Origin: Ciceribacter sp. L1K22
GTDB taxonomy: Bacteria > Pseudomonadota > Alphaproteobacteria > Rhizobiales > Rhizobiaceae
Direction of reading: 5' to 3'
Length of the DNA: 64,000 nt
Assembly: GCF_017599385.1 (NCBI RefSeq)
Contig: NZ_JAGFPK010000001.1
Coordinates: 2,874,636-2,938,635 of the forward strand
Part shown: positions 1-64,000 of the stretch, one piece after another
How positions within the stretch are numbered: position 1 is the first letter of the stretch
How the letters are laid out: every line of letters starts with the position of its first letter
Made by a program: the position numbers and the translations under genes
The notes under the pieces: model-generated
What the model was told of the DNA's origin: nothing
The model's input: only the letters and a program-made list of their open reading frames with translations
Databases searched by the model: none

Positions 1-1494
1 TTCCCGCATCCGGCGCTTGGCGCGCCTTGAAAGGAAGACCGGGAACACCGCGACCGCAATGGCCATGCACCACAAAACGATGCAGATCGTGCTGCTGAAG
101 AGGATGGAGACCTCCCCGCCACTGATTGCCAGCGCGTTGCGCAGGTTCACTTCCATGACCCGCCCGAGCACGAAGCCCAGGATGATCGGCGCCATATCGA
201 AGCCTGCCTTGCGCAATAGCCAGCCAGCCATTCCGATCGCGAACATCAGGTAGATCGAGAAGATCGACGCATGGGTGGAGTATACCCCGACGATCGACAG
301 GACCAGGATGCCGGGTACCAGCAGCCAGTTCGGCACCGTCAATACGCGGGCGAAGATCTGCACCAGCGGCAGGTTGAGCGCCAGCAGGATCAGGTTGCCG
401 ACGAACAGCGATGCCACGAGGCCGCCCACGATTTCCGGCCGTTCCGTCAGCAGCATCGGACCCGGCTGGATGTTGTAGAGCATCAGCGCGCCCAGCATGA
501 CGGCGGTGGTACCGGAACCCGGAACACCGAGTGTGAGCATCGGCACGAATGCGCCGCAGGCCGTGGCGTTGTTCGCGGCTTCCGGCGCGGCGAGCCCACG
601 CACGTCACCCTTTCCGAACGTGCCTTCGGTATCGGAAATACGCTTTGCTGTTGTATATGAGATCGCGCTCGACACCGAAGCGCCCGTGCCGGGAAGAACA
701 CCGACGACGAAACCGATGATGGCGCTGCGCACGGTAGTACCGGCGCTTTTGGTGATGTCGGAGAGACGCGCGGTCATCCGGCCGAGTTCGCGGATCACCG
801 TCATCCCACGCCCCTGGTTTTCCAGGATGATGAGCGCCTCGGATATCGAGAACAGACCGATGACGAGAACGACAAACTCGATGCCGTCGCCGAGTTCCGG
901 CTCGTTGAACGTGAAGCGGTAGGCGCCGGACGTCGGATCGAGACCGACGGTCGCCAGCATCAGGCCGAGCGTGCAGCCGATCAGCGTCTTGACCGGCTGG
1001 CTGCCGACCATCGAGCCGAGCGTCGCGAACGCGAACACCATCAGCACGAAGTATTCGGCAGGGCCAAAACCGATCGCCAGACCGGAGAGGATGGGCGCAA
1101 AGAGCGCAAGACCCGCCGCCCCGAACATGCCACCCACGAACGAGGCGAGACCCGACAGCGCCAGCGCCTCGCCGGCGCGGCCCTGCTTGGCCATCGGATA
1201 GCCGTCGAGCGCCGTCATGACGGCACCGGCGTCACCTGGAACGTTGAGCAGGATGGAGGAGATGCGGCCGCCATATTCGGCACCGCAATAGATGGCGGCA
1301 AGCAGGATCATCGTGCTTTCCGCCGGCAGGCCCATCGTATAGGCGATCGGCAGGAGAAGCGCGATTCCGTTGATCGGACCGATGGCCGGCAGTGCGCCGA
1401 CCAGTGTGCCGATGAAGCAGCCGACGAGACCGATCAAAAGGTTCTGAAAGGTGAGCGCGACGGCGAAACCCTGCCAGAGATATTCGAAGTTCAT
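1..1494 (-). CDS. tctA: TctA large membrane permease, tripartite tricarboxylate transporter (3' end cut by window edge)
   Basis: Reading the minus strand from ATG at 1494 gives one open frame to the window edge (498 codons), starting MNFEYLWQGFAVALTFQNLL and continuing with the glycine-rich helices typical of TctA (GALPAIGPINGIALLLPIAY, later YCGAEYGGRISSILLNVPGD). TctA is the 10-12 helix channel subunit of tripartite tricarboxylate transporters, driven by an ion gradient and fed by the periplasmic TctC. Family members are about 500 residues and the last visible residues are a basic tail (RRAKRRMRE), so probably only a few codons are missing. It lies 33 bp downstream of tctB and is the third gene of tctC-tctB-tctA. 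Substrate (citrate or another carboxylate) cannot be told from sequence. Confidence 0.93.
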   Translation of the reverse strand, partial: MNFEYLWQGFAVALTFQNLLIGLVGCFIGTLVGALPAIGPINGIALLLPIAYTMGLPAESTMILLAAIYCGAEYGGRISSILLNVPGDAGAVMTALDGYPMAKQGRAGEALALSGLASFVGGMFGAAGLALFAPILSGLAIGFGPAEYFVLMVFAFATLGSMVGSQPVKTLIGCTLGLMLATVGLDPTSGAYRFTFNEPELGDGIEFVVLVIGLFSISEALIILENQGRGMTVIRELGRMTARLSDITKSAGTTVRSAIIGFVVGVLPGTGASVSSAISYTTAKRISDTEGTFGKGDVRGLAAPEAANNATACGAFVPMLTLGVPGSGTTAVMLGALMLYNIQPGPMLLTERPEIVGGLVASLFVGNLILLALNLPLVQIFARVLTVPNWLLVPGILVLSIVGVYSTHASIFSIYLMFAIGMAGWLLRKAGFDMAPIILGFVLGRVMEVNLRNALAISGGEVSILFSSTICIVLWCMAIAVAVFPVFLSRRAKRRMRE

Positions 1495-1527
1495 GGAATT
1501 GATCCTTTCCGGTTCCGGTCCCGAGCC

Positions 1528-1998
1528 TCAGCCGAACAATGCGCCGACGGGCAGATAGACCTCCAGAAGATAGGAGAAGACGAACCACCACAGAGCCGCA
1601 TGACCGACAGCGCCGATAAAGGCCTTGACCGGTGGCGCGCCGAAGATGAGCGCCGCTCCGAAGGTGAGAACAAAGATCGAGATGGCAAAACCGGCCGGCT
1701 CGAACAGTGCGACCGAGACGATCAGCAGTACCGGCACCGAGAGGACGCGAACGAGAAGCGCGCCTGAAGGGAAGCCTTCGGCCGATCCCGGCGAAGCGAT
1801 ATACCAGATGCACAGCAGCCCGAGGACGATCGCGAGCGCGACCGGAAAAACCCGGGGGCCGAGCGGATCGGAGGAGAAGGCGTATTCGATCATGCTGCCG
1901 CCGATACCGTAGGCGAGTGCAAGCAGGATAAGGCAAAGCGCCGCGCCACGGCCGATCAACTGCACGGCCCGGGCTGATGGATGATGGTTTTCTGACAT
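1528..1998 (-). CDS. tctB: TctB small membrane subunit, tripartite tricarboxylate transporter
   Basis: 156 residues with four hydrophobic segments (roughly 15-35, 48-66, 82-120 as two helices, 130-150), the size and topology of TctB. TctB is the poorly conserved small membrane partner of TctA; its role is assigned mainly by position between a TctC-like and a TctA-like gene, which is exactly what is seen here. Upstream of ATG at 1998 the sequence holds GGGGGTG, a usable ribosome-binding site. The gene is separated from tctC by about 164 bp containing two strong hairpins, so its expression may be lower than that of tctC. Confidence 0.85.
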   Translation of the reverse strand: MSENHHPSARAVQLIGRGAALCLILLALAYGIGGSMIEYAFSSDPLGPRVFPVALAIVLGLLCIWYIASPGSAEGFPSGALLVRVLSVPVLLIVSVALFEPAGFAISIFVLTFGAALIFGAPPVKAFIGAVGHAALWWFVFSYLLEVYLPVGALFG

Positions 1999-2025
1999 GG
2001 TGTCACCCCCTGTTCTTATGAATAA

Positions 2026-2052
2026 GCCGCCGGATCGTGATCGCCCGGCGGC
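2026..2052. repeat. Hairpin 1 in the tctC-tctB gap
   Basis: Perfect 8-bp inverted repeat GCCGCCGG / CCGGCGGC around an 11-nt loop. It lies between tctC and tctB with no following T-run on the minus strand, so it fits an RNA-stability or attenuation element better than a simple terminator. Confidence 0.5.
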
Positions 2053-2084
2053 GCAGGTCTGGATGAATGTCTTCGCCCTCGTTT

Positions 2085-2118
2085 CCCTCCGTCACCTGAC
2101 GATGCAGGTGACGGAGGG
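2085..2118. repeat. Hairpin 2 in the tctC-tctB gap (14-bp perfect stem)
   Basis: CCCTCCGTCACCTG and CAGGTGACGGAGGG form a perfect 14-bp stem with a 6-nt loop, 45 bp past the tctC stop codon. There is no T-tract on the minus strand. In transport operons such hairpins after the binding-protein gene protect its mRNA from 3' decay and lower expression of the membrane subunits; that role is inferred here. Confidence 0.6.
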
Positions 2119-2162
2119 CGGTCCGCCTCGTGTCTTGGGAGGATCGTCGAGGGGAGTGGAAA

Positions 2163-3137
2163 TTACATGCCGGCTTCCTTGGCGAGGATCTTGAAGCGCG
2201 CCACGTCTTCCTTCACGCGGTCTTCGAAGGCCTTGCCGAGCAGGGTGAACTCGAAGAGGCCGCGCGCTTCGCGTTCCTTGGCGAACTCCGGCGTGGCGGC
2301 GGCCGTTTCGAAGGCCTTTACCCACCAGTCGTAGTCAGCGTCGGACACGTCCTTGCCGACGTAGTAGCCGCGCCAGACCGGCCAGTCGATGTCGTAGCCC
2401 TGTTCGCGGGCGGTCGGGACGTCGGCCAGTTCACCGGGCAGGCGCTCGGGCGCCATGACGGCGAGGATGCGGACCTTGCCGGCAACGTGGTGCTTGCCCA
2501 TTTCGGCCGCGTCACCGGAGCCAACCTTGATATGGCCGCCTTCAAGCGCGGTCAGAACGGCTCCGCCGCCCTCCAGCGCAACGTAACGCATGGTCTTCGG
2601 ATCCTGGCCGGCAGCCTTGGCAAGCAGCGAGCCCTTCATCCAGTCCTGCGAGCCTACGGCACCGCCGCCACCGATCGGGAACTGCGTGGAGTCTGCCTTG
2701 AAGGCCTCGATGAGTTCACCGAGCGTTTTGTAGGGCGAATCGGCGGATACGACGAGAACGCCGTAGTCGGCACCGAGCGCGCCGAGCCAGCGGACCGCAT
2801 TCTCGTCGTACTGGCCGAACTTGCCCTGGGCAATGAGGAGCGCCGAGCCGGAGGAGGCAGCGGTGATCAGATTGCCGTCAGAGCCGCGCTTGCCGATCAC
2901 ATGGTTATAAGCAACGGCGCCGACGCCGCCTTCCATGTAGGTGACCGCCATCGGCTGCGAGATCTGCTTGGTCTCGAGCAGGGCGTTGGCTGCCAGACGG
3001 CAGGTCAGGTCGAAGCCACCGCCGGGCTTCGCGCCGGCAAGGCATTCGGGCTTCGAAGGCTCGGCAGCGGCGGTCGCGGCGAAGGCGGCGACAGCAATCG
3101 CTGCGCCGAAAAGGGTCTTGCTGAAATCTCGGATCAT
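2163..3137 (-). CDS. tctC: TctC periplasmic tricarboxylate-binding protein
   Basis: 324 residues from ATG at 3137, chosen over an upstream in-frame ATG (3227) because it starts a clean signal peptide (MIRDFSKTLFGAAIAVAAFA, cleavage near AAAEP) and has GGGAG 7 bp before it. The mature protein has the Bug/TctC fold signature: CLAGAKPGGGFDLTCRLAAN near the N-terminus (carboxylate-binding beta-hairpin loop), ALNVLITSADSPY-like middle, and a 'VRILAVMAPERL' segment in the second half. It captures a carboxylate in the periplasm and delivers it to TctAB. First gene of the tctCBA operon and divergent from tctDE, the usual arrangement where TctD controls tctC. Confidence 0.93.
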   Translation of the reverse strand: MIRDFSKTLFGAAIAVAAFAATAAAEPSKPECLAGAKPGGGFDLTCRLAANALLETKQISQPMAVTYMEGGVGAVAYNHVIGKRGSDGNLITAASSGSALLIAQGKFGQYDENAVRWLGALGADYGVLVVSADSPYKTLGELIEAFKADSTQFPIGGGGAVGSQDWMKGSLLAKAAGQDPKTMRYVALEGGGAVLTALEGGHIKVGSGDAAEMGKHHVAGKVRILAVMAPERLPGELADVPTAREQGYDIDWPVWRGYYVGKDVSDADYDWWVKAFETAAATPEFAKEREARGLFEFTLLGKAFEDRVKEDVARFKILAKEAGM

Positions 3138-3297
3138 GGATGTCTCCCGTTTATCCTGTAGCACCGAAAAGAACCGGAAACGGCGACTGGCCCGCTTTTC
3201 GCAAGGCAGCGGCGACAAGGCGCACATCCGTTGGGTTCCCTCCCGGACCGGCTTCCTGCTCTCTCCCTGAAACCGGCAGCGCCAAACTAGGACACGT

Positions 3298-3316
3298 TCC
3301 TGTCACCATCCTGTCA
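3298..3316. promoter_or_regulatory. Tandem TCCTGTCA repeats, candidate TctD operator
   Basis: Two exact copies of TCCTGTCA start at 3298 and 3309, an 11-bp period, in the 237-bp region between divergent tctC and tctD. OmpR/PhoB-type regulators such as TctD bind tandem direct repeats about one helical turn apart, so this is a plausible operator. A second motif, GGTAAACGCGCGTAAACC at about 3331-3349, also repeats GTAAAC. No binding evidence is available from sequence alone. Confidence 0.45.
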
Positions 3317-3374
3317 AACTTCCGCCCCACCGGTAAACGCGCGTAAACCGGATACTTGCGAGCCCTCGGGCCAC

Positions 3375-4061
3375 ATGCGATCATTGCGCGTGCGCATACT
3401 TTTGGTCGAAGATACCCTCGATGTGGGCGAAGCAATTTGCCGGCGCTTCCAGCAGACGGGGCATACCGTCGACTGGGAGACCGACGGAGCGGCTGCGGCC
3501 GACATTCTGGCATTCACGGAATACGACCTGGTGATCCTTGATGTCATGCTGCCCGGCATGGACGGGTTTTCCGTCCTACGCGGCCTGCGCCAGTCAAAAA
3601 GCAGCGTACCCGTGCTCGTTCTGACGGCCCGTTCCGAGATCGATGACCGGGTCGGCGCCCTCGACCTCGGCGCCGACGACTATCTCGTCAAACCCTTCGA
3701 CTTCCGCGAACTTGAGGCCCGCGCCCGCGTTTTGATGCGTCGGCGCAGTGGCGGGGAATCGACCAACACGATCGTCTGCGGCGACGTGACGTTGGATCGG
3801 ACCAATCGCTCCGTCACGGTCGGCAAGCGGGAAGTCCAGCTGAAGCGCCGTGAGATGACGCTGCTGGAAATTCTCGCCTCGCGTCCCGGCAAGGTGTTCA
3901 GCAAGGAGGAACTGCTCGACCAGTTGTTCGGCTTCGAGGAGGCGGCCGGCGCCAATGCGATCGAGCTCTATATCGGACGCCTGCGCAAGAAGCTCGAAGG
4001 CGCGAAGGCCCGAATCGTGACACTGCGCGGTGTCGGTTACCAACTGGTGTCCGATGACTGA
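3375..4061 (+). CDS. tctD: TctD-like response regulator (OmpR family)
   Basis: 228 residues. N-terminal receiver domain (about 7-118) with acidic pair ED near residue 12, phospho-acceptor D56 in LVILDVMLPGMDG and conserved K in DYLVKPFDFREL. C-terminal winged-helix DNA-binding domain (about 135-225) ending RIVTLRGVGYQLV, typical of the OmpR/PhoB group. It should be phosphorylated by the adjacent kinase and control the divergent tctCBA genes. A GTG at 3390 would give the common MRILLVEDT start and cannot be excluded; ATG at 3375 is kept because neither has a clear ribosome-binding site. Overlaps the kinase gene by 8 bp, implying translational coupling. Confidence 0.93.
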   Translation: MRSLRVRILLVEDTLDVGEAICRRFQQTGHTVDWETDGAAAADILAFTEYDLVILDVMLPGMDGFSVLRGLRQSKSSVPVLVLTARSEIDDRVGALDLGADDYLVKPFDFRELEARARVLMRRRSGGESTNTIVCGDVTLDRTNRSVTVGKREVQLKRREMTLLEILASRPGKVFSKEELLDQLFGFEEAAGANAIELYIGRLRKKLEGAKARIVTLRGVGYQLVSDD

Positions 4062-5442
4062 ATCAAGAAGCTCGCTGTTCTCGCGCCTCATGCGGCGTGT
4101 GGCGATCGTGCTCGGACTGGGCGCGGCCTGCCTGATAACCGCTGCATGGTTCTACGCCCGCGCCGCCGCCGACGAGGCCTATGACCGGCTACTGCTCGGC
4201 GCGGCATTCCAGATGTCGGAAAATCTGGTTCTGTCGGACGGCGAACTCGATTTCAACTTGCCGCCCTCCGCGTTCGAACTGCTCGGGCTTGCGCAGCGCG
4301 ACCGGATTTTCTACCGCATCATCACGCCGACCGGCGAGACGCTGACGGGTTACGGCGACCTTTCACCCGACCTCGATCTTGCCGATAGCCGCGCAGTTCC
4401 GCTCTTCGGTCGCATCACCTATCGCGGCGTCGAGGTACGGACCGTCACCACCGCGCGGGCCATTACCTACGGCGAGGGCACCGGCTGGGCGTATGTGATC
4501 GTGGCCCAGACCACCGATGCGCGCCGCTCGCTCGCCGCGGAACTGACGACCCGCGCCACCCTGCTCGTCCTCGTCATGAGCCTGCTGGCACTCGTCGGCA
4601 CGGCACTTGCCGTGCGTCATTCGCTGCGCCCGGTCGACGATCTCGGCGAGGCGCTGCGTCAGCGCGACCCGCAGGACCTAACGCCGCTCGCGCTCGCGGT
4701 GCCGCGCGAGCTTTCCCCCTTCGTCACCTCGATCAACCATTTCATCACCCGGCTCGACGAGCGCGTGAAACTCCTGCAGCGCTACGTCGCCGACAGCGCG
4801 CACCAGATCCGCACGCCGCTGACGGCGCTGACCTCGCAGGTCAGCCTCATCAACGAGACAAAGCTGGCCCCGGAGGACCGGCGGCACTTGGAACGCGTGC
4901 GCGACCGCACCGCCGAACTCGCCCGCTTCACCAACCAGTTGCTGAACCATGCGATGGTGATCCACAGGATCGATTCGACCCATCTCGTACCGGTGTCGCT
5001 GAACGAGGTGGCGCGCCTCGCCTTCCGCGCTGCCGTGCCGATCACCGTCGATCCGGATATCGTCGTTTCCTTCGAGGCGGCCGAACCGGACGCCTCGGTG
5101 CTGGGCGACTCGCTGAGCCTTAGGGAGGCTATCGTCAACATCATCGACAACGCGCTGCGCCACGGCGCAAAAGCCCGGCTCGACGTGCGCGTGACCCGCA
5201 CCGAGACCCACGGTCTCGTCGAGGTGCGCGACGACGGCCCCGGCATCCCCGCCGCCGAGTGGAGCAACGTGACACGGCGCTTCTATTCCAGTCGCTCCGA
5301 CAAGGGCGCATCCGGCCTCGGCTTCGCCATCGCAGCGGAAGTTGCGGCCACGCTCAAAGGACGGATCGGCTTTCGCGAGAAGACCGACGACCAGCTCTTC
5401 TGCGTCTACATCGAGCTTCCCTTGCTGGAGGAGAGCCCATGA
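4054..5442 (+). CDS. tctE: TctE-like sensor histidine kinase
   Basis: 462 residues from ATG at 4054 (MTESRSSLFSRLMRRVAIV). Two membrane helices, about 17-37 and 165-187, enclose a periplasmic region of the TctE/2CSK N-terminal type; then a HAMP-like linker, the dimerisation/phospho-acceptor box with SAHQIRTPLTAL, and an ATPase domain with NIIDNALRHG (N box), DDGPGIP (G1) and GASGLGFAIA (G2). It senses carboxylate availability, perhaps indirectly through the neighbouring binding protein, and phosphorylates TctD. Its stop codon overlaps the start of the next gene (ATGA), so the three genes tctD-tctE-SBP are almost certainly one operon. Confidence 0.93.
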   Translation: MTESRSSLFSRLMRRVAIVLGLGAACLITAAWFYARAAADEAYDRLLLGAAFQMSENLVLSDGELDFNLPPSAFELLGLAQRDRIFYRIITPTGETLTGYGDLSPDLDLADSRAVPLFGRITYRGVEVRTVTTARAITYGEGTGWAYVIVAQTTDARRSLAAELTTRATLLVLVMSLLALVGTALAVRHSLRPVDDLGEALRQRDPQDLTPLALAVPRELSPFVTSINHFITRLDERVKLLQRYVADSAHQIRTPLTALTSQVSLINETKLAPEDRRHLERVRDRTAELARFTNQLLNHAMVIHRIDSTHLVPVSLNEVARLAFRAAVPITVDPDIVVSFEAAEPDASVLGDSLSLREAIVNIIDNALRHGAKARLDVRVTRTETHGLVEVRDDGPGIPAAEWSNVTRRFYSSRSDKGASGLGFAIAAEVAATLKGRIGFREKTDDQLFCVYIELPLLEESP

Positions 5443-6512
5443 GAACAACGCCGATCTATCTTGCCTTGACGCTCTGCCTCCTTCCCTCCCTCACCCAAGC
5501 GCTTGAAGGCGATCGGGAGATATTCTCGGCAAAGGGCGAGGAGACAGCCCGCCTCGTGGTACATGCAGCAACCGATCTGGAGGCCATGCGCCCGCTGATC
5601 GAGGATTTTCAGACGAAGGAACCGGGTGTGACCGTGGAATTCGTCGACTACGTCACCAACGACCTGTTCCGCGAGGCGCAGGACGCCTGCGCCGGCAGGG
5701 CGCGCGGCGGCGACATCCTGCTGTCGTCCTCCGTCGACCAGCTGGTGCGGCTCGCGAACGACGGCTGCGCCCAGCCGCACACCTCGCGCGAGACGCAGAC
5801 CACGTCGAGCTGGGCGAACTGGCGGGACGAAATCTTCGGCTTCACCTTCGAGCCGGTCGTCTTCGTCTACGACCGTCGATCCGTGCCGCCGGAAGATGTG
5901 CCCCAGAGCCACGAGGCGCTCGCCGACCTTCTGCGGCGCAAGCCCGAGGTCTATAGCGGCCGCATCGGCACCTATGACATCGAGGCCTCCGGCGTCGGCT
6001 ATCTCCTCGCCTTCAACGATTCGCGGCAGGCGCCAACCGCCTATGGCCGGCTGATCGAAAGCCTGAGCCGAATCGATACGGTAATTCGCTGCTGCAACAA
6101 CGAGGTGCTGGGCGAACTCGCCGCCGGCCGCGTTCGCCTCGCCTACAACGTGCTCGGCTCCTATGCCTACGGCGCGGCGCTCAAGAACCCCGATTTCGGC
6201 ATCGTTCTGCCGGAGGATTACACCTTGGTGCTGTCGCGCGGCGCGATGATCCCCTCGACGGCTCCTAACCCTCTGCTCGGCAAGATCTTCTTGGATTACC
6301 TGCTCTCGCCGCGGGGCCGCCAGCTGGCGCGCGAAAAATCCTTCTTCTTTGCCGAGGGGCTGGCGCTGCCCAAAGGCGTCGAAGGCCCCCCGTCCCTGAT
6401 GGAGTCAGGCATCGGCCGCCCCATCCGCATCGGCCCCGCGCTGTTGGCGGCGCAAGACGAGATCCAGCGGAGGCAGTTTATCGAGGACTGGAAGGGATTG
6501 ATTGGGCGGTAA
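5439..6512 (+). CDS. Periplasmic solute-binding protein co-transcribed with TctDE
   Basis: 357 residues from ATG at 5439, overlapping the tctE stop codon. N-terminal signal peptide (MRTTPIYLALTLCLLPSLTQA). The mature part has the two-lobed ABC/Fe3+-type binding protein pattern: LVVHAATDLEAMRPLIEDF followed by PGVTVEFVDY, a GDILLSSSVDQLVRLANDG segment, and near the C-terminus LGKIFLDYLLSPRGRQLA. It is not a Bug/TctC protein, and no ABC permease or ATPase gene is beside it. In similar loci such proteins sit with TctE-type kinases and are thought to act as ligand sensors, giving a three-component signalling system; that role is inference here. Two adjacent Cys (about 207-208, RCCNNE) may form a disulfide or bind a ligand. 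Confidence 0.8.
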   Translation: MRTTPIYLALTLCLLPSLTQALEGDREIFSAKGEETARLVVHAATDLEAMRPLIEDFQTKEPGVTVEFVDYVTNDLFREAQDACAGRARGGDILLSSSVDQLVRLANDGCAQPHTSRETQTTSSWANWRDEIFGFTFEPVVFVYDRRSVPPEDVPQSHEALADLLRRKPEVYSGRIGTYDIEASGVGYLLAFNDSRQAPTAYGRLIESLSRIDTVIRCCNNEVLGELAAGRVRLAYNVLGSYAYGAALKNPDFGIVLPEDYTLVLSRGAMIPSTAPNPLLGKIFLDYLLSPRGRQLAREKSFFFAEGLALPKGVEGPPSLMESGIGRPIRIGPALLAAQDEIQRRQFIEDWKGLIGR

Positions 6513-6691
6513 CCGGTCTGGCGGCGAAGTAGCGTTAAAGTGGCTGGGCGATATCGCCGAATATAGTTTGAGTGCAAAACAAATCAGCCCAAAAAACATA
6601 GCTGAATGTCGCAATTGACTTTCAAACACGCGTCAAGAAACTGCGTCTCTTGAAAAGAGCGGATCTTGAAGCGGTACTCGATCACAATGTA

Positions 6692-6904
6692 TTAGATCAT
6701 GATACGCCTCACCGCCTCGATGCCGCATTCCAGTACATAGATGACGATGGCGAGGATAGAGGCAAAATATGAGCAGAGGGACACGCCCTCAGTGTCGATG
6801 ATGGCCAATAAAGAGTGCGCCCCGAAAAACAAAGGCACAAACTGCAAAAACTGCCCACCTGTATTCATCAATGCTTTCAGATCGAGATTTTTTCTCCCAG
6901 CCAA
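6692..6904 (-). CDS. Possible small membrane protein (70 aa)
   Basis: An open frame from a TTG at 6904 encodes 70 residues with two hydrophobic segments (about 19-33 and 43-60) and a short basic N-terminus. I do not recognise it. The start is a TTG without a good ribosome-binding site, and the region is AT-rich, so this may be a chance frame or the remnant of a larger membrane protein. Confidence 0.25.
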   Translation of the reverse strand: MAGRKNLDLKALMNTGGQFLQFVPLFFGAHSLLAIIDTEGVSLCSYFASILAIVIYVLECGIEAVRRIMI

Positions 6905-6921
6905 TCAATTTCAATTTAGAT

Positions 6922-7041
6922 TTAATTATAGAAAATATTAGATAAACATATCGGGAAAAACAGTCCAGAATACCCACCAAGGATCATGACGATCATGGGT
7001 AAATTGGCAACAATCATCCACCGAAACAGAGTTTTCTTCAT
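6922..7041 (-). CDS. Possible single-helix peptide (39 aa)
   Basis: From ATG at 7041 the frame reads MKKTLFRWMIVANLPMIVM followed by GGYSGLFFPICLSNIFYN: a basic start and one hydrophobic helix, looking like a small membrane peptide. A longer frame opens at 7191 but its N-terminal part is not protein-like. Ribosome-binding site is weak (AAAGAA). Unrecognised. Confidence 0.25.
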   Translation of the reverse strand: MKKTLFRWMIVANLPMIVMILGGYSGLFFPICLSNIFYN

Positions 7042-7196
7042 GCACGTATATTCTTTATAACGAGCGGGCGAATTAACGTGCTTTGAGGAGAATTTAACTT
7101 CCCGCCTTACCGAAAAACAACATCCAAGAGTAGTTTCTGTCGCGTTGCAAAGGGTTGACACAAAGCTTGAGATACAAGCCGCCAAAGCCAACTCAT

Positions 7197-7631
7197 CTAG
7201 CCGGTTACAAAATCATCGGACACCGATATCTCCACCGACCTCGCCGATATATAAAAATCGCTGAACTGAATATCCTCTAACGTGCCTTCATTTGGGAGAT
7301 CGCCCCAGCAGTCGAAATTCATATAAAACATGTCATCTGCCTGAAAAAAGGACACCCCGAACGAAACGACGGCCATGCTCGTTTTAGTTGGCTGAAAAAG
7401 CTTGTATTCTCCAACATCCGAAAAGAGAATTGTACACCGTTTGCGCCGATGCTGGTCGTCTTGATCGTCTTGGCAAATAAACACGACAGATACAGTTCCG
7501 GAAGGTGACGACGCGTAGTCAATACGGATGCTTTCCAGGACGGAATCATTGAAGAAATCAAACCTGTAAAGAACATCGTTGATCAAACGGGAAATCGAGT
7601 TAGCCGGTTTACGAAGTTTTGGGTATCTCAT
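7197..7631 (-). CDS. Orphan hypothetical protein, possibly immunity-like
   Basis: 144 residues from ATG at 7631 (MRYPKLRKPANSISRLINDV); an upstream ATG at 7718 would overlap the divergent gene start. The protein is acidic and beta-rich by eye: VLESIRIDY, CTILFSDVGEYKLF and a C-terminal EDIQFSDFYISARSVEISV. This pattern (a short helix, then strands ending in an 'ISF/ISAxxxxI' edge) resembles small orphan immunity-type proteins, but the similarity is impressionistic and I do not assign a family. Codon use is AT-richer than neighbours, consistent with horizontal acquisition. Confidence 0.5.
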   Translation of the reverse strand: MRYPKLRKPANSISRLINDVLYRFDFFNDSVLESIRIDYASSPSGTVSVVFICQDDQDDQHRRKRCTILFSDVGEYKLFQPTKTSMAVVSFGVSFFQADDMFYMNFDCWGDLPNEGTLEDIQFSDFYISARSVEISVSDDFVTG

Positions 7632-7697
7632 CACTCTCTCGGCATGACGCAGCGGGACAAGCGTCCTCGGAAACCAATTCGGTGGCAGCGAGCATAA

Positions 7698-8153
7698 ATG
7701 AGTTTTGAACCTCGCCATAGATTTTTCGACACTCTTCTTTCGGAATGGATCGAACGGGTACCGAATGAGCTTGACGTCGATGCCGTCGGCCTGTGGCAGA
7801 TCGTGGGTTCTGGGCGAGACGGCTTCTCGTTGCAGGGAAAGGAGTTAGCGGACTTCGTAAACGGCTGTGTTCTCGCTTTGCTACGCAATGGCGCGGTCCC
7901 TGTGCGACCCAGCGCACAACCGAATGAGTTTTGGCGAAGGGACATTCGCTACGAAGGCTGCGATGAAGAGATTGCCCTCTCAATCGTCAACGAGTGGACC
8001 ATGTCGGGCAGCGACCCGGATCATGACGGACTGTGGTTTTTTCGCTTCCATTCCGCAGGAATGCAATACCGACGTCAATTGACAATTAAACAAGATCAGA
8101 AAACAGAAATGGTGGGCCCGGAGGGACTCGAACCCCCAACCAAGCGGTTATGA
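7698..8153 (+). CDS. Hypothetical protein whose 3' end runs antisense into tRNA-Ile2
   Basis: 151 residues as read; the body (about 1-135, beginning MSFEPRHRFFDTLLSEWIER, with VDAVGLWQIVGSGRDGF and a C-terminal DPDHDGLWFFRF) looks like a genuine conserved hypothetical found in proteobacterial accessory regions. The last 14 residues, MVGPEGLEPPTKRL, come from the antisense of the tRNA gene (8110-8153) and are a well-known annotation artefact. No stop codon occurs before the tRNA, so the native C-terminus may be lost, or the gene may truly end here. It is divergent from the 7197-7631 gene with a 66-bp gap. Function unknown. Confidence 0.55.
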   Translation: MSFEPRHRFFDTLLSEWIERVPNELDVDAVGLWQIVGSGRDGFSLQGKELADFVNGCVLALLRNGAVPVRPSAQPNEFWRRDIRYEGCDEEIALSIVNEWTMSGSDPDHDGLWFFRFHSAGMQYRRQLTIKQDQKTEMVGPEGLEPPTKRL

Positions 8154-8185
8154 GCCGCCGGCTCTAACCATTGAGCTACAGGCCC
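8110..8185 (-). tRNA. ileX: tRNA-Ile2 (anticodon CAU, lysidine type)
   Basis: The minus strand folds into a complete 76-nt cloverleaf including encoded CCA: acceptor GGGCCTG / CGGGCCC (one T-G pair), D-arm GCTCAATGGTTAGAGC, anticodon loop CTCATAA with anticodon CAT, T-arm with GGTTCGAGTC. The sequence matches the tRNA-Ile2 type (GGCTCATAACC arm) rather than initiator or elongator Met; its C34 would be changed to lysidine by TilS to read AUA. Automatic tools often label it tRNA-Met. Confidence 0.93.
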
Positions 8186-8333
8186 CGGCCGGCATTGCGC
8201 GGCGGTGACGGACAATGGTAACCCGTCGCGGACACGCTCTAACCGAATTCTTAGGCAGCGACAAGCCGTTGCCGTATTCGCTACACAATCGATCGCCAAG
8301 ACTGCGCCATCATCAAGCCGGAGGACATCCCGA

Positions 8334-9065
8334 ATGAAGACTACCCTGAACGCCACTCTCGCGGCTGCGGCCCTGTTCGGCCTAACCGCGGCGGCAGCGC
8401 CAGCCTTGGCGGAGACGCCGCGCGAGGCGACGGTGATCGTCTCCGGCGAAGGCGAAGCGACGCTGACCCCCGACATGGCGATCCTCACCATGGCCGTTGT
8501 ACGCGAGGCCGAGACGGCCGCGGATGCGCTCTCGGCCAACAACGAGGCGATGGCGGCCGTGCTTGCCGACCTCAAACAGGCGGGTGTCGAAGAGCGCGAC
8601 GTGCAGACGAGCGGCTTTTCCGTCAGCCCGCGCTACCGTCAGGATCCCTCGACCGACGGCGGCTACGAGGCGCCCGAGATCGCCGGCTACCAGGTGAGCA
8701 ATTCGGTAACCGTCCGTGTGCGCGACCTCACCGCGCTCGGCGGCATCATTGACCGGTCGGTGAAGCTCGGCGTCAATGACGGGGGCAATATCGCACTCAC
8801 CAACGACAATCCGGATGCAGCGGTCGCCGAAGCCCGCAAGGAAGCCGTCGCCGATGCCGCCGCCAAGGCAAAGGCGCTGACGGACGCCGCCGGCGTCAAG
8901 CTCGGCCGGATCATCGAGATCAACGAGAATTTCGCCCGACCGATGCCGCAGCCGATCTATCGGGCCGCGATGGCCAAGGAGATGAGCGACGCGTCGGTTC
9001 CGATCGCGAGCGGCGAAAACAGCTACACTGTCACGGTCAACATCACATACGCCATCGAGCAGTAG
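8334..9065 (+). CDS. SIMPL (DUF541) periplasmic/outer-envelope protein
   Basis: 243 residues from ATG at 8334, preceded by GGAGG at 8320. Signal peptide MKTTLNATLAAAALFGLTAA ending near ALA-ETP. The mature domain has the SIMPL/DUF541 signatures: VSGEGEATLTPDMAILTMAV, then GVEERDVQTSGFSVSPRY, AGYQVSNSVTVRVRDL and KAKALTDAAGVKLGRIIEI, ending SYTVTVNITYAIEQ. SIMPL proteins (YggE, BP26/OMP28 in Brucella) form channel-like oligomers in the cell envelope and are linked to oxidative stress protection. Monocistronic: it is followed by a strong terminator. Confidence 0.9.
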   Translation: MKTTLNATLAAAALFGLTAAAAPALAETPREATVIVSGEGEATLTPDMAILTMAVVREAETAADALSANNEAMAAVLADLKQAGVEERDVQTSGFSVSPRYRQDPSTDGGYEAPEIAGYQVSNSVTVRVRDLTALGGIIDRSVKLGVNDGGNIALTNDNPDAAVAEARKEAVADAAAKAKALTDAAGVKLGRIIEINENFARPMPQPIYRAAMAKEMSDASVPIASGENSYTVTVNITYAIEQ

Positions 9066-9084
9066 ACAAGACGGCACTATAGAC

Positions 9085-9121
9085 AAAAGCCGCTCCGGCC
9101 GATTGGCGGGAGCGGCTTTTT
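9085..9121. terminator. Bidirectional terminator after the SIMPL gene
   Basis: AAAAGCCGCTCC pairs with GGAGCGGCTTTT (12 bp) around a 12-nt loop, followed by T. It separates the SIMPL gene from the convergent small secreted-protein gene and has a T-run on both strands. Confidence 0.85.
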
Positions 9122-9138
9122 CATGGGCGTTACCCGGA

Positions 9139-9492
9139 TCAGCGGCGGATCAGCGGGCAGCCGTGACGATTGGCGAACACCATCCGGTCGAAGCGGTGAT
9201 GCCGGTGGCCAGCCACGACCACTTTATAACGCGAGACGTGCTCCACATGCGCACGGCGCAGGCCGTTCCAGCGGGCCTTCTCGACCGCCATCATCGGCCG
9301 GCAACCGCGCTCGCGGTCGCCGTGCCATCCATGGTGTCCGCCGGGGCGACCCGGTCCGCCGATGTGGAAGCTGAAGCCGGGGGCATCGTAGTAGTATCCG
9401 CGTCCGCTGGCACTAGCCGTGGTGGCGAATGCGGTCAGCGACATCAGGGCGCCCAGCATGGCTGCGCCGATCTTGATCAAGGTCTTCGTCAT
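9139..9492 (-). CDS. Small secreted protein, Gly/His/Arg-rich
   Basis: 117 residues. Signal peptide (MTKTLIKIGAAMLGALMSLT, cleavage near ASA-SGR) followed by a Gly/His-rich stretch (GRPGGHHGWHGDRERG) and a C-terminal segment SRYKVVVAGHRHHRFDRMVF ending ANRHGCPLIRR. This C-terminal pattern occurs in many short exported proteins of Rhizobiales without known function. ATG at 9492 has GGAGAG upstream. Only two Cys, one near the end. Not assigned a function. Confidence 0.7.
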   Translation of the reverse strand: MTKTLIKIGAAMLGALMSLTAFATTASASGRGYYYDAPGFSFHIGGPGRPGGHHGWHGDRERGCRPMMAVEKARWNGLRRAHVEHVSRYKVVVAGHRHHRFDRMVFANRHGCPLIRR

Positions 9493-9607
9493 GGCTGCTC
9501 TCCTCAGGTTCGATCTCCCGCGTCCGTGGCGGTGACAGGGACCCTAGGACAGGCCGGCTGAACGCCCGCGTAACCCTCCATTCAGCCAGGGTTCATTGTA
9601 AACGAGA

Positions 9608-10030
9608 TCAGCCGGAAAGATGCAGCACCACCTCGCGCCGGTGCGGCCGGTCGCGATGCTCGAAGAGATAGATCCCCTGCCAGGTTCCGAGGAGCAGCCG
9701 GCCACTTGAGACGGGAATCCCGAGCGACACCTGCGTCAGCGCGGCCTTGATGTGGGCCGGCATGTCGTCCGCCCCCTCGTCCCGGTGCACGAGATAGGAC
9801 ATGGTGGGATCCGTTGCCGGCGGCACCAGCCGCGCAAAGAAGGCTTTCAAATCGCGCTGCACGTCCGGATCGGCGTTTTCCTGGATGATCAGCGAGCAAG
9901 AGGTGTGGCGCACAAAGACGGTCAAGAGCCCCTCGCCCCGCCCGGTCCTTTCAACGAAGTCGGAAGCGGCGGAGGTGAATTCGTAAAGTCCCTGCCCCCG
10001 GGTATCGATCGTCAATTTCGTCTGCGGCAT
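9608..10030 (-). CDS. YjbQ / UPF0047 family protein
   Basis: 140 residues, the usual family length. Diagnostic motifs are visible: VFVRHTSCSLIIQENADPDV, then MSYLVHRDEGADDMPAHIKA, and LGTWQGIYLFEHRDRPHRRE near the end. YjbQ-type proteins have weak thiamine-phosphate synthase activity and complement thiE mutants in some assays; the physiological role is unsettled. The conserved His and Asp/Glu residues of the proposed active site (VRHTS, HRDEGADD, EHRD) are present. Stands alone between two short secreted-protein genes. Confidence 0.9.
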   Translation of the reverse strand: MPQTKLTIDTRGQGLYEFTSAASDFVERTGRGEGLLTVFVRHTSCSLIIQENADPDVQRDLKAFFARLVPPATDPTMSYLVHRDEGADDMPAHIKAALTQVSLGIPVSSGRLLLGTWQGIYLFEHRDRPHRREVVLHLSG

Positions 10031-10136
10031 GCGCGTCTATCCCTTTCGCGCAAGGCCGGTGGCAACCGGTTGGCATAGCCTTGCGGTAAAAAGGATAGTG
10101 CACGTCGGGGGCTGAGACCATGCTCAACAGACCACG

Positions 10137-10631
10137 TCAGTCGCTCAACCGCTGGGGCACGGGCGCCAACCGGTATTGCGACCAGAAAAATGCGTTCGCG
10201 GCATCCTGGTCGGCCGACAGGTTCGTCGCCTCCACGATCTTGCCGTCCTCGATTCGGTAGATCAGCGCCCAGGTGGTATTAACGTTTGAAGCGCCCTCGA
10301 CGGTCGAATAGCCTTTGTGGACATCGACGACATACGCGTCATCCGCGCCAAAATAGATCGGCTCCGCCTTGAAGCCGGAAACGGCAAGCTGGCCGAAGAA
10401 GGCCAACACCTCGTCACGTCCCTTAAGCGTACCGGAGAGTGGATGGCGACCGGGGATATGCCAGCGAACATCCTCGGCCATCACGGCGGCGATCGCGCCC
10501 AGATCGTTTGCCGCATAGGCGGCAAAGAAGTTCTGGACGACCTTTATATTGTCCTCCGGCGTTTGCGCCATGGCTATCTCTCCTTGCAAAAGGCAGGCAA
10601 CTGCAACAATTGAAAACAGGCAATTTTTCAT
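10137..10631 (-). CDS. Exported SnoaL-like (NTF2-fold) protein
   Basis: 164 residues with a signal peptide (MKNCLFSIVAVACLLQGEIA, cleavage near AMA-QTP). The rest is a single NTF2-like cone: NIKVVQNFFAAYAANDLGAI, VRWHIPGRHPLSGTLKGRDE, a 'FF..L' helix and a C-terminal ALIYRIEDGKIVEATNLSAD. SnoaL-like proteins include polyketide cyclases, isomerases and many of unknown role; an exported version is less usual. Divergent from a LysR gene 443 bp away, which may control it. Confidence 0.75.
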   Translation of the reverse strand: MKNCLFSIVAVACLLQGEIAMAQTPEDNIKVVQNFFAAYAANDLGAIAAVMAEDVRWHIPGRHPLSGTLKGRDEVLAFFGQLAVSGFKAEPIYFGADDAYVVDVHKGYSTVEGASNVNTTWALIYRIEDGKIVEATNLSADQDAANAFFWSQYRLAPVPQRLSD

Positions 10632-11074
10632 CTCGGTTTCCTTGATGGTTCAGGAATTGAGCGATGACGTCGGCGTAAGCTAACCTTATGGGCTCGCACG
10701 AAAGTCGAAGGCGATTGCGACATGGCCTCGCGCCGAAGCTTCGCGTGCATAGGGGCCGGTATTCTGTTGCGTGAATGTCGTCCGCGCGGCCATCACAATA
10801 ATGGTTGGAAATGCCGCCACCGCGTTGTCGAGCATGGAGGACGCCTCCAAACCACATCATGGCTTAAGACCTGCACGCGGCGGAAGATGCCTCCTTTGTG
10901 TATTGGTGTGTTCTGTAAACTCATGTGCGCCGCAACCATGATGAGTTTAACGAACCACCCGCTCCGTGATTGCAACGCAGCAAACGCTAAAACGAGCACT
11001 CGCATCCCGATAGCCCCCTAAAGGCCAACTCTTTCGTGTATGAAATCGAACGATCGGGCCATGGGAGGACAGTT
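10632..11074. other. 443-bp divergent intergenic region
   Basis: Lies between the SnoaL-like gene and a LysR gene. Short open frames in it have no protein-like composition. It contains a perfect 9-bp inverted repeat at 10916-10949 (listed separately). Otherwise nothing recognised. Confidence 0.55.
10916..10949. promoter_or_regulatory. Perfect inverted repeat, candidate regulator site
   Basis: TAAACTCAT at 10916-10924 and ATGAGTTTA at 10941-10949 form a perfect 9-bp dyad with a 16-bp spacer, 125 bp upstream of the LysR start. Arms one to two helical turns apart suit a dimeric regulator; LysR autoregulation is the simplest idea. The sequence could also form an RNA hairpin. Confidence 0.4.
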
Positions 11075-11995
11075 TTGCGATTGCCACTCATCACACTAGA
11101 AGTTTTCCTCGCTATCGCGCGCCACGGCAGTTTGCGTGCCGCCGCTGCCGCGCTTGGACTAAAGCCGTCCACGATCAGCCATCAACTCAAATCCTTGGAG
11201 GACCAGCTGGAGACAACGCTGTTCATCCGGTCGACACGGGCTTTGAGCTTGACGGAGGCGGGACGCGCGCTTCTCCGGGGCTCCGACCCCGCCTTTCAAC
11301 AGCTGGCCGTAGCTGTGGAGACTGCTCGCAACACGGGCCGCTCAGCCCGCGGCACCTTAAAACTGACGATGCCTGATTTCGTCTATCACCTGGTCGTGGG
11401 CCCTGCGTTGAAATCATTTTCGGCGGCGTATCCGGACATAAAGCTCGAGCTCTCGGTAACGGATGCCTTTTCCGACATCCTTGGGGAGGAACTGCATGCG
11501 GGTTTTAGACTGGGCGACAGGATTGCCCCAGATATGGTGGCTGTTCGACTGACCCCGCCATTGAAGCTGGCCGTCCTGGGGAGCCCGGCTTACTTTTCAG
11601 CCCACGGGTTGCCGTCTGCGCCCACGGATCTGCTGGGGCACAACTGTATCCGGTATCGCTTTCAGACGTCGGGAAGAATCTACCCTTGGTCGTTTATCGG
11701 TGAAGAAGGAGAATATTGTGTCCAAGTCGACGGCACGTTCACCGTCAACACCCTTCCGTCCGTGATCGATCTCGCTGTGAACGGGCTCGGCCTAGCCTAT
11801 ACCTTCAGGGATTTTGCCATACGGGAACTGGAGTCCGCGGCGCTTGTGTCCGTGCTGGAGCCACAAGCTCTTACCGTGCCTGGACTTCACATGTATTTCC
11901 CTGGCGAATATCGCAGCATGGTGCCGTTGCGGTTGTTCCTCGATCACCTGAAGGCGCAAACGGCTTTCGGCGGCTTTGACCACGGCACCGATTGA
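11075..11995 (+). CDS. LysR-family transcriptional regulator
   Basis: 306 residues from a TTG at 11075, chosen because GGGAGGA sits 5 bp upstream and the protein then starts with the family pattern (fM)RLPLITLEVFLAIARHGS; an ATG at 11036 has no such site. N-terminal winged HTH (about 5-62, LRAAAAALGLKPSTISHQLK) and a LysR substrate-binding domain of the PBP2 CrgA-like type, with GRIYPWSFIGEEGE and VNTLPSVIDLAVNGLGLAYT. Effector unknown. It is the head of the divergent region with the SnoaL-like gene and ends 112 bp before the UPF0303 gene. Confidence 0.88.
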   Translation: MRLPLITLEVFLAIARHGSLRAAAAALGLKPSTISHQLKSLEDQLETTLFIRSTRALSLTEAGRALLRGSDPAFQQLAVAVETARNTGRSARGTLKLTMPDFVYHLVVGPALKSFSAAYPDIKLELSVTDAFSDILGEELHAGFRLGDRIAPDMVAVRLTPPLKLAVLGSPAYFSAHGLPSAPTDLLGHNCIRYRFQTSGRIYPWSFIGEEGEYCVQVDGTFTVNTLPSVIDLAVNGLGLAYTFRDFAIRELESAALVSVLEPQALTVPGLHMYFPGEYRSMVPLRLFLDHLKAQTAFGGFDHGTD

Positions 11996-12107
11996 AGGCT
12001 ATGGCCACTGGCAAATCTGCCCATCCGCTGTCTCGTGCACACCCATTCCGCTTATCCTTCATATCGGTTAGTGTCGCGGCGCAATTGCGATAAGGGAAGG
12101 AAAAGGC

Positions 12108-12581
12108 GTGGCCAGCGAAACCAATCTGATTGACGTTCTTGCGGAACAGGAAACCCGTCTCGTCTTCCCCGCTTTCGATGAAACTGTGGCCTTGGCGGTC
12201 GGGCTCGAGCTCGTGGACATCGCGAAAGCGGAAAAGGCACCCGTCGTCATCAACATCCGCACCCCGAACCGCACCCTCTTTCATGCCGCCATGCCGGGCT
12301 CGGCGCCGGATAACGATGTCTGGGCCCGTCGCAAGAGCAATGTCACGCTGCGCCTGCACAAGGCGTCGATGTGGGTCGGCGAGAACAACCGGCTGAAGGG
12401 CCGCACGCTCGGCCCGGACCATGGCTTCGATCCGATGGACTACGCCGATCACGGCGGCAGTTTTCCGATCCGCGTGAAGGGTACCGGCGTCGTGGCGGCC
12501 GTCACCGTCTCAGGCCTGCCATCGGCCGACGACCACGCGATGATCATCAAGGCGCTGGAAGCCCAGCTTTCAACTCGCTGA
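12108..12581 (+). CDS. UPF0303 / HbpS-like heme-degrading domain protein
   Basis: 157 residues from GTG at 12108, with GGGAAGG just upstream. Features of the UPF0303 (DUF336-related) family: LIDVLAEQETRLVFPAFDET at the N-terminus, VINIRTPNRTLFHAAMPGSA, a WARRKSNVTLRLHKAS segment and a glycine-rich end (GGSFPIRVKGTGVVAAVTVS). The related HbpS/GlcG fold binds heme or small organic ligands; catalytic activity is unproven for UPF0303. It is followed after 26 bp by an M20 amidohydrolase and the two are probably co-transcribed. Confidence 0.85.
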   Translation: MASETNLIDVLAEQETRLVFPAFDETVALAVGLELVDIAKAEKAPVVINIRTPNRTLFHAAMPGSAPDNDVWARRKSNVTLRLHKASMWVGENNRLKGRTLGPDHGFDPMDYADHGGSFPIRVKGTGVVAAVTVSGLPSADDHAMIIKALEAQLSTR

Positions 12582-12607
12582 TTTCGATCACGTACACGGA
12601 AAGGCCC

Positions 12608-13756
12608 ATGTTTCTCACCAACCAGGACCTCGTCTCGCTGATCGATCTCAGGCACGAGCTGCACCGGTTTCCCGAAGTGTCCGGTGACGAGCGGGAGACG
12701 GCCGCCCGCGTCGTGACGTTTCTGAAACCGCTCTCGCCCGCCCGTATTTTGACGGACCTTGGAGGCCACGGCGTGGCGGCCGTGTTCGATAGCGGCTCAC
12801 CCGGCCCCACGCTTCTGTTCCGCTCGGAGCTCGATGCGCTGCCGATCGAGGAACTGTCGGACGCGCCGCACCGCTCCACCATCGCCGGCAAAGGTCACCT
12901 TTGCGGCCATGACGGCCACAGCACGATCCTCACCGCCATGGCGATCGGCCTTTCCCGCCAGCCACCGAAGCGTGGCCGTGTCGTTCTGCTGTTCCAACCG
13001 GCGGAGGAAAACGGCGCGGGTGCCGCGGCCGTGATCGCCGATCCGCGTTTTAGCGAGATCGTTCCGGATTTCGCCTTCTCGCTCCACAACATGCCCGGCC
13101 TGCCGCTCGGCCACGTGGCGCTGACGGATGGCCCGGTCAACTGCGCCTCGCGTGGCATGCGCATCCGGCTGACCGGAAAGACCTCGCATGCGTCGGAGCC
13201 GGAAAAGGGCGTCTCCCCCATGCAGGCCGTCGCGCGCCTGATGCCGGCTCTTGCCGCTCTCTCCCACTCCAGGCCGCCCGCGCCCGACTTCCTACTGGTG
13301 ACGATCACCCACGCCGAACTCGGAGAACCGGCCTTCGGCATTTCGCCCGGCGCGGCGGAGATCTGGGCGACGCTGCGCACACTGACGGACGACCGTATGG
13401 ATGCGCTGATCGAAGCCGCCGAGATCCTCGTCCACGACGCTGCACGCAAGGATGGTCTGCAGGTCGAGATCGGTTACGAAGACGTCTTCCACCACTGCGA
13501 GAACGCACCGGAAGCCGTGGCGCATCTCGAACGTGCGCTCGCGACGGAAGGAATACCGTTTGGTCCGGGAGACCTGCCGATGCGGGCATCAGAAGACTTC
13601 GGCCGGTTCCGCCAGCATGCGCCGACGGCGATGTTTTTCCTCGGCGCCGGTGAACGTCACCCGGCCCTCCACAATCCCGACTACGATTTTCCCGACGACC
13701 TGATTTCAACAGGATCACGAGTCTTCATGCGGGTCGTACGCGATATCCTGGGCTGA
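12608..13756 (+). CDS. M20 family amidohydrolase (hippurate hydrolase / IAA-amino acid hydrolase type)
   Basis: 382 residues from ATG at 12608 with GGAAAGG upstream; a longer frame exists but overlaps the preceding gene. Shows LRHELHRFPEVSGDE at the N-terminus, metal-binding LCGHDGHST, the catalytic acid pair in QPAEENGAGA, HNMPGLPLGHV, the dimerisation-domain motif GKTSHASEPEKG and the C-terminal RASEDFGRF plus LGAGERHPALHNPDY. These are typical of two-metal amidohydrolases that cleave N-acyl amino acids. The substrate is not predictable. Confidence 0.9.
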   Translation: MFLTNQDLVSLIDLRHELHRFPEVSGDERETAARVVTFLKPLSPARILTDLGGHGVAAVFDSGSPGPTLLFRSELDALPIEELSDAPHRSTIAGKGHLCGHDGHSTILTAMAIGLSRQPPKRGRVVLLFQPAEENGAGAAAVIADPRFSEIVPDFAFSLHNMPGLPLGHVALTDGPVNCASRGMRIRLTGKTSHASEPEKGVSPMQAVARLMPALAALSHSRPPAPDFLLVTITHAELGEPAFGISPGAAEIWATLRTLTDDRMDALIEAAEILVHDAARKDGLQVEIGYEDVFHHCENAPEAVAHLERALATEGIPFGPGDLPMRASEDFGRFRQHAPTAMFFLGAGERHPALHNPDYDFPDDLISTGSRVFMRVVRDILG

Positions 13757-13768
13757 CGACCGGTCCGG

Positions 13769-14794
13769 TCAGAAGCTCGGAAAACCGCGCCGCGCCCATT
13801 CGCTGCGCGGTATGGAAGGGCCGACGTGAAACGCAAACGACAGGACGCGGGTGGCATCCTGATCGACCTCGCAGCGGAAGCTCAGGTCGTGCCACTCGCC
13901 CTCTGCCCGGAAGGCCGCACGACGGATTTCGTAGATTGTGCCCTCGCCGAGCCGGTGTGACGGCAGGAGGTCCGGCCGGTAGCGCGGCGTTGAATTCAGG
14001 AGCTGCGCGCGGAGCTCCGTTAGGCAAAGCTGATCCGCTCTGACACCCCGCGGTAGGTTGCCCATGGCGGTCATGGCGATCGGATCCTCGCTGACGCGGG
14101 TCGAGAACAACCGCTCGGCTCGGTCAAGTGGCGGGTCGTCCGCCGTCGCCTCAGAAGCGTCCGGCTCCGCCTGACCCGTTGCGTCCGATTGCGACGGATC
14201 AGGCACGCTTTCTGCGGGCGCCGCCAAACCTGCGTCGGCCTGTCCGCCTTCCGCCGTCAGCAAAGCGAGATCGGTCCGCAACGGCTCTTCCGGCAACGGC
14301 TCCTCGGCGTCCGCGTCCTGTGTCTCTGGCTCGACCTCGGCTTCCTCTAGCGTTTCAGCCTCCGGTTTGGCCGCCTCTTCGACCGCCGTTCCGTCAAGCG
14401 CCTCACGCCCGCCCTGATCCCGCTCCCCAAACTGCACCACCGGCCTCAACCTCGGAAGAGGAACGCGCGCTGGCGGTGGCGGCTCCTCCAGTGACTCTGC
14501 CTGCTGCTGCTCGGTTGGCGATGGAGGCGGAGGCGGTTCTTCCGGCTCGGCCGCCTGCTCTTCCTGCGGCTGTTCTTCCTCCGTCTGTTCCTCCGGCGCC
14601 AGCGGTTCTTCCGCCTCCGGTTCCGGTGGTGGCACGAGGGTCACGGCGACTTCGGTCTCCTCCGGCGCAGCCTGCGGCCAGGAGATCGGCACGATCATCA
14701 CCAGCACGAACAGAGCGTGCAGCGCCAGCGAGCCGGCGATTCCCCATCGCAGGTTCCGCCGCCAGGTGATTTCACTATCGTCCGCCTTCGACAA
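13769..14794 (-). CDS. DUF930 protein with TonB-like N-terminus
   Basis: 341 residues. A short cytoplasmic start is followed by one membrane helix (about 17-37, GIAGSLALHALFVLVMIVPI), then about 190 residues that are extremely rich in Glu and Pro (EEEQPQEEQAAEPEEPPPPP region), and a folded C-terminal domain (about 235-341) with DQLCLTELRAQLL and YEIRRAAFRAEGEWHDLSFR, the DUF930 domain. The layout imitates TonB/TolA: inner-membrane anchor, stiff periplasmic spacer, globular end. DUF930 is largely restricted to Rhizobiales and has no known function. Two Cys in the C-terminal domain may be disulfide-bonded. Confidence 0.82.
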   Translation of the reverse strand: MSKADDSEITWRRNLRWGIAGSLALHALFVLVMIVPISWPQAAPEETEVAVTLVPPPEPEAEEPLAPEEQTEEEQPQEEQAAEPEEPPPPPSPTEQQQAESLEEPPPPARVPLPRLRPVVQFGERDQGGREALDGTAVEEAAKPEAETLEEAEVEPETQDADAEEPLPEEPLRTDLALLTAEGGQADAGLAAPAESVPDPSQSDATGQAEPDASEATADDPPLDRAERLFSTRVSEDPIAMTAMGNLPRGVRADQLCLTELRAQLLNSTPRYRPDLLPSHRLGEGTIYEIRRAAFRAEGEWHDLSFRCEVDQDATRVLSFAFHVGPSIPRSEWARRGFPSF

Positions 14795-15026
14795 GAAGCG
14801 CCTTTCCGGGAATTGCCTTCGCTACCGCATATAGTGTGCCGCCGACACCGTAGAAACATCTTTTCGGCAGACATGCGGCAGTTCACTACCATGACAGCAT
14901 TCCGTGCGGCGAATTCCCGGTTGAAATTTTCGCGAGGCGGCATCTGTCGAGAAAGCCATTCGCCGACAGCCAGCTGAAAACCTGTCAGGATCGCGCCAAC
15001 TCAGATGATTTTCAGGGAGACACGCC

Positions 15027-15686
15027 ATGAGCCTTCGCATCAACCAGACCGCTCCGGACTTCACCGCCGAGACCACCCAGGGCACGATCAGCTTTCACGA
15101 GTGGATCGGCGACAACTGGGCCGTTCTCTTCTCACACCCGAAGAACTTCACTCCGGTCTGCACCACCGAACTCGGCACCATGGCCGGCCTTGAAGGCGAA
15201 TTCCGCAAACGCGGCGTCAAGATCGTCGGCATCTCCGTCGATCCGGTCGAAAGCCATGGCAAGTGGAAGCAGGATATCCGCACCGCCACAGGCTTCGACG
15301 TCGAATATCCGCTGATCGGCGACAAGGACCTGAAGGTTGCCAAGCTCTATGACATGCTGCCGGAAGATGCCGGCTCAAGCTCAGAGGGCCGCACGCCGGC
15401 CGACAACGCCACCGTGCGATCGGTCTATGTGATCGGCCCGGACAAGAAGATCAAACTGATCCTCACCTACCCGATGACGACCGGCCGCAACTTCGATGAA
15501 ATCCTGCGCGCGATCGACTCGATCCAGCTGACGGCGAAGCACCAGGTGGCGACCCCCGCCAACTGGAAGCAGGGCGACGATGTCATCATCACCGCCGCCG
15601 TTTCCAACGAGGATGCCATCACGCGCTTCGGCTCCTTCGACACGGTGCTGCCGTATCTCAGGAAGACGAAGCAGCCGACGGCTTGA
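15027..15686 (+). CDS. 1-Cys peroxiredoxin (Prx6 type)
   Basis: 219 residues. The peroxidatic Cys45 is in [11 protein letters not shown] (PxxxTxxC context) and there is no other Cys in the protein, so no resolving Cys: a 1-Cys enzyme of the Prx6 class. Prx6 length and the long C-terminal extension ([20 protein letters not shown], then [20 protein letters not shown]) agree. It reduces hydrogen peroxide and organic peroxides in the cytoplasm with an external thiol donor. GGGAGA precedes ATG at 15027. Followed by a strong terminator. Confidence 0.95.
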
Positions 15687-15702
15687 GGCTAATTCGTCCA
15701 AC

Positions 15703-15732
15703 AAAAAACCCGGCGCAAACGCCGGGTTTTTT
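15703..15732. terminator. Bidirectional terminator between peroxiredoxin and rpoD
   Basis: AAAAAACCCGGCG and CGCCGGGTTTTTT form a 13-bp stem with a 4-nt loop; T-tracts on both strands serve both convergent genes. Confidence 0.92.
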
Positions 15733-15753
15733 ATTACGTAAAGCAGGTTTGCA

Positions 15754-17805
<2,052 letters not shown>

Positions 17806-18265
17806 CTATCTCGTCGCTTTCCCTGACGCGTATCCATGCCATGTTCTTCGGTGAGACGTTACGGGACGATAAGCCCGCCACGAATCCCGCCCATGACCTA
17901 GTGGAACGGTATTAATTCCTGCTTAACCACGATGGTTCCCGCCGGCACGTGGTCCCTTTGCGCATCCGATAAACCTGTCATGCTTAGCTGAAAGTGCATG
18001 ACGTGTTTCACCTAAAAGTGCCTGCAATGGTGATTCCCACAATTTTTCCCGACGTCAAGCTTTTCCGCCGCGAATGCCCATCATTTTTAGAGATTCCGAC
18101 GGGCTTGCAGCTTTTGCTGCCGAGACAAAACCATCACGTCGACCAGACATTTAGGAAGACTTCAGCAAAGAACAAGGCTGCAATCCCGACAAAGACGACA
18201 TCAGGCCGCGACGACGGCATCCCATACCGCCCCATAGCGGTCGAAGTCGCTACGATCAGTTATCG
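17806..18265. other. 460-bp gap between dnaG and rpoD
   Basis: Probably carries the rpoD promoter(s) and leader on the minus strand. It contains a perfect 7-bp inverted repeat GTCATGC (17977-17983) / GCATGAC (17996-18002). A plus-strand open frame from 17994 is not protein-like. No RNA gene recognised. Confidence 0.5.
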
Positions 18266-20260
18266 TCAGACGCCGTGACTAGACGCAGCGCCCTTCACAC
18301 GCCCCGACATGATACCGAAGCCGTCGATGATGGCCTCCTGGTTTTCCATCCGGACGATTTCGAGCTGAACCTGCTGAAGCGCGCCGATCAATTGATCCAT
18401 GCGGTCGGCGTCGCCGTCCTCCGTGGCAGTCGCGACCTCCTGCTCAAGGTCCAGCCGCTGACGCTTCAATGCCTTGGCGCGCTTCTGGAGAGACAACGCT
18501 TGGCGGTAGCCTTCCCGTGCATCCTCCAGTGCCGCCACGGTCGTGGCGGTCCACAACCGCGCATTCCGTATCTGCTGGTCGAGACTTGAGAGAATACCGC
18601 CTAGCCCCTGCGCTTCCAGTTCGAGGACCAGAGCCTCGCGATCAAGCTTGGCACCGCTCGTCATCGCCACTGTCAGCACCGCGGACCAGAGGCGCTGCAG
18701 GTCGCGGTGGTCGAAGTCGATACTGGCGATTTCGTCATACTCTTCCTGCAGCAACTGGGGATGATTGACGATGGTCAGTGCCAGAACGCTGTCGCGCAGC
18801 GCCGGGTTGCTTTGGTAGCCCTTCACCAAGCCGGAGCGGGCAAGCCGGTCTGAAATTCCACCTGCGGGGGAGTTGCCGCCCGGCATCCCGCGCCCGGCCC
18901 CTTGCCCGCCGCGATTGCCATTGCCTCTTTCGAAGCGCTTTCTCCCGTCACCGCTGAAACCGCCTGCGGGCCGAAACAGGCCGTTGAGCCGGTCGCGCAT
19001 GTCCTGGGAATAGTGACGTCGGACGCTTTCATCGCCGACCGTCGCGACGATCTGCTTCAGCCGTGCTTCGAGCTCCGCGCGTTTTTCCGGCGTATCGAAC
19101 CCGCCCTGGCCCGTCTCCCGCATCCAGATCATCTCGGCAAGCGGTCTTGCATCGGCGAGAACGCGGTCGAAGGGTCGTCGGCCCTCATGCCGAACCAGAT
19201 CGTCCGGGTCCTTGCCCTCCGGCAGGAGGGCAAACTGTACGGAGCGGCCGGGCTTCAGATGTGGCAAGGCCAGATCGGCGGCGCGATTGGCGGCGCGAAG
19301 GCCAGCCTGGTCGCCGTCGAAACACAGCACCGGCTGCGGGGAGACCTTCCAGAGGAGGTCGAGCTGGTTCTCGGTCAGAGCTGTACCGAGCGGCGCCACC
19401 GCATTTTCGACACCCGCCTGGTGAAGCGCGATGACGTCCATGTACCCTTCGACTGCGATCAACCGTGCATCACCACCGCTTCCCTGCGCGGCACGGCGTG
19501 CGCGGGCAAAGTTGTAAAGCACGGTCCCCTTATGAAAGAGCTCGGTTTCCGGCGAGTTCATGTATTTCGCCATGGCATCGGGCGCCATTGCCCGGCCGCC
19601 GAATGCGATGACCTTCTCCCGCGACGACAGGATCGGGAACATGATTCGGTCCCGGAACCAGTCGTAGGAAACGGGAATATCGGGCCCGTGACGGACAAGA
19701 CCGCAGGCTTCGATCTGCTCCTTGGGCACGCCTTTCCCCGCCAGATGCTCCTTCAACGCATTGCGGCTTTCCGGAGCGTAACCGAGGCGGAAGGTTTCGA
19801 TGGTTCGGCCGGAAAGCCCGCGTTCTCGCAGATAGGCGCGCGCCTTGGCCCCACCTGCTGACTGAAGCTGCTCCTGGAAAAACCGGGTTGCCATCTCCAT
19901 GACGTCGAGCAGCGTCGTGCGCTCGCGTTCGCGCTGTTCCGCCTGGGGATCGGCCTTGGGCATGGCGATACCGGCCATGTCGGCAACACGTTCGACGGCC
20001 TCGGGGAAGTTCAGACCTTCAAGGTCCGTCAGGAAGCGGAAATGATCGCCCGATACGCCACAGCCGAAGCAGTGATAGCGACCCTTGCGATCCTCGCAGT
20101 GAAAGCTCGGCGTCTTCTCGCCGTGAAACGGGCAGCAGGCCCAGTAGTCGCCCTTGGCGGCATTGGTCTTGCGCCTGTCCCACGACACACGCGTCCCCAC
20201 CACGGCCGATATCGGCACGCGGTCACGGATCTCGTCGAGGAAGCTGTTAGAAAAACGCAT
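18266..20260 (-). CDS. dnaG: DNA primase DnaG
   Basis: 664 residues from ATG at 20260 (MRFSNSFLDEIRDRVPISAV), preferred over the ATG at 20287 because AGGGAC lies upstream. N-terminal CHC2 zinc finger (CCPFHGEKTPSF ... RYHCFGCGVSGD), the primase core (about 115-250) and TOPRIM domain with AVEGYMDVIALHQAG and CFDGDQAGLRAA, then a Gly/Arg-rich linker (about 435-470) and a C-terminal helicase-interaction domain. It makes RNA primers at the replication fork. Middle gene of the yqeY-dnaG-rpoD series. Confidence 0.97.
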   Translation of the reverse strand: MRFSNSFLDEIRDRVPISAVVGTRVSWDRRKTNAAKGDYWACCPFHGEKTPSFHCEDRKGRYHCFGCGVSGDHFRFLTDLEGLNFPEAVERVADMAGIAMPKADPQAEQRERERTTLLDVMEMATRFFQEQLQSAGGAKARAYLRERGLSGRTIETFRLGYAPESRNALKEHLAGKGVPKEQIEACGLVRHGPDIPVSYDWFRDRIMFPILSSREKVIAFGGRAMAPDAMAKYMNSPETELFHKGTVLYNFARARRAAQGSGGDARLIAVEGYMDVIALHQAGVENAVAPLGTALTENQLDLLWKVSPQPVLCFDGDQAGLRAANRAADLALPHLKPGRSVQFALLPEGKDPDDLVRHEGRRPFDRVLADARPLAEMIWMRETGQGGFDTPEKRAELEARLKQIVATVGDESVRRHYSQDMRDRLNGLFRPAGGFSGDGRKRFERGNGNRGGQGAGRGMPGGNSPAGGISDRLARSGLVKGYQSNPALRDSVLALTIVNHPQLLQEEYDEIASIDFDHRDLQRLWSAVLTVAMTSGAKLDREALVLELEAQGLGGILSSLDQQIRNARLWTATTVAALEDAREGYRQALSLQKRAKALKRQRLDLEQEVATATEDGDADRMDQLIGALQQVQLEIVRMENQEAIIDGFGIMSGRVKGAASSHGV

Positions 20261-20371
20261 GAGCGTCCCTGCTGTTGGCTCATTCATATAGAGCTACGAA
20301 CGAGCAGGCGCCAAGACAATCGGATTGCCTTACCCGCTATTCACAGACCAAAGACCGATGGCAGAAACGAA

Positions 20372-20395
20372 AACTCCGCCCGAAGGCGGAGTTTA
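20372..20395 (-). terminator. Terminator after yqeY with UUCG loop
   Basis: On the minus strand AAACTCCGCC-TTCG-GGCGGAGTTTT forms a 10-bp stem capped by a very stable UUCG-type tetraloop, 24 bp past the yqeY stop. It separates yqeY from dnaG transcription. Confidence 0.8.
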
Positions 20396-20418
20396 GGGTC
20401 TCGACCGTTCAGGCCGGG

Positions 20419-20871
20419 CTACTTCAAAAGGTCCTTCACCACGCCGGACGCCTTGGCAAAATCCATCTGGCCGGAATAGCGCTCCTTCAGTGTGCTGATG
20501 CACTTGCCCATGTCGCGCAAGCCTTGCGCGCCGGTTTCGTTGATGACGGCAGCGCAGAGTTCGCGCACCTTCTCCTCCGGCAACTGCTCCGGCATGAAGC
20601 TCTTGATGATCTCGATTTCCTCGCGCTCCTGGGCAGCGAGTTCCGGACGGGCGTTGTCCTCGTAGATCTTGGCGGACTCGTCGCGCTGCTTGATCATCTT
20701 GACGAGGATTTGCATGATTTCGTCGTCGCTGACGGGGTCCTTGCCCACGCCGCGATTGGCGATGTCGCGGTCCTTGATCGCCGTCTGGATCAGACGGACA
20801 GTCGAGGTGCGGCGAACATCCTTGGCTTTCAGAGCGTCCTTGAGGACATTGGCGAACTTGTCGCGCAGCAT
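20419..20871 (-). CDS. yqeY: YqeY / GatB-related domain protein
   Basis: 150 residues from ATG at 20871 (MLRDKFANVLKDALKAKDVR), with GGAG 8 bp upstream; the longer in-frame start at 20970 lacks a site. Typical YqeY pattern: RLIQTAIKDRDIANRG, QRDESAKIYEDNARPELAAQ, EIEIIKSFMPEQL and C-terminal MGKCISTLKERYSGQMDFAK. The fold matches the tRNA-binding tail of GatB; it may aid tRNA amidation or recognition, unproven. Its place before dnaG and rpoD is conserved in many bacteria. Confidence 0.92.
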   Translation of the reverse strand: MLRDKFANVLKDALKAKDVRRTSTVRLIQTAIKDRDIANRGVGKDPVSDDEIMQILVKMIKQRDESAKIYEDNARPELAAQEREEIEIIKSFMPEQLPEEKVRELCAAVINETGAQGLRDMGKCISTLKERYSGQMDFAKASGVVKDLLK

Positions 20872-21189
20872 GATTTTTCTCCATGAAAAGCCCGTTTCCG
20901 GGTTCGCCGAATTGTGGCTTTTCCTTGTCAATTTTGCCGAAGTCATAACGACAGCCGCGCGGCCACGCAAATCAATTAGCCAAGCCTTTGAATTTCATTG
21001 GAAGAAATTCCACGCTTTCCACAAACGCGAATTGACCTGTCGAGCCTATGCGACTATTTTCCGGCACCTGCACCAAATACAGTCGGGACGAACCGGCGCG
21101 ACTTCGCGCCTCCCTTTGCCTGCGCTTAAATGGCCCTCCGCCGCCCGTCCTTCAAGGGCGGCCGCGATCGGCCGGAAACGGATTAGACC
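20872..21189. other. 318-bp divergent region between yqeY and carA
   Basis: Must contain the promoters of both yqeY and carA. No PurR/ArgR-type site or leader-peptide attenuator that I can name is visible. A short dyad CCCG-TTTC-CGGG is present near 20890. Confidence 0.5.
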
Positions 21190-22395
21190 ATGACCACGAC
21201 AGCCCCGTGGACCTCCCGCAAGCCCACCGCCCTGCTCGTTCTCGCCGACGGCACCGTCATCGAGGGACAGGGCATCGGCGCCACCGGCAAGGTCCAGGCC
21301 GAAGTCTGCTTCAACACCGCCCTCACCGGCTACGAGGAAATCCTGACCGATCCCTCCTATCTCGGCCAGATCGTCACCTTCACATTTCCGCACATCGGCA
21401 ATGTCGGCACGAATGACGAGGACATCGAAGACCTGACGCCCGCCGCCCGCCACGGCGCGGTTGGCGTCATCTTCAAAGCCGATATCACCGATCCCTCGAA
21501 CTACCGTGCCGCCAAGCACCTCGACGCGTGGCTTAAGGCGCGCGGCGTGATCGGCCTTTGCGGCGTGGACACGCGTGCGCTGACTGCCTGGATTCGCGAA
21601 AACGGCGCGCCAAATGCCGTGATCGCCCACGATCCGAACGGTGTCTTCGACATCGAGACGCTGAAAGCCGAAGCCAAGGCCTGGAGCGGCCTCGAAGGCC
21701 TCGACCTCGCCAAGGTCGCTTCATCCGGCCAGTCGTCGCAGTGGTCGGAAAAGCCATGGGTCTGGGACGAAGGCTTTGCCGAGCTGAAGCCCGAAGATGC
21801 GAAATACCATGTGGTCTGCATCGACTACGGCGTCAAACGGAACATCCTGCGCCTGTTCACCGGCCTTGATTGCAAAGTTACCGTCGTCCCCGCGACCACG
21901 AAGGCGGAAGACATCCTGGCGCTCAAGCCGGACGGCGTGTTCCTGTCGAATGGACCCGGCGACCCGGCAGCGACCGGCGAATATGCCGTTCCTGTGATCC
22001 GCAAGCTGATCGATAGCACCCTGCCCGTCTTCGGAATCTGCCTCGGCCACCAGATGCTCGGCCTCGCGGTCGGCGCCAAGACCGAAAAGATGCACCAGGG
22101 CCATCACGGCGCCAACCACCCGGTGAAGGACTACACCACCGGAAAGGTCGAGATCGTCTCGATGAACCACGGTTTCGCGGTCGATACGAAGACCCTGCCG
22201 GAAGGTGTAGAGGAAACTCACATCTCGCTGTTCGACGGCACCAATTGCGGGCTGCGCATCGTCGGCAAGCCGGTCTTCTCGGTTCAGCATCATCCCGAGG
22301 CTTCACCCGGCCCCCAGGACAGCCACTACCTCTTCCGCCGCTTCGTCAACATGCTGCGTGAGAAAAAGGGCGAGCCGGCGCTCGCAGAGCGCTGA
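21190..22395 (+). CDS. carA: Carbamoyl-phosphate synthase small (glutaminase) subunit CarA
   Basis: 401 residues. N-terminal domain with ALLVLADGTVIEGQGIGATG and ALTGYEEILTDPSYLGQIVT; C-terminal class I glutamine amidotransferase with FLSNGPGDPAA, nucleophile Cys in VFGICLGHQMLGLA and the His/Glu pair in VQHHPEASPGPQD. It releases ammonia from glutamine for CarB, feeding arginine and pyrimidine synthesis. carB lies 11 kb downstream (33700), so the subunits are not in one operon here, as is common in Rhizobiales. Confidence 0.98.
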   Translation: MTTTAPWTSRKPTALLVLADGTVIEGQGIGATGKVQAEVCFNTALTGYEEILTDPSYLGQIVTFTFPHIGNVGTNDEDIEDLTPAARHGAVGVIFKADITDPSNYRAAKHLDAWLKARGVIGLCGVDTRALTAWIRENGAPNAVIAHDPNGVFDIETLKAEAKAWSGLEGLDLAKVASSGQSSQWSEKPWVWDEGFAELKPEDAKYHVVCIDYGVKRNILRLFTGLDCKVTVVPATTKAEDILALKPDGVFLSNGPGDPAATGEYAVPVIRKLIDSTLPVFGICLGHQMLGLAVGAKTEKMHQGHHGANHPVKDYTTGKVEIVSMNHGFAVDTKTLPEGVEETHISLFDGTNCGLRIVGKPVFSVQHHPEASPGPQDSHYLFRRFVNMLREKKGEPALAER

Positions 22396-22421
22396 TAAGA
22401 CTCATCTTATCGGAATGGTAC

Positions 22422-22453
22422 AAACGGCTGGCGCCTCAGGCGCCGGCCGTTTT
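22422..22453. terminator. Bidirectional terminator between carA and the MATE gene
   Basis: AAACGGC-T-GGCGCC pairs with GGCGCC-G-GCCGTTT around a TCA loop (13 bp plus one mismatch), followed by TTT on the plus strand. It overlaps the last codons of the convergent MATE gene. Confidence 0.75.
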
Positions 22454-23836
22454 CATTTCGTGCCGGACCAGCAGAACGAAGCGAAGGCTGAGCATCAGCG
22501 CAGCGCTCGCAAGACCGATGAGAAAGCCGAGCCAAATGCCGATGCCGCCGAACTCGAGCGGAAATGCCAGGAGCCAGGCGAGGAAGAACCCGATTGGCCA
22601 GTAAGAGACCAGCGCCAGCAGCATCGGCACGCGCGCGTCTTTCAGGCCCCGGAGCAAGCCGGACGCAACAGCCTGCAGACCATCCATCAGCTGGAAGAAG
22701 CCTGCCACCACAATGAACGGTCCGGCGATCTCCAGGACGCGCGCGGCATCCGCCGTGCTGGTGTTCAGGAATGGGCTTCCGAGCGTCGTCGGAATCGCCG
22801 CAAACAGGATGCCGCCCACCAGCGCGATCAGCATCGCAATGAGCGTCACCGTGATCGCCGCCCGCACAAGGTTCGGATAGTCGTTCCGCCCGTGGGCGAT
22901 ACCGATGCGGACAGTGGCTGCCTGCGACAGACCCAGCGGGATCATGAACGCGATGGATGCCAGTTGCAGCGCGATACCGTGTGCCGCGAGCTCCAGCGTG
23001 CCGATGCGCCCCATCAGCAGCGATGCTGCTGCAAACAGGCTGACCTCCGCCAGCACGGTGACGCTGATCGGTAGCCCGAGATGAATGACCTCCCAAAGCG
23101 CGTGCCAGTCCGGCCGCCAGAAGCGGACGAACAGTTCGTATCCCCGGGTCTCGGGTCGCCTCTGCAGATAGACGACGAGGAAAAAGAAGCTCGCCCAGTG
23201 GATGACCGCGGCGACGATCGCCGCACCCAGCATTCCGAGCGCCGGCAGGCCGAAATGGCCGAGCACCAGCGCGTAGGCAAGGATGGCGTTCATCACCAAC
23301 ATCACCAGCGTCGCATAGAGGATGATCCCCGCCTTGCCCGTGGCACTGATAAGCGATCTGAGAACGGCAAACAGCAAAGCCGGCAACAGCCCGAGATGCA
23401 CGATACGGACATAGTCGGCGGCCAGTGTGGCGACGTCAGTCTTCTGCCCGAGCGCGAGCAGGATGGCTTCCGCATTGTAGAACAGCGGCGCCGTCAGCAG
23501 CGTGTAACCGATCGATGCCCACATGCCCATGCGGATCGAGCGGCGGACGGAAACGGCATCGCCACGGCCATAGGCCTGGGCGACCATCGGCACAACGGCG
23601 ATTGAAAAGCCCGAACCGAAGATGAAGATCGTGAAGAAGAACTGTCCGGCGATCACCATGGCGGCGAGCGGCACGGGACCGAGCTGGCCGACGATGACCA
23701 CATCCGTCGTGTGAATGCCGAGCTGGGCGAGTTGGGCCCCGATCAACGGCACGCCAAGCGATAGCGTCGCGCGAACGTGCGCCATCCAGCCGTCCGCCAC
23801 CTGTTTGGGGCGCAGAAGTGTGGCGGTGTGATCCAT
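22436..23836 (-). CDS. MATE family multidrug efflux transporter
   Basis: 466 residues from ATG at 23836 (MDHTATLLRPKQVADGWMAH); the frame extends upstream but without a good start. Twelve hydrophobic segments arranged as two six-helix halves. First half shows GVPLIGAQLAQLGIHTTDVV and FGSGFSIAVVPMVAQAYGRG (MATE helix 2 region); second half GLPISVTVLAEVSLFAAASL and HGIALQLASIAFMIPLGLSQ, both NorM-like. It exports cationic drugs or metabolites in exchange for Na+ or H+. Divergent from the siderophore receptor gene; no regulator beside it. Confidence 0.93.
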   Translation of the reverse strand: MDHTATLLRPKQVADGWMAHVRATLSLGVPLIGAQLAQLGIHTTDVVIVGQLGPVPLAAMVIAGQFFFTIFIFGSGFSIAVVPMVAQAYGRGDAVSVRRSIRMGMWASIGYTLLTAPLFYNAEAILLALGQKTDVATLAADYVRIVHLGLLPALLFAVLRSLISATGKAGIILYATLVMLVMNAILAYALVLGHFGLPALGMLGAAIVAAVIHWASFFFLVVYLQRRPETRGYELFVRFWRPDWHALWEVIHLGLPISVTVLAEVSLFAAASLLMGRIGTLELAAHGIALQLASIAFMIPLGLSQAATVRIGIAHGRNDYPNLVRAAITVTLIAMLIALVGGILFAAIPTTLGSPFLNTSTADAARVLEIAGPFIVVAGFFQLMDGLQAVASGLLRGLKDARVPMLLALVSYWPIGFFLAWLLAFPLEFGGIGIWLGFLIGLASAALMLSLRFVLLVRHEMKTAGA

Positions 23837-24151
23837 GATCGCGTTTCCAGAACGAAAAAAGCCGCTTTCCAGATCGGGCTGGCGGAGCGGCGGTCCCCAC
23901 CTCGATAGTTGAACAAAATTTAGGCCGCAAGCCCGAAAACCAATCAAGAAATAATATTGGCCGCACGATCACGCCGATTGATGCATCGCTGCAATGTCAC
24001 AGCCGGTCGACAACATTGAGGAAAACGACTCTTCCCATCCAGAAGCTGCGATTCTTAACTTGACTATTTTTATCTTGTTTAAATAGGTTCCGCCCACGGC
24101 GACGGTGCGGCCTGCTGTCGCCACATGATTGATCAAGGAAGGGACAATAGA
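23837..24151. promoter_or_regulatory. Divergent region upstream of MATE and siderophore receptor genes
   Basis: 315 bp. A plausible promoter for the receptor is TTGACT at 24060-24065; an AT-rich dyad CTATTT-N11-AAATAG (24064-24086) overlaps it and could be an iron-responsive operator. I could not match it to a RirA IRO box or an Irr ICE box, so this is tentative. Confidence 0.35.
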
Positions 24152-26275
24152 ATGACGACGGAACGGGGCAAGGTTCTGATAAGGCGACTAACGGCGAGCA
24201 GTGCGATAATGACGATCGCGTTGCTGGGCATCAGCGGGTTCGCCAGCGCCCAGGACGCAACCGAGCTTCAGACGATTGTCGTCGATGGCAAGTCGAATCG
24301 CCCGGTTGGCCCGGACACCACGATCGTAGCCGAACAGGCCGCGACAGGCACCAAGACCGACACCCCGGTCATCGACGTCCCTGCCTCGGTGTCTGTGGTA
24401 ACGCAACAGGAACTCGAGAAGCGCCAGGTGGACAGCCTGCAGCAGGCAATCGGCTATACATCCAGCGTATTCGCCGATGAGTTCGGCAGCGATGATCGCT
24501 ATGACTACTTCCGCATCCGCGGTTTCGACCAGACCACCTTGGGAACCTACCGTGACGGTCTCGCGGCCCGCATTCCCGCCTGGTTCACGGCAAGCCGGCT
24601 CGAGCCCTACGGCCTGCAGCGAGTAGAGGTGCTCAAGGGATCGACATCGACCCTGTTCGGCCTCAACGGTCCCGGCGGTCTTGTCAATGCAATCACCAAG
24701 CGCCCGCAGGATGAAAAGCACGGCGAGGTGTTCACGTCCTACGGCGACGGCACGAAGACGGTCGGCGTCGATTTCGGCGGACCGATCGACGAGGAAGGGA
24801 TCTGGAGTTACCGCCTCACCGGTTTGGCAAAGGAAGGCGATCTTGGCTGGGACTATTCGAATGATGACCGCATGTACGTCGCGCCAGCCCTTACAATCAA
24901 ACCCGAAGAAGGCACGTCGCTGACGATCCTGACCGACTATTCCAAGCGCGACGGCACAGGCGCGCGCGGCTTTCCGACCGGTGCTGATATCGACATCGAC
25001 ACGTTCACGGGCGAACCGGACTTCAACCGCTTCAACACCGAGCAGGTCGACATCGGCTACCAGTTCGAGCACGAGTTCAACGAAAGCCTGACGTTCCGCT
25101 CCAACGGCCGCTATACGCATCTCGATCTCGACTATGCCGAGGTCTACGGCGCTTCCACGGATCCGACGGCCGACCGCACCGCCTTTTCCGTCGATGGCAT
25201 GTCCAATCGATACGCCTTCGACAATCAGTTGCAGTACGACGCGAGTTGGGGTCGCTTGGATAGCAAGACACTCGTCGGTGTCGACTACACCAACGACAAC
25301 ACGCGCGAGGAGATCCTCTACGGCACCGCCGGTCCGATCGACATCTATGATCCCCAGTATTGCGGCATGTCGTGCATCGCCGTTGGGCCCTACGTGAACT
25401 GGCAGGTCAAACAGGAGGCCGTTGGCGTCTACGCGCAGGAGCAGTTGACGATCGACGACCGGTGGATCGTGACGCTCGGCGGACGCTGGGATCACGTCAA
25501 CACCGTCGCCGACTATCTGGACACCGGAACCCGGGATGACGAGACAGCCTCCGCCTTCACCTCCCGCGCCGGATTGACCTACAAGGTGACGCCGGGGCTC
25601 GCACTCTACGCGAACTATTCCGAGAGCTTCCAGCCGCTCGTGGCCCCCACGGCAAACGGCTATGCCGTCGACGGCTCGTTGAAACCTCAGGAGGGTGAAC
25701 AGTTCGAGGTGGGACTGAAATATAAGCCGGAGGGCTTCGACGGCCTCTTCACAGTTTCCTTCTTCGACCTCACCCAGACCAATGTCCCGAGCTATGTCTC
25801 GCCGACGGAACAGCGGCAGATCGGCAAGGTCGGCGTTCGCGGGATCGAACTCGAGGGCAAAGCCGCGTTGACAGACAATGTGAATATCACCCTCGCCTAT
25901 TCCTATTGGGATGCGGAAATCCTGGAGGACGGTATCAGCGGAAATGTCGGCAACAGACCTGAGCGGGTGCCGCAGCAACTCGCATCGGCCTGGCTCGACT
26001 ACACCATTCCGGGCGACGGGCAGCGCGGCGACCTGACGATTGGCGGCGGCGTGCGCTACATCGGCCAAACCTACGGCGATGCAGCGAACACTGTTTCGGT
26101 GGAGGGTTACACCCTCGTGGATGCAGCGGTCAGCTACAAAGTCACAGAAGACGTCACCCTGGCCGTCAATGCTACCAACTTGTTCGACAAGGAATACGTC
26201 TCGACCTCCTACTACGGCACCGAATACTACGGTGACCGTCGCAAGGTGATCGGCACGCTGAAATACACCTGGTAG
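24152..26275 (+). CDS. TonB-dependent siderophore receptor (FhuA/FoxA type)
   Basis: 707 residues from ATG at 24152, which has GGAAGGGA upstream (an ATG at 24125 does not). Signal peptide to about residue 34 (ISGFASA-QDA), TonB box-like ELQTIVVDG, plug domain with PASVSVVTQQELEKRQVDSL and RIRGFDQTTLGTYRDGL, LYGLNGPGG-like VEVLKGSTSTLFGLNGPGGL, then a 22-strand barrel ending in aromatic residue (TLKYTW). Two Cys in YDPQYCGMSCIAV lie in an extracellular loop. Such receptors import ferric hydroxamate siderophores. No siderophore ABC genes adjoin it, so uptake across the inner membrane is done elsewhere. Confidence 0.94.
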   Translation: MTTERGKVLIRRLTASSAIMTIALLGISGFASAQDATELQTIVVDGKSNRPVGPDTTIVAEQAATGTKTDTPVIDVPASVSVVTQQELEKRQVDSLQQAIGYTSSVFADEFGSDDRYDYFRIRGFDQTTLGTYRDGLAARIPAWFTASRLEPYGLQRVEVLKGSTSTLFGLNGPGGLVNAITKRPQDEKHGEVFTSYGDGTKTVGVDFGGPIDEEGIWSYRLTGLAKEGDLGWDYSNDDRMYVAPALTIKPEEGTSLTILTDYSKRDGTGARGFPTGADIDIDTFTGEPDFNRFNTEQVDIGYQFEHEFNESLTFRSNGRYTHLDLDYAEVYGASTDPTADRTAFSVDGMSNRYAFDNQLQYDASWGRLDSKTLVGVDYTNDNTREEILYGTAGPIDIYDPQYCGMSCIAVGPYVNWQVKQEAVGVYAQEQLTIDDRWIVTLGGRWDHVNTVADYLDTGTRDDETASAFTSRAGLTYKVTPGLALYANYSESFQPLVAPTANGYAVDGSLKPQEGEQFEVGLKYKPEGFDGLFTVSFFDLTQTNVPSYVSPTEQRQIGKVGVRGIELEGKAALTDNVNITLAYSYWDAEILEDGISGNVGNRPERVPQQLASAWLDYTIPGDGQRGDLTIGGGVRYIGQTYGDAANTVSVEGYTLVDAAVSYKVTEDVTLAVNATNLFDKEYVSTSYYGTEYYGDRRKVIGTLKYTW

Positions 26276-26303
26276 GAGCGGCTGGCTTCTGTGAAAGCAA
26301 TCC

Positions 26304-26330
26304 GGTCCCGGAGGCAATGTCTTCGGGACC
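26304..26330. terminator. Possible terminator between receptor and LysR genes
   Basis: GGTCCCG and CGGGACC form a 7-bp stem with a 13-nt loop (extra pairing possible inside). No long T-run, so only a weak candidate for the two convergent genes. Confidence 0.35.
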
Positions 26331-26334
26331 TCCA

Positions 26335-27246
26335 TCAGCGACGTTCCGCAGCCTTCCCCTCCTGCCGCACGAAATCGACGAACGCCTTCAACGGCGCCGG
26401 CATGTATTTTCGGCTCGGATAGTAAAGATACGGCCCGGTAAAAACCTCGGTCCAATCGTCCAGGATGGACACCAGACTGCCGTCGTCGAGAGCGGGACGG
26501 ACAAATTCCTCGAAGGTCGCCAGAATTCCCAGGCCTGACACAGCCGCGGCAAGCTCGACCTCGAACGCTTCACATATCAGTCGCGCCGGCGGCGTGACTG
26601 TCAATGACTCCTCTCCACGCTCGAAATACCAGTTGAGCATCCGTCCGTTGGGGAAGCGGTGAAGGACCGACCGGTGGGCGACCAGATCGCGCGGATGAGC
26701 CGGACGACCGTACTCGGCAAGATAGGTAGGCGATGCCGCGCAAACATAGCGCTGCCGCCGCGGCCCGATTGGAACGGCAATCATGTCCTGATGCAGGGAT
26801 TCCTCATAACGGATTCCCGCGTCATACCCCTCGGCCAGGACATCAACGAGCGTGTCGTTCACGGAAAGCTCGACCACGATATCCGGATAGTCCGCCAGGA
26901 AACGCGACAGGATATCCGGAAGGAATGTCCGCGACGCCGCGCCCGGCACGTTGAGGCGCAGCCGGCCCATCGGCCGGTCGCGAAATTCGTTGACGTCATC
27001 GAGCGCTGTTTCCAGTTCGCTCATCAGCGGAGCCACGCGATCGAGAAGCCGCATGCCTGCATCCGTCAGTGTCACGCTGCGGGTCGTGCGGTTGAACAAC
27101 CGGACTCCAAGCCGTTCCTCCAGCCGCCGCATCGCCTCGCTGAGCGAGGAAGCGGAAACGGCTCTCACCTTGGCGGCCCCACGGAAACTGCGAAGCCGTG
27201 CGACGGTCGCAAAGGCATCAAGGTCGGCAAGGGGAATATCGCGCAT
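26335..27246 (-). CDS. LysR-family regulator, divergent from aldo/keto reductase
   Basis: 303 residues. N-terminal HTH (about 5-62: LDAFATVARLRSFRGAAKVR, SASSLSEAMRRLEERLGVRL) and a PBP2 CrgA-like effector domain (GRLRLNVPGAASRTFLPDIL; PSRKYMPAPLKAFVDFVRQE at the end). Divergent from the aldo/keto reductase with a 124-bp gap holding a T-N11-A site, the standard arrangement for a LysR protein that controls its neighbour. The ligand is unknown; reactive aldehydes or quinones would fit the target. Confidence 0.92.
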   Translation of the reverse strand: MRDIPLADLDAFATVARLRSFRGAAKVRAVSASSLSEAMRRLEERLGVRLFNRTTRSVTLTDAGMRLLDRVAPLMSELETALDDVNEFRDRPMGRLRLNVPGAASRTFLPDILSRFLADYPDIVVELSVNDTLVDVLAEGYDAGIRYEESLHQDMIAVPIGPRRQRYVCAASPTYLAEYGRPAHPRDLVAHRSVLHRFPNGRMLNWYFERGEESLTVTPPARLICEAFEVELAAAVSGLGILATFEEFVRPALDDGSLVSILDDWTEVFTGPYLYYPSRKYMPAPLKAFVDFVRQEGKAAERR

Positions 27247-27274
27247 TGTTCTATTTTCCGCACAACTTGTACAA

Positions 27275-27289
27275 ATAATGCATGATTAT
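27275..27289. promoter_or_regulatory. T-N11-A LysR box between LysR and aldo/keto reductase
   Basis: ATAAT-GCATG-ATTAT is a perfect 5-bp dyad whose T (27276) and A (27288) fit the LysR consensus T-N11-A. It lies 29 bp before the LysR start and 82 bp before the reductase start; a TTGTACAA palindrome (27267-27274) is beside it. Confidence 0.5.
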
Positions 27290-27370
27290 CTCACAATCCA
27301 AGCTGGAGTAAAACCCCTTCCGTTCCCGATGCGGGTTCGACGAACCCGCCAACGCCTGATGGAGACCCCT

Positions 27371-28363
27371 ATGAAGACGACAAAACTTGGCCAGACTGGC
27401 CCGAATACCTCTCGCATTGGCCTCGGCTGCATGGGCATGTCCGATATGTACGGACCCTCCGACCGGACGGAGAGTATCGCCACCATCCATTCGGCGCTCG
27501 ACGCCGGTATCACTCTGCTCGACACGGGCGATTTCTACGGCATGGGCCACAACGAGATGCTGATTGGCGAGGCGGTCAGCGGCCTCAGCCGCGATGCGTA
27601 CCAGCTTAGCGTCAAGTTCGGCGCACAGCGCGATCCGTCGGGAGCCTGGATCGGCTACGACGCCAGCCCCAACGCCTTGAAAACAGCTCTCACCTATACG
27701 TTGAAGCGGCTTGGTGTTGACCATATCGACATCTATCGACCTGCGCGCCTCGACCCGAAGGTGCCGATCGAGGACACAGTCGGCGCCATAGCCGAGATGG
27801 TGAAAGCGGGATACGTGCGCCACATCGGCCTCTCGGAGGTCGGCGCCGACACGATCCGCAAGGCGGCGTCCGTCCATCCGATCGCCGACCTACAGATCGA
27901 ATATTCTCTGGTATCCCGCGGCATCGAAGACAAGATCCTGCCTGTTTGCCGAGAACTGGGAATTTCAATCACCGCCTATGGCGTCCTCTCGCGCGGCCTC
28001 ATATCAGGACACTGGGATCCGTCGAAGGTCGGCCAGACCGATTTCCGCGCCCACGGCCCCAGGTTCCAGGGAGAAAACATGGAGAAGAACCTGGCGCTTG
28101 CCGCGGCGCTCGGCCGGATCGCCGCCGCCAAGGGCATGACGACGGCCCAAGCCGCCATCGCCTGGGTTCTTGCTCAGGGTGAGGATATCGTCCCGGTCAT
28201 CGGAGCCCGCCGTCGCGACCGGCTGGCGGAATCGCTCGGTTCCCTTGATCTGGAACTCACTCAGGCAGACCTCGAGAAGATCGAAAACGCCGTACCAAAG
28301 GGATCGGCATCTGGCACCCGCTATGCCGAGGCGATGATGTCCCACCTCGATAGCGAGAAGTGA
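27371..28363 (+). CDS. Aldo/keto reductase
   Basis: 330 residues from ATG at 27371 (MKTTKLGQTGPNTSRIGLGC), with GGAGA upstream. (beta/alpha)8 signatures: GITLLDTGDFYGMGHNE (catalytic D and Y), SVKFGAQRDP (catalytic K), GVDHIDIYRPARLDP where the usual catalytic His is in the 'xxH' strand position replaced by R/P context, GLSEVGADTIRKAASVHPIA, and C-terminal NADPH motif VPVIGARRRDRLAES. Reduces aldehydes or ketones with NADPH. The canonical 'LxQxHxxD' is IDIYRPARLDP here, so the catalytic His appears substituted, which may change specificity. Probably controlled by the divergent LysR protein. Confidence 0.92.
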   Translation: MKTTKLGQTGPNTSRIGLGCMGMSDMYGPSDRTESIATIHSALDAGITLLDTGDFYGMGHNEMLIGEAVSGLSRDAYQLSVKFGAQRDPSGAWIGYDASPNALKTALTYTLKRLGVDHIDIYRPARLDPKVPIEDTVGAIAEMVKAGYVRHIGLSEVGADTIRKAASVHPIADLQIEYSLVSRGIEDKILPVCRELGISITAYGVLSRGLISGHWDPSKVGQTDFRAHGPRFQGENMEKNLALAAALGRIAAAKGMTTAQAAIAWVLAQGEDIVPVIGARRRDRLAESLGSLDLELTQADLEKIENAVPKGSASGTRYAEAMMSHLDSEK

Positions 28364-28373
28364 TCAACACCGA

Positions 28374-28405
28374 ACGCAGGGCGCAACCACGTTCGCGCCC
28401 TGCGT
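28374..28405. terminator. Terminator between aldo/keto reductase and metallopeptidase
   Basis: ACGCAGGGCGC pairs with GCGCCCTGCGT (11 bp) around a 10-nt loop, followed by CTTAT on the plus strand. Lies between the two convergent genes. Confidence 0.65.
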
Positions 28406-28421
28406 CTTATACCTCGGCAAA

Positions 28422-29342
28422 TCACACGGGTCCGGAGAATGTATCGCAATCGGAAAAGCGTCCGCTCTCAAAACCGCGACGGAACCACTTTGCCCTTTGC
28501 TCGGAGGTGCCGTGGTTGAAGCTGTCGGGCACGACATAACCCTGGCTGCGTTTTTGCAAGGTGTCGTCGCCGATCTGGTGGGCGGCGTTGAGCGCCTCCT
28601 CCAGATCGCCCTGCTCCAGCAGCCCCTTCTGCTCGGTGAACTTGCCCCAGATACCCGCGAAGCAATCGGCTTGCAGTTCGACACGCACGGACATCTGGTT
28701 AGCCTCGACTTCGCTCATCGAGCGGCGCATCTCGTTGAACTTCGGTAAGACGCCGGTGAGGTTCTGCACGTGATGGCCAACCTCATGCGCGATCACATAG
28801 GCCTGGGCAAAATCGCCGGACGCACCGAACTGCCGGTCAAGTTGGCGAAAGAAGTCCGTATCCAGATAAACCTTCATATCCGCAGGACAGTAAAACGGCC
28901 CGGTGGCCGACGATGCGGCCCCGCAAGGCGAGGACGTTCGGTCGGAGAACAGGACCAGTGTCGGCTCGCGGTAGGTTTCGCCGTCGGCCTGGAAGATGCC
29001 ATGCCATACGTCTTCGGTCTCGGCCAGTACCGTCCGCACAAAAGCCGTCATCTCGTCGCTTGCAGGTGAGCTCGGCTGCGACCCGGCCGACTGCTCGTAT
29101 CCGCTACCGGAGTTCGAACCATCGTCGAGCACCTGCAGCATGTCGATACCCATCATCTTCAGGACGAAGTAGATGACGACGAGGAAGATGATCGTCGAAA
29201 TTGACAAACCGCCACCGCGCCCACCCGTCGGAATACGCATGCCCCGCCCGCCGAACGGATTGCCGCCCATGCGCCCGCGACCGAGCGAGGTCCCGCGCCG
29301 GTCCTCGACATTGTTGGATTGCCGACGGCCTCTCCATTCCAT
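28422..29342 (-). CDS. ypfJ: YpfJ-type neutral zinc metallopeptidase
   Basis: 306 residues. Arg/Gly-rich cytoplasmic start, one membrane helix (about 47-66), a Ser/Gly linker, then a metallopeptidase domain facing the periplasm with HEVGHH at 186-191 (zinc ligands H186, H190; catalytic E187) and a downstream ELQADCFAGIW motif giving the third ligand region. Family members (YpfJ/KPN_02809) occur widely in proteobacteria, with the conserved PFYCPADMKVYLDTDFF block also present. Substrate unknown. Monocistronic. Confidence 0.93.
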   Translation of the reverse strand: MEWRGRRQSNNVEDRRGTSLGRGRMGGNPFGGRGMRIPTGGRGGGLSISTIIFLVVIYFVLKMMGIDMLQVLDDGSNSGSGYEQSAGSQPSSPASDEMTAFVRTVLAETEDVWHGIFQADGETYREPTLVLFSDRTSSPCGAASSATGPFYCPADMKVYLDTDFFRQLDRQFGASGDFAQAYVIAHEVGHHVQNLTGVLPKFNEMRRSMSEVEANQMSVRVELQADCFAGIWGKFTEQKGLLEQGDLEEALNAAHQIGDDTLQKRSQGYVVPDSFNHGTSEQRAKWFRRGFESGRFSDCDTFSGPV

Positions 29343-29477
29343 CTTTCTGCCCTCTCCTGAAGCACACGAGCCCGAAGAACAATCTACAGGTCAATGGGTT
29401 CCGGGCGCCACCGGAAAAAATCCGTCAAAAGCGACGTCAATCCGCAGCCCGCAGCGACTATGCCCTGCAACCATTGA

Positions 29478-31904
<2,427 letters not shown>

Positions 31905-31964
31905 CGACCAACCGCGGAACGCGTGGCAGCCGGCGTGACCGGCGGCCTTGCGTCTTAACAGCGG

Positions 31965-32633
31965 TCAAGTCTCCGAATAGGCGTAGAGCCCTCCCCGCTC
32001 CAGTGCCCGACTGTAGGCGCCACGGGAGCGGATTGCGTTAAGCCACGCACGAAGATTTCGGGTATCAGCCGCCCCCGCATAGCGGCTCATCGCCGTCTCC
32101 ACCGGAAAGCTCATCGCGATGTCTGCCGCCGAAAACGCCTCACCCGCGAAGTAGCCGCCGCGCGATACCTCGCTCTCCCAGAACGCCAGATGGTTGGCGA
32201 GTTGCGGGTCGAGAAGCTTCGCCGACACGCCGTTCGAAATCAGGCCTGCAACGGGACGAATGAGGAGCGGCACCTGTCCGGGCAGCTTCGAGAAGATCAG
32301 CTTCATCACCAGAAGCGGCATGGCCGAGCCTTCCGCGTAGTGAAGCCAGTACGTGTAGCGCAGCGCCTCATCTGTTCCCGGTCTTGGTCGCAGGGCGTCG
32401 CCGCCATAGGTCTGCACCAGATATTCGATGATCGCACCGCTTTCGGCAATGGTCCTGCCGTCATCCTCGATCACCGGCGACTTGCCGAGCGGATGCACCG
32501 CCTTCAATTCCGGCGGCGCCTGCATGTCAGGACGGCGCCGGTAGACGTTCACCTCGTAGGGAACCGCGAGTTCCTCCAGCAACCAGAGTATCCGGTGGGC
32601 ACGTGAGTTTTCGAGATAGTGAACGAGGATCAT
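31965..32633 (-). CDS. Glutathione S-transferase
   Basis: 222 residues from ATG at 32633 (MILVHYLENSRAHRILWLLE), with GGAGACC upstream. N-terminal thioredoxin-like domain with S9-R-x-x-R in the catalytic loop, VHPLGKSPVIEDDG and ESGAIIEYLVQTYGG (glutathione gamma-Glu binding), then an all-helical C-terminal domain with AFSAADIAMSFPVETA. Resembles the eukaryote-like 'YIBF/URE2-like' bacterial GSTs that include a Y/S at position 6-10. Detoxifies electrophiles with glutathione; substrate unknown. Lies 101 bp downstream of the DUF1868 gene. Confidence 0.92.
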   Translation of the reverse strand: MILVHYLENSRAHRILWLLEELAVPYEVNVYRRRPDMQAPPELKAVHPLGKSPVIEDDGRTIAESGAIIEYLVQTYGGDALRPRPGTDEALRYTYWLHYAEGSAMPLLVMKLIFSKLPGQVPLLIRPVAGLISNGVSAKLLDPQLANHLAFWESEVSRGGYFAGEAFSAADIAMSFPVETAMSRYAGAADTRNLRAWLNAIRSRGAYSRALERGGLYAYSET

Positions 32634-32733
32634 GAAGGTCTCCGGTGTTGGCCGGAGATGATCCGGCGGCGATGAGGGGTGCACCTTAATACGCCCGAGA
32701 CCGGCCTGCGGTTTCCGAACCGTCCGTTTCCGT

Positions 32734-33456
32734 TCAGCCGGACACCGGCAACACGATGAGTTCCTCAAAGTGGTTCATGTCCTCAAATGAACAGAATGTC
32801 GGCGGCTTCAGCTCCAGAACGGGTGCGCGCCGTTGGATATCCTTAGCAACCTCGTCGAGCATCGCATGCCACCGCGCCAGCGCCTCCTCGTCGAACCAAT
32901 CGGTGACATAGGCGAAGGTGATATGGAAGACATAGGTATCGTGGTCGGGATGACGGTAGCCGAACAGATCTGCGAGACGGTTGCGCCAGTCCATCAAAGC
33001 CCTGCGGTCAGCCTCCGTCGCGCCCTCGAGCGTCAACCCGGTCGGCAGCGCCTCGACGACTTTCATCTGGAAGGCCGGACCGGGGGAGAAGCCCGCCACC
33101 CTTTGCGCCAGGATCGCCGTCATATCCTCGATCGGAGTCTCTAGCGGCACATCCACCGGCCAGTAACCCTCCGTCCGCCGATACTCGATGATCCCCTGAA
33201 AGAGCGTCATGTGCAGGCTGGAGAGCGGTGTGAACGCCAGCTGCCTTGCCTCCGGCATGTCGAGATATCTCTGACGCGCATCTGCGAGCGCCCTTTCCGT
33301 CTCCGTTCCCGGCATCAGGTGGCAGACGACCGTATTACCCGGTTCGGGCAGGAAAGTGCCGCTCGCGTCGTACCGCGTGCCGAAATGCCGGGGCGGCGCA
33401 GCGTTGCTTTTCCTTGCGTATGTCTGGAGGCGGGCGGCGAGACTGGTCTGGTCCAT
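32734..33456 (-). CDS. DUF1868 protein, 2H phosphoesterase-like
   Basis: 240 residues from ATG at 33456 (MDQTSLAARLQTYARKSNAA). Two H-x-T motifs, SSLHMTLFQGI (about 104-108) and YVFHITFAYV (about 193-197), define the 2H phosphoesterase superfamily; enzymes of this class cleave cyclic phosphates in RNA or nucleotides. DUF1868 members are uncharacterised and are found in bacteria and fungi. Both catalytic His/Thr pairs are intact, so an active enzyme is likely. Probably co-transcribed with the GST gene. Confidence 0.82.
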   Translation of the reverse strand: MDQTSLAARLQTYARKSNAAPPRHFGTRYDASGTFLPEPGNTVVCHLMPGTETERALADARQRYLDMPEARQLAFTPLSSLHMTLFQGIIEYRRTEGYWPVDVPLETPIEDMTAILAQRVAGFSPGPAFQMKVVEALPTGLTLEGATEADRRALMDWRNRLADLFGYRHPDHDTYVFHITFAYVTDWFDEEALARWHAMLDEVAKDIQRRAPVLELKPPTFCSFEDMNHFEELIVLPVSG

Positions 33457-33699
33457 GATCGTTCCTGCTTGAACTGGAAAATGCCGTCTAGGCAAACAGT
33501 GCAACGTCGGTGTGACGCCTTCAGAAATCACATCGTCAGATGCGCGAATAAATCATGCGGGATTCGTCATTTCCGGGGTTCCGCTCCGGCAAACATTTCC
33601 CTATAAGCCGCTTCTAGCCTGAAAAGACCCTCCTTGCGCGCCCCGGCCGGTAAATTGCCCTGGCCGGTTTTTCGCGCAACAAGAAATTGGAAGACGCCG

Positions 33700-36600
33700 A
33701 TGCCGAAGCGCCAAGATATCAAGTCCATCCTCATCATCGGCGCTGGACCGATCGTCATTGGCCAGGCATGCGAATTCGATTACTCCGGCACGCAGGCCTG
33801 CAAGGCGCTAAAGGAAGAAGGTTACCGGGTCATCCTGGTGAACTCCAACCCGGCGACGATCATGACCGATCCGGGCCTCGCTGACGCGACCTATGTCGAG
33901 CCTATCACCCCTGAGGTTGTCGCCAAGATCATCGCCAAGGAGCGCCCGGACGCGCTGCTGCCGACCATGGGCGGCCAGACCGCGCTCAACACCGCCCTCT
34001 CCCTGAAGCGCATGGGCGTTCTGGACCGCTACAATGTCGAGATGATCGGCGCCAAGCCGGAGGCGATCGACAAGGCGGAAGACCGCGCGCTCTTCCGTGA
34101 GGCCATGGCGAAGATCGGGCTCGAAACGCCCCGCTCCATGCTGGCCAACGCCACCGACATCAAGGATGCAGACCGCAAGACGCATGAGGCCGCTCGCGCC
34201 GAACTGCGCGCCAAGCTCTCCGGCGCAGATCTCGACAAGGCGCTCGACGAACTCGAAAATCAGTGGAACCTCGGCGAGAGCGACCGCAAGCAGCGCTACA
34301 TGAGCCACGCTATGGCGATCGCCGCCCAGGCGCTCGACCATGTCGGCCTGCCGGCCATCATCCGGCCCTCGTTCACGCTCGGCGGCACCGGCGGCGGTAT
34401 CGCCTACAACCGCTCGGAATTCTTCGACATCGTCGGCGGCGGTCTCGATGCGTCACCGACGACAGAAGTGCTGATCGAGGAGTCCGTGCTCGGCTGGAAG
34501 GAGTATGAGATGGAGGTCGTCCGCGACAAGGCGGACAACTGCATCATCATCTGCTCGATCGAGAACATCGATCCGATGGGCGTCCACACCGGCGATTCCA
34601 TCACCGTCGCGCCGGCGCTGACGCTGACCGACAAGGAATACCAGATCATGCGCAACGCCTCGATCGCGGTGCTGCGCGAGATCGGCGTCGAGACCGGCGG
34701 CTCGAACGTTCAGTTCGCCGTCAACCCGAAGGACGGCCGCCTCGTCGTCATCGAGATGAACCCGCGCGTCTCGCGCTCGTCCGCCCTTGCGTCGAAGGCG
34801 ACCGGCTTCCCGATCGCCAAGATCGCCGCCAAGCTCGCGATCGGCTACACCCTCGACGAACTGGAAAACGACATCACCGGCGGCGCGACGCCCGCTTCGT
34901 TCGAACCCTCGATCGACTACGTCGTCACCAAGATCCCGCGCTTCGCCTTCGAGAAATTCCCGGGCGCCTCGCCTGTGCTCACCACCGCCATGAAGTCTGT
35001 CGGCGAAGTGATGGCGATCGGCCGTACCTTCGCGGAATCGCTGCAGAAGGCGCTGCGTGGCCTCGAAACCGGGCTGACCGGCCTCGACGAGATCGAAATC
35101 CCCGGCCTCGGCGCCAACGGCGACGGCGCCGACGACAAGAACGCCATTCGTGCCGCGATCGGCACGCCGACCCCGGATCGCCTCCGCATGGTCGCCCAGG
35201 CGCTGCGCCTCGGCATGTCTGAAGCCGAAGTGCATGAAGGCTGCAAGATAGATCCGTGGTTCATCGCCCAGTTCAAGGCGATCGTCGACATGGAGGCACG
35301 CATCCGCGAGCACGGCCTGCCGCAGGATGCCGAAAACCTGCGCATGCTGAAGGCCATGGGCTTCTCCGACGCGCGCCTCGCCTCGCTGACCGGCAAGCGT
35401 CCGAAGGAAGTTGCCGAGCTGCGCAACGGTCTTGGCGTGCGTCCCGTCTACAAGCGCATCGACACCTGCGCCGCCGAGTTCGCCTCGCCGACGGCCTATA
35501 TGTACTCGACCTACGAGACGCCCTTTGTCGGGGCAACGCGCTCCGAGGCGCAGGTCTCCGATCGTAAGAAGGTCGTCATCCTCGGTGGTGGTCCCAACCG
35601 CATCGGCCAGGGGATCGAGTTCGACTACTGCTGCTGCCATGCCGCCTTCGCGTTGAAGGACGCCGGCTATGAGGCGATCATGGTCAACTGCAACCCGGAA
35701 ACAGTCTCGACCGACTACGACACCTCCGACCGTCTCTATTTCGAGCCGCTGACGGCCGAAGACGTGATCGAGATCATGCGTGCCGAGCAGGAAAAGGGCG
35801 AACTGGTCGGCGTCATCGTCCAGTTCGGCGGCCAGACCCCGCTGAAGCTTGCCGAAGCGCTGGAAAAGAATGGCATCCCGATCCTCGGCACCGCGCCTGA
35901 CATGATCGATCTCGCCGAAGACCGCGACCGCTTCCAGAAGCTCCTGACGAAGCTCGACCTGACCCAGCCGAATAACGGCATCGCCTACTCGGTCGAGCAG
36001 GCACGCGTGGTCGCAAGCGAGATCGGCTTCCCGCTCGTCGTGCGTCCGTCCTACGTGCTCGGCGGCCGCGCCATGCAGATCATCCACCAGGAAAGCCAGT
36101 TGCAGGCTTACCTGCTCGATACCGTTCCAGAACTCGTTCCCGAGGATATCAAGCAGCGCTATCCGAACGACAAAACCGGCCAGATCAACACGCTTCTCTC
36201 CAAGAACCCGTTGCTGTTCGACAGCTACCTGACCAACGCCATCGAAGTCGATGTCGACTGCCTGTGCGATGGCACGGACGTCTATGTCGCCGGCATCATG
36301 GAGCATATCGAGGAAGCTGGCATTCACTCGGGCGATAGCGCCTGCTCGCTGCCGCCGCGCACGCTGTCGGCGGAAATGACCGACGAGCTTGAACGTCAGG
36401 CGAAGGCCATGGCGAAGGCGCTGAATGTCGGCGGCCTGATGAACGTCCAGTTCGCCATCAAGGATGGTGTTGTCTACGTTCTCGAGGTGAACCCGCGCGC
36501 CTCGCGCACCGTGCCCTTCGTCGCCAAGACCATCGGCGCGCCGATCGCCAAGATCGCCGCCCGCGTGATGGCCGGCGAAAAGCTCGATCCGGTCTTTAAG

Positions 36601-37194
36601 GCCTATGGCGAGAAGCCCGATCCGCGCGCGCTGAAGCACATCGCCGTCAAGGAAGCGGTGTTCCCGTTCGCCCGCTTCCCAGGCGTCGATACGCTGCTCG
36701 GCCCGGAAATGCGCTCGACCGGCGAGGTCATCGGTCTCGACACGAACTTCGCGCTCGCTTTTGCCAAGAGCCAGCTCGGCGCCAATGTCGAACTGCCGCG
36801 CGACGGCACCGTCTTCGTGTCCGTCCGCGACGAGGACAAGGAGCGTGTTCTGCCCGCCATCCGCATCCTGACCGAAATCGGCTTCAAGGTCATGGCGACC
36901 GGCGGCACCCAGCGCTTCCTTGCCGAAAAGGGCATCGAAGCGATCAAGATCAACAAGGTGCTCGAGGGCCGTCCGCACATTGAGGACGCAATCCGCAACC
37001 GCCAGGTTCAGCTGGTCATCAACACGACGGACGGCAACAAGGCGATCTCGGATTCGAAGTCGCTGCGCCGCGCCGCGCTGATGCAGAAGGTGCCCTACTA
37101 CACCACGATGGCCGGCGCGCTGGCCGCGGCGGAAGCGATCCGCGCGCTGAAGAGTGGCCAGCTTGAAGTGCGCCCGCTGCAGAGCTACTTCTGA
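33700..37194 (+). CDS. carB: Carbamoyl-phosphate synthase large subunit CarB
   Basis: 1164 residues from ATG at 33700 ([20 protein letters not shown]); longer in-frame starts lack support. Two homologous ATP-grasp halves: first with [20 protein letters not shown] and [19 protein letters not shown], second with [20 protein letters not shown] and [40 protein letters not shown] and [20 protein letters not shown] are the metal/ATP sites. C-terminal MGS-like allosteric domain (about 1020-1150). Makes carbamoyl phosphate with CarA. Followed by a terminator. Confidence 0.98.
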
Positions 37195-37215
37195 GAAAAC
37201 ACCGCCAACTCATTG

Positions 37216-37244
37216 AAAAGGCAGGTCTCAAGCCTGCCTTTTTT
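37216..37244. terminator. Terminator after carB
   Basis: AAAAGGCAGG and CCTGCCTTTT form a 10-bp stem with a 7-nt loop followed by TTTT TG TTTT. It overlaps the end of the convergent DMT gene. Confidence 0.9.
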
Positions 37245-38079
37245 GTTTTGCGAGAATGGCGAACGCAATACCGCCAAGGACGACAGCACCTGCGATAACA
37301 AAATGCAGCGTCAGGCTCTCTCCAAGCAATAGGATCGCACCGGCCGCCGCGATGACGGGAACCGAAAGCTGGATCAGTGCTGCCCGGAAGGTCGTCAAAC
37401 CACGAAGCGCGCTGTACCAGACTGCATAGCCGAGACCGGAGGCGACGATACCAGAGGCGAGCGCAAGCGTGACGCCGGCGGTTGTCGCAGTTTCGTCAAA
37501 CACCGCATAAAACCCAAGCGGGATGCAGAACGCGGAGGCACGAGCGAAATTGCCTGCGGTCTCCCCTAGCGGATCGACAGAACCACGACCAAGCAGCGTA
37601 TAGGCTCCCCAAGCCACGCCAGAGACGATCATCAACAGACTGCCAAAGAGATCCGGGCGGCCTGCGCCCGGAAGGACGAGATAGACGAAGGCAGCGAACG
37701 CGACGGCAAAACCGAGCGCCTCGTTAAGGTTGGGCCGATCGCCCCGCGCGACGGCATAGACCAGCATCGTCGCCTGTACCGAGGAAAACAGGATCAGCGC
37801 GCCCGTTGCCGCACCCAGGTCGACATAGGCCGCCGAAAACGCGATGGCATACAGAAACAGCGCCAATGCCGCCGGCCAGCTTCCGGGAATGCTGCCACCG
37901 TGGGTCAGTCCGCGCCTCCGCCGAAACAGCAGGAAGAGAACAATAGCGCCGGAGATGACGCGCAGCGCCGTATAGCCGGCGGGATCGATCGCTGGCACGC
38001 CAAGTGCTTGACGGGCCAGAAGCGAATTGGCCGCAAAGGCGACCATGGCCACCGCTGTCAGAATAAATGTCGACCGCAA
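37228..38079 (-). CDS. EamA-type DMT superfamily permease
   Basis: 283 residues from a TTG at 38079, where GGGAGGG lies 3-4 bp before and the protein starts with the first helix (LRSTFILTAVAMVAFAANSL); ATGs at 38139 and 38172 would add a charged non-membrane tail and leave no site. Ten hydrophobic helices in two EamA repeats (about 1-130 and 145-275), with the second repeat carrying ASGLGYAVWYSALRGLTTFR and VIAAAGAILLLGESLTLHFV. Exports metabolites such as amino acids; substrate unknown. Divergent from the ArsR operon (146 bp gap). Confidence 0.88.
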   Translation of the reverse strand: MRSTFILTAVAMVAFAANSLLARQALGVPAIDPAGYTALRVISGAIVLFLLFRRRRGLTHGGSIPGSWPAALALFLYAIAFSAAYVDLGAATGALILFSSVQATMLVYAVARGDRPNLNEALGFAVAFAAFVYLVLPGAGRPDLFGSLLMIVSGVAWGAYTLLGRGSVDPLGETAGNFARASAFCIPLGFYAVFDETATTAGVTLALASGIVASGLGYAVWYSALRGLTTFRAALIQLSVPVIAAAGAILLLGESLTLHFVIAGAVVLGGIAFAILAKQKRQA

Positions 38080-38225
38080 ACATCCCTCCCGCTCCGTCAC
38101 GGGGGCGGCTTTCCTCGTCCGGCGACTATCTCCACACCTCATCTCGCTGTCAAATCGGATGCGTGTTGACACAAGGTTTTTTCGACACTAATTAGCTATC
38201 AGGTTAATTAACCGATGAGATAACT

Positions 38226-38579
38226 ATGGCTCCGGATCCTCTGTCGGAAACCCTCTCCGCCCTCGCCGACCCAACCCGTCGTGCCATCCTGGCGCGCCTG
38301 GCTCAAGGCGAAGCGACAGTGAACGAACTCGCTTCGCCCTTCTCGATGAGCCTTCCGGCGATTTCCAAGCACCTGAAGGTTCTGGAACGCGCCAAGTTGA
38401 TCTCGCGTGGCCGCCATGCCCAGTGGCGACCATGCAAACTTGAGGCGGAACCTTTGCAGGCGGTGGACGGCTGGCTCGCGGACTACCGCAAGCTCTGGGA
38501 GGACCGGCTGGAGCGCCTCGATACCTATCTCGCGACTTTGCAGGACAAGCGCACACAGAAGGGCGACATCAATGACTGA
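38226..38579 (+). CDS. ArsR-family winged-helix repressor
   Basis: 117 residues. ArsR-type winged helix: LADPTRRAILARLAQGEATV, FSMSLPAISKHLKVLERAKL (recognition helix), then RGRHAQWRPCKLEAEPL as the wing. No CxCxxC metal site, so not a classical metal sensor. Such regulators without Cys usually sit with SRPBCC genes and control them. Overlaps the next gene by 8 bp (start ATG 38572), so the three genes are translationally coupled. Confidence 0.92.
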   Translation: MAPDPLSETLSALADPTRRAILARLAQGEATVNELASPFSMSLPAISKHLKVLERAKLISRGRHAQWRPCKLEAEPLQAVDGWLADYRKLWEDRLERLDTYLATLQDKRTQKGDIND

Positions 38580-39012
38580 CAAGATTGAAATCCTCAACGA
38601 CCGCCTCTTCCCGGTCAGTCGGCAAACGCTGTTCGACGCCTTCGCCGACCCGCAAACGCTGGAAATCTGGTGGGGACCTGACGGCTTCACAAACCGCATT
38701 ACCGCATTCGACCTGCGGCCCGGCGGCGACTGGCTCGTCACCATGATCGCATCGAACGGCGACGAGTTTCACAATCGCTGGAGCTTCGAGGAGGTGGTCG
38801 CCGGAGAGCGGATACGGGCATTCCATCACGGACCTGTCCACGCCTTTCCGCTGGAGATGACCTTCGTAGAAGAACCGGACGGCACACGTCTTTCCTGGCG
38901 CATGGTGTTCGAGCGGACGGAGGAAAACCTGGAAATCGAACGCTTCCTCCACGCCGCCAACGAACAGAACTTCGACAGGCTCCAGGTCGTTCTTGAAAAG
39001 GGAGCAAACTGA
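38572..39012 (+). CDS. SRPBCC (AHSA1-like) protein 1
   Basis: 146 residues. START/Bet v1-like ligand cavity fold of the AHSA1/CalC group: RLFPVSRQTLFDAFADPQTL, EIWWGPDGFTNRITAFDLRP, EFHNRWSFEEVVAGERIRAF and a C-terminal helix NEQNFDRLQVVLEKG. Binds an unknown hydrophobic ligand. Second gene of the ArsR-SRPBCC-SRPBCC operon, 1 bp before the next gene's start region; the two SRPBCC proteins share WWGPDGFTN and look like an old tandem duplication. Confidence 0.9.
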   Translation: MTDKIEILNDRLFPVSRQTLFDAFADPQTLEIWWGPDGFTNRITAFDLRPGGDWLVTMIASNGDEFHNRWSFEEVVAGERIRAFHHGPVHAFPLEMTFVEEPDGTRLSWRMVFERTEENLEIERFLHAANEQNFDRLQVVLEKGAN

Positions 39013-39013
39013 C

Positions 39014-39478
39014 ATGTCCGCCGAACTCGATCCCGCCAAGATCCTCCGCGTCGAACGCCTGGTGTCGGCACCCCGGCCACTCGTGTTCGAAGCCTTTTCC
39101 GACGCCAGGCATCTGGACGCCTGGTGGGGACCAGACGGCTTCACCAACGATACACATGAGATGGAATTTTCGGTCGGAGGCCTTTGGCGCTACACGATGA
39201 TCGGGCCAGACGGAAAACACTGGCCCAACTGGATTCGCTACACCGAAATTTCCCCGCCCTCCCGCATCGTCTACGACCATGGTGGCGAGATGGGAGAACC
39301 GGCGCATTTCATCGGAATCGTCTCGTTAGAAGAACGGGGAGACAAGACCATGGTCTCGCTGACGCTGGTCTTCCCGACGGCAGAAGCCCGTAACGCAACG
39401 CTGAAGTTCGGAGCCGTGGATGGCGGCCGCCAAACGCTCGCGAAACTGGATGCTTACGTCCAGAAACGGGCCGCCTGA
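39014..39478 (+). CDS. SRPBCC (AHSA1-like) protein 2
   Basis: 154 residues from ATG at 39014 (an earlier in-frame ATG at 38993 is inside the previous gene). Same fold as its neighbour: VERLVSAPRPLVFEAFSDAR, DAWWGPDGFTNDTHEMEFSV, IRYTEISPPSRIVYDHG and a C-terminal helix GGRQTLAKLDAYVQKRA. Identity between the two paralogues is moderate by eye, concentrated in the WWGPDGFTN loop. Ligand unknown. Last gene of the operon, ending 3 bp before the convergent UdgX gene. Confidence 0.9.
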   Translation: MSAELDPAKILRVERLVSAPRPLVFEAFSDARHLDAWWGPDGFTNDTHEMEFSVGGLWRYTMIGPDGKHWPNWIRYTEISPPSRIVYDHGGEMGEPAHFIGIVSLEERGDKTMVSLTLVFPTAEARNATLKFGAVDGGRQTLAKLDAYVQKRAA

Positions 39479-39481
39479 CGC

Positions 39482-40942
39482 TCATCCAGCGGCCGATAAG
39501 GCCGCCATACGCCCGGCGATCGCCCGGAAATCCTGCCGGAAACGTTCCATCTCCTGCATACGGCGATCCTCATCCGGCAAACGCAAAAGGTAGGAGGGAT
39601 GGACGGTGACGAACAGCCGCCGCCCATCCTCCAGCATGCGCTCGCCCCGCATGTCGCCCAGTGGCCCGGTCTCGCCGGTCAGGGCGGCGACAGCGGTCGC
39701 GCCCATAGCGACGACCATGCGCGGTTTGACGAGGTCGATTTCCTTGGTTAGCCACCACCGGCATTTCTGCACCTCGCCCGCATTCGGACGCTGGTGGATG
39801 CGGCGTTTGCCGCGCGGTTCGTACTTGAAGTGCTTGACGGCATTGGTGAGATAGAGCGCACGGCGGTCGATTCCGGTCTCCTCCAGCACGCCATCGAGCA
39901 ACCGGCCGGCCGGCCCGACGAACGGCCGACCCGCAAGGTCCTCCTCGTCGCCCGGCTGCTCCCCGACCAGCATGACGGAAGCTCGCTCTGGCCCCTCGCC
40001 GAAGACGGTCTGGGTCGCCTTGCAATGAAGCGGGCACAAGGTGCAGGTATTCGCCTCCTGACGCACCGCTTCCAACGTCTCCCCCGCGACGACGGGCGCG
40101 GGTTCCTCCTCCCGTCGCAGTCGGTGATGAAATGCCGGCGGCATCGTCGGCGCCTGGGCCGCCATTTCGATGACGCGCGCCTCCGCCGAGGCGATGAGGC
40201 CGGGAATGAGATCGGCCTCCGGCAGGTTCTTCCAGTATTTCTTGGGCATCTCGGTCGTCATCATTTTGACCTTTAGCCGCGCCGGATTGAAGATCGAGGC
40301 ATAATAGGTGCGCCAGAGATCGTCGGTGTCATCCGACAGATCGGGTTTCTCCGCACCCTCGTCTGTCGCCCGCAACGTCGCCCCGTCCCACGATGCCGAC
40401 CCTTTGGGAGATGCGATCAGCCAGTCCATGTCGGTGAACCGGCGCTGGAAGAACGGTGCGGTGCGGGCGACGATGAAATGGTCCGGCTCGAACCATGCCA
40501 CGAACCGTCGCCGCCCCGCCTCTCCCGGCGCAAGCGGCATCTCCTTGAACCGCACAAACGCCGTCATCTTATGGCAATCCCGTCGCACCGATTTTGCCAG
40601 CCGATGCGCCGCCACCACGTCCACGTCCGTGCGCATGCCGAGCAGAGCACGGTCACCGGCCAATCGCCACAGCAGACGATAGAGCAGCGAAAAGCGTCCA
40701 GGATCGGAATGACAGATGACCGCTTCGGCCAGGTGAACGAAGGGCGCCGGAACCGTGGGCGGCCTCGCACCGGGTCGCGGTGAGGGCAAGACGCTGCCCG
40801 CGCTTGCGAACAGCCCGCCGCCCGCTCTGTCCGCACACAGCCAGGAGACCTTGTCTGGTTCGATCTCCCCCATCAGCAGAGCTCTGGCGGCGTCACGCCA
40901 TTCCGCAAAATCACCCCTGCCCCTGAGCACGACCTCCTGCAT
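39482..40942 (-). CDS. udgX: DUF4130-UdgX fusion: uracil-DNA glycosylase/binding protein
   Basis: 486 residues. N-terminal half (about 1-250) is a DUF4130 (TIGR03915-type) domain. C-terminal half (about 290-486) is a family-4-like uracil-DNA glycosylase of the UdgX group: Fe-S cysteines CTLCPLHC (C300, C303, with C394 later), uracil-pocket GEQPGDEEDLAGRPFVGPAG (327-346), the UdgX-specific KRRIH (379-383) whose His forms a covalent bond to the abasic sugar, and HPSYLLR (448-454). UdgX binds uracil in DNA irreversibly instead of releasing an abasic site. Starts one base inside the stop of the upstream radical SAM gene (TGATG), so the pair is coupled and, through the LexA box upstream, probably SOS-induced. 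Confidence 0.93.
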   Translation of the reverse strand: MQEVVLRGRGDFAEWRDAARALLMGEIEPDKVSWLCADRAGGGLFASAGSVLPSPRPGARPPTVPAPFVHLAEAVICHSDPGRFSLLYRLLWRLAGDRALLGMRTDVDVVAAHRLAKSVRRDCHKMTAFVRFKEMPLAPGEAGRRRFVAWFEPDHFIVARTAPFFQRRFTDMDWLIASPKGSASWDGATLRATDEGAEKPDLSDDTDDLWRTYYASIFNPARLKVKMMTTEMPKKYWKNLPEADLIPGLIASAEARVIEMAAQAPTMPPAFHHRLRREEEPAPVVAGETLEAVRQEANTCTLCPLHCKATQTVFGEGPERASVMLVGEQPGDEEDLAGRPFVGPAGRLLDGVLEETGIDRRALYLTNAVKHFKYEPRGKRRIHQRPNAGEVQKCRWWLTKEIDLVKPRMVVAMGATAVAALTGETGPLGDMRGERMLEDGRRLFVTVHPSYLLRLPDEDRRMQEMERFRQDFRAIAGRMAALSAAG

Positions 40943-42177
40943 CAGAACAACGCAAGCTGCTCGGGCGGCGGCGCGAAAAGCCCGCGAAGATCGCCCCGAT
41001 CGGCAAGCCGCATCGGCGTCCAGCTCTCCGCGACAATGAACGGGCGCACCTTCTTCAGCGACACCCCGAGACGTTTCAGGTCATCAAGCCGCAACCGCCG
41101 GAAGCGGCGCGCCGCCAGAATGCCTGCCACCGTCTTCGTGCCGAAGCCAGGCACCCGCAGCAGCATCTCCTTCTCCGCCCGGTTGACGTCGACCGGAAAG
41201 CGGTCCCGGTGCGAGAGCGCCCAGGACAGTTTCGGATCGAGGTCGAGATCAAGCATGCCATCAGGTCGCGCGGACGTGATCTCGCCGATGTCGAAGCCGT
41301 AAAACCGATAGAGCCAGTCCGCCTGGTAGAGCCTGTGCTCCCGGATCAGCGGCGGCTTGACCAATGGCAGCTTGCTCGAGGCATCCGGGATCGGACTGAA
41401 GGCCGAATAGTAGACGCGTTTCAGATGGTAGCTGCCGTAGAGCCGCGCACTCGTGCCGAGAATGGTGGCATCGCTTGCCCCATCGGCACCGACGATCATC
41501 TGTGTACTCTGCCCCGCAGGCGCGAACACGCGCCGGCGTTTGGTCTTCAGCGTCGGCTCCGCCATGTCCTCGATCTTCAGCCGCAACGCGCCCATCGACC
41601 TGCGAATACCGGCCGGCTGTTTTTGCGGCGCGTAATCGGTAATTCCCTTGTCTGTCGGCAGTTCGATGTTGATCGACAGCCGGTCGGCATAAAGCCCCGC
41701 CTCCTCGATCAGCGCCTGCGATGCCTCAGGAATGGTCTTCAGGTGGATGTAACCGCGAAAATTATGGGTCGTCCGAAGCTCCCGCGCCACCCGCACCATC
41801 TCCTCCATCGTATGATCGGAAGAGCGGATGATGCCCGATGATAAAAACAACCCCTCGATATAGTTGCGTCGATAGAATTCGAGCGTCAGCCAGATGACCT
41901 CGTCAGGTGTGAAACGCGCCCGCGCAACATTGCTGGAGGAGCGGTTGATGCAATAGGCGCAGTCATAAATGCAGAAATTGGTGAGCAGGATCTTCAGCAA
42001 CGAAATGCATCGTCCATCCGGCGCGTAGGCATGGCAGATGCCGGAGCCCTCCGTCGAACCGAGCCCTCCGGAGGCGGAGGAATTGCGCTTCACCGTGCCG
42101 CTGGATGCACACGATGCATCATATTTCGCCGCATCCGAAAGGATCGCGAGCCGTTCTTTCAGCGTCTTTACAACCAT
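40942..42177 (-). CDS. Radical SAM protein linked to UdgX (TIGR03916-like)
   Basis: 411 residues. Radical SAM cluster C69-x3-C73-x2-C76 (CIYDCAYC), preceded by three further Cys (C23, C48, C57) that may hold an extra Fe-S site. SAM-domain strands include YIEGLFLSSGIIRSSDHTME and GYIHLKTIPEASQALIEE, and a C-terminal helix-hairpin-helix (about 333-360, LLRVPGFGTKTVAGILAARR) typical of DNA-binding repair proteins. Annotated elsewhere as a putative DNA modification/repair radical SAM protein; the reaction is not known. First gene of the operon with the DUF4130-UdgX gene; a LexA box lies 5 bp before the start codon. Confidence 0.93.
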   Translation of the reverse strand: MVVKTLKERLAILSDAAKYDASCASSGTVKRNSSASGGLGSTEGSGICHAYAPDGRCISLLKILLTNFCIYDCAYCINRSSSNVARARFTPDEVIWLTLEFYRRNYIEGLFLSSGIIRSSDHTMEEMVRVARELRTTHNFRGYIHLKTIPEASQALIEEAGLYADRLSINIELPTDKGITDYAPQKQPAGIRRSMGALRLKIEDMAEPTLKTKRRRVFAPAGQSTQMIVGADGASDATILGTSARLYGSYHLKRVYYSAFSPIPDASSKLPLVKPPLIREHRLYQADWLYRFYGFDIGEITSARPDGMLDLDLDPKLSWALSHRDRFPVDVNRAEKEMLLRVPGFGTKTVAGILAARRFRRLRLDDLKRLGVSLKKVRPFIVAESWTPMRLADRGDLRGLFAPPPEQLALF

Positions 42178-42181
42178 GTAT

Positions 42182-42196
42182 GTTCACTATATGTTC
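42182..42196. promoter_or_regulatory. LexA (SOS) box, GTTC-N7-GTTC
   Basis: The plus strand reads GTTC ACTATAT GTTC, a perfect match to the direct-repeat LexA box of Rhizobiales/Alphaproteobacteria (GTTCN7GTTC or its complement). It sits 5-19 bp before the ATG (42177) of the radical SAM-UdgX operon, where bound LexA would block initiation. It is also in the 230-bp divergent region with the MFS gene. Confidence 0.8.
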
Positions 42197-42407
42197 CATT
42201 TCTAAAAGTCAAACATCGAAAGGTTGTGTTGTGATGGCTCTCGCCCGCTGTACGCCGCCCGGATCCGTGTCTGCTGACATCGTCTGTCACCATTGGCCTC
42301 TAGGAGACTTTTGATCGCTGTCGCCGTCGCGGGGATTCAATCAAAATTTCATATTTGTCCATTCACGCGCCGCGAGGCACTCTCCACGCCTCATCAAGGA
42401 TTGCGCC

Positions 42408-43958
42408 ATGCAGATCAGCAACGCCCGAGCAGCGACACCAGCCGGAAAGCGCGAATGGACCGGGCTTTTCATCCTGTCCATCGCCTGTCTCGTCTATTCC
42501 ATGGACCTGTCGGTTCTGTTCCTTGCGATCCCGGCGATCACCGCCGACCTCGACCCATCGGCCGCCGAACTACTGTGGATCAACGACATCTACGGCTTCA
42601 TGGTCGCAGGCTTCCTGGTCACCATGGGCACCCTCGGCGATCGCATCGGTCGACGCAAGATCCTGATGATCGGCGCCGTCGGCTTCGGCCTCGCCTCGCT
42701 GCTCGCCGCCTTCTCCTCCACTGCACAGATGCTGATCATCTCCCGCGCGCTTCTCGGCATCGCCGGCGCGACGATCGCGCCCTCGACGCTGTCGCTGATC
42801 GTCAACCTGTTCTCGGTGGAATCCGAGCGCAACCGTGCCATCGGCATCTGGGGCACCGCCTTTGCACTCGGCGGCCTGGTCGGCCCGCTCATCGGCGGCG
42901 TGCTGCTGGAATTCTTCCACTGGGGTTCCGTCTTCATTATCAACGTACCGATCATGCTCGGCCTCGTGTTGAGCGCGCCGTTCCTGCTGCCGGAATTTCG
43001 CAGCGACGACACCGCGAAGCTCGACCTACCTAGCGTCGGCCTTTCCATGGCAACCGTCCTGCCAGTCATCTATGGGCTAAAGCACATCGCCACCGACGGC
43101 TTTCAGGTCATTCACCTCGCACCCATTGCCGCCGGCATGCTGCTGGGCATCATCTTCATACGGAGGCAGAAAAAGCTCGAAAACCCGCTGATCGATCTAT
43201 CGCTGTTCGCGATCCCGTCCTTCACGGCATCGCTTTTGGTAAACCTCTTCGGCGTGTTCTTCGTCTTCGGCATCTTCCTGTTCCAGAACCAGTTCCTGCA
43301 GCTGGTGATCGGCCTCTCTCCGCTGGACGCCGCAATCTGGTCGGCTGCGCCGGGCCTCGTCTTCACCATCATGTCGCTACAGGCCTGGCGCATTACAAAC
43401 CGTCTCGGTTCCGTCAGGACGGTGCTCATCGGCCTCGTCGTCAACGCTTTGGGCGCAGCCGTCATGGCGGTCGCCGCCTATCAGCAAAACCTCTACCTCG
43501 TGCTGTTTGCGAGCATGATCATCGGTCTCGGCTTCGTGCCCGTGGTCTTGACCACGACCGGCCTGATCGTCGGCTCCGCCCCGCCCGAACGGGCCGGTGC
43601 CGCCTCGGCGATTTCCGAGACAGGCGCGGAATTCGGAGGCGCCATGGGTGTGGCGCTGCTCGGCAGCCTCGGCACGGTCATCTACCGCTTGACCATGCAG
43701 CCGGTCGATTTCGGTGAGGTGCCGCCCGCGCTCGCGGAAGGCGGGCGCTCGACACTCGCCAGCGCGCTTGAGACGGCAAAGACGTTCGGACTGACCAACG
43801 CCGGATGGCTGGAAGCGGCAAGGCAAGCCTTCTCCGCCGGTTTCGCGGTTTCCTGCGCCGTGGCGACTGTCACACTGCTTCTCCTCGCGCTGCTTGCCCG
43901 GCGCGTCTACGCCAGCGGAGCACCCCTCAATCCACAGGCAGTGCACGGACATGGCTGA
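42408..43958 (+). CDS. MFS drug transporter, DHA2 (14-TMS) family
   Basis: 516 residues with about 14 hydrophobic helices. Conserved MFS motif A as GDRIGRRKILMIGAVGF between helices 2 and 3, helix-1 motif LVYSMDLSVLFLAIPAI (the D1 acidic residue used by DHA2 pumps), and motif C-like GTAFALGGLVGPLIGGV in helix 5. Resembles SmvA/QacA-type exporters of cationic dyes and disinfectants. ATG at 42408 lies 230 bp from the divergent SOS operon; there is no adjoining TetR regulator. Followed after 84 bp by a hairpin that may terminate its transcript. Confidence 0.93.
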   Translation: MQISNARAATPAGKREWTGLFILSIACLVYSMDLSVLFLAIPAITADLDPSAAELLWINDIYGFMVAGFLVTMGTLGDRIGRRKILMIGAVGFGLASLLAAFSSTAQMLIISRALLGIAGATIAPSTLSLIVNLFSVESERNRAIGIWGTAFALGGLVGPLIGGVLLEFFHWGSVFIINVPIMLGLVLSAPFLLPEFRSDDTAKLDLPSVGLSMATVLPVIYGLKHIATDGFQVIHLAPIAAGMLLGIIFIRRQKKLENPLIDLSLFAIPSFTASLLVNLFGVFFVFGIFLFQNQFLQLVIGLSPLDAAIWSAAPGLVFTIMSLQAWRITNRLGSVRTVLIGLVVNALGAAVMAVAAYQQNLYLVLFASMIIGLGFVPVVLTTTGLIVGSAPPERAGAASAISETGAEFGGAMGVALLGSLGTVIYRLTMQPVDFGEVPPALAEGGRSTLASALETAKTFGLTNAGWLEAARQAFSAGFAVSCAVATVTLLLLALLARRVYASGAPLNPQAVHGHG

Positions 43959-44011
43959 ACGGACATGCGCGTGTGTGACAAAAAATCTGGCAATTGCCGC
44001 GCACGTTCTGC

Positions 44012-44078
44012 TATAGTTTGAGCAAGGTTGATTTGAAACATGGTTCCGTAGCTTCGCTCCGGAGCCTGTTTTTCTTTT
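44012..44078 (+). promoter_or_regulatory. greA promoter and leader hairpin (possible attenuator)
   Basis: TATAGT at 44012-44017 is a good -10 box; an RNA starting near 44024 would soon meet GGTTCCGTAG..CTCCGGAGCC (44042-44066), a hairpin with a TTCG-containing loop, followed by TGTTTTTCTTTT. It looks like an intrinsic terminator 44 bp before greA. It could simply end MFS transcription, or act as a leader terminator. Confidence 0.5.
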
Positions 44079-44121
44079 GTGTCTGCGGCAAAGCGGACAG
44101 GATAATGCAAAGGAAAAGGAC

Positions 44122-44598
44122 ATGGTAGAAAAGGTACCCATGACGCAGGGCGGCTTCACCAAGCTGCAGGAGGAACTGCGTTGGCGGCAACAGGAGGAGC
44201 GTCCGCGGATCATTGAAGCGATCGCGGAAGCCCGTGCCCATGGCGACCTGTCCGAAAACGCCGAGTATCACGCCGCCAAGGAAGCGCAGAGCCACAACGA
44301 AGGCCGCATCACCGAACTCGAGGATCTGATCGCGCGCGCGGAGGTCATCGACCTCTCCAAGATGTCCGGCGACAAGATCAAGTTCGGCGCGACGGTGAAA
44401 CTCGTCGACGAGGACACCGACGAGGAAAAGACCTACCAGATCGTCGGCGATCAGGAAGCAGACGTGAAATCCGGCCGCATCTCGATTTCCTCCCCGATCG
44501 CGCGGGCGATGATCGGCAAGGAAGTCGGCGACTCCATCGAGGTCGTCGCCCCCGGCGGCTCCAAGGCCTACGAGATATTGGCCGTCAACTGGGGTTGA
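44122..44598 (+). CDS. greA: Transcript cleavage factor GreA
   Basis: 158 residues, the standard GreA length, from ATG at 44122 with AGGAAAAGGA upstream. N-terminal antiparallel coiled coil (about 1-75) containing the acidic tip pair in [20 protein letters not shown] (D and E that place the catalytic Mg2+), then an FKBP-like C-terminal domain with [15 protein letters not shown] and [20 protein letters not shown]. Rescues backtracked RNA polymerase by stimulating cleavage of the RNA 3' end. Confidence 0.97.
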
Positions 44599-44662
44599 TG
44601 GAAGGAGCAGTCCTCTGTCCAGCAGCCTAGAGCACACGAACGGCGACGATCGTCGCCGTGTC

Positions 44663-45703
44663 GTGAAGATCATGGGGCGTGTCGATCGCGGTCCGGGCAG
44701 GAACCCCCTCGCCCGCCAGATCCTTCAAGGCTTTGCCGAGCAGCGCGGTCTGCGCTTCACCTTCGATCCTGAGGCCCGCGACTACGACTGGTTGGCGGTT
44801 TACGAGAACCTGCCCGCAGCCGAAGGCGAGCGTCGTCCAGTCCGGGTCGAAGAGCTCGCATGCCCGCAGGAAAACACCATCCTCTTCACGACGGAACCGA
44901 GCGGCATCAAGATCTATGGCCGCACGTTCACCCGCCAGTTCGGTCACGTGGTCACGAGCCAGGAGCCGTTCGCGCTACGCCACCCGGGACGGATCTGGAG
45001 CCAGGCGGGCCTGCGCTGGTTCTATGGGAACGGCAGCAAGCACCTGATGACGGCTGACGAGATCCGCGATCATTTTCCGGAAAAAACCCGGATGATCGGC
45101 ACCGTCTGCTCCACCAAGCGGCAGGGTCATACGCTCCATCGGCTGCGCTACGACTTCACGCAGGACATGGCCGCCCGCATGCCGGAACTCGACGTTTTCG
45201 GACGCGGCCACCGCCCCGTCGACGACAAGGCGGAGTCGATCGACCCCTACAAATATCACATCGCCATCGAGAACCATCTTGCCCAACATCATTTCACAGA
45301 GAAGCTGAGCGATGCCTTCCTCGGCCTCTCGCTACCGTTCTATTTCGGGGCGCCCAATGCGGCCGACTATTTCCCGTCCGACAGCTTTATCGCGATCGAC
45401 ATCCGCAAGCCTGACGAAGCACTGCGAGTCATGAAGCAGGCCATGGCGGACGGCGAATACGAGAAGCGGCTGCCAGCCATAAAAGAGGCCCGCCGCCGTG
45501 TGCTCGAGGATCACAATATCATCACGCTTATCGCCAACATAGTTGACGCAAATCCGGGCGGAAGCGGCGCCAAAAGAGGCGGCGGCACGATTAAAAGCCA
45601 ACGCGCGGCGCGGCAGGGTCATCCCTTTCTGGCGGCGGGCGACTTCGCGTTTCGCGAGATCCTTCACTTCCGGAACCGCGTCGCTGGGTGGCTCTCCAGG
45701 TAG
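44663..45703 (+). CDS. GT10 family fucosyltransferase-like glycosyltransferase
   Basis: 346 residues from GTG at 44663. The C-terminal half carries the GT10 (alpha-1,3/4-fucosyltransferase) signature: KYHIAIENHLAQHHFTEKLS then LPFYFGAPNAADYFPSDSFI, which binds GDP-fucose. The N-terminal half is a divergent acceptor domain. gmd and fcl follow directly, so donor synthesis and transfer are encoded together. The true start is uncertain: a CTG at 44615 has GGAAGGAG 7 bp upstream and would add 16 residues (MSSSLEHTNGDDRRRV), whereas the GTG has no clear site. C-terminal 40 residues are basic and poorly conserved. Confidence 0.82.
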   Translation: MKIMGRVDRGPGRNPLARQILQGFAEQRGLRFTFDPEARDYDWLAVYENLPAAEGERRPVRVEELACPQENTILFTTEPSGIKIYGRTFTRQFGHVVTSQEPFALRHPGRIWSQAGLRWFYGNGSKHLMTADEIRDHFPEKTRMIGTVCSTKRQGHTLHRLRYDFTQDMAARMPELDVFGRGHRPVDDKAESIDPYKYHIAIENHLAQHHFTEKLSDAFLGLSLPFYFGAPNAADYFPSDSFIAIDIRKPDEALRVMKQAMADGEYEKRLPAIKEARRRVLEDHNIITLIANIVDANPGGSGAKRGGGTIKSQRAARQGHPFLAAGDFAFREILHFRNRVAGWLSR

Positions 45704-45799
45704 ACCAGGCTTGCGCCGCCGCCCGGCAAAGCACCTCCTGCCTGATTGATCGGCCGCCCATTCTGGTCTAAGCCGCTCCAACTTTGCTGGAGAACCGAA

Positions 45800-46870
45800 T
45801 TGTCCAAGAAACCCGTGGCACTGATAACCGGCGTGACCGGCCAGGATGGCGCCTACCTCGCAGACTTGCTCCTCGCCAAGGGCTACATGGTCCACGGCAT
45901 CAAGCGCCGGTCATCCTCGTTCAACACAGGCCGGATCGAGCACATCTACGAGGATCCGCACGAACCGGACCAGCGCTTCGTTCTCCACTACGGCGACATG
46001 ACGGATGCGACCAATCTCGTGCGCATCGTTCAGCAGACCCAACCGGATGAAATCTACAATCTGGCTGCGCAGAGCCATGTCCAGGTCAGTTTCGAGACGC
46101 CGGAATACACGGCAAACGCAGACGCGATCGGGACGTTGCGCATGCTCGAGGCCATCAGAATCCTCGGATTGGAGAAGAAGACCCGCTTCTACCAGGCCTC
46201 AACGTCTGAACTCTACGGAAGGGCGCAGGACGTTCCGCAAAGCGAAACGACGCCCTTCTACCCGCGCTCTCCCTACGCCGCCGCCAAGCTCTACGCCTAC
46301 TGGATCGTGGTGAATTACCGGGAGGCCTATGGCCTGCACGCGTCCAACGGTATCCTCTTCAACCACGAAAGTCCGCTACGTGGCGAAACCTTCGTGACGC
46401 GCAAGATCACCCGCGCTGTGGCCGCCATTACGCTCGGCGTCCAGGACCAGTTGTTCCTCGGCAATCTCGACGCCAAGCGCGACTGGGGCCATGCGCGGGA
46501 GTATGTGCGCGGCATGTGGATGATGCTGCAGCAGCCGCAAGGCGACGACTACGTCCTGGCAACCGGCACCACGACGACAGTGCGCGAGTTCGTTCAATGG
46601 TCCTTTGCCGAAGCCGGCATCGACATTCGCTGGGAAGGCAAGGGACGCAATGAGAAGGGTTTTGATGCGAAGACCGGCAAGCTGCTCGTCAGCGTCGACC
46701 CGCGCTACTTCCGCCCGACGGAGGTCGATCTGCTGTTGGGCGATCCTTCCAAGGCTCACAAAGTCCTCGGCTGGCGCCACGAGACGAGCGCGCGGGACCT
46801 TGCCAGCGAAATGGTGCGCGAAGACATCAAGCTGATGCAGCGGGAACTGACGAACAAGGGTCGTGACTGA
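45800..46870 (+). CDS. gmd: GDP-mannose 4,6-dehydratase Gmd
   Basis: 356 residues from a TTG at 45800 with GGAG 7 bp upstream, giving (fM)[19 protein letters not shown] with the GxxGxxG NADP-binding motif. Short-chain dehydrogenase core with [36 protein letters not shown] and catalytic YxxxK in [15 protein letters not shown], and [20 protein letters not shown]. Converts GDP-D-mannose to GDP-4-keto-6-deoxymannose, the first step to GDP-L-fucose. Stop overlaps the fcl start (TGATG), so they are coupled. Confidence 0.97.
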
Positions 46871-47850
46871 TGTACGAGCTTTCGGGCAAGCGCGTATGGG
46901 TTGCAGGTCATCGCGGCATGGTCGGCAGTGCCGTCGCGCGGCGACTGGAGAGCGAAGGGTGCGAGGTTATCATCGCACCGCGGGACAGGATCGATCTCGA
47001 ACGCCAGACTGATGTCGAACGCTTCGTCGACGAGACACATCCCAATGCCGTAATCATGGCCGCCGCCAAGGTCGGCGGCATTCTCGCAAACGACCGGCAA
47101 CCCGTTGAATTTCTTCAGCGAAACCTGTCGATGGAGTTGAACGTCATCAAGACGGCTTATGATTTCGGCGTGGAAAAACTGCTGTTCCTCGGTTCCAGTT
47201 GTATCTATCCGAAACTCTCCGCGCAGCCCATTGAGGAAAGCGCCCTTCTGACCGGGCCACTCGAACCGACCAACGAATGGTACGCGATCGCCAAGATCGC
47301 CGGCATCAAGCTGTGCCAGGCCTACATGAAGGAAAGAGGCGCTCGGTTTATCTCGGCGATGCCCACCAACCTCTATGGACCCAACGACAACTTCGACCTG
47401 CAGACCAGCCATGTCCTGCCGGCCCTTATCCGCAAGGCACACGAGGCGAAGCGGGCAAACCTCGACCACGTGACGATCTGGGGCACCGGCTCACCTCTCC
47501 GCGAGTTCCTGTTCGTCGAGGACTGCGCAGACGCGCTGGTCTTTCTGATGCAACGTTACGAGGACTACGAGCACGTCAATGTCGGATCCGGCACTGACGT
47601 ATCGATCCTCGAACTGATGACGATCGTCGCCGAGGTCGTCGGCTTCACCGGCCGGATCGAGACCGATCCGTCCAAGCCGGACGGAACGCCACGCAAGCTG
47701 ATGTCCAACGCCAAGCTGGCGGGCATGGGCTGGACGCCGAAAACGAGCCTGCGCGATGGAATTTCACGGACATATGACTGGTATCTGACGACGCTGCAAC
47801 CCCGACCGAACGGCAGCGTCTCCACACGGCCTACCGCCAGTTCTCGGTGA
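46870..47850 (+). CDS. fcl: GDP-L-fucose synthase Fcl
   Basis: 326 residues. N-terminal Rossmann motif GHRGMVGSAVARRL, GSSCIYPKLSAQPIEESALL, catalytic YxxxK in NEWYAIAKIAGIKLCQAY, and MPTNLYGPNDNFD. Epimerises and reduces the Gmd product to GDP-L-fucose with NADPH. Operon GT10-gmd-fcl. The last 20 bp overlap tail-to-tail with the convergent glycosyltransferase gene. The C-terminal 15 residues (PNGSVSTRPTASSR) look like an unstructured tail. Confidence 0.97.
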   Translation: MYELSGKRVWVAGHRGMVGSAVARRLESEGCEVIIAPRDRIDLERQTDVERFVDETHPNAVIMAAAKVGGILANDRQPVEFLQRNLSMELNVIKTAYDFGVEKLLFLGSSCIYPKLSAQPIEESALLTGPLEPTNEWYAIAKIAGIKLCQAYMKERGARFISAMPTNLYGPNDNFDLQTSHVLPALIRKAHEAKRANLDHVTIWGTGSPLREFLFVEDCADALVFLMQRYEDYEHVNVGSGTDVSILELMTIVAEVVGFTGRIETDPSKPDGTPRKLMSNAKLAGMGWTPKTSLRDGISRTYDWYLTTLQPRPNGSVSTRPTASSR

Positions 47851-48568
47851 TCCAGGGCGTTGGGCGCACGTGCTTGTAGAGTTTCTTGTACCACGCACTT
47901 GCTGGCCAAACGCCGATCTCGGCCTCGTCGGGATCCGGCTTCCCCGTAAAGGCGACCACCCGCGTTGCCGGCGGCAACGGCGCGACCTTGAAGAAGTTCA
48001 TCGGCCATTTGGGCAGGAGCGTGTGCTTGAAGCTGACGCACCACTCCGCCGGCCAGTAGGTCATGCTGTCGACGGAGCCCGAAACATAGCGCTGCGAGAT
48101 GCCGTACTTGGCAAACGGTGTTTCGGCATCCCTGTTGAAGTCGTCGAAGATATGGGTGTTGGTACCCACGCGCCAACGATAGACGGACGTGTTGCCGATC
48201 CCCTTGCCCGGCTGCGTCCAGTTCTCAGCGATGCAGAAGGTCTTGTCAGGCTTGTAATCGAAGAAATCGTCGAGCGGACCGGTTATTACGACGTCGAGAT
48301 CGAGAAAGAGTACATCGCCTTCGAGATCGGCCAGCGGCGCCTGCCACAGCGAGATCTTGCGCCACGGCTTCCATGCGATCTTCGCCGGAATGTTGATCTC
48401 CGGCAACGGAAACACATGAACGGCCGGGTCGATGCCGGTGGCATCCTCGGTGAAGCAGACGAGCCGGGTCGGGCGCCGCGTGTTGCGCTTGATCATCGAC
48501 CAGAGCCGGTTGACATAGTCACCGGGATAGCGCGTTCCCCATTTCATGCATACGATGGTCTGCACCAC
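47831..48568 (-). CDS. Putative GT-A type glycosyltransferase
   Basis: 245 residues from GTG at 48568, chosen because AGGAG lies 7 bp upstream; an ATG at 48595 would add nine residues without a site. N-terminal VVQTIVCMKWGTRYPGDYV, then NTRRPTRLVCFTEDATG and DLEGDVLFLDLDVVITGPLD, which contains the D-x-D sugar-nucleotide/Mn2+ motif of GT-A enzymes. C-terminal VVAFTGKPDPDEAE is also conserved in this glycosyltransferase group. Likely adds a sugar to a surface polysaccharide alongside the fucose genes. Acceptor and donor unknown. Convergent with fcl (20-bp overlap). Confidence 0.8.
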   Translation of the reverse strand: MVQTIVCMKWGTRYPGDYVNRLWSMIKRNTRRPTRLVCFTEDATGIDPAVHVFPLPEINIPAKIAWKPWRKISLWQAPLADLEGDVLFLDLDVVITGPLDDFFDYKPDKTFCIAENWTQPGKGIGNTSVYRWRVGTNTHIFDDFNRDAETPFAKYGISQRYVSGSVDSMTYWPAEWCVSFKHTLLPKWPMNFFKVAPLPPATRVVAFTGKPDPDEAEIGVWPASAWYKKLYKHVRPTPWITENWR

Positions 48569-48740
48569 TTCACCGCTCCTGATACGCAGGCACAAGAGAA
48601 TGGCCCGCTTTTAAGGCGCCTCATTAGACCATTTGCGCGCTGGAAGAAAGCGTGCGCACCGTCGGCTTCCGCGGTTGCTTGCTTCAGCGACGGTGGCTTG
48701 CTAGCGGAGTTCTCAGACGACACAGGAATGGTAAAAATCG

Positions 48741-49889
48741 ATGAGTGATCCGCGTATACTCCAGCTGCTGCCGGCCCTTGGCGACGGCGGCGTCGAGCGG
48801 TCGGCGCTGGAGATGGCCGAATTCCTGAGTGGGCGCGGGATCAAGAACTGGGTCGCCAGTGCTGGCGGACCGCTGGTGGAGGCGGTCGAGGCAGCAGGCG
48901 CGGTGCACGTCACCGTACCCGTGGGAACCAAGGCGCCCTGGCGCATGATCTCGGCAGCACGCGCGGTGGCGAGACTGGTCGACACGGAAGGAATCGATAT
49001 CTTACATGCCCGCAGCCGGGCCCCCGCCTGGGTCGCCTTGATGGCCAGGTGCTTCAGCACCCGCCCGGTCCGCTTTCTCACAACCTTCCACGGTGTCTAC
49101 GGGCACGCCAGTGCGCTGAAGCGGCTTTACAACAGCGCCATGCTGCGCACGCCCGTGGTGATCGCGAACTCAGACTTCATTCGCAAGCACATCGTCGAAG
49201 TCTATGGATACCCTCGCGAGCAGATCATCGTGGCGCCGCGCGGCATCGATCCCCTGGTCTTCGATCCGGCGGGGATCGATCAGGCAACAACGGAGGCCAT
49301 CCGCGCGGAATTTGGTGCCGGCGAGGAACACCGTCTCATCGTGATGGTGGGGCGCATCACAAGCTGGAAGGGCCACGCGATCCTTCTGGACGCCTTCGCG
49401 CGTCTTGCCGACCCGACACTGCGGCTTGCCTTTGTCGGCAGCGGCGCGGCATCCGTAATATCGGAACTAAAGACGCAGGCGGAACGGCTCGGCGTAACGG
49501 ACCGGCTGATCTTTGCCGGAAGCCGGCGCGACGTTCCGGCCGTGCTTGCCGCCGCCGATCTCGCCGTCTCGGCTTCGACCCGCCCGGAAGCATTCGGACG
49601 CGCGGCGATAGAGGCACAGGCCATGCAAACGCCGGTCATTGCCACAAACCACGGCGGCAGTCGCGAAACGGTTCTGCCCTCAGAAACGGGCTGGCTGGTC
49701 GAACCGGGCGATGCCGCCGCTATGGAAGAGGCTATTCGCGATGCACTAGCCGACCCGGACCGCTTGCGGGAGATGGGCAGCAAGGGCCGTGCCCATGTTC
49801 TCGATCACTTCACCACCCAGTTCATGCTTGAACAGGAATATTCCGCCTACGAGCGGATCATGTCCGAAAGCGCGGATAGTCAGTCATGA
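48741..49889 (+). CDS. GT4 family glycosyltransferase
   Basis: 382 residues. GT-B fold with N-terminal LQLLPALGDGGVERSALEMA and a C-terminal GT4 domain: VMVGRITSWKGHAILLDAFA, then PEAFGRAAIEAQAMQTPVIA (E-x7-E motif) and GGSRETVLPSETGWLVEPGD. Uses a nucleotide sugar, likely for cell-surface polysaccharide or LPS core. ATG at 48741; weak site AATGGTAAAA. Its last codons overlap the next gene's start by 4 bp (ATGA), so it is co-transcribed with the ELM1-family gene. Confidence 0.93.
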   Translation: MSDPRILQLLPALGDGGVERSALEMAEFLSGRGIKNWVASAGGPLVEAVEAAGAVHVTVPVGTKAPWRMISAARAVARLVDTEGIDILHARSRAPAWVALMARCFSTRPVRFLTTFHGVYGHASALKRLYNSAMLRTPVVIANSDFIRKHIVEVYGYPREQIIVAPRGIDPLVFDPAGIDQATTEAIRAEFGAGEEHRLIVMVGRITSWKGHAILLDAFARLADPTLRLAFVGSGAASVISELKTQAERLGVTDRLIFAGSRRDVPAVLAAADLAVSASTRPEAFGRAAIEAQAMQTPVIATNHGGSRETVLPSETGWLVEPGDAAAMEEAIRDALADPDRLREMGSKGRAHVLDHFTTQFMLEQEYSAYERIMSESADSQS

Positions 49890-50866
49890 CGAATGGCAGG
49901 AGGCCGACAGTCTGGGTGTTGACGGACGGCAAGGCTGGCGATGAGCAGCCGTTGATCGGCGTTGCCGAAGCGCTCGGCGTTACACCCGTTCTCCGCCGGC
50001 TCCGTCCACGGCGCGTCTTTTCCTGGTTCATGCCCTGGGGGCCGATCGATCCGCGCGAGGCGCCCAACCAACTCGGCTCGCCGATCGCACCTCCCTACCC
50101 GGACATCTGCCTTGCGACCGGTCGCCGGGCGGTCTCCTATCTTCGACGGCTCAAGGTGCTGTCGCCGAAGACGTTGACGGTTTTCTTCAAGGACCCTCGA
50201 ACGTCGCGCCACGGAGCCGATCTACTCATCGTGCAGCATCACGATCGGCCGGCCTTGGCTGACAACATACTTGCCGTGACGACGGCGCCCAACCGCACGC
50301 CGCTGGCACGTCTGGACACGATCCGTCGGACTCCACCACCTCACCTCGTCGCCCTTCCCCATCCCCGCATTGCCGTGCTCGTCGGCGGCGATAGTCGTCA
50401 CTCCCGTTTCACGCCCGACGACATCGACGCGTTCGCCTCAGCCCTGGAAAGCCTGCACGATCGTGGTACTTCTCTGATGATAACGACTTCGCGAAGGACG
50501 CCGCGAGAACTTGCAGACCGTCTTGCGACGCTTGGCGAACGGAACAGAGTGAATTTCTGGACCGGAACTGGCGAAAATCCGCTGGCGGGATATCTCGCAC
50601 TTGCCGACGAGGTGGTCGTCACCGCCGACTCCACCAACATGATCGGCGAGGCAGCCGGCACAGGACGGCCGATCCGGCTGTTTTACCCGTCCGGTGGACA
50701 CCGGAAAATCGATCGCTTCATCGCAGCCTTGTCAGTCCAAGCCAACATCGGGCGCTTTCCGGGCAATCAGGTCATGACCGGTTACGAGCCGGTCAACTCG
50801 ACGTCATTGATCGCGAACCGAATCCTGGAAAAGTGGCAAACCATGCGGCAAAAGCAGCCATGGTGA
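49886..50866 (+). CDS. ELM1 (DUF1022) family protein
   Basis: 326 residues. Matches the 'mitochondrial fission ELM1' family, bacterial branch: VWVLTDGKAGDEQPLIGVAE at the N-terminus, then ICLATGRRAVSYLRRLK, FKDPRTSRHGADLLIVQHHD, AVLVGGDSRHSRFT and VTADSTNMIGEAAGTGRPIR. The pattern (GT-B-like, with a second half resembling nucleotide-sugar sites) and its coupling to GT4 suggest a glycosyltransferase role. In plants ELM1 is needed for mitochondrial division; the bacterial role is unknown. Ends just before the convergent Lrp gene. Confidence 0.88.
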   Translation: MTNGRRPTVWVLTDGKAGDEQPLIGVAEALGVTPVLRRLRPRRVFSWFMPWGPIDPREAPNQLGSPIAPPYPDICLATGRRAVSYLRRLKVLSPKTLTVFFKDPRTSRHGADLLIVQHHDRPALADNILAVTTAPNRTPLARLDTIRRTPPPHLVALPHPRIAVLVGGDSRHSRFTPDDIDAFASALESLHDRGTSLMITTSRRTPRELADRLATLGERNRVNFWTGTGENPLAGYLALADEVVVTADSTNMIGEAAGTGRPIRLFYPSGGHRKIDRFIAALSVQANIGRFPGNQVMTGYEPVNSTSLIANRILEKWQTMRQKQPW

Positions 50867-50875
50867 TACTCGCCC

Positions 50876-51349
50876 TCAGACCTCGACAAGCCCCAGCCGC
50901 TTGACCTGGCGGATCGTCAGCATGGTCCGGACGGTATCGACATTGTCGTGCGCGGTCAGCACCTCGATCACGAAATCCTGGAACTGAGTGAGGTTGGCCG
51001 CCACACAATGCAGCAGGAAATCGCTCTCCCCAGACACCATCCAGGCCTGGCGGACGATCGGCCAGCCTTCGCTGGCGGCCGCGAATGCCTTGAGTTCCGA
51101 TTCCGATTGGTGCTTGAGCCCCACCATGCAGAACGCCACGAGATCGAAACCCAGCTTTCGCGCGTTGAGCATCGCGTGATAGCCCTCGATGATCCCCGCC
51201 TCCTCCAGCTTGCGCACGCGTCTGAGGCAAGGAGGCGCGGAGATGCCGACCCTGTCGGACAGTTCCACATTGGTCATTCGACCGTCGCGCTGAAGCTCGC
51301 GGAGAATTTTGAGGTCGATTGCATCGAGTTCGGCGCGCAACAAAGACAT
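50876..51349 (-). CDS. Lrp/AsnC family regulator
   Basis: 157 residues from ATG at 51349 (MSLLRAELDAIDLKILRELQ); longer starts lack support. N-terminal HTH (about 9-58, NVELSDRVGISAPPCLRRVR) and C-terminal RAM/ACT-like ligand domain with FCMVGLKHQSESELKAFAA and WMVSGESDFLLHCVAANLTQ. Regulates amino-acid metabolism by family. Divergent from trxB; this regulator beside trxB-lsrB is common in Rhizobiaceae. Confidence 0.93.
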   Translation of the reverse strand: MSLLRAELDAIDLKILRELQRDGRMTNVELSDRVGISAPPCLRRVRKLEEAGIIEGYHAMLNARKLGFDLVAFCMVGLKHQSESELKAFAAASEGWPIVRQAWMVSGESDFLLHCVAANLTQFQDFVIEVLTAHDNVDTVRTMLTIRQVKRLGLVEV

Positions 51350-51582
51350 ACCTTTCAACGTCGGCAATGCACCAGTTTGTAGCGAAGAGGTTGCCTGACG
51401 CAAGAATATGTCGCACTTGTGAACAATTATTACGATGTGCGTTTTTGCCCTGTGGCTATTGCAGGGCTGACCTTGAATAAATGCATGGAGGGACCGTAAA
51501 TGAACCGGCTATTGCGCCCTGCACCAACGCATCCCATCTAAATCGTTCCGATGCGATACGGCGAGTTGAAAGGACATTTGAC

Positions 51583-52557
51583 ATGACGGCCCGTCACACC
51601 AAGGCGCTCATCATCGGCTCCGGCCCCGCCGGCTATACCGCAGCAATCTACGCCGCCCGCGCCATGCTGAAGCCGGTCCTCATCGCCGGCATGGAACAGG
51701 GCGGTCAGTTGATGATCACCACCGATGTGGAAAACTATCCCGGTTTCGCTGATCCGATCCAGGGGCCCTTCCTGATGGAACAGATGCTCAACCAGGCGGT
51801 CCATGTCGGAGCGGAGATCGTCAACGATATCGTCACAGAGGTCGAGCTTTCCCGGCGCCCGTTCACGGTGCGCACCGACAGCGGCGCCGTCTGGACGGCC
51901 GACACGCTGATCATCGCCACGGGTGCCAAGGCCAAGTGGCTCGGCATCGAGAGCGAGCAGCACTTCCAGGGCTTCGGCGTGTCCGCGTGCGCGACCTGCG
52001 ACGGCTTCTTCTACCGCAACAAGGACGTTATCGTAGTCGGCGGCGGAAATTCGGCCGTTGAGGAAGCACTCTACCTCTCCAACATCACGAAGTCCGTCAC
52101 CGTCGTCCATCGCCGCGACAGCTTCCGTTCGGAGAAGATCCTCCAGGAGCGGTTGTTCGCCAAGGAGAACATCAACGTCCTCTGGAATACCGAGGTAGCC
52201 GAGATCACAGGAACGCCGGCCAAGCCGCCGATGCCGCCGTCTGTCTCGGGTGTCAAGCTACGCGACACCCGCAGCGGCGCGATCACGGAAATGCCGATCG
52301 ACGGCGTGTTCGTTGCCATCGGCCACGCGCCGGCTGTCGAACTGTTCAAGGGCAAGCTGAAGATGAAACCGAACGGCTACCTGTGGACCGCGCCGGATTC
52401 GACCGCCACCGATGTGGAAGGCGTATTCGCCGCCGGCGACGTGACCGACGATGTCTTCCGTCAGGCGATCACCGCCGCCGGAATGGGCTGCATGGCCGCA
52501 CTCGAGGCTGAACGTTATCTGACCGCCGTGGAAACACGGCGCGAAGCGGCAGAGTGA
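51583..52557 (+). CDS. trxB: Thioredoxin reductase TrxB
   Basis: 324 residues from ATG at 51583 with AAAGGA upstream. FAD domain with ALIIGSGPAGYTAAIYAARA, redox-active CATC (C136, C139) in SACATCDGFFYRN, NADPH motif VIVVGGGNSAVEEALYLSNI and FAD-binding AAGDVTDDVFRQAITAAGMG near the end. Transfers electrons from NADPH to thioredoxin. Its stop overlaps a GTG (52554) in frame with lsrB, indicating a trxB-lsrB operon. Confidence 0.98.
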   Translation: MTARHTKALIIGSGPAGYTAAIYAARAMLKPVLIAGMEQGGQLMITTDVENYPGFADPIQGPFLMEQMLNQAVHVGAEIVNDIVTEVELSRRPFTVRTDSGAVWTADTLIIATGAKAKWLGIESEQHFQGFGVSACATCDGFFYRNKDVIVVGGGNSAVEEALYLSNITKSVTVVHRRDSFRSEKILQERLFAKENINVLWNTEVAEITGTPAKPPMPPSVSGVKLRDTRSGAITEMPIDGVFVAIGHAPAVELFKGKLKMKPNGYLWTAPDSTATDVEGVFAAGDVTDDVFRQAITAAGMGCMAALEAERYLTAVETRREAAE

Positions 52558-52562
52558 CGATC

Positions 52563-53474
52563 ATGAGAGGGGGAGGCATGCCGCTCGACTGGGACAAGCT
52601 GCGCATTTTTCATGCGGCAGCTGAAGCCGGCTCCTTCACCCATGCGGCCGATAAGCTGCACCTCTCCCAATCGGCCATCAGTCGCCAGGTGAGCGCGCTG
52701 GAGATGGACATCGGCGTCAAGTTGTTCCATCGCCACGCGCGAGGCCTCATCCTGAGCGAACAGGGGGAACTGCTCTACCGCACCGCCCATGAGGTACTGC
52801 TGAAACTCGAAACGGTGAAGATGCAGCTGACGGAGGCCACCGAAAAGCCGACCGGCAAGTTGCGCGTCACCACGACAGTCGGCCTCGGCCAGGGCTGGCT
52901 GACCGACAAGGTGCAAGAGTTCCTGCAGCTATACCCGGACATGTCGATCCAGTTGCTTCTCGACAACGAGGAGCTTGACGTCAATATGCGCCACGCCGAT
53001 TGCGCGATCCGGCTGCGCCAGCCGCAGCAGTCGGATCTCATCCAGCGCAAGCTGTTCACCGTGCACATGCATGTCTACGCCTCCCCCTCCTACATCAACA
53101 GGTATGGCGAGCCGCAGTCGATCGAGGATCTCGACAATCACCGGATCATCACGTTCGGTGAACCGGCACCCGCCTATCTGCTGGATGTGAACTGGCTGGA
53201 GATCGCAGGACGCAATTCAGACAATCCGCGCATGCCGCACCTGCAGATCAACAGCCTGACCTCGATCAAGCGGGCATGCCTCTTGGGAATCGGAATAGCG
53301 ATGCTTCCGGACTATATCGTCGGTCGCGACCCTGGCCTTCTTCAACTGGTTACAAACGCCGACGTGCCGTCTTTCGACACCTATTTCTGCTATCCTGACG
53401 AAATGAAGAATGCCGCCAAGTTGAAAGCCTTCCGCGATTTCATCGTGGCCAAGGCACGCAACTGGAATTTCTGA
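52563..53474 (+). CDS. lsrB: LysR regulator LsrB/VtlR
   Basis: 303 residues from ATG at 52563. Starts at 52554 (GTG) and 52578 (ATG, MPLDWDKLRIFH, the start used for homologues) are alternatives; GGGGGAGG lies only 1 bp before 52578, too close to serve it. HTH (about 10-68: LRIFHAAAEAGSFTHAADKL, LSQSAISRQVSALEMDIGVK) and effector domain with NSLTSIKRACLLGIGIAMLP. Known as LsrB in Sinorhizobium and VtlR in Brucella/Agrobacterium, where it controls redox and envelope genes and activates small RNA AbcR2. Position after trxB and before an AbcR-like sRNA supports the name. Confidence 0.9.
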   Translation: MRGGGMPLDWDKLRIFHAAAEAGSFTHAADKLHLSQSAISRQVSALEMDIGVKLFHRHARGLILSEQGELLYRTAHEVLLKLETVKMQLTEATEKPTGKLRVTTTVGLGQGWLTDKVQEFLQLYPDMSIQLLLDNEELDVNMRHADCAIRLRQPQQSDLIQRKLFTVHMHVYASPSYINRYGEPQSIEDLDNHRIITFGEPAPAYLLDVNWLEIAGRNSDNPRMPHLQINSLTSIKRACLLGIGIAMLPDYIVGRDPGLLQLVTNADVPSFDTYFCYPDEMKNAAKLKAFRDFIVAKARNWNF

Positions 53475-53605
53475 CAAGTCGGGCCGACAGCAAAGTGCTA
53501 CCATCTGAAGGGCTTTCGACGCATACGACATAAATTTGCCCTCACGTCGGCTACGTCTAGAAGTAGAAATGCATGTGATGCATGCCTGACATGCACAAAA
53601 ACACA

Positions 53606-53634
53606 TTGTTCACTGCACAAAAAACCACCATATC
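53606..53634 (+). promoter_or_regulatory. Promoter of the AbcR-like sRNA
   Basis: TTGTTC (53606-53611) and CATATC (53629-53634) are separated by exactly 17 bp and would start RNA near 53641. The upstream 60 bp is rich in A/T and is the expected site for LsrB/VtlR activation. Confidence 0.6.
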
Positions 53635-53640
53635 GCACAC

Positions 53641-53758
53641 AGCTGATGCACATGGCGGCTTTCCTCCCAGTTCCGCCGCAGCAGCTGTTCCCCTCTGGAG
53701 GTTTTTGACCTTCACACTTCAAAGGGCCCTGGAGCGATCCGGTGGCCCTCTTTTTTTT
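53641..53758 (+). ncRNA. AbcR/alpha-r15 family trans-acting sRNA
   Basis: About 118 nt between the promoter and an eight-T terminator. Hairpin 1 (GGCGG 53654-53658 / CCGCC 53673-53677) exposes CCTCCC in its loop, a perfect anti-Shine-Dalgarno; a second conserved segment TTCCCCTCTGGAGG follows at 53688-53701; the terminator stem is AGGGCC / GGCCCT (53723-53749) plus T8. This matches the layout of AbcR1/AbcR2 (alpha-r15), Hfq-dependent sRNAs that repress many ABC transporter mRNAs in Rhizobiales and lie next to lsrB. The exact 5' end is inferred. Only one copy is seen here. Confidence 0.75.
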
Positions 53759-53906
53759 GCCCCTGCTGAACTTTTTCCCAGCTCGTGCGTTTTCGAGCCG
53801 ATCAGCCGAAACGATCTGCCATCACCCGAACGTGAATTGACGGAAGGCAATTGCGACCGCTTCGAATGGTCGTCAATCTGCCCGGCGCAGGAATTAGGCA
53901 CGACGC

Positions 53907-54194
53907 ATGAATGACATTCTCAAGGCACTCGCTAGTCCGGTTCGCATGGATATGCTGAAATGGTTGAAGGAGCCCGAACAATATTTCGGCGAGCAGGCAC
54001 AGCCCTTCACCACCGGCGTTTCCGCCAGCCAGTTCGAGCGCTGCGGACTGTCGCAGTCCACTGTCTCGGCCCATCTTTCGGTCTTGCAAAGAGCGGGGCT
54101 CGTCACCACATCCCGACACGGACAGTGGGTCTACTACAGGCGCGATGAGAACGCGATCAGACGTTTTCTTGCGGACCTGCAATCGACACTCTGA
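53907..54194 (+). CDS. ArsR-family regulator (no metal site)
   Basis: 95 residues. Winged helix: LKALASPVRMDMLKWLKEPE, then SQSTVSAHLSVLQRAGLVTT (recognition helix) and RHGQWVYYRRDENAIRRFL. No paired Cys for metals; one Cys (ERCGLSQ). 79 bp upstream of the old yellow enzyme gene, which it may control in response to an electrophile or redox signal. Start ATG at 53907 in the ACGACGC context has no strong site. Confidence 0.88.
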   Translation: MNDILKALASPVRMDMLKWLKEPEQYFGEQAQPFTTGVSASQFERCGLSQSTVSAHLSVLQRAGLVTTSRHGQWVYYRRDENAIRRFLADLQSTL

Positions 54195-54273
54195 CCAGGC
54201 GCGCCAGCGCTCCCATCAGATTTCCCACCTGCAATACCCTCCCGATTGCACTTTCCTTTTGAAAGGATCACCG

Positions 54274-55386
54274 ATGCCGTCACTCTTCGATCCCATGACC
54301 GTGGGAGGCATCCCCGTCGCCAACCGTATCGCCATGGCCCCGCTGACCCGAAACCGGTCCCCGGGCGCTGTTCCGAACGATCTGAACGTCACCTACTACG
54401 AGCAGCGCGCCTCCGCAGGCCTGATCGTCACCGAAGGCACGCCAATCAGTCAGCAGGGCCAGGGCTATGCCGATGTGCCCGGGCTCTACCTTCCCGAGTC
54501 GATCGAAGGATGGAAACGCGTAACCGAAGCGGTCCACAAGGCGGGCGGCAAGATCGTCACCCAAATCTGGCATGTCGGCCGGGTGTCGCACACCTCGCTT
54601 CAGCCAAATGGCGGCGCACCCGTCGCACCTTCGGCCATAACCGCAAAATCGAAGACGTACATCATCAATCCCGACGGAACCGGCGCCTTTGCCGATACAT
54701 CCGCACCGCGCGCTCTCGATATCTCTGAAATTCCGGGCATCCTCGAGGACTACCGCAAGGCTGCCCGCGCTGCAGTCGATGCCGGTTTCGATGGGGTGGA
54801 GATACACGCCGCAAACGGCTATCTTATCGACCAGTTTCTCCGGTCCGGGACCAACCATCGCACGGATGCCTATGGCGGCTCGATCGAAAACCGCGTCCGC
54901 TTCGCCGTCGAAGTTGTTGAAGCGGTGACGAAAGAGATCGGCGGTAGCCGCACGGGCATTCGCATCTCCCCCGTCACCCCTGCCAACGATGCCTCTGATC
55001 CGAACCCGCAACCGCTGTTTGATCTTCTCGTGTCGAAACTGGCCGATTTCGACCTTGCCTTCATTCATGTCATCGAAGGCGCAACCGGTGGGGCACGTGA
55101 CTTCCAACAGGGCGACAAGCCGTTCGACTGGGCGGGCATGCGCGAGGCTTATCGCAAGGCCGGCGGTAAGGGTGCCTGGATGGTCAACAACGGCTATGAC
55201 CGCGACAGCGCCATGGAAGCGGTGGAAAGCGGACGCGCCGACATGGTCTCCTTCGGCAAGCTGTTCATCTCGAACCCGGATCTGCCGGAGCGGCTGGAAA
55301 AGAACCTGCCGCTCGCCGATGCCAACCGGGAAACCTTTTATGGCGGGGGCGCGCCCGGGTATACGGACTATCCGACCGTGGCCTGA
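54274..55386 (+). CDS. Old yellow enzyme family alkene reductase (NemA-like)
   Basis: 370 residues from ATG at 54274 with GAAAGGA upstream. FMN-dependent (beta/alpha)8 barrel: NRIAMAPLTRNRSPGAVPND (FMN-binding PLTR), TEGTPISQQGQGYADVPGLY, QIWHVGRVSH (FMN-contacting QxWHxGR) with the substrate H/N pair in GVEIHAANGYLIDQF, and SFGKLFISNPDLPERL. Reduces activated double bonds, nitro-compounds or N-ethylmaleimide with NADPH. Likely regulated by the ArsR protein just upstream. Followed by a terminator. Confidence 0.95.
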   Translation: MPSLFDPMTVGGIPVANRIAMAPLTRNRSPGAVPNDLNVTYYEQRASAGLIVTEGTPISQQGQGYADVPGLYLPESIEGWKRVTEAVHKAGGKIVTQIWHVGRVSHTSLQPNGGAPVAPSAITAKSKTYIINPDGTGAFADTSAPRALDISEIPGILEDYRKAARAAVDAGFDGVEIHAANGYLIDQFLRSGTNHRTDAYGGSIENRVRFAVEVVEAVTKEIGGSRTGIRISPVTPANDASDPNPQPLFDLLVSKLADFDLAFIHVIEGATGGARDFQQGDKPFDWAGMREAYRKAGGKGAWMVNNGYDRDSAMEAVESGRADMVSFGKLFISNPDLPERLEKNLPLADANRETFYGGGAPGYTDYPTVA

Positions 55387-55457
55387 TACCTGGCGTCGCG
55401 GTCCCGCGAAGAGCGGGACGCCGCCTGAAGCGTCCAAATCACATGACGAATTTTGCT

Positions 55458-55485
55458 AAGGGTCGGCGGCCTCCGCCGGCCCTTT
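55458..55485. terminator. Terminator between old yellow enzyme and LysR genes
   Basis: AAGGGTCGGCGG and CCGCCGGCCCTTT pair (11-12 bp, one T-G) around a short CCT loop. T-run on the plus strand; serves two convergent genes. Confidence 0.7.
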
Positions 55486-55545
55486 CGCATTGATCGAAAG
55501 GCCCTGCCCTCTAGCATCTTTTGCAAGCGGGAGCGCTCCGCAACA

Positions 55546-56445
55546 TCACTCAGGGCGCATCTTCATATAGCGCAGAAGACCCTCCACGAGCGCGTCGAAC
55601 GTGACGCGACAGCGCGGCGCTGTCCTCAGGCTTTCGTGCATGACGACATAGGTATCGAGATGCAGATCCAGCATGCATGGCAAAATCGGCACGAGCTCTG
55701 GATCCTTTATAGCGAGGCCGACCTGACAGATACCGATACCGGCTCCGGCCCTTATCATGGACAGCTGTGCAACATTGCTGTCCGTCCGCACGGCGAAACG
55801 CAACTCTCCCAGTTCCGGGTTGGCTTTCAGTACGGAGCGAACATAGGCCATTTGTCGGTCGAAACCGATGAGGCGGTGCGCGCGAAGCTCGTCTGCGGTG
55901 CGTGGAAGACCGTGGCGCACCACGTAGCTGCGATGGGCGAAGAACCCCAGCGGAATTGCTCCAATACGTCGGCTGATCAAGGCCTCCTGTGCGGGAGCAA
56001 CCATGCGCACGGCAATATCCGCCTCCTGACGCAACAGATCCTCAACCGCATCGGAAACGGATAGCTCTGCGTTGAGATCGGGGTACTGCTCCAGCAGATC
56101 TGCAAGGATGGGCGGCAGCACTTCGATGCCCATGACCTCGCTGGAACTGATCCGAACCGTGCCGCGTGGCGTCTGCGTGTCTCCAGAAGCAGTCCGTGCA
56201 AGCGCATCTGCGGAAGCCGCCATCGCTTCGGCGTGCGGCAGCATCTCCCGCGCCGTGACGGTCGGCAACAGTCCTTGCTGCGATCGTAGGAAGAGTGGGG
56301 ATCCGGACGCGCGTTCGAGTGCATCGATGTGACGGCCGACCGTCGGCTGTGTCAGTCCGAGTTCGCGCGCGGCGGCAGACAGGGAACCGTGTGTCAAAAC
56401 GGCGAGAAACGTCCTGTAGTGGCTCCAGTCAAGCACGGGGATCAT
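55546..56445 (-). CDS. LysR-family regulator, divergent from NAD(P)-epimerase
   Basis: 299 residues. HTH (about 8-65: YRTFLAVLTHGSLSAAAREL, TQPTVGRHIDALERASGSPL) and a PBP2 effector domain with RGTVRISSSEVMGIEVLPPI. Divergent from the epimerase gene with a 92-bp gap that is AT-rich, so it probably regulates that gene. ATG at 56445 has only a weak site, but MIPVLDWSHYRTF is the family start. Confidence 0.92.
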   Translation of the reverse strand: MIPVLDWSHYRTFLAVLTHGSLSAAARELGLTQPTVGRHIDALERASGSPLFLRSQQGLLPTVTAREMLPHAEAMAASADALARTASGDTQTPRGTVRISSSEVMGIEVLPPILADLLEQYPDLNAELSVSDAVEDLLRQEADIAVRMVAPAQEALISRRIGAIPLGFFAHRSYVVRHGLPRTADELRAHRLIGFDRQMAYVRSVLKANPELGELRFAVRTDSNVAQLSMIRAGAGIGICQVGLAIKDPELVPILPCMLDLHLDTYVVMHESLRTAPRCRVTFDALVEGLLRYMKMRPE

Positions 56446-56537
56446 GCATTTTTGTATATCACGTCAACAATAATATGCAATTTCGAATACACAGAGGCTA
56501 TGGCATCGTCCGGTTGTCACAACAAAGGAACTTGGCG

Positions 56538-57581
56538 ATGACCTCCACCCCGCAGGAACCAATTAGAAAGTCAGCAATAGCGCTCGTGCTCGGCGCGACA
56601 GGAGGAATAGGAGGAGCAGTCGCGACGCGCCTGCATCGTGACGGCTATCGGGTTCGCGCTCTCCATCGCAACGCCGACGTCATGCAGCGTCGCCTGCCGA
56701 TATTTGAGTGGGTGCAGGGAGACGCAATGATTGCCAACGACGTCGTGACGGCTGCCGAGGGCGCGGACGTCATCGTGCATGCGGTGAACCCGCCGGGCTA
56801 CCGAAACTGGGGCACGCTGGTGTTGCCGATGATAGACAACACCATCACTGCGGCCAAGAAAGCGGGTGCAACCATTCTGATGCCGGGCACCGTCTACAAT
56901 TATGGCCCCGACAGCTTTCCCGATGTACGAGAAGACAGCCCGCAGAATCCGGTGAGCATCAAGGGACGCATCCGCGTCGAGTTGGAGCGCCGTCTTGAGA
57001 TCGCCAGTACCGAGGGTGTGCGCGTGCTCATTGTGCGAGCGGGAGACTATTTCGGTCCAGGCGCCGCCAACAACTGGTTCTCCCAGGTGGTGGTCAAGGC
57101 CGGCAAGCCCGTGACGTCAATCACGAATCCCGCGTCCCCGCAAACCGGGCATCAGTGGGCCTACCTGCCCGATGTCGCCGAAACCATGGTTCGCCTGCTG
57201 GCCGCCTCCGATCGGTTGCCGACGTTCGCTCGGTTTCATATGGACGGCTTCTTCGATCGTGACGGAATTCAGCTTGCGGCAGCGATACGCCGGGTCGTGG
57301 GCAAGCCTGACCTGCCGATCAAACGATTTCCGTGGCTCCTTGTCCGGCTGTCATCACCCTTTGTCCCCATGTTCCGGGAACTGCTCGAAATGCGCTACTT
57401 GTGGAAGCAGATTGTCAGGCTGGATAACCGGGCCCTCGTCGATTTCCTCGGAGAAGAGCCCCACACCCCGATCGACCATGCCGTCCGGGCGACGCTCGAA
57501 GACCTGCGCTGCCTGCCACCCGCCGCAGGCCTGGTTGGTCCTCCGGAACGGGGTCGGTCTGTCGAGGGAGCTATGGCATGA
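56538..57581 (+). CDS. NAD(P)-dependent epimerase/dehydratase family protein
   Basis: 347 residues from ATG at 56538 with AAAGGAA upstream; the longer frame upstream is not coding. Extended SDR with N-terminal ALVLGATGGIGGAVATRL, substrate-range residues in VIVHAVNPPGYRNWG, and YNYGPDSFPDVREDSPQNP where the usual YxxxK is not obvious (Y and K are in different context). Similar proteins reduce or isomerise small carbonyl compounds or act as NmrA-like sensors. The 3' end overlaps the next ORF by 4 bp. Confidence 0.88.
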   Translation: MTSTPQEPIRKSAIALVLGATGGIGGAVATRLHRDGYRVRALHRNADVMQRRLPIFEWVQGDAMIANDVVTAAEGADVIVHAVNPPGYRNWGTLVLPMIDNTITAAKKAGATILMPGTVYNYGPDSFPDVREDSPQNPVSIKGRIRVELERRLEIASTEGVRVLIVRAGDYFGPGAANNWFSQVVVKAGKPVTSITNPASPQTGHQWAYLPDVAETMVRLLAASDRLPTFARFHMDGFFDRDGIQLAAAIRRVVGKPDLPIKRFPWLLVRLSSPFVPMFRELLEMRYLWKQIVRLDNRALVDFLGEEPHTPIDHAVRATLEDLRCLPPAAGLVGPPERGRSVEGAMA

Positions 57582-57951
57582 TCAGCCACCGAAAGCTGGC
57601 GGCCGTCGTCCCGGGTGGCGCTGCAATACCTGTAGGCCTGCTGGCGCAGGTGTTCCTGGCGGGGTCGGCATCTTTCACGATGGGGCATGGTGGCAGGTAC
57701 ATGCCATGTCCGGAGGTCTGCTTGGCCTACCGATACTGACAATGGCCGCCCTCGCCCTGACACGATGGGCCCATCCGGCCGTTCGCCTCCTGGCGCTCCT
57801 GCAGGCCGGCCTCCACCTGCTTCAGCTTTCCCTCATTGGCCTTGGCTCGGAAACTGGCGGCGGCTGGATTTCCGCACTGCATCCGGCGAACGTGGTCCTC
57901 ATGATTGTCGTCGCCGCGGTCGTTGCCCAACGGGTCGCGTCCACATCATAG
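57578..57951 (+). pseudogene. Frameshifted small membrane protein (DUF6220/DoxX-like)
   Basis: ATG at 57578 overlaps the epimerase stop (ATGA). Frame 2 gives MISHRKLAAVV and later VGLLAQVFLAG, but a frame-1 stretch continues the same protein: VGIFHDGAWWQVHAMSGGLL through four hydrophobic helices to VAQRVASTS at 57951. Joining needs a one-base insertion in the GGGG run near 57662, and the ALQYL part near 57628 is in the third frame. The joined product (about 120 residues, 3-4 helices, His near the start of helix 2) looks like a DUF6220-type membrane protein. Either a decaying gene or a sequence error. Confidence 0.5.
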
Positions 57952-58039
57952 CATATGCGTAAAGCACGTTGTCGCCCGGATCGATATCGCACGATCCGGC
58001 GTCATTGCTCAAACGGAGAAGCGGTGGCTACAGTATTCG

Positions 58040-58312
58040 TCAGGCCGGCAGTTCGGCTCCCGGTGGCTCAAATGGGTCGACGATCTCGACCTCAGGACGG
58101 TCGCCGCCGTCGGAATACTCCTCGTGCCACTTGCCTTTTTCGTCCTGGTAGCTGATCTCGACCGGCTCGTCCCCGACCTGCTGCTCCAGCATCACGATCC
58201 GGGCGGCTTCCAACGCTTCGTCGTGACTTGAAAAGGTTTCTGAATATACCCCGTTCGACCGGTAGGCCCAGCCGCCATCGTGAGGTACAATTTCGTAGGT
58301 CACTTTCACCAT
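58040..58312 (-). CDS. DUF2188 domain protein
   Basis: 90 residues from ATG at 58312 (MVKVTYEIVPHDGGWAYRSN), with GAGGAGG 6 bp upstream; a longer start at 58333 is unnecessary. The DUF2188 pattern is a three-stranded hairpin with HDGGWAYRSNGVYSETFSSH, DEALEAARIVMLEQQ and an acidic tail (EEYSDGGDRPEVEIVDPFEP). Function unknown; such small proteins are common in Rhizobiaceae. Monocistronic. Confidence 0.8.
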   Translation of the reverse strand: MVKVTYEIVPHDGGWAYRSNGVYSETFSSHDEALEAARIVMLEQQVGDEPVEISYQDEKGKWHEEYSDGGDRPEVEIVDPFEPPGAELPA

Positions 58313-58456
58313 CAGGTGCCTCCTCGATGTCACTCCCTCCCGTGCATTAGTATCGCATCACGGAGATGGAACTGCAATCTCGCTCGAGCATTGGGCGAAG
58401 GGCGTTCAACGCTCCATGCTCGCCAACCATTATTCTGATCAAACCCAAGAGGTTAC

Positions 58457-59545
58457 GTGTTGACCCTTCTCAAGCGTGAGAGCCTAATTCTCCTGTGCGT
58501 GCTCGCCGCAATTATAGGCTTTGCGCTGGAGCATACCGTGATGGAAGCGGGTCGCACGGCATCGCTGATCGCAGCGGCGATCATGATCGGCGCGATCGTC
58601 CTTGCCTCGACCCGCGTTGCCCACCACGCCGAAATCCTCGCCGAGAAGGTCGCCGATCCCTACGGCACGATGATCCTGACACTGTCGGCCGTCGCGGTGG
58701 AAGTGCTGATCCTCGCGATCATGATGAACAACGAGGCGTCGCCGACGCTCGTGCGGGACACGATCTATTCCGCCGTTATGCTCGACATCAACGGCATCCT
58801 CGGACTGGCGGCACTGCTGGGCGGCCTCAAGCACGGCGAGCAGCCGTACAACGACGACTCCGGCAAGACCTACGGCGTCATGATCCTGACGGCCATGGGC
58901 ATATCCATGGTCGTGCCCGAGTTCGTTCCCGAAGCGAAGTGGCAGTATTATTCCGGCTTCACCATCCTGGCGATGATTGCGCTTTACGCCCTTTTCCTGA
59001 AGATGCAGGTGGGCACTCACAGCTACTTCTTCAGCTACAGCTATCAGGGAAAAGGTCGGGTCGCGGACCACGAGACCGACAGGTCCGCATCGCCGGCGAC
59101 GCCCTCGATCCTCATCATTCTTTTTGGCGTTGCGGTCATCGGTTTCCTGGCAGAGATCATGTCTACTCTCCTCAACAACGGCCTTCGCGGAACCGGGGCT
59201 CCCGTTGCCCTCACCGCTATTCTTGTGGCCGGCATCTCGGCCGCGCCCGAGATCCTGACAGCGGTGCGGGCAGCGCTTGGCAACCGCATGCAGGCCGTCG
59301 TCAACATCGCCATGGGCGCCTCTCTGTCTACCGTCATTCTGACCGTGCCGGTCATGGAGGCCATTGCGCTCTATACGGGCCAGCCATTCATCATGGCCAT
59401 GACGCCGGTGCAGACCGTCATGGTCGCCATCACCCTCATCGCCGCAGCCATCAATCTGAACGATGGCGAAACAAATGCGATCGAGGGCATGACCCATTTC
59501 GTACTCTTCGCAACCTTCCTGATGCTGGCGATGCTCGGGCTCTGA
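58457..59545 (+). CDS. chaA: Calcium/proton antiporter ChaA (CaCA family)
   Basis: 362 residues from GTG at 58457 with AAGAGG upstream; a TTG at 58460 is next. Eleven hydrophobic helices with the two CaCA alpha-repeats: EKVADPYGTMILTLSAVAVE (about 67-86) and the second with APVALTAILVAGISAAPEIL (about 245-265), each carrying the acidic residue that binds Ca2+. Exports Ca2+ or Na+/K+ in exchange for H+, helping at alkaline pH. No regulator adjoins it. Confidence 0.93.
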   Translation: MLTLLKRESLILLCVLAAIIGFALEHTVMEAGRTASLIAAAIMIGAIVLASTRVAHHAEILAEKVADPYGTMILTLSAVAVEVLILAIMMNNEASPTLVRDTIYSAVMLDINGILGLAALLGGLKHGEQPYNDDSGKTYGVMILTAMGISMVVPEFVPEAKWQYYSGFTILAMIALYALFLKMQVGTHSYFFSYSYQGKGRVADHETDRSASPATPSILIILFGVAVIGFLAEIMSTLLNNGLRGTGAPVALTAILVAGISAAPEILTAVRAALGNRMQAVVNIAMGASLSTVILTVPVMEAIALYTGQPFIMAMTPVQTVMVAITLIAAAINLNDGETNAIEGMTHFVLFATFLMLAMLGL

Positions 59546-59682
59546 CAACAACGTTAACAGGGGAACTTTTCGGCCGGCTTGTCCGTTGCCGCAGCGCACA
59601 TGTCAGCGGGATCGCCCCATTGCCGACATGATGACAGGCAAAATCACCCCCGGGTCGCGGGGGCCAAACCGGGAGCCGAACC

Positions 59683-60888
59683 GTGAGGAGATTGGACGTG
59701 ATCGACGGCATGCGGGGATATTTCCTCGTGTTCATGCTGCTAAACCATCTGGTCTTTGCCGGCGGGCTGTGGCTCGTCGAAATCAACCACCGCAACCTGG
59801 CCTTTGTCGAGGACGCACAAGGCTTTGTCTTCCTCTCCGGCCTCCTGACGGGGATGGTCTATTCCCGCAAGATGCTCCGCGACGGCTACAGGGTCGGCCA
59901 GGATCGCATATATTCTCGCGTGGCCGAACTCTATCGCTACGCGATGGGCATCATTCTCGTCATCCTGGCGCTCAAGCTCTTCCTGCCGGGCGCTGCCGCG
60001 ATCTGGACCAACTGGCTCGGCGATACCCGCCTGGATGATCCATTGCGGCTTGGCGCCATCGCCACGTTCCTGTTCCAGCCGACCTTCATGGATATCCTGC
60101 CGCAATACATCATCTACATGCTCGCCGCGCCTGTTGCGATCTGGCTCTGCATCAACGGTCGCTGGTCGACCGTGGCGATCGCATCGCTGCTGCTGTGGAT
60201 GGCAGCGCAGCTTGGCCTTCAACGCGTCCTGACCGTTCCGCTTAACGAGTGGCTCTCGGCGGGTCGCGAGGAAGAAGGCTTGCGCGCGAGCTTCAACCTG
60301 CTCGGCTGGCAGATCGTTTTCTTCTCCGGCATCATCGCGGGATCGTTGACCGCGGTGAACAAGGTTGAATGGAGCAAGGTTTTCGACCCCCGCAAAACGC
60401 GCGTACTCAAGGTAGCAATTGCCGTCTGCCTGTTCTTCCTGCCCCTGAGGGTGATGACCGCCCATGGCCTCATGCCCGGTATCGTGCTCGAAAAATTCGG
60501 GTTGATGGAAGTCCGATCAGACTTCGGTCCGGTCTACCTCATGAATTTCGCCGCTGTCGGCTATATGTTTGCCTGGACGCTCATCGCCGGTCCTAAACAT
60601 GCAGACGAGCGGGTCCGTCGGATCGCACAGATACTGACGGCGGTATTCTCGCTGCGCTATCTGCAGCTGCTCGGTCGTCACTCCCTGCAGATTTACGTCT
60701 GGCACGTACTGATCGTTTATCTGGTCTTCTACGTGGATGGTCACACCTCCGAACTCAGTCAGTTGACAAAGACCGGGATAGCCCTCGGTGGTCTTGCAGT
60801 GCTCAGTCTGCCGGCGGTCTGGCGCGAGCGCGACCGGCTGATCGGCGAACCTCCGACGGCATCGGGCGGCGTGAAAGTCGCAACCTGA
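59683..60888 (+). CDS. opgC: OpgC-like membrane acyltransferase
   Basis: 401 residues from GTG at 59683, with GGGAG upstream. About ten hydrophobic helices. N-terminal LDVIDGMRGYFLVFMLLNHL and NHRNLAFVEDAQGFVFLSGL match the OpgC domain, related to acyltransferase-3 proteins; C-terminal LGRHSLQIYVWHVLIVYLVF (conserved H) closes the family. OpgC adds succinyl groups to periplasmic glucans, so this may decorate cyclic glucan or another glycan. It could also be a general acyltransferase. A strong terminator follows. Confidence 0.85.
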   Translation: MRRLDVIDGMRGYFLVFMLLNHLVFAGGLWLVEINHRNLAFVEDAQGFVFLSGLLTGMVYSRKMLRDGYRVGQDRIYSRVAELYRYAMGIILVILALKLFLPGAAAIWTNWLGDTRLDDPLRLGAIATFLFQPTFMDILPQYIIYMLAAPVAIWLCINGRWSTVAIASLLLWMAAQLGLQRVLTVPLNEWLSAGREEEGLRASFNLLGWQIVFFSGIIAGSLTAVNKVEWSKVFDPRKTRVLKVAIAVCLFFLPLRVMTAHGLMPGIVLEKFGLMEVRSDFGPVYLMNFAAVGYMFAWTLIAGPKHADERVRRIAQILTAVFSLRYLQLLGRHSLQIYVWHVLIVYLVFYVDGHTSELSQLTKTGIALGGLAVLSLPAVWRERDRLIGEPPTASGGVKVAT

Positions 60889-60895
60889 TCAAACA

Positions 60896-60931
60896 GAAGA
60901 AGGGCGGAACCACGGGGTTCCGCCCTTCTTC
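60896..60931. terminator. Bidirectional terminator between opgC-like and aatA genes
   Basis: GAAGAAGGGCGGAACC pairs perfectly with GGTTCCGCCCTTCTTC (16 bp) around a 4-nt loop; flanking A/T runs are modest. Placed between two convergent genes. Confidence 0.88.
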
Positions 60932-60953
60932 TTCGGGAAAGTCTCCCGGAACT

Positions 60954-62481
<1,528 letters not shown>

Positions 62482-62781
62482 ATGTTTTTCGATGAAGACT
62501 CCCGCAATCTCCGGGCCGAGCGAAATGCCCGGCATCCGCTAATGATGACCCTCCTGGCCTTGCTGTCCTGTGCGCTCATGCTCACCATCCTGGTCTCGCC
62601 GGCACGGGCGGATACGGTAGCGTCGTCCAACCTGCTCGACTCCAATAGTCTTGCCGACCAGCGCATCCTTATGGGCTTCCTCATGATCGCATTTGCAGCG
62701 ATGGCGGCTGGCAGCGTAAGCTTCTGGCGCCGTAGTTTCAGCGACATGATCCACGCCGAGGAACTGCGCCGTGGTCGATGA
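62482..62781 (+). CDS. Small inner-membrane protein (99 aa)
   Basis: 99 residues from ATG at 62482 with GAGGGA upstream (MFFDEDSRNLRAERNARHPL). Two hydrophobic helices: about 20-41 (MMTLLALLSCALMLTILVSP, with ARA next as a possible signal-peptide site) and about 65-82 (GFLMIAFAAMAAGSVSFW), then a basic end. Not recognised. The next gene starts inside its 3' end, so the two are probably co-transcribed. Confidence 0.65.
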   Translation: MFFDEDSRNLRAERNARHPLMMTLLALLSCALMLTILVSPARADTVASSNLLDSNSLADQRILMGFLMIAFAAMAAGSVSFWRRSFSDMIHAEELRRGR

Positions 62782-62974
62782 TGGAAACGGCATGGGTCAG
62801 CGTTGCCGTCGCGCGGGACGTGGAGAAAAGATCGTACTTCTCGCCCTTGCCCTGATAGCCATTGTCGGTCTGGTGCTGGTCGCTGATGGACTCTATCTTA
62901 AAACCATGGCACTTGCTTCAGAGATGATGCACGAACGTGCCACGGTTCTGCGCCCCCTCGCCGACGAGCGGTGA
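62771..62974 (+). CDS. Small single-helix membrane protein (67 aa)
   Basis: 67 residues from GTG at 62771, overlapping the previous gene by 11 bp; an ATG at 62792 (MGQRCRRAGRGEK) is an alternative. Basic N-terminus then one helix (IVLLALALIAIVGLVLVADG) and a charged end (MMHERATVLRPLADER). Unrecognised; its overlap with a plausible membrane-protein gene favours a real two-gene unit. Confidence 0.55.
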   Translation: MVDDGNGMGQRCRRAGRGEKIVLLALALIAIVGLVLVADGLYLKTMALASEMMHERATVLRPLADER

Positions 62975-63479
62975 CGCACCCGACGGCGACTGCCGAAGAC
63001 ATCGACCGGCGGGCCACGGCGCCCAGTAAACAGGCAGTGTAGAAAAAATTCGCACAGCCGGTTTATTCCGTATCCAAGGACTTCAGCGAGGAATTAGTCT
63101 CAGAACGAGATAAAAGCCCCCACATTTTTGGGATTTTTGACCGCGATTGGGCCATAGACTTGATATTTTAAAGAAACCGAAAATGTCGCGGTACTCTGGT
63201 GCAGCAAAACTTTCGCTTGCCAAGACCGGATAAAGCAAGCAATCTTGCGCCGTTCGGGCAGTTAGCGAGCACGGGAAGACCTAATAAATGATGCGGGCCG
63301 GAGACGCAAAAAAGTTCCGGGCAGATGGTTGGCGCGCTGCCCTCGTGGTCGCGCGGCATAAAGCCTCTGCGGTAACCGGGACCCTTTCCTCACATTTCGA
63401 GAAATGCCTGCCAAATACCCGTAACGGGGTTGTAGCAATGCTGTCCCTTGACCCGGACAGAGAGAAAAGGACCTGACGC
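62975..63479. other. 505-bp leader/promoter region upstream of the cold-shock gene
   Basis: No convincing gene. A 62-residue plus-strand frame (63288-63476) ends 3 bp before the cold-shock ATG but has no family or site. Short dyads such as CCCG-TAA-CGGG near 63418 could shape the 5' UTR. Long structured leaders are usual for cspA-like genes, so this stretch is probably their regulatory 5' UTR plus promoter. Confidence 0.5.
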
Positions 63480-63695
63480 ATGGCCGAGACTGGCACTGTA
63501 AAATTCTTCAATACCGACAAGGGCTTCGGTTTTATCAAGCCGGACAATGGCGGCGCTGATATCTTCGTACACATTTCCGCTGTCCAGGCTTCTGGCCTCT
63601 CGGGCCTCACCGAGAACCAGAAAGTATCCTTCGACACGGAACCGGACCGGCGCGGCAAGGGACCGAAGGCCGTCAACCTGCAGATCGCGGGCTGA
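63480..63695 (+). CDS. Cold-shock domain protein (CspA-like)
   Basis: 71 residues: one OB-fold cold-shock domain. RNP1 is KGFGFIKPDNGGADIF (K-G-F-G-F-I) and RNP2 FVHISAV; it begins MAETGTVKFFNTDKGFGFIK as in CspA. Binds single-stranded RNA/DNA and melts RNA structure at low temperature. ATG at 63480 has AAAGGA upstream (63467-63472). Followed by a terminator. Confidence 0.95.
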   Translation: MAETGTVKFFNTDKGFGFIKPDNGGADIFVHISAVQASGLSGLTENQKVSFDTEPDRRGKGPKAVNLQIAG

Positions 63696-63731
63696 TCCTT
63701 TCTTCCCTCGCATTTTTGTTTCGCGTATCGG

Positions 63732-63757
63732 CCCGGCAGAATTGCCGGGTTCTTTTA
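63732..63757 (+). terminator. Terminator after the cold-shock gene
   Basis: CCCGGCA and TGCCGGG form a 7-bp stem with a GAAT loop followed by TTCTTTTATT. Confidence 0.8.
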
Positions 63758-63843
63758 TTCAGCTTCCGTTCAGGCACACCCAGCTACTCATTCGTCCAGG
63801 CTTTCCAGAGAGGAAAGCGTCGTCAGTGAGGATGACAGAGGCC

Positions 63844-64000
63844 ATGAACAGGTTTGCACGCTACGCCCTTCTTTCGATTGCAGTCACAACGACGGCGATC
63901 TCTGCCGCCTCGCCGGCTTTTGCCGGTGGTGGTTATCGTCACCATCGCCACAATGACGATGCAGCTGTGCTGGGCTTGTTTGGCCTGGCGGCTGGCGTGG
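63844..64000 (+). CDS. Secreted protein, N-terminal part (cut by window edge)
   Basis: ATG at 63844 opens a frame to the window end (52 codons): MNRFARYALLSIAVTTTAIS, a signal peptide cleaved near AFA-GGG, then GGGYRHHRHNDDAAVLGLFG and LAAGV. The His-rich start followed by a Gly/Ala hydrophobic segment recalls small exported Rhizobiales proteins such as the BA14K group, but the diagnostic C-terminal part is outside the window. Site GAGG is present about 8 bp upstream. Confidence 0.6.
   Translation, partial: MNRFARYALLSIAVTTTAISAASPAFAGGGYRHHRHNDDAAVLGLFGLAAGV

Follow-up and report, generated by a model that had tools for sequence, protein, structure and literature searches.

A radical SAM-DUF4130 gene pair with an optional UdgX module behind a conserved predicted LexA operator in Ciceribacter sp. 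L1K22

The gene pair and its predicted operator

The analysed window is a stretch of 64,000 nt from Ciceribacter sp. L1K22. Reading of the open reading frames in this 64-kb window places two genes on the minus strand, i.e. a leading gene for a radical SAM protein of 411 aa with a C-terminal HhH-like region (40942..42177) and a second gene for a DUF4130-UdgX fusion of 486 aa (40942-39482). The fusion comprises a DUF4130/TIGR03915 domain, delimited by profile matches (residues 1-245; 40208..40942), and a UdgX domain (39482..40207). The stop codon of the radical SAM gene and the start codon of the fusion have a single base in common (TGATG), which confirms the overlap noted in the earlier sequence-only reading and makes translational coupling of the two genes likely.

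Both proteins were assigned with NCBIfam. The radical SAM protein belongs to TIGR03916 (571.7 bits, cut-off 343.5), and the fusion exceeds the values for TIGR03915 (210.7 bits, cut-off 112.25) and TIGR03914 (334.1 bits, cut-off 189.95). The Pfam models Radical_SAM, DUF4130 and UDG all matched above their scores, while HHH_3 reached 19.6 at residues 329-360 of the radical SAM protein, below its gathering score of 27. Among 398 genomes drawn from the phylum of the window, 84 have a TIGR03916 match above the cut-off.

An exact GTTC-N7-GTTC LexA box had been proposed upstream of the pair, and it is indeed present at 42182..42196. On the operon strand, i.e. the minus strand, the predicted operator reads GAACATATAGTGAAC (GAAC-N7-GAAC), and its distance from the ATG of the radical SAM gene is 4 bases (ATAC) rather than the 5 bp given before. 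A -10-like TATAGT can be read within the spacer of the box (42186..42191, minus strand), with TTGACT 15 bases upstream; a promoter scan with spacers of 16-18 did not list this pair, which has a spacer of 15. Of 117 loci, 99 have their box in GAAC orientation, and the corresponding hexamers were scored in these. At the place of TATAGT, four or more of the six positions match TATAAT in 66 of the 99 relatives (a bare count without control), and the -35-like hexamer scores at least 5/6 in 20 of the 99, compared with 1.4% at random places. The transcript of the operon is likely to be leaderless.

Conservation and exchange of the operator in relatives

The window contains one exact GTTC-N7-GTTC, compared with 2.59 expected by shuffling. 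The single box is therefore without significance, which comes from conservation alone. In the whole genome the box pattern has 153 matches versus 74 for the reversed control, and lexA, recA and an imu-dnaE2 unit of this genome are preceded by a box of the same type.

Conservation in relatives, which the sequence-only reading had proposed as a check, was quantified with pieces from elsewhere in the loci as the main control, besides an approximate shuffling control that permutes non-overlapping dinucleotides. The exact box precedes the pair in 36 of 38 same-order loci, a count that includes the own copy, versus 3 of 958 control pieces, and in 76 of 80 named-genome loci versus 13 of 3998, i.e. 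about 0.3% of the control pieces. Outside the class, 29 loci were available, and here an E. coli-type LexA box, CTGT-N8-ACAG, is present exactly in 19 and with one mismatch in five, compared with 3 and 14, respectively, of 633 control pieces; the five one-mismatch sites are not independent because all stem from one genus. A recognised box is absent in five loci from other phyla or Acinetobacter (L044, L045, L046, L049, L050), and also in L133-L137 and L113. A palindrome in xanthomonads was looked at briefly.

These comparisons show at the sequence level that the predicted LexA site directly adjoins the beginning of the operon, has been kept in relatives, and switches box type outside the class. 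The operon has the conserved GTTC-N7-GTTC operator at a predicted promoter that characterises the alphaproteobacterial LexA regulon, and, together with the CTGT-N8-ACAG boxes in 24 of the 29 loci outside the class, this upholds the earlier proposal of SOS control.

A conserved radical SAM-DUF4130 core and an optional UdgX domain

The radical SAM protein contains exactly six cysteines, as had been counted before, namely the CxxxCxxC motif (69/73/76) and three further residues (23/48/57). The own-genome copy (L006) was counted among the 156 loci of the family and the 38 same-order loci and left out of the residue counts, which therefore refer to 155 loci and 121 fusions. Cys 69/73/76 are kept in all 155 loci, and Cys 23/48/57 in 154. 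The motif and a PF04055 match above its score, together with the barrel, place the protein in the radical SAM superfamily. The alignments for structure prediction comprised 69 (A2) and 63 (A3) of 82 sequences each, window included. The model of the radical SAM protein (mean pLDDT 84) matches the fold of HydE (Z 17.3 over 213 residues, rmsd 2.4), tied with lipoyl synthase (Z 17.1), biotin synthase and many others, so that the list reflects a generic barrel and gives no function. The conservation of Cys 23/48/57 suggests a second Fe-S cluster, in a region that was modelled mostly with pLDDT <50 (residues 22-34, 36-47 and 52-55). No published reaction was found for the TIGR03916 family, and, judging by the model names, neither TIGR03916 nor TIGR03915 comes with a tested reaction.

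The UdgX domain appears to be genuine, as previously claimed. Using the motif definitions of PMC10359453, motif A (GEQPG, 327-331) and the R-loop (KRRIH, 379-383, as already placed) were identified, followed by HPSYLLR at 448-454; the Gln of motif A and the crosslinking His are each present in 119 of the 121 fusions. Structures of the Mycobacterium smegmatis enzyme (PDB 6ail, 6ajo, 6iod) match the domain by profile, and by fold at 46-49% identity. UdgX forms a His-C1' bond with DNA; a covalent complex with uracil-DNA has been reported for M. smegmatis UdgX, and UdgX activity has been stated for Bradyrhizobium diazoefficiens (PMC10359453). For DUF4130, the profile search for a solved relative gave one match (E 0.91), which was not taken as real, and the best 50 fold matches of the fusion were of UDG type only, plus a DNA polymerase aligned in the same part. 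That DUF4130 binds DNA is a guess.

The radical SAM gene has DUF4130 as its neighbour in 152 of the 156 loci, and UdgX is fused to DUF4130 in 122. Thirty loci have DUF4130 only; after removal of L125 (frame running off the contig end) and L002 (partial DUF4130 with an early stop), 28 clear pairs remain in which the frame ends after DUF4130 and UdgX is absent from the locus. In the count of boxes by architecture (153 loci, without L006, the divergent L047 and the truncated L132), 14 of these 28 have an exact LexA box and seven a box with one mismatch. None of 18 genomes with a UdgX-less pair has a TIGR03914 match above the cut-off, and nine have no match at E 0.001; the nearest match has 154 bits (G535). 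The cut-off also misses a diverged UDG-type domain fused in another genome (G561, 118 bits), and a diverged UdgX could escape likewise. By gene content, the radical SAM protein and DUF4130 form the conserved core, and DUF4130 carries UdgX as an optional C-terminal module.

Proposed function and relation to known systems

The flanks of 80 loci were searched for recurrent neighbours. No third gene is always beside the pair; the sole genes seen repeatedly, in more than four loci, are ImuB- and DnaE2-like. ImuB-like genes lie within the 3.5-kb flanks in 11 of the 80 loci, nine of them also with a DnaE2-like gene; the value may be an underestimate because the crude gene finder often took reverse-strand frames as genes. 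In at least five of the 38 same-order genomes with the pair, dnaE2 is located within 2.6 kb of it. The gene is present in 36 of these 38 genomes versus 112 of 161 genomes without the pair (Fisher p 5e-4, kinship ignored), so that dnaE2 is common even where the pair is missing. The link to the mutasome is not obligatory, because two of the 38 genomes lack dnaE2 at a strict threshold. The radical SAM family appears to be switched on together with error-prone polymerases. The pair also occurs in Subdoligranulum, Fusobacterium, Phocaeicola and a faecal phage contig, i.e. in anaerobes or lightless habitats; viral scans gave two loci in the first and none in three more.

We propose, with a probability of about 0.5, a LexA-repressed SOS operon for damage-induced radical chemistry on DNA bases beside the DnaE2 mutasome, with UdgX as an optional part. 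Upon DNA damage LexA would leave its site, and both proteins would be made in a translationally coupled fashion and might act jointly on DNA beside ImuB-DnaE2. DUF4130 and the HhH region would place the enzyme on DNA, where the CxxxCxxC cluster and the probable second cluster would drive radical chemistry on an abnormal base, by reversal or conversion. UdgX, where present, would cut out uracil, stay covalently on the abasic site and shield it until RecA-dependent processing. More tentatively, the pair may represent a two-cluster, mutasome-associated radical SAM enzyme that together with DUF4130 performs a new type of radical base repair or conversion in SOS, with UdgX as a bolt-on that caps a uracil or abasic product. 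The UdgX-less pairs imply a reaction that the radical SAM protein and DUF4130 can manage on their own, probably using two clusters, and the anaerobic hosts imply a substrate that forms in anaerobes as well.

It is rather doubtful that the two proteins instead add a modification to DNA or a nucleotide during SOS, with UdgX marking or removing a modified or deaminated base. Lipoyl synthase and biotin synthase are sulfur-inserting enzymes, and these fold neighbours, with the extra Cys set in 154 of 155 loci, would allow insertion chemistry, although HydE and lipoyl synthase are tied on a generic barrel. The NCBIfam name, "putative DNA modification/repair", is compatible with a modification, as is the suggestion that DUF4130-linked enzymes might modify thymines (PMC3765255); transient SOS expression would, however, better suit repair.

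A reversal of UV dimers like that of spore photoproduct lyase (SplB), with UdgX catching uracil from fast C deamination in dimers, is unlikely. It would account for a uracil module that is useful yet optional, and SOS control would suit UV damage. However, NCBIfam, which presumably includes an SplB model, returned TIGR03916 alone for the radical SAM protein at E values up to 1e-3, so a sequence tie to SplB was rejected, and the occurrence in anaerobes or lightless habitats indicates that UV is not the sole source of the substrate.

It was also suggested that the radical SAM enzyme frees UdgX once it is covalently bound to DNA. The frequent fusion of UdgX to the partner (122 of 156 loci) and the His-C1' bond (PMC10359453) are in favour, yet as a general task this is very improbable and did not hold up, because 21 of the 28 UdgX-less pairs still have a LexA box and no TIGR03914 match above the cut-off occurs in 18 such genomes; it could be a derived role in fused forms. 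A chance match, with an operon free of LexA control, would be allowed by the 2.59 expected matches; it has a negligible probability and was rejected on the counts versus control pieces, the operator change, and the presence of this box type at lexA, recA and imu-dnaE2 of the same genome.

The suggestion of an undescribed system has to be withdrawn. The locus exceeds the cut-offs of the NCBIfam trio TIGR03916/TIGR03915/TIGR03914, which names the pair, and shows no difference from it. COG4277 is, we assume, the TIGR03916-type radical SAM/HhH protein. A 2013 study put DUF4130, along with radical SAM and UDG, into the SOS network (PMC3765255), and LexA control of a two-gene operon COG1573-COG4277 was predicted in 2021 by comparative genomics in Bacteroidetes, with earlier reports cited for Verrucomicrobia and Alphaproteobacteria (Caulobacter) (PMC8565304). 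That text does not name DUF4130. The pair and its predicted LexA control are thus already known; the UdgX-optional core, the six conserved cysteines and the adjacency to imuB/dnaE2 are added here.

Like the COG1573-COG4277 operon, the present locus consists of two genes, one of them for a protein of the uracil-DNA-glycosylase family, and is a predicted LexA target (PMC8565304), but it is alphaproteobacterial and its UdgX is fused to DUF4130. Compared with M. smegmatis UdgX, motif A, the R-loop His and motif B are retained, but the domain is fused behind DUF4130 with a radical SAM gene adjoining. The ImuA-ImuB-DnaE2 mutasome genes of this genome have a LexA box of the same type, and mutasome genes are neighbours of the pair in several lineages; the mutasome is not homologous to the pair and is a partner by context only. 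SplB is the other SOS-linked radical SAM enzyme, from which the present enzyme differs by three additional conserved Cys and by its partner DUF4130. If the more tentative reading above is correct, the pair would represent the second SOS-linked radical DNA-base chemistry besides SplB, and, if the enzyme acts on DNA bases, the picture of the targets of SOS mutagenesis would change.

The operon and its LexA box

In the window, the radical SAM gene (42177-40942, minus strand) and the DUF4130-UdgX gene (40942-39482, minus strand) have one base in common, which belongs to the stop codon of the former and the start codon of the latter. To one side of the pair, the scanned genes encode an ArsR-type regulator, an AHSA1 protein and an EamA transporter; to the other, they encode GreA and an MFS exporter. 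No repair gene was found among them. The LexA box, GAACATATAGTGAAC (42196-42182, minus strand), ends 4 bases before the radical SAM ATG. The arrangement of box, radical SAM gene and overlapping DUF4130-UdgX gene described in the sequence-only reading was confirmed, with a gap of 4 bases instead of 5 bp. The exact box occurs once in the 64-kb window versus 2.59 matches expected by chance, so support from outside the window was required.

The radical SAM family was found over the cut-off in 38 of 199 genomes of the order (17 families, own genome counted). All 38 loci were searched for GAAC-N7-GAAC on either strand from -130 to +20 of the family match: 36 contain the exact box, versus 3 of 958 control pieces from the same loci, and the remaining two have one mismatch. 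Conservation in other Rhizobiales, which the SOS proposal had called for, was therefore found. In the named-genome set, made up of the 80 best-scoring loci out of at least 590 relatives in that scan, the box is exact in 76 loci and has one mismatch in two; neither form was found in Xanthomonas dyei and an Acidovorax MAG. Control pieces of these loci gave 13/3998, and shuffled upstream regions about 0.5%. The same box type lies upstream of the family matches of the genome's own lexA (45 bases) and recA (170 bases). In the own genome, a unit that encodes an IMS-domain protein together with DnaE2 (its first gene labelled imuA by eye) has the box GTTCTCTATATGTTC, 1 base off that of the window. SOS control of the pair is strongly supported by this conservation and by a switch of the LexA operator type outside the class.

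Operator exchange and promoter

The radical SAM family scores over the cut-off in 84 of the 398 phylum genomes sampled. All 29 positive genomes outside the class (8 families), which we guess to be beta- and gammaproteobacteria, were fetched. CTGT-N8-ACAG, the E. coli LexA box type, is present exactly upstream in 19 of the 29 loci, and CTGT-N8-CCAG in five, all from one genus; control pieces of these loci gave 3/633 for exact CTGT-N8-ACAG and 14/633 with one mismatch. A Cupriavidus plasmid copy of the operon has CTGTATATCCATACAG. The occurrence of two unlike operators at one operon argues for selection on its predicted SOS control.

Neither box type was found in five of the 29 loci (L133, L134 and L135-L137, the last three from one genus). 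L136 and L137 have the palindrome GTCTCATCCAATGAGAC upstream of the radical SAM gene and no known LexA box, and L135 is one base off; the X. dyei locus (L113), also with no known LexA box, has the similar AGTCTCATAGGCTGAGACT. Of three genomes searched for the exact palindrome, two contain a single copy each, located at this operon; it is perhaps the site of another regulator.

The spacer of the window's box contains TATAGT, with TTGACT 15 bases upstream. A promoter scan that required spacers of 16-18 did not list this pair (15), and its sole match there is on the opposite strand, at a count of chance level. The box is oriented as in the window in 99 relatives. Of these, 66 show a -10-like hexamer in the spacer position (a raw count without control), 20 show a -35-like hexamer matching at least 5/6 positions, versus 1.4% of random places, and 33 have their first in-frame start codon 2 bases past the box. 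With the -10 element inside the spacer, bound LexA would cover it, and the transcript is probably leaderless.

A conserved core with optional UdgX

Including the own copy, 156 loci were compared. DUF4130 is beside the radical SAM gene in 151 by our own profile, and Pfam added L050. It was not found in L104 and L132, which end at or just past the radical SAM gene, in L047, a divergent Gemmatirosa homologue, or in L131, an IMG/VR contig. L131 encodes a hemerythrin (5270-5776) after the radical SAM gene in DUF4130's place and retains an exact LexA box. L050, a gut phage contig encoding radical SAM and DUF4130, has by eye two sites one mismatch from GAAC-N4-GTTC flanking a TATAAT upstream (about 7900-8000).

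UdgX is fused in 122 of the 156 loci. DUF4130 without UdgX was counted in 30, of which 28 are clear after removal of L125 (frame running off the contig) and L002 (incomplete DUF4130); among them are Acinetobacter, Bacillota, Fusobacteriota and Bacteroidota plasmid copies, as well as several alphaproteobacteria. The LexA box is exact in 14 of the 28 and has one mismatch in seven. None of 18 whole genomes of this kind has a TIGR03914 (UdgX) match over the cut-off, a threshold that the diverged domain in the fusion of genome G561 (118 bits) likewise fails to reach; nine have no match at E 0.001, and genome G535 has one of 154 bits, below the cut-off. Judged by gene content and predicted operators, the SOS-controlled unit exists without UdgX. 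Release of UdgX from its DNA adduct, proposed earlier for the radical SAM enzyme, is thus unlikely as a general task, given 28 loci without UdgX, 21 of them boxed.

Of the six cysteines in the radical SAM protein, the three of CxxxCxxC are kept in 155/155 loci and the three N-terminal ones in 154/155, the exception being Gemmatirosa L047. The natural reading would be that the extra three hold a second Fe-S cluster, but the AlphaFold2 model (mean pLDDT 84) is of low confidence around them. No fold neighbour of the model's barrel stands out: HydE (Z 17.3), lipoyl synthase (17.1), biotin synthase (16.7) and others have near-equal scores, which indicates radical SAM identity and nothing further. 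L047, which has the HhH end, lacks both the three cysteines and DUF4130 in its locus, and could serve as an outgroup for asking what these cysteines do.

MsmUdgX structures are 46-49% identical to the window's UdgX domain, which carries the catalytic motifs; His383 and Gln329 are each kept in 119/121 fusions. Fifteen UdgX domains of the fusion (L007, L009, L010, L017, L020, L022, L026, L028, L030-L033, L035, L036, L038) lack three otherwise conserved cysteines, C300, C303 and C394 in the window (S, gap and Y, respectively), presumably Fe-S ligands. They retain the crosslinking His and its loop and are possibly a cluster-free clade.

Association with imuB-dnaE2 and known systems

An ImuB-like gene lies within 3.5 kb of the pair in 11 of 80 loci, nine of which also have a DnaE2-like gene. 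Three scanned DnaE2 stretches, truncated at the ends of their loci, have NF004225 'error-prone DNA polymerase' as their top match (366-828 bits, below its cut-off of 939 for the whole protein). Of the five ImuB-like proteins scanned, four gave weak matches to DNA polymerase IV models and the fifth gave none; one ImuA candidate scored 23.5 bits against a cut-off of 150. Seven loci, from Erythrobacter and other Sphingomonadales (labelled in part by title), have the pair flanked by imuB and dnaE2, and imuB is divergent from the pair in Henriciella and two Bradyrhizobium loci. Within the order, dnaE2 is at most 2.6 kb away in at least 5 of 38 genomes, and LexA boxes lie between pair and dnaE2 unit in all three of those read. 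In L167, L168 and L169, the pair and an imu-dnaE2 cassette (imuB judged by frames alone, dnaE2 by search) diverge from a shared intergenic region holding at least one LexA box. At E 1e-280 or better, dnaE2 is present in 36/38 order genomes with the pair versus 112/161 without it, counts that ignore kinship.

In the open-licence literature, we found no paper covering both UdgX and radical SAM, and none using the NCBIfam wording for the family; the reaction may be reported elsewhere. PMC10359453 describes the physiological role of UdgX as largely unknown and suggests that its adducts may be resolved via RecA-dependent pathways or proteases. Other sources report a scattered bacterial distribution of UdgX (PMC10776899), four UDG-family genes in Caulobacter (PMC1839093), and, for Gram-positives and Balneolaeota, LexA networks that include a radical SAM protein of unspecified identity (PMC7739468). 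PMC3765255 predicts DUF4130 to be a mutagenesis-related enzyme and links it to SplB-like radical SAM proteins and UDGs. The sequence-only reading had regarded the system as undescribed. LexA control of such an operon, the two-gene COG1573-COG4277 operon of Bacteroidetes, was already predicted in PMC8565304, which refers to reports of the same control in Verrucomicrobia and Alphaproteobacteria and proposes that the operon handles misincorporation by SOS polymerases. The window pair belongs to this known kind of system, and the point of interest is the reaction of its radical SAM and DUF4130 core.
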